Shown here piece by piece: positions 1 through 13,451 of a stretch of DNA of 13,451 bases. The notes beneath the pieces were generated by a model that had not been told where the DNA came from, made no database searches, and worked only from the letters and a program-made list of their open reading frames with translations. The stretch is from contig JAGAFH010000039.1 of the NCBI GenBank assembly GCA_017612755.1, forward strand, positions 1 through 13,451, read 5' to 3'. Position 1 is the first letter of the stretch, and every line of letters begins with the position of its first letter. The DNA comes from Clostridiales bacterium (GTDB lineage: Bacteria > Bacillota > Clostridia > Saccharofermentanales > Saccharofermentanaceae). Position numbers and translations under genes: made by a program.

Positions 1-2113
1 CTCCTGTACAAATGTCAGAGATGAAGCGGAACTGGTGATCAACAAGATCTCTGAGGATAATGAGCCTTCCGGTATCACTTTCGACCTGTACTACAGAGGA
101 AACAGTGCGGCTTTTGAAGAGACTTCGGCTCCCAGATATCATGTGGGTTCATATGTGACGGCAGATGACGGTACCATAAAAGTCGAAGATCTCCCCTACG
201 GATGGTATGAGATCGAAGAGCAGACCCCGGCATTCTTTGTCTGCAGCTATGAGGGGGGACAGACTTCGGAAGGAAATAAACTGGTGCATCTGACCTCATC
301 GTCTCCTGACTGTTATGAGGAAGTGACTGCAGTAAACAGCATAAGAGCTCAGATCACTGTGAACAAGACTGACGGATGGACAGGATCTTCCGTAGGAGGA
401 ACATCTTTTGATCTTTACAGGGATCTTAACGGGAACGGAGTCCTGGATGAGGATGAGTCATATGATCTTATCAGGCTTACAGATGATGACGGGGACGGAC
501 AGATAGTTTTCGATAACGTTGAGGCCGGTTGTTATATCGTGGCCGAGGCTGAAACTGTTGACGGATATTATATAAACGAAGCCATGTTCCCTATAACTGT
601 CAGCAGGGGACAGGAATATGAGGTCAATGTAGAAGATACTCCTTACAGTGCCTTCCTTAAGATCGTCAAGACCGATGAGGATGATGAAGAACATTATCTT
701 ACAGGTGCAGCATTTGAGATCTACGGGGATACAAACGGCAGCGGTGTTTTCGAAGAAGGAGAAGACCTGACCGCCTGTTCTTTTGACGGGAATACCATGG
801 CAGAAGTGAGCATCGAAGAAGGCAGCGGATACTACGTCACTACTGAGCCGCTCAGGGCAGGAACATATTTTATAGTCGAGACTGTTGCCCCTGAAGGCTT
901 CTCGGTCACTGAAGAATACGTGACAGTAGTTATCGACAGGCCGGATACCATGGCTCCCGGTTTTTCCGCTGAAGATATTGTTGTCGGTATCACAAACAGG
1001 TGCAGGGGAGCTATTCATATAACCAAGACAGACGAGCTTTATCCGGATAACAAGCTGACAGGAGCTGTTTTCACTGTTTTCGATGAAGACTGGAATATCA
1101 TGGGGACTATGACAGAGGAGGAGACCGGAGAATACTACTTAAGAGATCTGCCCTGGGGCGATTACTTTGTGGAAGAGACAGTATCTCCCGAGGGGTTTGT
1201 GGGCTCTGACGTGATATATGAAGCTTCCATCAGGTATGACGGACAGGTGGTCGATATAACGGATGAAGGCTTCGACAGCGTCACTAATACCTGCTACGGT
1301 GACATTACCCTTTACAAAGTGGATGAGGCTGATCATCAGACAGCTCTTCCGGGAGCAGTCTTTGATGTCTGGATCGATTGTGACGGTGACGGGCAGCTGG
1401 GAGGAAATGACATCTTCTATTCCTCAATGGAAGACTATAACGGTGACGGTATCTACACCATGACCTTTATTCCCAGACAGAGATATCTTCTTTGTGAAGT
1501 CCGGGCTCCGGAAGGGTACGAAAGAGATCCCAACCTGTATCCGTTTGAGATCACTACTGATGTGCTTTCTGTCGTCATAGACAATAAAGGATACGGGGAA
1601 CTTGATACAGGGGACGGACTGTTTGTGAACGGGCGGTCAATAGTTACCACTACTCTTTCCGAAAACGGGGAAAAGACCATAGATCCGGAAGAGGAGGTCA
1701 CCATCTCCGACAACGTATTCTACAAAGGTCTTATACCGGGACTTGAATATGAACTGACGGGAACGCTTATCGATAAAAAGACACAGGAAGAGATAACGAC
1801 AACTACCATGACCTTTACTCCTGATGAAGCCTCCGGGATGGTAAAGATATGTTTTACGTTCAATGCAGCTGATCTGGCCGGCGAAGATATAGTCTGCTTT
1901 GAATATATGTACAGGGACGGACATGAGGTGGGCTTCCATGCGGATATAGAGGCTGCGGGCCAGACTGTGACCGTCGGTACACCTGAGAAAACAGATATTC
2001 CTGCTACTGGCGAAAAGACAAACATCGTTTTACGTGCTTTTGGAGCAGGCGCATCTGCGCTGTCACTGATGCTGGGACTTATATGGTTCGCTCAATATAA
2101 AAGAAAGGAATGA
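1..2113 (+). CDS. Sortase-anchored surface protein with repeated Cna-B/SpaA-like domains and a VaFE-type domain (5' truncated)
   Basis: The reading frame is open from base 2, so the gene begins outside the window; the GTG at 35 lies inside a repeat and is not a credible start. Numbering residues from that GTG, five SpaA/Cna-B-like domains are seen at about 1-100, 105-205, 207-320, 325-415 and 422-515. Each later one opens with a K-T-D or K-V-D motif (K111, K212, K331, K428) and most end in an E-x-x-x-P-E-G-(F/Y) motif, the Lys and Glu expected for intramolecular isopeptide bonds. Residues 535-648 resemble the VaFE repeat (IVCFEY core). The C terminus has the sorting signal IPATG (655-659), a membrane helix (about 663-685) and a basic KRKE tail. 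By family it is a wall-anchored adhesin or pilin-like stalk. Domains 2, 3 and 5 carry EF-hand-like Asp loops. No terminator is visible before the next gene. Domain calls are confident; the ligand is unknown. Confidence 0.93.
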   Translation, partial: SCTNVRDEAELVINKISEDNEPSGITFDLYYRGNSAAFEETSAPRYHVGSYVTADDGTIKVEDLPYGWYEIEEQTPAFFVCSYEGGQTSEGNKLVHLTSSSPDCYEEVTAVNSIRAQITVNKTDGWTGSSVGGTSFDLYRDLNGNGVLDEDESYDLIRLTDDDGDGQIVFDNVEAGCYIVAEAETVDGYYINEAMFPITVSRGQEYEVNVEDTPYSAFLKIVKTDEDDEEHYLTGAAFEIYGDTNGSGVFEEGEDLTACSFDGNTMAEVSIEEGSGYYVTTEPLRAGTYFIVETVAPEGFSVTEEYVTVVIDRPDTMAPGFSAEDIVVGITNRCRGAIHITKTDELYPDNKLTGAVFTVFDEDWNIMGTMTEEETGEYYLRDLPWGDYFVEETVSPEGFVGSDVIYEASIRYDGQVVDITDEGFDSVTNTCYGDITLYKVDEADHQTALPGAVFDVWIDCDGDGQLGGNDIFYSSMEDYNGDGIYTMTFIPRQRYLLCEVRAPEGYERDPNLYPFEITTDVLSVVIDNKGYGELDTGDGLFVNGRSIVTTTLSENGEKTIDPEEEVTISDNVFYKGLIPGLEYELTGTLIDKKTQEEITTTTMTFTPDEASGMVKICFTFNAADLAGEDIVCFEYMYRDGHEVGFHADIEAAGQTVTVGTPEKTDIPATGEKTNIVLRAFGAGASALSLMLGLIWFAQYKRKE

Positions 2114-2114
2114 T

Positions 2115-2142
2115 TTGATAATTAAGGGCATTGGGTTATAAT
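2115..2142 (+). promoter_or_regulatory. Sigma-A-type promoter of nudC
   Basis: A -35 hexamer TTGATA (2115-2120, 5/6 to consensus) and a perfect -10 TATAAT (2137-2142) are separated by 16 bp. Transcription should start about 2148-2153. The nudC ATG is at 2153, so little or no 5' leader remains. The promoter sits in the 39-bp gap after the surface-protein stop codon. Confidence 0.75.
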
Positions 2143-2152
2143 CTTTATTTGT

Positions 2153-2986
2153 ATGATACAGGACATTTTTCCGCACAGGATGGACATCACTTATAAACCT
2201 GACAGGAAAGCTTCAGGATCTGATAAGGCAGTTTACTTCACAGATGAGGGAGTGCTTTTCGGAACAGAGCTTCCCTCCGTATCAGAACTTGGACTTACCG
2301 GAAAAGACCTGACCTATCTTTTCTCCATTGATGATCTTTCCTTTTTTCTTCCTGAAGATGAATTACTCACTTATCCGGACGGATTCAGCTGCCGGAGGAT
2401 AAGGGAACTTCGATACAGCGGCGAAGTTTCTAAGGAAGAACTGTTTGCGGTCTACACGGCAAAGCAGCTCTGGTCCTGGTACAGGAACAACTGTTTCTGT
2501 GGCAGATGCGGACAGAAAACGGGCAGGAGTTTAAAGGAAAGGGCGATCACATGTGATCACTGTGGCAATATCATTTATCCGAGGGTAGTTCCTGCGGTTA
2601 TAGTCGGCGTTATTGACAGGGAGAATGACAAGCTCCTGGTCACTAAATATAACGGCAGGAGCATAGGATATTATGCTCTTGTGGCAGGGTTTACTGAGAT
2701 CGGTGAAACACTGGAGCAGACTGTTGAACGGGAAGTCATGGAAGAGGCAGGCCTCAAGGTAAAGAATATCAGGTATTACAGGTCCCAGCCCTGGGGAATC
2801 GCGGACGATCTTCTTGCAGGCTTTTTCTGCGAGGTTGACGGCTCAACTGAGATACATATGGATGAGTCGGAACTGTCGGTAGCCGAGTGGAAGAGCAGGG
2901 AAGAAGTAGAGCTGCAGCCCGACGAGCTGAGCCTTACAAATGAGATGATGACTGTCTTTAAGGACGGAAAGGTCCCAAAGTTGTGA
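2153..2986 (+). CDS. nudC: NADH pyrophosphatase / NAD-cap RNA hydrolase, NudC-type Nudix protein
   Basis: Family members hydrolyse the pyrophosphate bond of NAD(H), giving NMN(H) and AMP, and in E. coli remove NAD caps from RNA, in the cytoplasm. The 277-residue protein has the NudC order: a divergent N-terminal domain (1-105), a zinc ribbon with CxxC pairs C116/C119 and C134/C137, then a Nudix domain. The Nudix box at 179-201 fits GX5EX7REUXEEXGU exactly (E185, R193-E194, E197-E198). It is followed by the NudC-specific SQPW motif at 211-214. The usual Pro/Ser downstream of SQPW is replaced by GIADD, so the NAD-specific motif is only partly canonical. The ATG at 2153 is chosen because the MIQDI start looks like clostridial NudC proteins. 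No Shine-Dalgarno precedes it, and the next Met (2180) has none at a usable spacing. It has its own promoter and terminator. Confidence 0.93.
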   Translation: MIQDIFPHRMDITYKPDRKASGSDKAVYFTDEGVLFGTELPSVSELGLTGKDLTYLFSIDDLSFFLPEDELLTYPDGFSCRRIRELRYSGEVSKEELFAVYTAKQLWSWYRNNCFCGRCGQKTGRSLKERAITCDHCGNIIYPRVVPAVIVGVIDRENDKLLVTKYNGRSIGYYALVAGFTEIGETLEQTVEREVMEEAGLKVKNIRYYRSQPWGIADDLLAGFFCEVDGSTEIHMDESELSVAEWKSREEVELQPDELSLTNEMMTVFKDGKVPKL

Positions 2987-3004
2987 CAGCGTGATAATGA
3001 CTAA

Positions 3005-3037
3005 AGCCCCGCTCCCGGAAAGGAGTGGGGCTTTTTT
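3005..3037 (+). terminator. Rho-independent terminator after nudC
   Basis: The arms 3005-3015 (AGCCCCGCTCC) and 3022-3032 (GGAGTGGGGCT) form an 11-bp stem with one G-T wobble and a 6-nt loop. A run of six T follows at 3032-3037. It lies 18 bp past the nudC stop codon and separates nudC from the pyrophosphatase gene. Confidence 0.93.
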
Positions 3038-3114
3038 ATGCGGATTAACTAAATATACGGGGTGTTTTTGGCCCTGTTCACCAATACAAAAAGACCGAAG
3101 AGAGGGGTGAACTA

Positions 3115-3123
3115 TGCTATAAT
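3115..3123 (+). promoter_or_regulatory. Extended -10 promoter of the membrane pyrophosphatase gene
   Basis: TGCTATAAT at 3115-3123 is a perfect extended -10 element (TGn plus TATAAT). No good -35 hexamer is seen 16-18 bp upstream, which is usual for extended -10 promoters. The predicted start near 3130 gives an AT-rich leader of about 55 nt, ending in the strong AGGAGG ribosome-binding site at 3175-3180, 5 nt before the ATG. Confidence 0.7.
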
Positions 3124-3185
3124 TTTCAAGGTTTTGTTTTTTCAAAATCTTTTAAATCTCATTTAACTTTTTACAGGAGGCTTGA

Positions 3186-5327
3186 ATGTTCAGTAACAAC
3201 ACCATCGTTTTAGTGGTCGTGTTAGGTGTGTGTTTTCTGGCTATGGCATACATTTTTGCCAACTTCTTCAAGATCAAGAAGATGCCTGAAGGTACACCTG
3301 ATATGATCGAACTTTCCGGGATCATCCGTTCCGGTTCCGTTACATTCCTTAAGACGGAATTCAAAGGTATCATTGCTGTAGTCGCATCTCTCGCTCTGGT
3401 CTTCACGCTTTTCATCGAGAAGACATCAGGTATCACGTTTATTGTAGGTGCTGCCATGAGTTCTGCGGTATGTGTTCTCGGTATGAGATCTGCTACTTAT
3501 GCAAATGTCCGCACTTCCAACAAAGCGCGTGAGACACTTTCCATCGGTGAGACAGTTAAGGTCGCTCTCTGCGGCGGCTCCATCAGCGGTCTTGCAGTTC
3601 AGGCCTTCGGTATGCTGGGACTTGTCTGTATCCTTCTCATCAGCGGCGTTAAGCACGATGCAACAGGATCAGGTGTTCTTATAAATCTCCAGTGTAATCC
3701 CACCATCATGAGGATATCCACATATTCCCTCGGATGCTCTATCGTTGCTATGTTCAACCGTGTTGCAGGTGGTAACTACACTAAGGCTGCAGACATATCT
3801 TCCGATATCCTTGGTAAGATCCGTCATGACCTTCCTGAGGATGACAGCCGTATCCCTAACACCATCGCTGACTTCATCGGTGATAATGTTAACGATATCG
3901 CAGGTAACTGCTCCGACCTTCTGGAGAGCTTTGTAGCTACCATGGCAGCTACGATCATGATCGCTGTTACCCTTTACCAGACAGCTATCCACGCTGAAAA
4001 CGAGAGTATCTCTGAGACAACATTCAATGCCACGATAATATTCCCGATCATCCTTGCCTGTGCAGGCCTTATCGGATGCCTTATCGGTCTTGGTATCGCC
4101 AACTTTAAGAAGATGAGCGACAACCCTTCCAAGGAACTGGATCTTGCTACCTGGATCTCTGCAGGTATCACGATCGTTCTTGGCGGAGCTGCCTGCTATC
4201 TGCTCTTCGGCGGTATGGACCTTTATGATGAGTTCAAGTTCGGATGGGTATCCCCCTGGATCTCTTCCATCTGCGGTATCGTATCAGGCGTTGCCATTGG
4301 TATGATCACCGAATATTACACTTCCACAGAATATACTCCTACAAGGGAGCTGGCTGAGATCTGCCCTGAGGGTGAGGCTTTCGTAGTTACGAAGGGTGAT
4401 GCCATCGGATCAAGATCCTGTCTTTTCCCCATCCTTATCATCGGTGTGGCTCTTGTAGTTTCCGGATTCATCTGCGGTATCTACGGTATCGCCGTATCTG
4501 CTCTTGGAATGCTGGCATTCGTTGGAGCTACAGTTTCCATCGACGCCTTCGGACCTATCGCCGATAATGCCGGCGGACTTTCCGAGGCCTGCCACCTTCC
4601 TCCCGAAGTACGTCAGATCACAGATAAGCTGGATGCTGTAGGTAACACAACAGCTGCTATCGGTAAGGGCTTTGCTATCGGATCTGCCGCTTTCGCTACA
4701 GTTTCCCTCATAGTCGCTTATGTAGGTAACTATTCCGAGGTGGGTGCTGAACTTACACTTAACTTCGCTTCCTTCGTAGTCGTTGCCGGCGGCCTTATCG
4801 GTGGTGCTCTTGTAGAGTACTTCAGTGCTATGCTTACTGATAACACCATCGATGCAGCCAAGATCATGGCTGATGTGGGAGACAAGCAGATGACTGATGA
4901 AGTCCTTGCAGGCAAGGCTAAGCCCGATTACAACATGATGATCGAGATGGCAACCCGTGAGGCTATCAAGAGAATGGTAGTTCCTTCGCTTCTCGCCATC
5001 GTTATCCCCATCGTGGGCGGCCTTATGTTTGGCGTACAGTTCGTAGGCGGACTTCTCGTCGGCGCAACGATCGTTGCGATCCCCAGAGCTATCTTCATGG
5101 GTAACTCCGGAGGTGCTTTTGATAATGCCAAGAAGTATATCGAGAGTGAGCAGCTGGAAGGCCACAGCAAGGGATCAGCAGCCCACAAGGCATCCGTTAC
5201 AGGTGACACCATCGGTGACACACGTAAGGACGTTGTAGGCGTTGCCCTTGATATCTTCATCAAGATGATGTCAACAGTTGCCAACACTCTTGCTCCTATC
5301 ATCAGGAACATCAGCCTTTTTAAGTAA
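3186..5327 (+). CDS. hppA: Membrane-bound ion-translocating pyrophosphatase (K+-dependent, probably Na+ type), divergent
   Basis: The enzyme hydrolyses cytoplasmic pyrophosphate to pump Na+ or H+ across the membrane. The 713-residue hydrophobic protein has about 16 membrane helices, the normal size. Visible motifs are TKAAD (199-203), PEDD (217-220), IADFIGDNVND (227-237), SDLLES (243-248), DAFGPIADNAGG (453-464), GNTTAAIGKG (487-496), GGAFDNAKKY (642-651) and the D678/K681/D682 cluster. Ala490, where K+-independent enzymes carry Lys, points to K+ dependence. The Glu in SDLLES is the position used by Na+ pumps. Aligned by motif to the plant enzyme, gate residues R192, D244 and K693 are kept. 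Deviations: the signature DVGADLVGKVE reads DISSDILGKIR (203-213, final Glu to Arg), and the C-terminal KDTSGPALN reads KDVVGVALD (681-689). The start is fixed by AGGAGG at 3175-3180. It forms a single-gene transcription unit between two terminators. Na+ versus H+ specificity is inferred. Confidence 0.92.
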   Translation: MFSNNTIVLVVVLGVCFLAMAYIFANFFKIKKMPEGTPDMIELSGIIRSGSVTFLKTEFKGIIAVVASLALVFTLFIEKTSGITFIVGAAMSSAVCVLGMRSATYANVRTSNKARETLSIGETVKVALCGGSISGLAVQAFGMLGLVCILLISGVKHDATGSGVLINLQCNPTIMRISTYSLGCSIVAMFNRVAGGNYTKAADISSDILGKIRHDLPEDDSRIPNTIADFIGDNVNDIAGNCSDLLESFVATMAATIMIAVTLYQTAIHAENESISETTFNATIIFPIILACAGLIGCLIGLGIANFKKMSDNPSKELDLATWISAGITIVLGGAACYLLFGGMDLYDEFKFGWVSPWISSICGIVSGVAIGMITEYYTSTEYTPTRELAEICPEGEAFVVTKGDAIGSRSCLFPILIIGVALVVSGFICGIYGIAVSALGMLAFVGATVSIDAFGPIADNAGGLSEACHLPPEVRQITDKLDAVGNTTAAIGKGFAIGSAAFATVSLIVAYVGNYSEVGAELTLNFASFVVVAGGLIGGALVEYFSAMLTDNTIDAAKIMADVGDKQMTDEVLAGKAKPDYNMMIEMATREAIKRMVVPSLLAIVIPIVGGLMFGVQFVGGLLVGATIVAIPRAIFMGNSGGAFDNAKKYIESEQLEGHSKGSAAHKASVTGDTIGDTRKDVVGVALDIFIKMMSTVANTLAPIIRNISLFK

Positions 5328-5350
5328 GATCTTACTGAATAAAGAATATC

Positions 5351-5380
5351 AGGGCTGTCCTTCGGGGCAGCCCTTTCTTT
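5351..5380 (+). terminator. Rho-independent terminator after the pyrophosphatase gene
   Basis: The arms 5351-5360 and 5365-5374 make a 10-bp stem (AGGGCTGTCC against GGGCAGCCCT, one T-G wobble) closed by a C(TTCG)G tetraloop. A T-rich tail, TTTCTTTAT, follows. It begins 23 bp past the stop codon and ends just before the 53-bp repeat array. Confidence 0.92.
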
Positions 5381-5389
5381 ATACTTGAA

Positions 5390-5573
5390 ATGTCCTTGCC
5401 TTAGTCTTGATAGGACATCTCCAGGGACATAAACCGCCTGAAATGTCCTAACTGATGTCTCGTCTGGACATCTACGAATACATAAACAGGTTAAAATGTC
5501 CAAGCGGGTGTCCTTCCAGGACATACATAAGTACAAAATTACCGAAATATTGCCCAATAAGATGTAACATCTA
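5390..5573. repeat. 53-bp-period tandem array of dyad-symmetric ATGTCC/GGACAT half-sites
   Basis: Three units start at 5390, 5443 and 5496, exactly 53 bp apart. Within a unit the half-sites lie at offsets 0, 12, 23 and 35. Offset 0 is ATGTCC in all three (5390, 5443, 5496). Offset 12 is TAGTCT, ATGTCT and GTGTCC. Offset 23 is GGACAT in all three (5413, 5466, 5519). Offset 35 is GGACAT, ATACAT and GTACAA. The four sites form a dyad centred on offset 20. Sequences between them are not conserved. A fourth, decayed unit starts at 5549 (ATTGCC) and contains a 13-bp palindrome, AGATGTAACATCT (5560-5572), with the same ATGT/ACAT cores. With the flanking terminator and promoter this fills the 311-bp gap 5328-5638; I find no coding sequence there. 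It looks like an array of protein-binding sites, possibly operators for the downstream GH2 gene; the binding protein is unknown. Confidence 0.88.
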
Positions 5574-5582
5574 TGAAACTTT

Positions 5583-5611
5583 TTGACGGAAAATATCTGC
5601 TAATATAAAAT
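5583..5611 (+). promoter_or_regulatory. Sigma-A-type promoter of the GH2-like gene
   Basis: TTGACG (5583-5588, 5/6) and TAAAAT (5606-5611, 5/6) are separated by 17 bp in an AT-rich tract. A start near 5618 gives a leader of about 20 nt, with AGGA at 5628-5631 seven nt before the ATG. The -35 lies 10 bp beyond the palindrome that ends the repeat array, so protein bound there could affect this promoter. Confidence 0.65.
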
Positions 5612-5638
5612 AAATTATTATAGGCGCAGGATGGTCAT

Positions 5639-8600
5639 ATGAAATTTGAATATGCCAACGACGGCTTTTTACCTTATGAGTCGTTCGATTACATATATAA
5701 GGACAGGAAACTTCCGGAGTTCGGTCTTGTAGAATCTCCTTTCAGGAAGGAACTGTCTACATGGAAGTTCTTCCTTGCTCATTCTGAGGGGGAGATCCCT
5801 TTCGGTTTTGAGTCCCAGTCTTTTGACGATTCGGAGTGGGACCTTATAAATGTGCCTTCCACATGGCAGACGGAAGGATATGGTCTGCCCCAGAATCTTC
5901 TTTATAATTATCCTGAGGAACTTGAGAAGATAGCAAAAAGGGGAGAGGAGTCCATCAGTGACAAGCTCCTTCTCCATTCAAATGATGCAGATTCTGATGA
6001 GGTGGGAATATACAGGACCAGTGTTGTATTCTCCCCTGAGGATATAGACAGGGCTATTTATCTGGAGGTCTCCGGCATATGCGGAAGCTTCAACGTTTAT
6101 CTTAACGGCCAGCTTCAGACTGAATCCCATTCTGTCCTGACCCACAAAAGGCTCCTTCTTTCCAACAGTGCCAAGCCCGGTGTCAACCAGCTTGCCATCC
6201 TTGTCAACAGATGGGACAGGGACGGAAACGGAAAGATCATAAAGGAGATCATGAACTATGGCTTTTCCGGTATCTTCAGACCGGTCCATATAGTAACTGA
6301 ACCTCTTCTTGAGATCTCCAATCTTCACATAAAGATATCAGATGTCCCTGCAGCTTATGTAAACCAGCTTACCACGGATACTGCTACCGAGAAGAAGGCT
6401 ATGGCCAAGGTCACCAGAGGCGATTATATGGTCAAGGCTGATTTTAAGCTCAGAAATCACACTGACTATGTGATGCCTTATAACATCAAAGTCAGCATCG
6501 TAGAGGCCAGGGCTGAGTATGATCCGTACAAGATGCCCTATGCCAAGATAAATATCCAGTCCCAGGCTGGCGGTACCATTGACACCCACGAAACCATCAC
6601 GGATGCAGTTGAGCTGGTAGCTCTCGATGTGCTCCAGTGGTCTGATGCAACGCCTGTACAGTATGATCTGGTCCTTGAGCTTCTGGATTCCCAGGGCGGA
6701 GTCATATGTGCCAAGAAGAAGAGATTCGGATTCAGATCCGTCGAGATCATGCACGACAGATTCCATATCAATGACAGACCTGAGACATTAAAGCTGGTAA
6801 GGTATTTCGAGTTCGATCCTTCCGGCGGAATATGCGTTCCCATAGAGACATACAGACACGATATCATCCTGATGAAGAGATGCGGGATAAACGGCGTCAT
6901 AGGTCAGGGATTCCCTCTGAATGACGTATTCCTTAACCTTTGTGACCAGTATGGTATCTACGTTATTGCAGAGAGCGACAGAAGACTGATGACCGATTAT
7001 GTTGAGTCCTGTATGAACCATCCCTGTATCATCATGTGGGGGATGGGAAGTTACGGATTTGATGCTGTTAAGTGCGGCAAGGTCAAAGCTTCTCTTAAGG
7101 TCGTTGATGACACGAGACCCTGGTATGTTTCTACTGACTATGATCTTAAGGTATCGGATCTTGTTCCCATGCCCGGTGAGGCAGGTCTTGTATTCGGACC
7201 CTGGGAGGATCTGTGCTTGGACAGAAAGAGTTTATTCTCAAAGAATAAGACAGGTAATAACCTTTTCGATACAGTTCCCGGAAGAACAAGATTCCCGGAT
7301 GACATGGCTGATTACAAGTGGATCCACCATGCGGACCTTGTAGGCGGTAAGCAGAAAGAGAACAGCAGCATAGGGCAGGGCATCGTCAGCGCAGACAGGG
7401 ACCCCCATCCCATCTATCTTGATATAAGAAGACAATGCAGTGACATAAGCATCTTTGCTTCACAGGATGATCCTATGAACCTGACCCTTCGTAACCTTCA
7501 TCCTTTTGCCTACATCCCCGAGCTCGTCCTGGAATGGCGTATCCTTCTGGGAGGCAATACCGTTATGACAGGTAAGGGCAATATCAATGAGATAGAGCCT
7601 TACGGTACCAGGACCCTAAGATTCCCCATAGATTACGGAAGATATCTTGATGACGGTTGGGCCAACGGAAAGCCTGAACTAATAGAGATGTATATGAATT
7701 CCCTGTCTCATGAGATCGTTTTTGACGTCAGTCTCAAGCTGGCTTCCGACACTTATTATGCAAATGAGGGATTCGAGACGGCATTCTATCAGGATGTGCT
7801 GTCTGAGGAGTGCGGAAATCCTGTTTCACTTCGTAAAGATCCCGCCCTGGCTCCCGGCGATCCTTCTGTACCGGTACTGCCGGAGGGAGAGGTTTCCGAC
7901 GGCCTGACTACAGTAGTGGAGGATAACTCCCTTATAGGATTTCAGCCTGATACTGCATCTGAGATCAATGTTTCCGAGATAATCAACGGATTCGAGATAT
8001 TTGCCGTTCCTGAGGCTATCACTGTAGGCAATGATTCCATGAAGATATCATTTGACAGAAAGACCGGTTCTGTCAGCGGCATCAGGATCGGAGGAAGTGA
8101 TTTCCTCAAAGGAGGATTCCTTCCCAGCTTCTACCGCTGTCCGTCAAACATAGACAGGACAGACAGGAGCTTCGTCCTTGCCAAGACCATCTTCTCCAAG
8201 GAAAGCGACTATGAAGAGATCCAGAAGTCCCTTGAGTTCGTAGGTTCTTCCTATGGCGTTAAGGACGATGTTTTTACCTTCATATCAAGATATAAGTCTT
8301 TTGCCATGAAGGGGGAGATCGTAGTTGCATATGAAGTTCCTAAGTCTGATACTCTCAGGATCACTCTGGCCTTCACTCCCAGATATGACATGGTCCGCTA
8401 CGGTCTCCGCGTTCATGTGGTAAAGGATAATATGCTCTGTACCTGGTACGGAAGAGGCCCCGGTGAATCCTATTATGACAGAAAGAATGCCACCAGGTTC
8501 GGCCTTTATACTGCCGGAGCAGATAAGATATACCATCCTTATGCAAGGCCTTCCGAGAACAGTTCCCATACTGATACAAAGGCTATGCAGCTCTACTCCG

Positions 8601-8863
8601 GCCTGGGAGATATCTTAAGGTTTACGAGAGGAAAGGGAAATACTGACAGCGACAGGTTCGAGTTCACGGTGCTGCCCTTTACCCCTGAGCAGATGAATGA
8701 ATATCTTCATGAGGAGCTTCTCATGCAGAACGACTTCTGCGAGCTGTTTATAGACTTCTGTTCAAAGGAGATCGAGAGAACGGGAAACAATATAACGAAT
8801 CTTCCTCTGAAGAAAAATGTGGAATACAGGGAGACGATGGAACTTAAGCTTATCAAGGGCTGA
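5639..8863 (+). CDS. Glycoside hydrolase family 2 (LacZ-like) protein lacking catalytic residues, probable pseudoenzyme
   Basis: The 1074 residues follow the long beta-galactosidase layout. There is a jelly-roll sugar-binding domain (about 35-220; VPSTWQTEGY, SGIFR), Ig-like domains (about 225-375), a TIM barrel (about 380-570), a further Ig domain (to about 720), and the beta-galactosidase small-chain domain (about 785-1072; WYGRGPGESYYDRK at 936-949, SSHTDT). Homology is therefore secure. Aligned to E. coli LacZ by motif, H357 becomes G424, Mg ligands E416 and H418 become R449 and M451, and N460 and acid/base E461 become S471 and Y472 (WGMGSYG in place of WSLGNES). The CEYAHAMGNS nucleophile motif and WDWVDQ are unrecognisable. 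No stop or frameshift interrupts the gene, so it is probably kept for a non-catalytic role such as carbohydrate binding. No signal peptide is seen, which suggests a cytoplasmic protein. It converges on rluF, with 2 nt between stop codons. A different catalytic site cannot be excluded. Confidence 0.9.
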   Translation: MKFEYANDGFLPYESFDYIYKDRKLPEFGLVESPFRKELSTWKFFLAHSEGEIPFGFESQSFDDSEWDLINVPSTWQTEGYGLPQNLLYNYPEELEKIAKRGEESISDKLLLHSNDADSDEVGIYRTSVVFSPEDIDRAIYLEVSGICGSFNVYLNGQLQTESHSVLTHKRLLLSNSAKPGVNQLAILVNRWDRDGNGKIIKEIMNYGFSGIFRPVHIVTEPLLEISNLHIKISDVPAAYVNQLTTDTATEKKAMAKVTRGDYMVKADFKLRNHTDYVMPYNIKVSIVEARAEYDPYKMPYAKINIQSQAGGTIDTHETITDAVELVALDVLQWSDATPVQYDLVLELLDSQGGVICAKKKRFGFRSVEIMHDRFHINDRPETLKLVRYFEFDPSGGICVPIETYRHDIILMKRCGINGVIGQGFPLNDVFLNLCDQYGIYVIAESDRRLMTDYVESCMNHPCIIMWGMGSYGFDAVKCGKVKASLKVVDDTRPWYVSTDYDLKVSDLVPMPGEAGLVFGPWEDLCLDRKSLFSKNKTGNNLFDTVPGRTRFPDDMADYKWIHHADLVGGKQKENSSIGQGIVSADRDPHPIYLDIRRQCSDISIFASQDDPMNLTLRNLHPFAYIPELVLEWRILLGGNTVMTGKGNINEIEPYGTRTLRFPIDYGRYLDDGWANGKPELIEMYMNSLSHEIVFDVSLKLASDTYYANEGFETAFYQDVLSEECGNPVSLRKDPALAPGDPSVPVLPEGEVSDGLTTVVEDNSLIGFQPDTASEINVSEIINGFEIFAVPEAITVGNDSMKISFDRKTGSVSGIRIGGSDFLKGGFLPSFYRCPSNIDRTDRSFVLAKTIFSKESDYEEIQKSLEFVGSSYGVKDDVFTFISRYKSFAMKGEIVVAYEVPKSDTLRITLAFTPRYDMVRYGLRVHVVKDNMLCTWYGRGPGESYYDRKNATRFGLYTAGADKIYHPYARPSENSSHTDTKAMQLYSGLGDILRFTRGKGNTDSDRFEFTVLPFTPEQMNEYLHEELLMQNDFCELFIDFCSKEIERTGNNITNLPLKKNVEYRETMELKLIKG

Positions 8864-8865
8864 TA

Positions 8866-9564
8866 TCAGGATCCCTGAAGTTCCTTTACTTCCTTTTCTG
8901 TAAGCATCCTGTATTCACCGTATTTGATGCCGTCCAGCTTTATGTTGTTGAACCTTATCCTTCTAAGCTTTACGACCCGGTATCCCAGATAGTCGCACAT
9001 CCTTCTTATCTGGCGGTTAAGTCCCTGCTTTAAGATTATCCTGAAAGTGTGGTTTCCGGTGACGGTAACGGTGCAGGGAAGGGTGGTCATCTCCTCCAAA
9101 GGGATGCCTTTTTCCATTTCTTCTTTAAAGCCCGGACCTATCTTTCTGTCTACTCGCACTTCATACTCTTTTTCGTGACCGTATTCGGCCCGCAGTAGCC
9201 TGTTTACTATGTCCCCGTCGTTTGTAAGGATGATGAGCCCTGAGGAGTTCTTATCCAGCCTTCCTATAGGAAAGATACGGTCTTTATAACCTACATAATC
9301 TATGATGTTGTCCGGATCCCTTGTATCGGTAGTGCAGGTTATCCCTAATGGCTTATGAAGGGCCAGATAAACTTTCCTGTTTTCCGGGACCAGAGTTTTT
9401 CCCTCTACCATAACTTCCCGGCCTTCGGATACTCTGGTGCCCAGATCTGCAATAACACCGTCTACAGTCACTTTTCCTTCTTCGATAAGACGGTCTGCCT
9501 CTCTTCTTGAGCAGAAACCTGTGGAGGATATATATTTATTGAGCCGGATCTTATCGTCTTCCAT
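8866..9564 (-). CDS. rluF: 23S rRNA pseudouridine synthase, RluF-like (RsuA/RluB/E/F family)
   Basis: The enzyme isomerises a uridine in rRNA to pseudouridine; E. coli RluF acts on 23S U2604. The 232-residue protein has an N-terminal S4 RNA-binding domain (6-55; RLNKYISSTGFCSRREAD) and a catalytic domain with FPIGRLDKNSSGL (98-110). D104 is the family's catalytic aspartate. The GLNRQIRRMC motif (181-190) and the later RMLTEKE are also typical. Similarity to RluF is visible along the whole length, stronger than to RsuA or RluB. The start is the ATG at 9564-9562, 1 nt after the histidine-kinase stop codon. No Shine-Dalgarno is seen, so translation is probably coupled to the kinase. Its stop codon lies 2 nt from that of the convergent GH2 gene. 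The exact target uridine in this organism is inferred from the family. Confidence 0.93.
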   Translation of the reverse strand: MEDDKIRLNKYISSTGFCSRREADRLIEEGKVTVDGVIADLGTRVSEGREVMVEGKTLVPENRKVYLALHKPLGITCTTDTRDPDNIIDYVGYKDRIFPIGRLDKNSSGLIILTNDGDIVNRLLRAEYGHEKEYEVRVDRKIGPGFKEEMEKGIPLEEMTTLPCTVTVTGNHTFRIILKQGLNRQIRRMCDYLGYRVVKLRRIRFNNIKLDGIKYGEYRMLTEKEVKELQGS

Positions 9565-9565
9565 A

Positions 9566-11365
9566 TCAGAACCAGGTATTTGTCTCGGCGCGCTTTAAAG
9601 TGAAGGTGAAAGTGGTCCCCTTGCCGTATTCGCTCTCAACGGTGATGTCTTCGCCCATGTAGGCAAGAAGCTCCTTGGCAATGGAAAGACCGAGACCTGT
9701 GCCTTTCTTGCCTCTTGCACGGTCTGCTTTAAAGAACCTGTCGAAGATATGGTTGATATCGTACTCGTGGATACCTTGCCCTGTATCGATTACTGAGATC
9801 ATAACCTTGTTGATCATCTCGTTATATTCCGCAGATATGGTTATTGATCCGCCTGGAGCAGTATATTTCTTTGCGTTGTCTATCAGGATGACCAGGATCT
9901 GCTCGACTCGGTCAGGATTTCCGATTACCGTAGGGAGCTTACCTGTGTTGAACATTACCTTGAAGTTCAGCTGGGCGTCCTTCATAACGGGACGGAACTT
10001 TGTTTCAAACTCCGAAAGAAGAGTATTGACATCAAAGGGATATGTCTTGAAGGCCAGGGTCCTGGACTGAAGCTTGGAAAGCTCCAGCATGTCATCGATC
10101 AGTCTGGAGAGACGAAGAGTCTCGTTAAGGATGATGTTGTAGTATCTCTGACGGTCCTCCTCGTTTCTTACCATTCCGTCAGCCAGGGGCTCGATAAGGC
10201 CTCTGAGGGTCTGAAGGGGAGTGCGGAGCTCATGGGAGATATTGGCAACATAGTCTTTCCTTGTTCTTTCCAGCTTAGACTCCTCTGTAATATCACGGAA
10301 GAATCCGGTAGCTCCTATACATTTTTCCTTGTTGTCCGTGTCTATCTTAGGCAGGATAGTTACCTGGTACGCATAGTCAGGCCCCTCTACCATCAGCTCT
10401 TTTGTCTCTTTATCTGCTATACATGTATCGACTCCGTTCCAGACCTCGTCGAAGGGGATAAGCTGGAGCCTCTCGGTGAAAAGGTTCTTCTTTGTGACCC
10501 TCGAAAAGAGAGTGTTCATGGAATTGTTGGTTACAGTAGGCTCACCGTGCTCGTTGAAAAGGACGATGCCTTCTGTGCTGACATTTACGATATCTTCCAG
10601 CCTGTTACGTTCTACGGTAAGCTCTGTAATGGATTTTGAAAGTTTTTCAGCCATGGAGTTAAAGGAAGCAGCCAGTTCTCCTACCTCACCCGGATCCGAT
10701 TCATCCGCCCTTAGTTCATAGTGGCCTTTTCCGTATTCCTTGGCTATTTCATTTATCTCCTGGATAGGACGTACGATCCTTGTGACTACGAGGACCACCG
10801 GGACTATCATGGTAAGAGCGGCTGCCAGGGTAGAGAGAAGGAGGATATTTACGTAGACGGATATAACGTCATTATTTTCATTGACCACGTCTACGGTGAC
10901 GATATAGTATGTTCCCTCGTCAAAATTCACGGGATGGCGCATGATCATCATCTTATTCATGCTTCCCTCGATATCGTCTATGAACAATGAATTAAGGGGA
11001 TCGTATTCCGTATCGCCGAATCTGTCACGGGCGATCTCCAGAAGTTCGATATCATCGAGCGTAAGGGGATCTTTGGGGTAGACGACAAAACCGTTTTCAT
11101 CGACGAGATAGACATTCCTGTCCAGGATATCCGATACTCCTGTCATAAAGAGATTGACTCCGTCAGTATCGGAGTAAGGTATTTCAGAGGCCAGTTCGGC
11201 GGCTTTTACGGTCTGCTCGTAGTTTTTGGTGACCTCTTCATTAAATGCGGCATTTCTTCCCGCAAAAACAAAGGCCAGTGTAGAGAAAGCCGTTGAAGCA
11301 CACAAGGCTCCCAAGACCAGTGCTACTGTTCTCTTAAGGAGCGAACTGTTGCGGCTTCGGATCAT
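9566..11365 (-). CDS. Membrane sensor histidine kinase with HAMP and PAS domains (WalK/PhoR/ResE-like)
   Basis: This is the sensor half of a two-component system; it autophosphorylates on His and passes the phosphate to the regulator encoded just upstream. The 599 residues contain a membrane helix (about 12-35), an extracytoplasmic sensor domain (36-171, with a Cache/PAS-like VYLVDENGFVVYPKD stretch), and a second helix (about 172-196). These are followed by HAMP (about 197-248), a cytoplasmic PAS domain (about 252-360) and the HisKA H-box with H378 (NISHELRTP). The ATPase domain has the N-box N496 (LIDNAKKY), G1 DTGQG (527-531) and G2 GTGLGLSIAKE (555-565). All catalytic boxes are intact. 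The start ATG overlaps the regulator's stop codon as ATGA (11362-11365), and GAGG lies 7 nt upstream within the regulator gene. The signal sensed is unknown; the WalK/PhoR likeness is by domain order only. Confidence 0.95.
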   Translation of the reverse strand: MIRSRNSSLLKRTVALVLGALCASTAFSTLAFVFAGRNAAFNEEVTKNYEQTVKAAELASEIPYSDTDGVNLFMTGVSDILDRNVYLVDENGFVVYPKDPLTLDDIELLEIARDRFGDTEYDPLNSLFIDDIEGSMNKMMIMRHPVNFDEGTYYIVTVDVVNENNDVISVYVNILLLSTLAAALTMIVPVVLVVTRIVRPIQEINEIAKEYGKGHYELRADESDPGEVGELAASFNSMAEKLSKSITELTVERNRLEDIVNVSTEGIVLFNEHGEPTVTNNSMNTLFSRVTKKNLFTERLQLIPFDEVWNGVDTCIADKETKELMVEGPDYAYQVTILPKIDTDNKEKCIGATGFFRDITEESKLERTRKDYVANISHELRTPLQTLRGLIEPLADGMVRNEEDRQRYYNIILNETLRLSRLIDDMLELSKLQSRTLAFKTYPFDVNTLLSEFETKFRPVMKDAQLNFKVMFNTGKLPTVIGNPDRVEQILVILIDNAKKYTAPGGSITISAEYNEMINKVMISVIDTGQGIHEYDINHIFDRFFKADRARGKKGTGLGLSIAKELLAYMGEDITVESEYGKGTTFTFTLKRAETNTWF

Positions 11366-12051
11366 CCACCGACCTCGAATTTATAACCGACGCTGTAAAC
11401 AGTCTGGATAGACCAGGGGGCGCCGGGGAATGAGATCTTCTGCCTGATCCTCTTGATATGGGTATCAACTGTTCTGGGATCGCCGTTATAGTCGTTGCCC
11501 CAGATAAGTCCCAGGATCTGATCCCTGCCCATAACCTGGCCGGGATGGGAAGCGAGGAGATACAGGATCTCAACTTCCTTGGGAGTAAAAGCGATATTCT
11601 CGCCTTTTGATTTGACGGTATAGTTGTCCATATTGATCTCGAGACCTTCAAATCTCAGGATGGAAAGGGATTCTGCAGAATCAGCTGTTCTTCTGAGGAC
11701 AGCCTTGATCCTGGCCACGACTTCTCTGGGAGAGAAGGGTTTTACGATATAGTCGTCAGCTCCAAGCTCAAGACCTAATACCCTGTCTATCTCCTCGCCC
11801 TTGGCAGTGAGGATGATGATGGGGGTGGAGTGGGTCTTTCTGACCTCACGGCATACGTCAAGGCCGCTCATCTCGGGCATCATCACATCAAGAAGGATAA
11901 GATCGGGCTTATCTTCTTCGACTTTCTTCAGGGATTCCGCTCCGTCATAGGCGTCAGAGTGGGTATAATGCTCGTTCTCGATGTAGAGCCTTAAGGACTC
12001 GTGGACGATGGGATCGTCGTCACATAAAAGAATGTGAGGGATCTGGGACAT
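11362..12051 (-). CDS. OmpR/PhoB-family response regulator
   Basis: A DNA-binding transcription regulator switched by phosphorylation from the adjacent kinase. The receiver domain (5-120) has the acidic pair D11/D12, phospho-acceptor D55 (LILLDVMMPEMSG), T82 and K104 (DDYIVKPFSPRE). The C-terminal winged helix (about 130-226) has the typical FTPKEVEILYLL, RTVDTHIKRIRQKI and VYSVGYKF elements. The length of 229 residues is normal. The GGAG at 7 nt before the ATG supports this start. It is the first gene of the regulator-kinase-rluF operon. A gene for a secreted lipoprotein is transcribed divergently from the same 163-bp region and is a plausible target, by position only. The receiver resembles WalR/PhoP regulators, but I do not assign a symbol. 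Confidence 0.96.
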   Translation of the reverse strand: MSQIPHILLCDDDPIVHESLRLYIENEHYTHSDAYDGAESLKKVEEDKPDLILLDVMMPEMSGLDVCREVRKTHSTPIIILTAKGEEIDRVLGLELGADDYIVKPFSPREVVARIKAVLRRTADSAESLSILRFEGLEINMDNYTVKSKGENIAFTPKEVEILYLLASHPGQVMGRDQILGLIWGNDYNGDPRTVDTHIKRIRQKISFPGAPWSIQTVYSVGYKFEVGG

Positions 12052-12085
12052 ATCTGGTCTCCGTTAATATCACAAATCGAATTCT

Positions 12086-12113
12086 TTATTATTATATAAT
12101 AAATTTTCTTCAA
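12086..12113 (-). promoter_or_regulatory. Probable promoter of the two-component operon
   Basis: On the minus strand TTGAAG (12113-12108) and TAATAA (12091-12086) are 16 bp apart in an AT-rich tract. A perfect TATAAT also overlaps (12096-12091), but with no -35 at the right distance. The leader would be about 25-35 nt with GGAG before the ATG. The exact -10 is uncertain. Confidence 0.45.
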
Positions 12114-12145
12114 TTTGCTATGTGTTTTTTCAATCTTTTGGCTGA

Positions 12146-12175
12146 TTGTAAGGTTTTAATGCATTAGTGTATAAT
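12146..12175 (+). promoter_or_regulatory. Promoter of the lipoprotein gene
   Basis: TTGTAA (12146-12151, 4/6) and a perfect TATAAT (12170-12175) are separated by 18 bp. The start is expected near 12182, giving a leader of about 33 nt that ends in AAGGAGGT (12203-12210), 4 nt before the ATG. The -10 overlaps the left arm of an inverted repeat. Confidence 0.65.
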
Positions 12176-12199
12176 TCCTTTAGTCCATAAAAAGGAATT
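12173..12199. promoter_or_regulatory. Perfect 9-bp inverted repeat over the lipoprotein transcription start (operator candidate)
   Basis: AATTCCTTT (12173-12181) and AAAGGAATT (12191-12199) are exact reverse complements with a 9-bp spacer. The repeat overlaps the last three bases of the -10 box and the predicted start site, the classic position for a repressor operator. As RNA only the right arm and part of the left would be transcribed, which argues against a leader hairpin. The binding protein is unknown. Confidence 0.55.
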
Positions 12200-12214
12200 G
12201 ATAAGGAGGTATAT

Positions 12215-13451
12215 ATGAAGACAAGCATGAAAAAAGCCGTATCTATTGCGGTAGCGCTTTCCATGGCAGCTTCTCTTGCTGGCTGTGCCGACAAGGCAGG
12301 CGAGGAAGTCCTTGATGCTGCAGACACTTATGCCAAGGCAATTACAGACCTTGACGCCGACAAGATCGTAGATCTTTCTTCGGATTTTGATGATGATGAG
12401 GCTGACCTTCTCTCCCAGATGCTGGGTTACGAGATCATCGTTGGTGACGAGAAGCCTGTTATCGAGGCAATTGCAGACACATTGGCCTATGAGATCGATG
12501 AGGAGTCTGTAGAGGCATCCACAAAAGACGGCGAGGGTGAAGTAGAGGTAACATTCACTTATGCTGATTATGAGGCAGTTATGGAGGATGAGGCCAATAT
12601 GACTGACGCCGATACTCTTGCATCTGCTATCAAGGATACCGACGAGACAGTGGAGAAGTCCGTTAAGATCAAGTTCGAGCTTGATGACGAAGAGTGGCTC
12701 GTTAAGAACTATGAGGATGTTCTTGAGATCTATGACTTCTTTGCGATCATGCCCGAGTTCCCTTCTAATCTCGCTGATTCCATCACAGGTACCACATGGT
12801 GGCTGGCAGATGATTCTACAACCGGCTATTACGAGAATGCATATAAGATCGAGCTTGACCTGAACTATGACTACACAGCTGACGTTTCTGAGGTCTATTA
12901 CACTGTTGAATATGAAGGTCAGGTCGTATATACAGGTTCTGACTCCCTCTGCTGGGGTTCTTATGGTTCTGACGAGGGTGCAGAGCTCACCGCTGACGGA
13001 TACCTTCCTGAAGGCGAGTACACCATCACATTCTATGACGGTAACGACAACGTTCTTGCAAGCGAGACAGCAACTGTAGCGGTCACAGCATCATCATCCG
13101 GTGGTGTTGCCCCGGAGCCTACGGATCCCGCAGCTTATTCTGATCCTGACGAGGTCTTCTTTGATGATGTAAACTTCGTAAGCTACTACGACCAGGATTT
13201 CTTTGACGCTATCAGCATCACAGCTGACAACCAGCTTGAAGCAGGCTGGTGGGACTACGGTTACACAGATGCATCCGGGAACCAGTATCAGTACTGCATG
13301 GATGGTATGACATATACGACAAATGCCGACACGATCGCTTTCTCCGTTAGGCTTTCAGACAGTTCTACGTATTCAAATTCCATTTCATTTGACTACTACT
13401 TCTTTGCTGATGACGGATCTGTTGCTGATGTAGTCTATTCCAATACGATCA
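12215..13451 (+). CDS. Acidic secreted lipoprotein of unknown function (3' truncated)
   Basis: The frame stays open from the ATG at 12215 to the right edge (412 codons visible), so the gene continues beyond the window. The start is fixed by AAGGAGGT at 12203-12210. Residues 1-24 are a lipoprotein signal: basic MKTSMKKA, a hydrophobic stretch and lipobox LAGC with C24 as the lipidated Cys. Residues 30-175 are strongly acidic and resemble small NTF2-like lipoprotein domains. About 187-290 looks like a beta-sandwich (TTWW, YTITFYDG). A Ser/Gly/Pro linker (292-312) leads to a second beta-rich domain containing GWWDYGY (344-350), cut by the edge. The acidic, Asn- and Thr-rich composition fits an extracellular protein. 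It is divergent from the response-regulator gene. I do not recognise a specific family, and no function is assigned. Confidence 0.85.
   Translation, partial: MKTSMKKAVSIAVALSMAASLAGCADKAGEEVLDAADTYAKAITDLDADKIVDLSSDFDDDEADLLSQMLGYEIIVGDEKPVIEAIADTLAYEIDEESVEASTKDGEGEVEVTFTYADYEAVMEDEANMTDADTLASAIKDTDETVEKSVKIKFELDDEEWLVKNYEDVLEIYDFFAIMPEFPSNLADSITGTTWWLADDSTTGYYENAYKIELDLNYDYTADVSEVYYTVEYEGQVVYTGSDSLCWGSYGSDEGAELTADGYLPEGEYTITFYDGNDNVLASETATVAVTASSSGGVAPEPTDPAAYSDPDEVFFDDVNFVSYYDQDFFDAISITADNQLEAGWWDYGYTDASGNQYQYCMDGMTYTTNADTIAFSVRLSDSSTYSNSISFDYYFFADDGSVADVVYSNTI

Follow-up and report, generated by a model that had tools for sequence, protein, structure and literature searches.

Extragenic palindrome arrays with conserved geometry and variable words in a genus of Clostridia

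The window analysed here, a stretch of 13,451 nucleotides from a Clostridiales bacterium assembly (GCA_017612755.1, contig JAGAFH010000039.1), carries a short palindromic array between two forward-strand genes. The upstream gene (3186..5327; 713 aa, stop codon ending at 5327) is membrane pyrophosphatase (hppA)-like, as judged from its sequence. The downstream open reading frame (5639..8863; 1074 aa) was named GH2-like in the initial annotation, and the best-matching records of its product come from Clostridia assemblies, several of them from rumen or gut and one from a Saccharofermentans sp. A repetitive ORF at 2-2113, surface-protein-like by eye, is truncated by the left edge of the window. 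The array is preceded by a terminator-like hairpin with an imperfect stem and a T-rich tail, 3' of the hppA-like gene (5352..5379, forward strand), and followed by a promoter-like block of the GH2-like gene (TTGACG ... TATAAA; 5583..5609, forward strand). Both were read by eye and agree with the terminator and promoter initially placed on either side of the array; the hairpin is without a flag in a strict test for perfect-stem terminators.

The array itself consists of three 41-bp dyad units, at 5390..5430 (ATGTCC / TAGTCT / GGACAT / GGACAT), 5443..5483 (ATGTCC / ATGTCT / GGACAT / ATACAT) and 5496..5536 (ATGTCC / GTGTCC / GGACAT / GTACAA). Two 12-bp linkers read from the sequence (5431..5442 and 5484..5495) separate them. 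Against the template ATGTCC-N6-ATGTCC-N5-GGACAT-N6-GGACAT, which has 24 half-site bases, each unit scores 21/24, compared with a best of 18 among 60 copies of the window generated by an order-1 Markov model; three units spaced 53 bp apart together score 63, where the same copies reach 37 at most. These scores confirm the dyad of two direct and two inverted half-sites as well as the exact 53-bp phase of its copies at 5390, 5443 and 5496. The last recognisable half-site ends at 5536, short of the extent to 5573 first proposed. Decay is evident at site 2 of unit 1 (TAGTCT) and at site 4 of units 2 (ATACAT) and 3 (GTACAA), and the window array has the look of a partly degraded copy.

The same genome (1.83 Mb in 240 contigs, 70% complete) holds a second ATGTCC array, found by pattern search on contig C49 at 516, 569 and 622, exactly 53 bp apart. 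Its units score 23, 23 and 22 of 24 and are thus better preserved than those of the window. Within the window array conservation is indeed limited to the half-sites, as initially stated; this does not extend to the C49 array, whose units have spacer and linker sequence in common with window unit 1, including a near-exact counterpart of linker 1. Since CTCCAGGGACATAAACCGC is common to the C49 array and window unit 1, the whole 53-bp unit has been repeated. The linker used as a genome-wide probe finds three places, two of which are the known arrays. A sequence-only model detects ATGTCC units in 2 of 83 genomes (six units in this genome and one in G033), and a pattern search recovers the same units in 2 of 148 genomes. 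Two units of other words come after the G033 unit at 4329, TTACCC/TTGCYC at exactly +53 and TTGCCC/TTACCC at exactly +106. Comparison of the C49 array (L009:505-670), the sole array compared, with phages and plasmids gave no blastn match, and a phage or plasmid origin was rejected for it.

An operator of the GH2-like gene, the role first suggested for the array, can be rejected. A close relative that also has this gene pair (L011; GH2-like protein 82% identical) keeps the promoter block and lacks the array. The sequence at this slot is the same at L163 (G009; 98% over the hppA C-terminus), which probably represents the same species. The position of loci beside gene 3' ends and the many words built on one architecture, both described below, argue against the operator as well. 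The initial annotation had named a dispersed transposable element as evidence that would speak against its own reading: the repeat is indeed dispersed, though no classical transposable element was found.

The window array belongs to a wider class of palindrome arrays that lie outside genes in this genus. Geometry and phase are kept, whereas words differ between arrays and species; within a unit the word copies mostly match. Each unit combines a short word, 6 to about 11 bp long, with inverted copies of it, and doubling of the word at 12 (or 11) bp is frequent among the arrays. The reversed control of the ATGTCC pattern search matched 9 places in four same-genus genomes, where chance would give about 0.07 in 350 Mb. 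These matches are TNCAGG dyads whose spacing is again 12/11/12, and they form 63- or 64-bp arrays. In G003 a 13/26-bp GTGCAGCTA tandem repeat adjoins a TNCAGG array (L060 3316-3378).

Because of the TNCAGG dyads and the mixed-word array of G033, genomes were scanned blind to the word, for any four matched hexamers at offset d and centre gap m, with 36 as the highest score, in stretches taken irrespective of their content. At a score of at least 32 and d=12, the scan gave 6 matches in 301 kb of the contigs of this genome, 13 in 600 kb of G016 and 4 in 183 kb of G004, compared with none in 250 kb of E. coli and 1 in 359 kb of 20 other genera of the class (21 per Mb in the genus samples versus 1.6 in controls, p 0.0003). 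The 12-bp offset stands out in these three genus samples, with 23 dyads against a mean of 0.8 for fourteen other offsets between 7 and 21 (about 29-fold). No dyad at this score arises when 383 kb of G016 and G004 are simulated by an order-2 Markov model. Matches are clustered in G016, with 12 of 13 in the first 200 kb sampled. No 12-bp dyad reached a score of 32 in 167 kb of three further genomes of the genus (G001, G005, G031) or in 145 kb of five genomes from other families of the order. Array density varies among genomes; G031, scan-negative in the stretches sampled, has one array behind hppA. A looser scan for word clusters does not separate the genus (18 to 55 clusters per Mb, against 36 in class controls and 16 in E. 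coli), and the evidence is that of the four-half-site scan, other arrays having been read by eye. Tandem inverted-word arrays are also seen in less related Clostridia (L013 7508-7687, L016 3309-3460 and L018 3223-3500, with periods of 51, 52 and 83), where the spacers are conserved too; they may be a young stage of the class or ordinary tandem repeats.

The variety of words is considerable even within one genome. In addition to the two ATGTCC loci, that of the window contains arrays built on ATGGCC (C17), AATGCC (C19), TTTTGC/TCCGCA (C8) and ATTTCC (C23, at offset 11), together with a singly inverted word, TGTCCGACTA, on C21. TTGACC occurs in 11 units at four loci (C16, C93, C126 and C228), at a 63-bp phase and without mismatch in six of the units. 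Their word columns are conserved at 97%, their spacers at 70% and their linker at 55%, which bears out the initial view that words and spacing are kept and spacers are free. Over 391 genomes of the class, the TTGACC pattern matches in this genome and at one place in G321. Transition forms exist, such as ATGGCC/GTGGCC/GGCCAC/GGACAT on C17 and TTGCCC-TTGACC-GGTCAA-GGGCAA on C228. Words of G016 are GTCTCC, GTCGCT, GTCACT, GTCGTT and TGTCGC, and those of same-genus genomes include GTCTCC, GTCGCT, TNCAGG, TCCGAC and GTCCGT. Extragenic palindromic repeats are known as a kind; a limited literature search found no account of palindrome arrays that keep their geometry and are free in their words.

All 11 loci of the window's genome adjoin the 3' end of a predicted gene; at one locus of G016 (L083) the placement relative to genes is uncertain. 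Under the strict test, 8 of 18 loci have a perfect-stem terminator in the interval from gene to array. In other species, arrays of different words occupy orthologous slots, as judged from scan-flagged arrays read by eye in the best 30 loci of each search, from 67 and 54 matching genomes. Behind hppA these are TTGTGGC (L176), TCCGAC (L181), TTTTGC (L190) and TTTTGG (L191), at 4 of 29 other loci. Behind an HPF-like gene, where the window's genome has a TTGACC array, 5 of 29 other loci have AATGGA (L268), GTCCGT (L270), ATAGAA (L272), CTCTGT (L273) and TACTGT (L277). The start of a presumably IS110-like transposase occupies the hppA slot at L172 (G006) where other species have arrays. The L268 and L273 arrays are homologues that align over 64 bp at 75% identity (E about 1e-6). 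Of their 16 differences, 6 lie in the three word copies and amount to one concerted change: from L268 to L273, TCCATT becomes TCTGTT and both AATGGA copies become AACAGA.

The initial annotation placed the sites at whole turns of the helix, and array periods point the same way. Twenty-five of them (50-53, 60-64, 72-74, 83 and 106) fit best to whole multiples of about 10.35 bp, and, with the turn length allowed to vary between 8 and 14 bp, none of 5000 random sets achieves an equally good fit. This result is a guide only, as the arrays were chosen by hand, some share ancestry and the random sets, which span 49-84, do not cover the period of 106. The Rayleigh strength is equal or higher at 10.6-11 bp, yet the phase there is not near zero. 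Whole-turn phasing points to double-stranded DNA.

Several known systems resemble these arrays in part. According to published accounts (PMC2817692, PMC3733652), REP sequences and BIMEs are short imperfect extragenic palindromes by gene 3' ends, clustered and in alternating orientation. The present arrays are likewise extragenic palindromes beside gene ends, at each of the 11 loci noted above. They differ in that the GTAG or CGTC end tag, sought within 12 bp outside either palindrome end, is missing in 35 of 36 units (one has CGTC); GTAG occurs inside the loop of some TTGACC units. REP sequences usually exceed 100 copies per genome, against 11 TTGACC and 6 ATGTCC units in this 70% complete genome, a low copy number for each word, and here words vary while geometry stays. 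The Y1 transposase domain PF01797 was detected in 3 of 12 genomes searched (that of the window, G033 and G006) and is absent in the array carriers G016 and G004 (both 99% complete) and G003, G031, G032, G049 and G084. A Y1-transposase-driven REP system was therefore rejected as the driver in G016 and G004, which have no Y1 gene; moreover, the repeats around Y1 genes are different. On C137 of the window's genome (L022 2200-3500) a Y1-transposase gene lies between inverted GGGGAC-type repeats, similar repeats are found at the left end of C49 (L009 1-80), and the Y1 gene of G033 (L112) is next to a GGGGACGGTTCTGTTTTGTCAC palindrome. These repeats look like ordinary REP-type sequences, unlike the dyads.

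Integron attC sites, as described in PMC2727003, are folded sites poor in conserved sequence and conserved in structure, with two stems, an unpaired central spacer between them and a variable end loop. The present arrays, which may fold as well, resemble them in keeping structure over sequence. AAC/GTT outer boxes are found in 0 of 36 units here, no cassettes lie between units, and the direct word copies are equal. CRISPR arrays are likewise regular repeats with fixed-length, freely varying spacers; they have near-identical direct repeats of about 24-48 bp, whereas the arrays read here conserve only 6-11 bp words, which occur in both orientations. Repeat-induced point mutation in Neurospora, with its interspersed homology (see PMC4858203), likewise involves short matched words that are spaced by about one helical turn, the sequence in between being free. 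It offers an analogy only: the process is fungal and acts on direct homology between long repeats, and nothing here shows pairing between arrays. At the Rfam gathering score, seven sources gave one match, a tRNA in L063 away from the array; a known RNA family was thus rejected for the arrays.

Agreement among the four words of a unit provides some evidence of folding. Where two of the copies have one base in a column and the other two another, the division is nested (the two outer copies alike, the two inner copies alike) in 10 of 18 columns (p 0.04, post hoc), and in 10 of 12 outside the CAGG family; a further nested column, at L270:1252, is additional to the 18. In five of these ten the inner copies have G at word position 1, and a preference tied to position could account for them. 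When the nested hairpin is written on the strand of the gene before the array, its mispairs are G-T in 21 cases and A-C in 6 (46 units); counting by locus leaves only about 7 to 3 (p 0.34). Watson-Crick pairs number 591 of 660 in the nested register and 577 of 660 in the crossed one, which is nearly as good, as expected when all four words are equal. The six-base spacers show little pairing except in the TTGACC and CAGG families, and one hairpin does not account for two direct word copies being equal. The lists of 60, 55 and 51 units that were used are hand-drawn from scan matches, non-exhaustive and somewhat different from one another.

One architecture with many words, even in one genome, is not what a single sequence-specific protein would leave. 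Given the folding evidence and the whole-turn phasing, the explanation that we tentatively prefer is that the palindromes are kept matched by their own complementarity, as a cruciform or a single-strand hairpin, and are read by shape. It is favoured by words that vary while geometry is constant, the concerted change between L268 and L273, the nested splits, the G-T mispairs on the gene strand and the whole-turn periods. Selection would act on mutual complementarity, so that a unit could fold in either form, and a hypothetical chromosome-binding or replication-fork factor would read the folded shape from one helix face, ignoring the word. Words would then change by compensatory steps, and units would multiply through tandem duplication at a locus and occasionally reach new loci. 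Next comes the idea that DNA-binding proteins (several paralogues, or a single one of rapidly shifting specificity) use the words as half-sites and bind them cooperatively on one helix face. This keeps the initial interpretation without its operator role, and such sites might organise or insulate DNA behind genes. Whole-turn phasing, four equal half-sites and free spacers are the expected trace of cooperative binding, and the TTGACC word is conserved across its 11 units at four loci. Against this, a single genome, as far as it was sampled, has at least six words and would require as many specificities, and orthologous slots have other words in other species, which leaves this account rather less plausible.

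Hairpins acting in RNA, at 3' ends or in intergenic transcripts, for stability, processing or as small RNA, would account for the nested agreement and for the excess of G-T over A-C on the gene strand. The first 20 units fold better than mononucleotide shuffles, a partly circular comparison as inverted words were selected. Such a role appears unlikely: at the 8 of 18 loci with a terminator between gene and array it would need read-through, whole-turn phasing is a property of B-DNA, and no Rfam family matches. It is slightly more doubtful still that the units are mobile, non-autonomous REP-like elements moved by an unrecognised enzyme, with a mover for each word family and the palindrome as its substrate. 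Presence or absence between close relatives and the spread of TTGACC to four loci and ATGTCC to two suit mobility. The lack of the Y1 transposase in G016, G004 and five further carriers (some of them incomplete genomes), the different repeats that flank the Y1 genes of the window's genome and G033, the low copy number and the C49 array without phage or plasmid match do not. Template switching is known to correct quasi-palindromes. It could homogenise words of functionless arrays built by slippage, in keeping with the fast turnover of arrays between species. Whole arms should then become homogeneous, yet spacers are mostly non-complementary, and neither whole-turn periods nor a single preferred 12-bp offset is predicted; we regard this explanation as very improbable.

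What seems to be maintained is the pattern and not the sequence. Since the arrays share spacing and internal matching and not sequence, the class escapes ordinary repeat finders and motif searches. If the palindromes are read by shape, a bacterial factor acts on phased palindromes regardless of their sequence, and the orthologous slots with different words constitute a natural experiment. If the words are instead sites for proteins, binding words would co-evolve unusually fast. It is conceivable, and we put this forward with a little more reserve than the reading by shape, that these are DNA elements defined by geometry alone, in which any word will serve provided that its copies match and lie whole turns apart, and that a shape-reading or self-pairing system maintains them behind genes. 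Words would then swap freely while a three-dimensional pattern is inherited.
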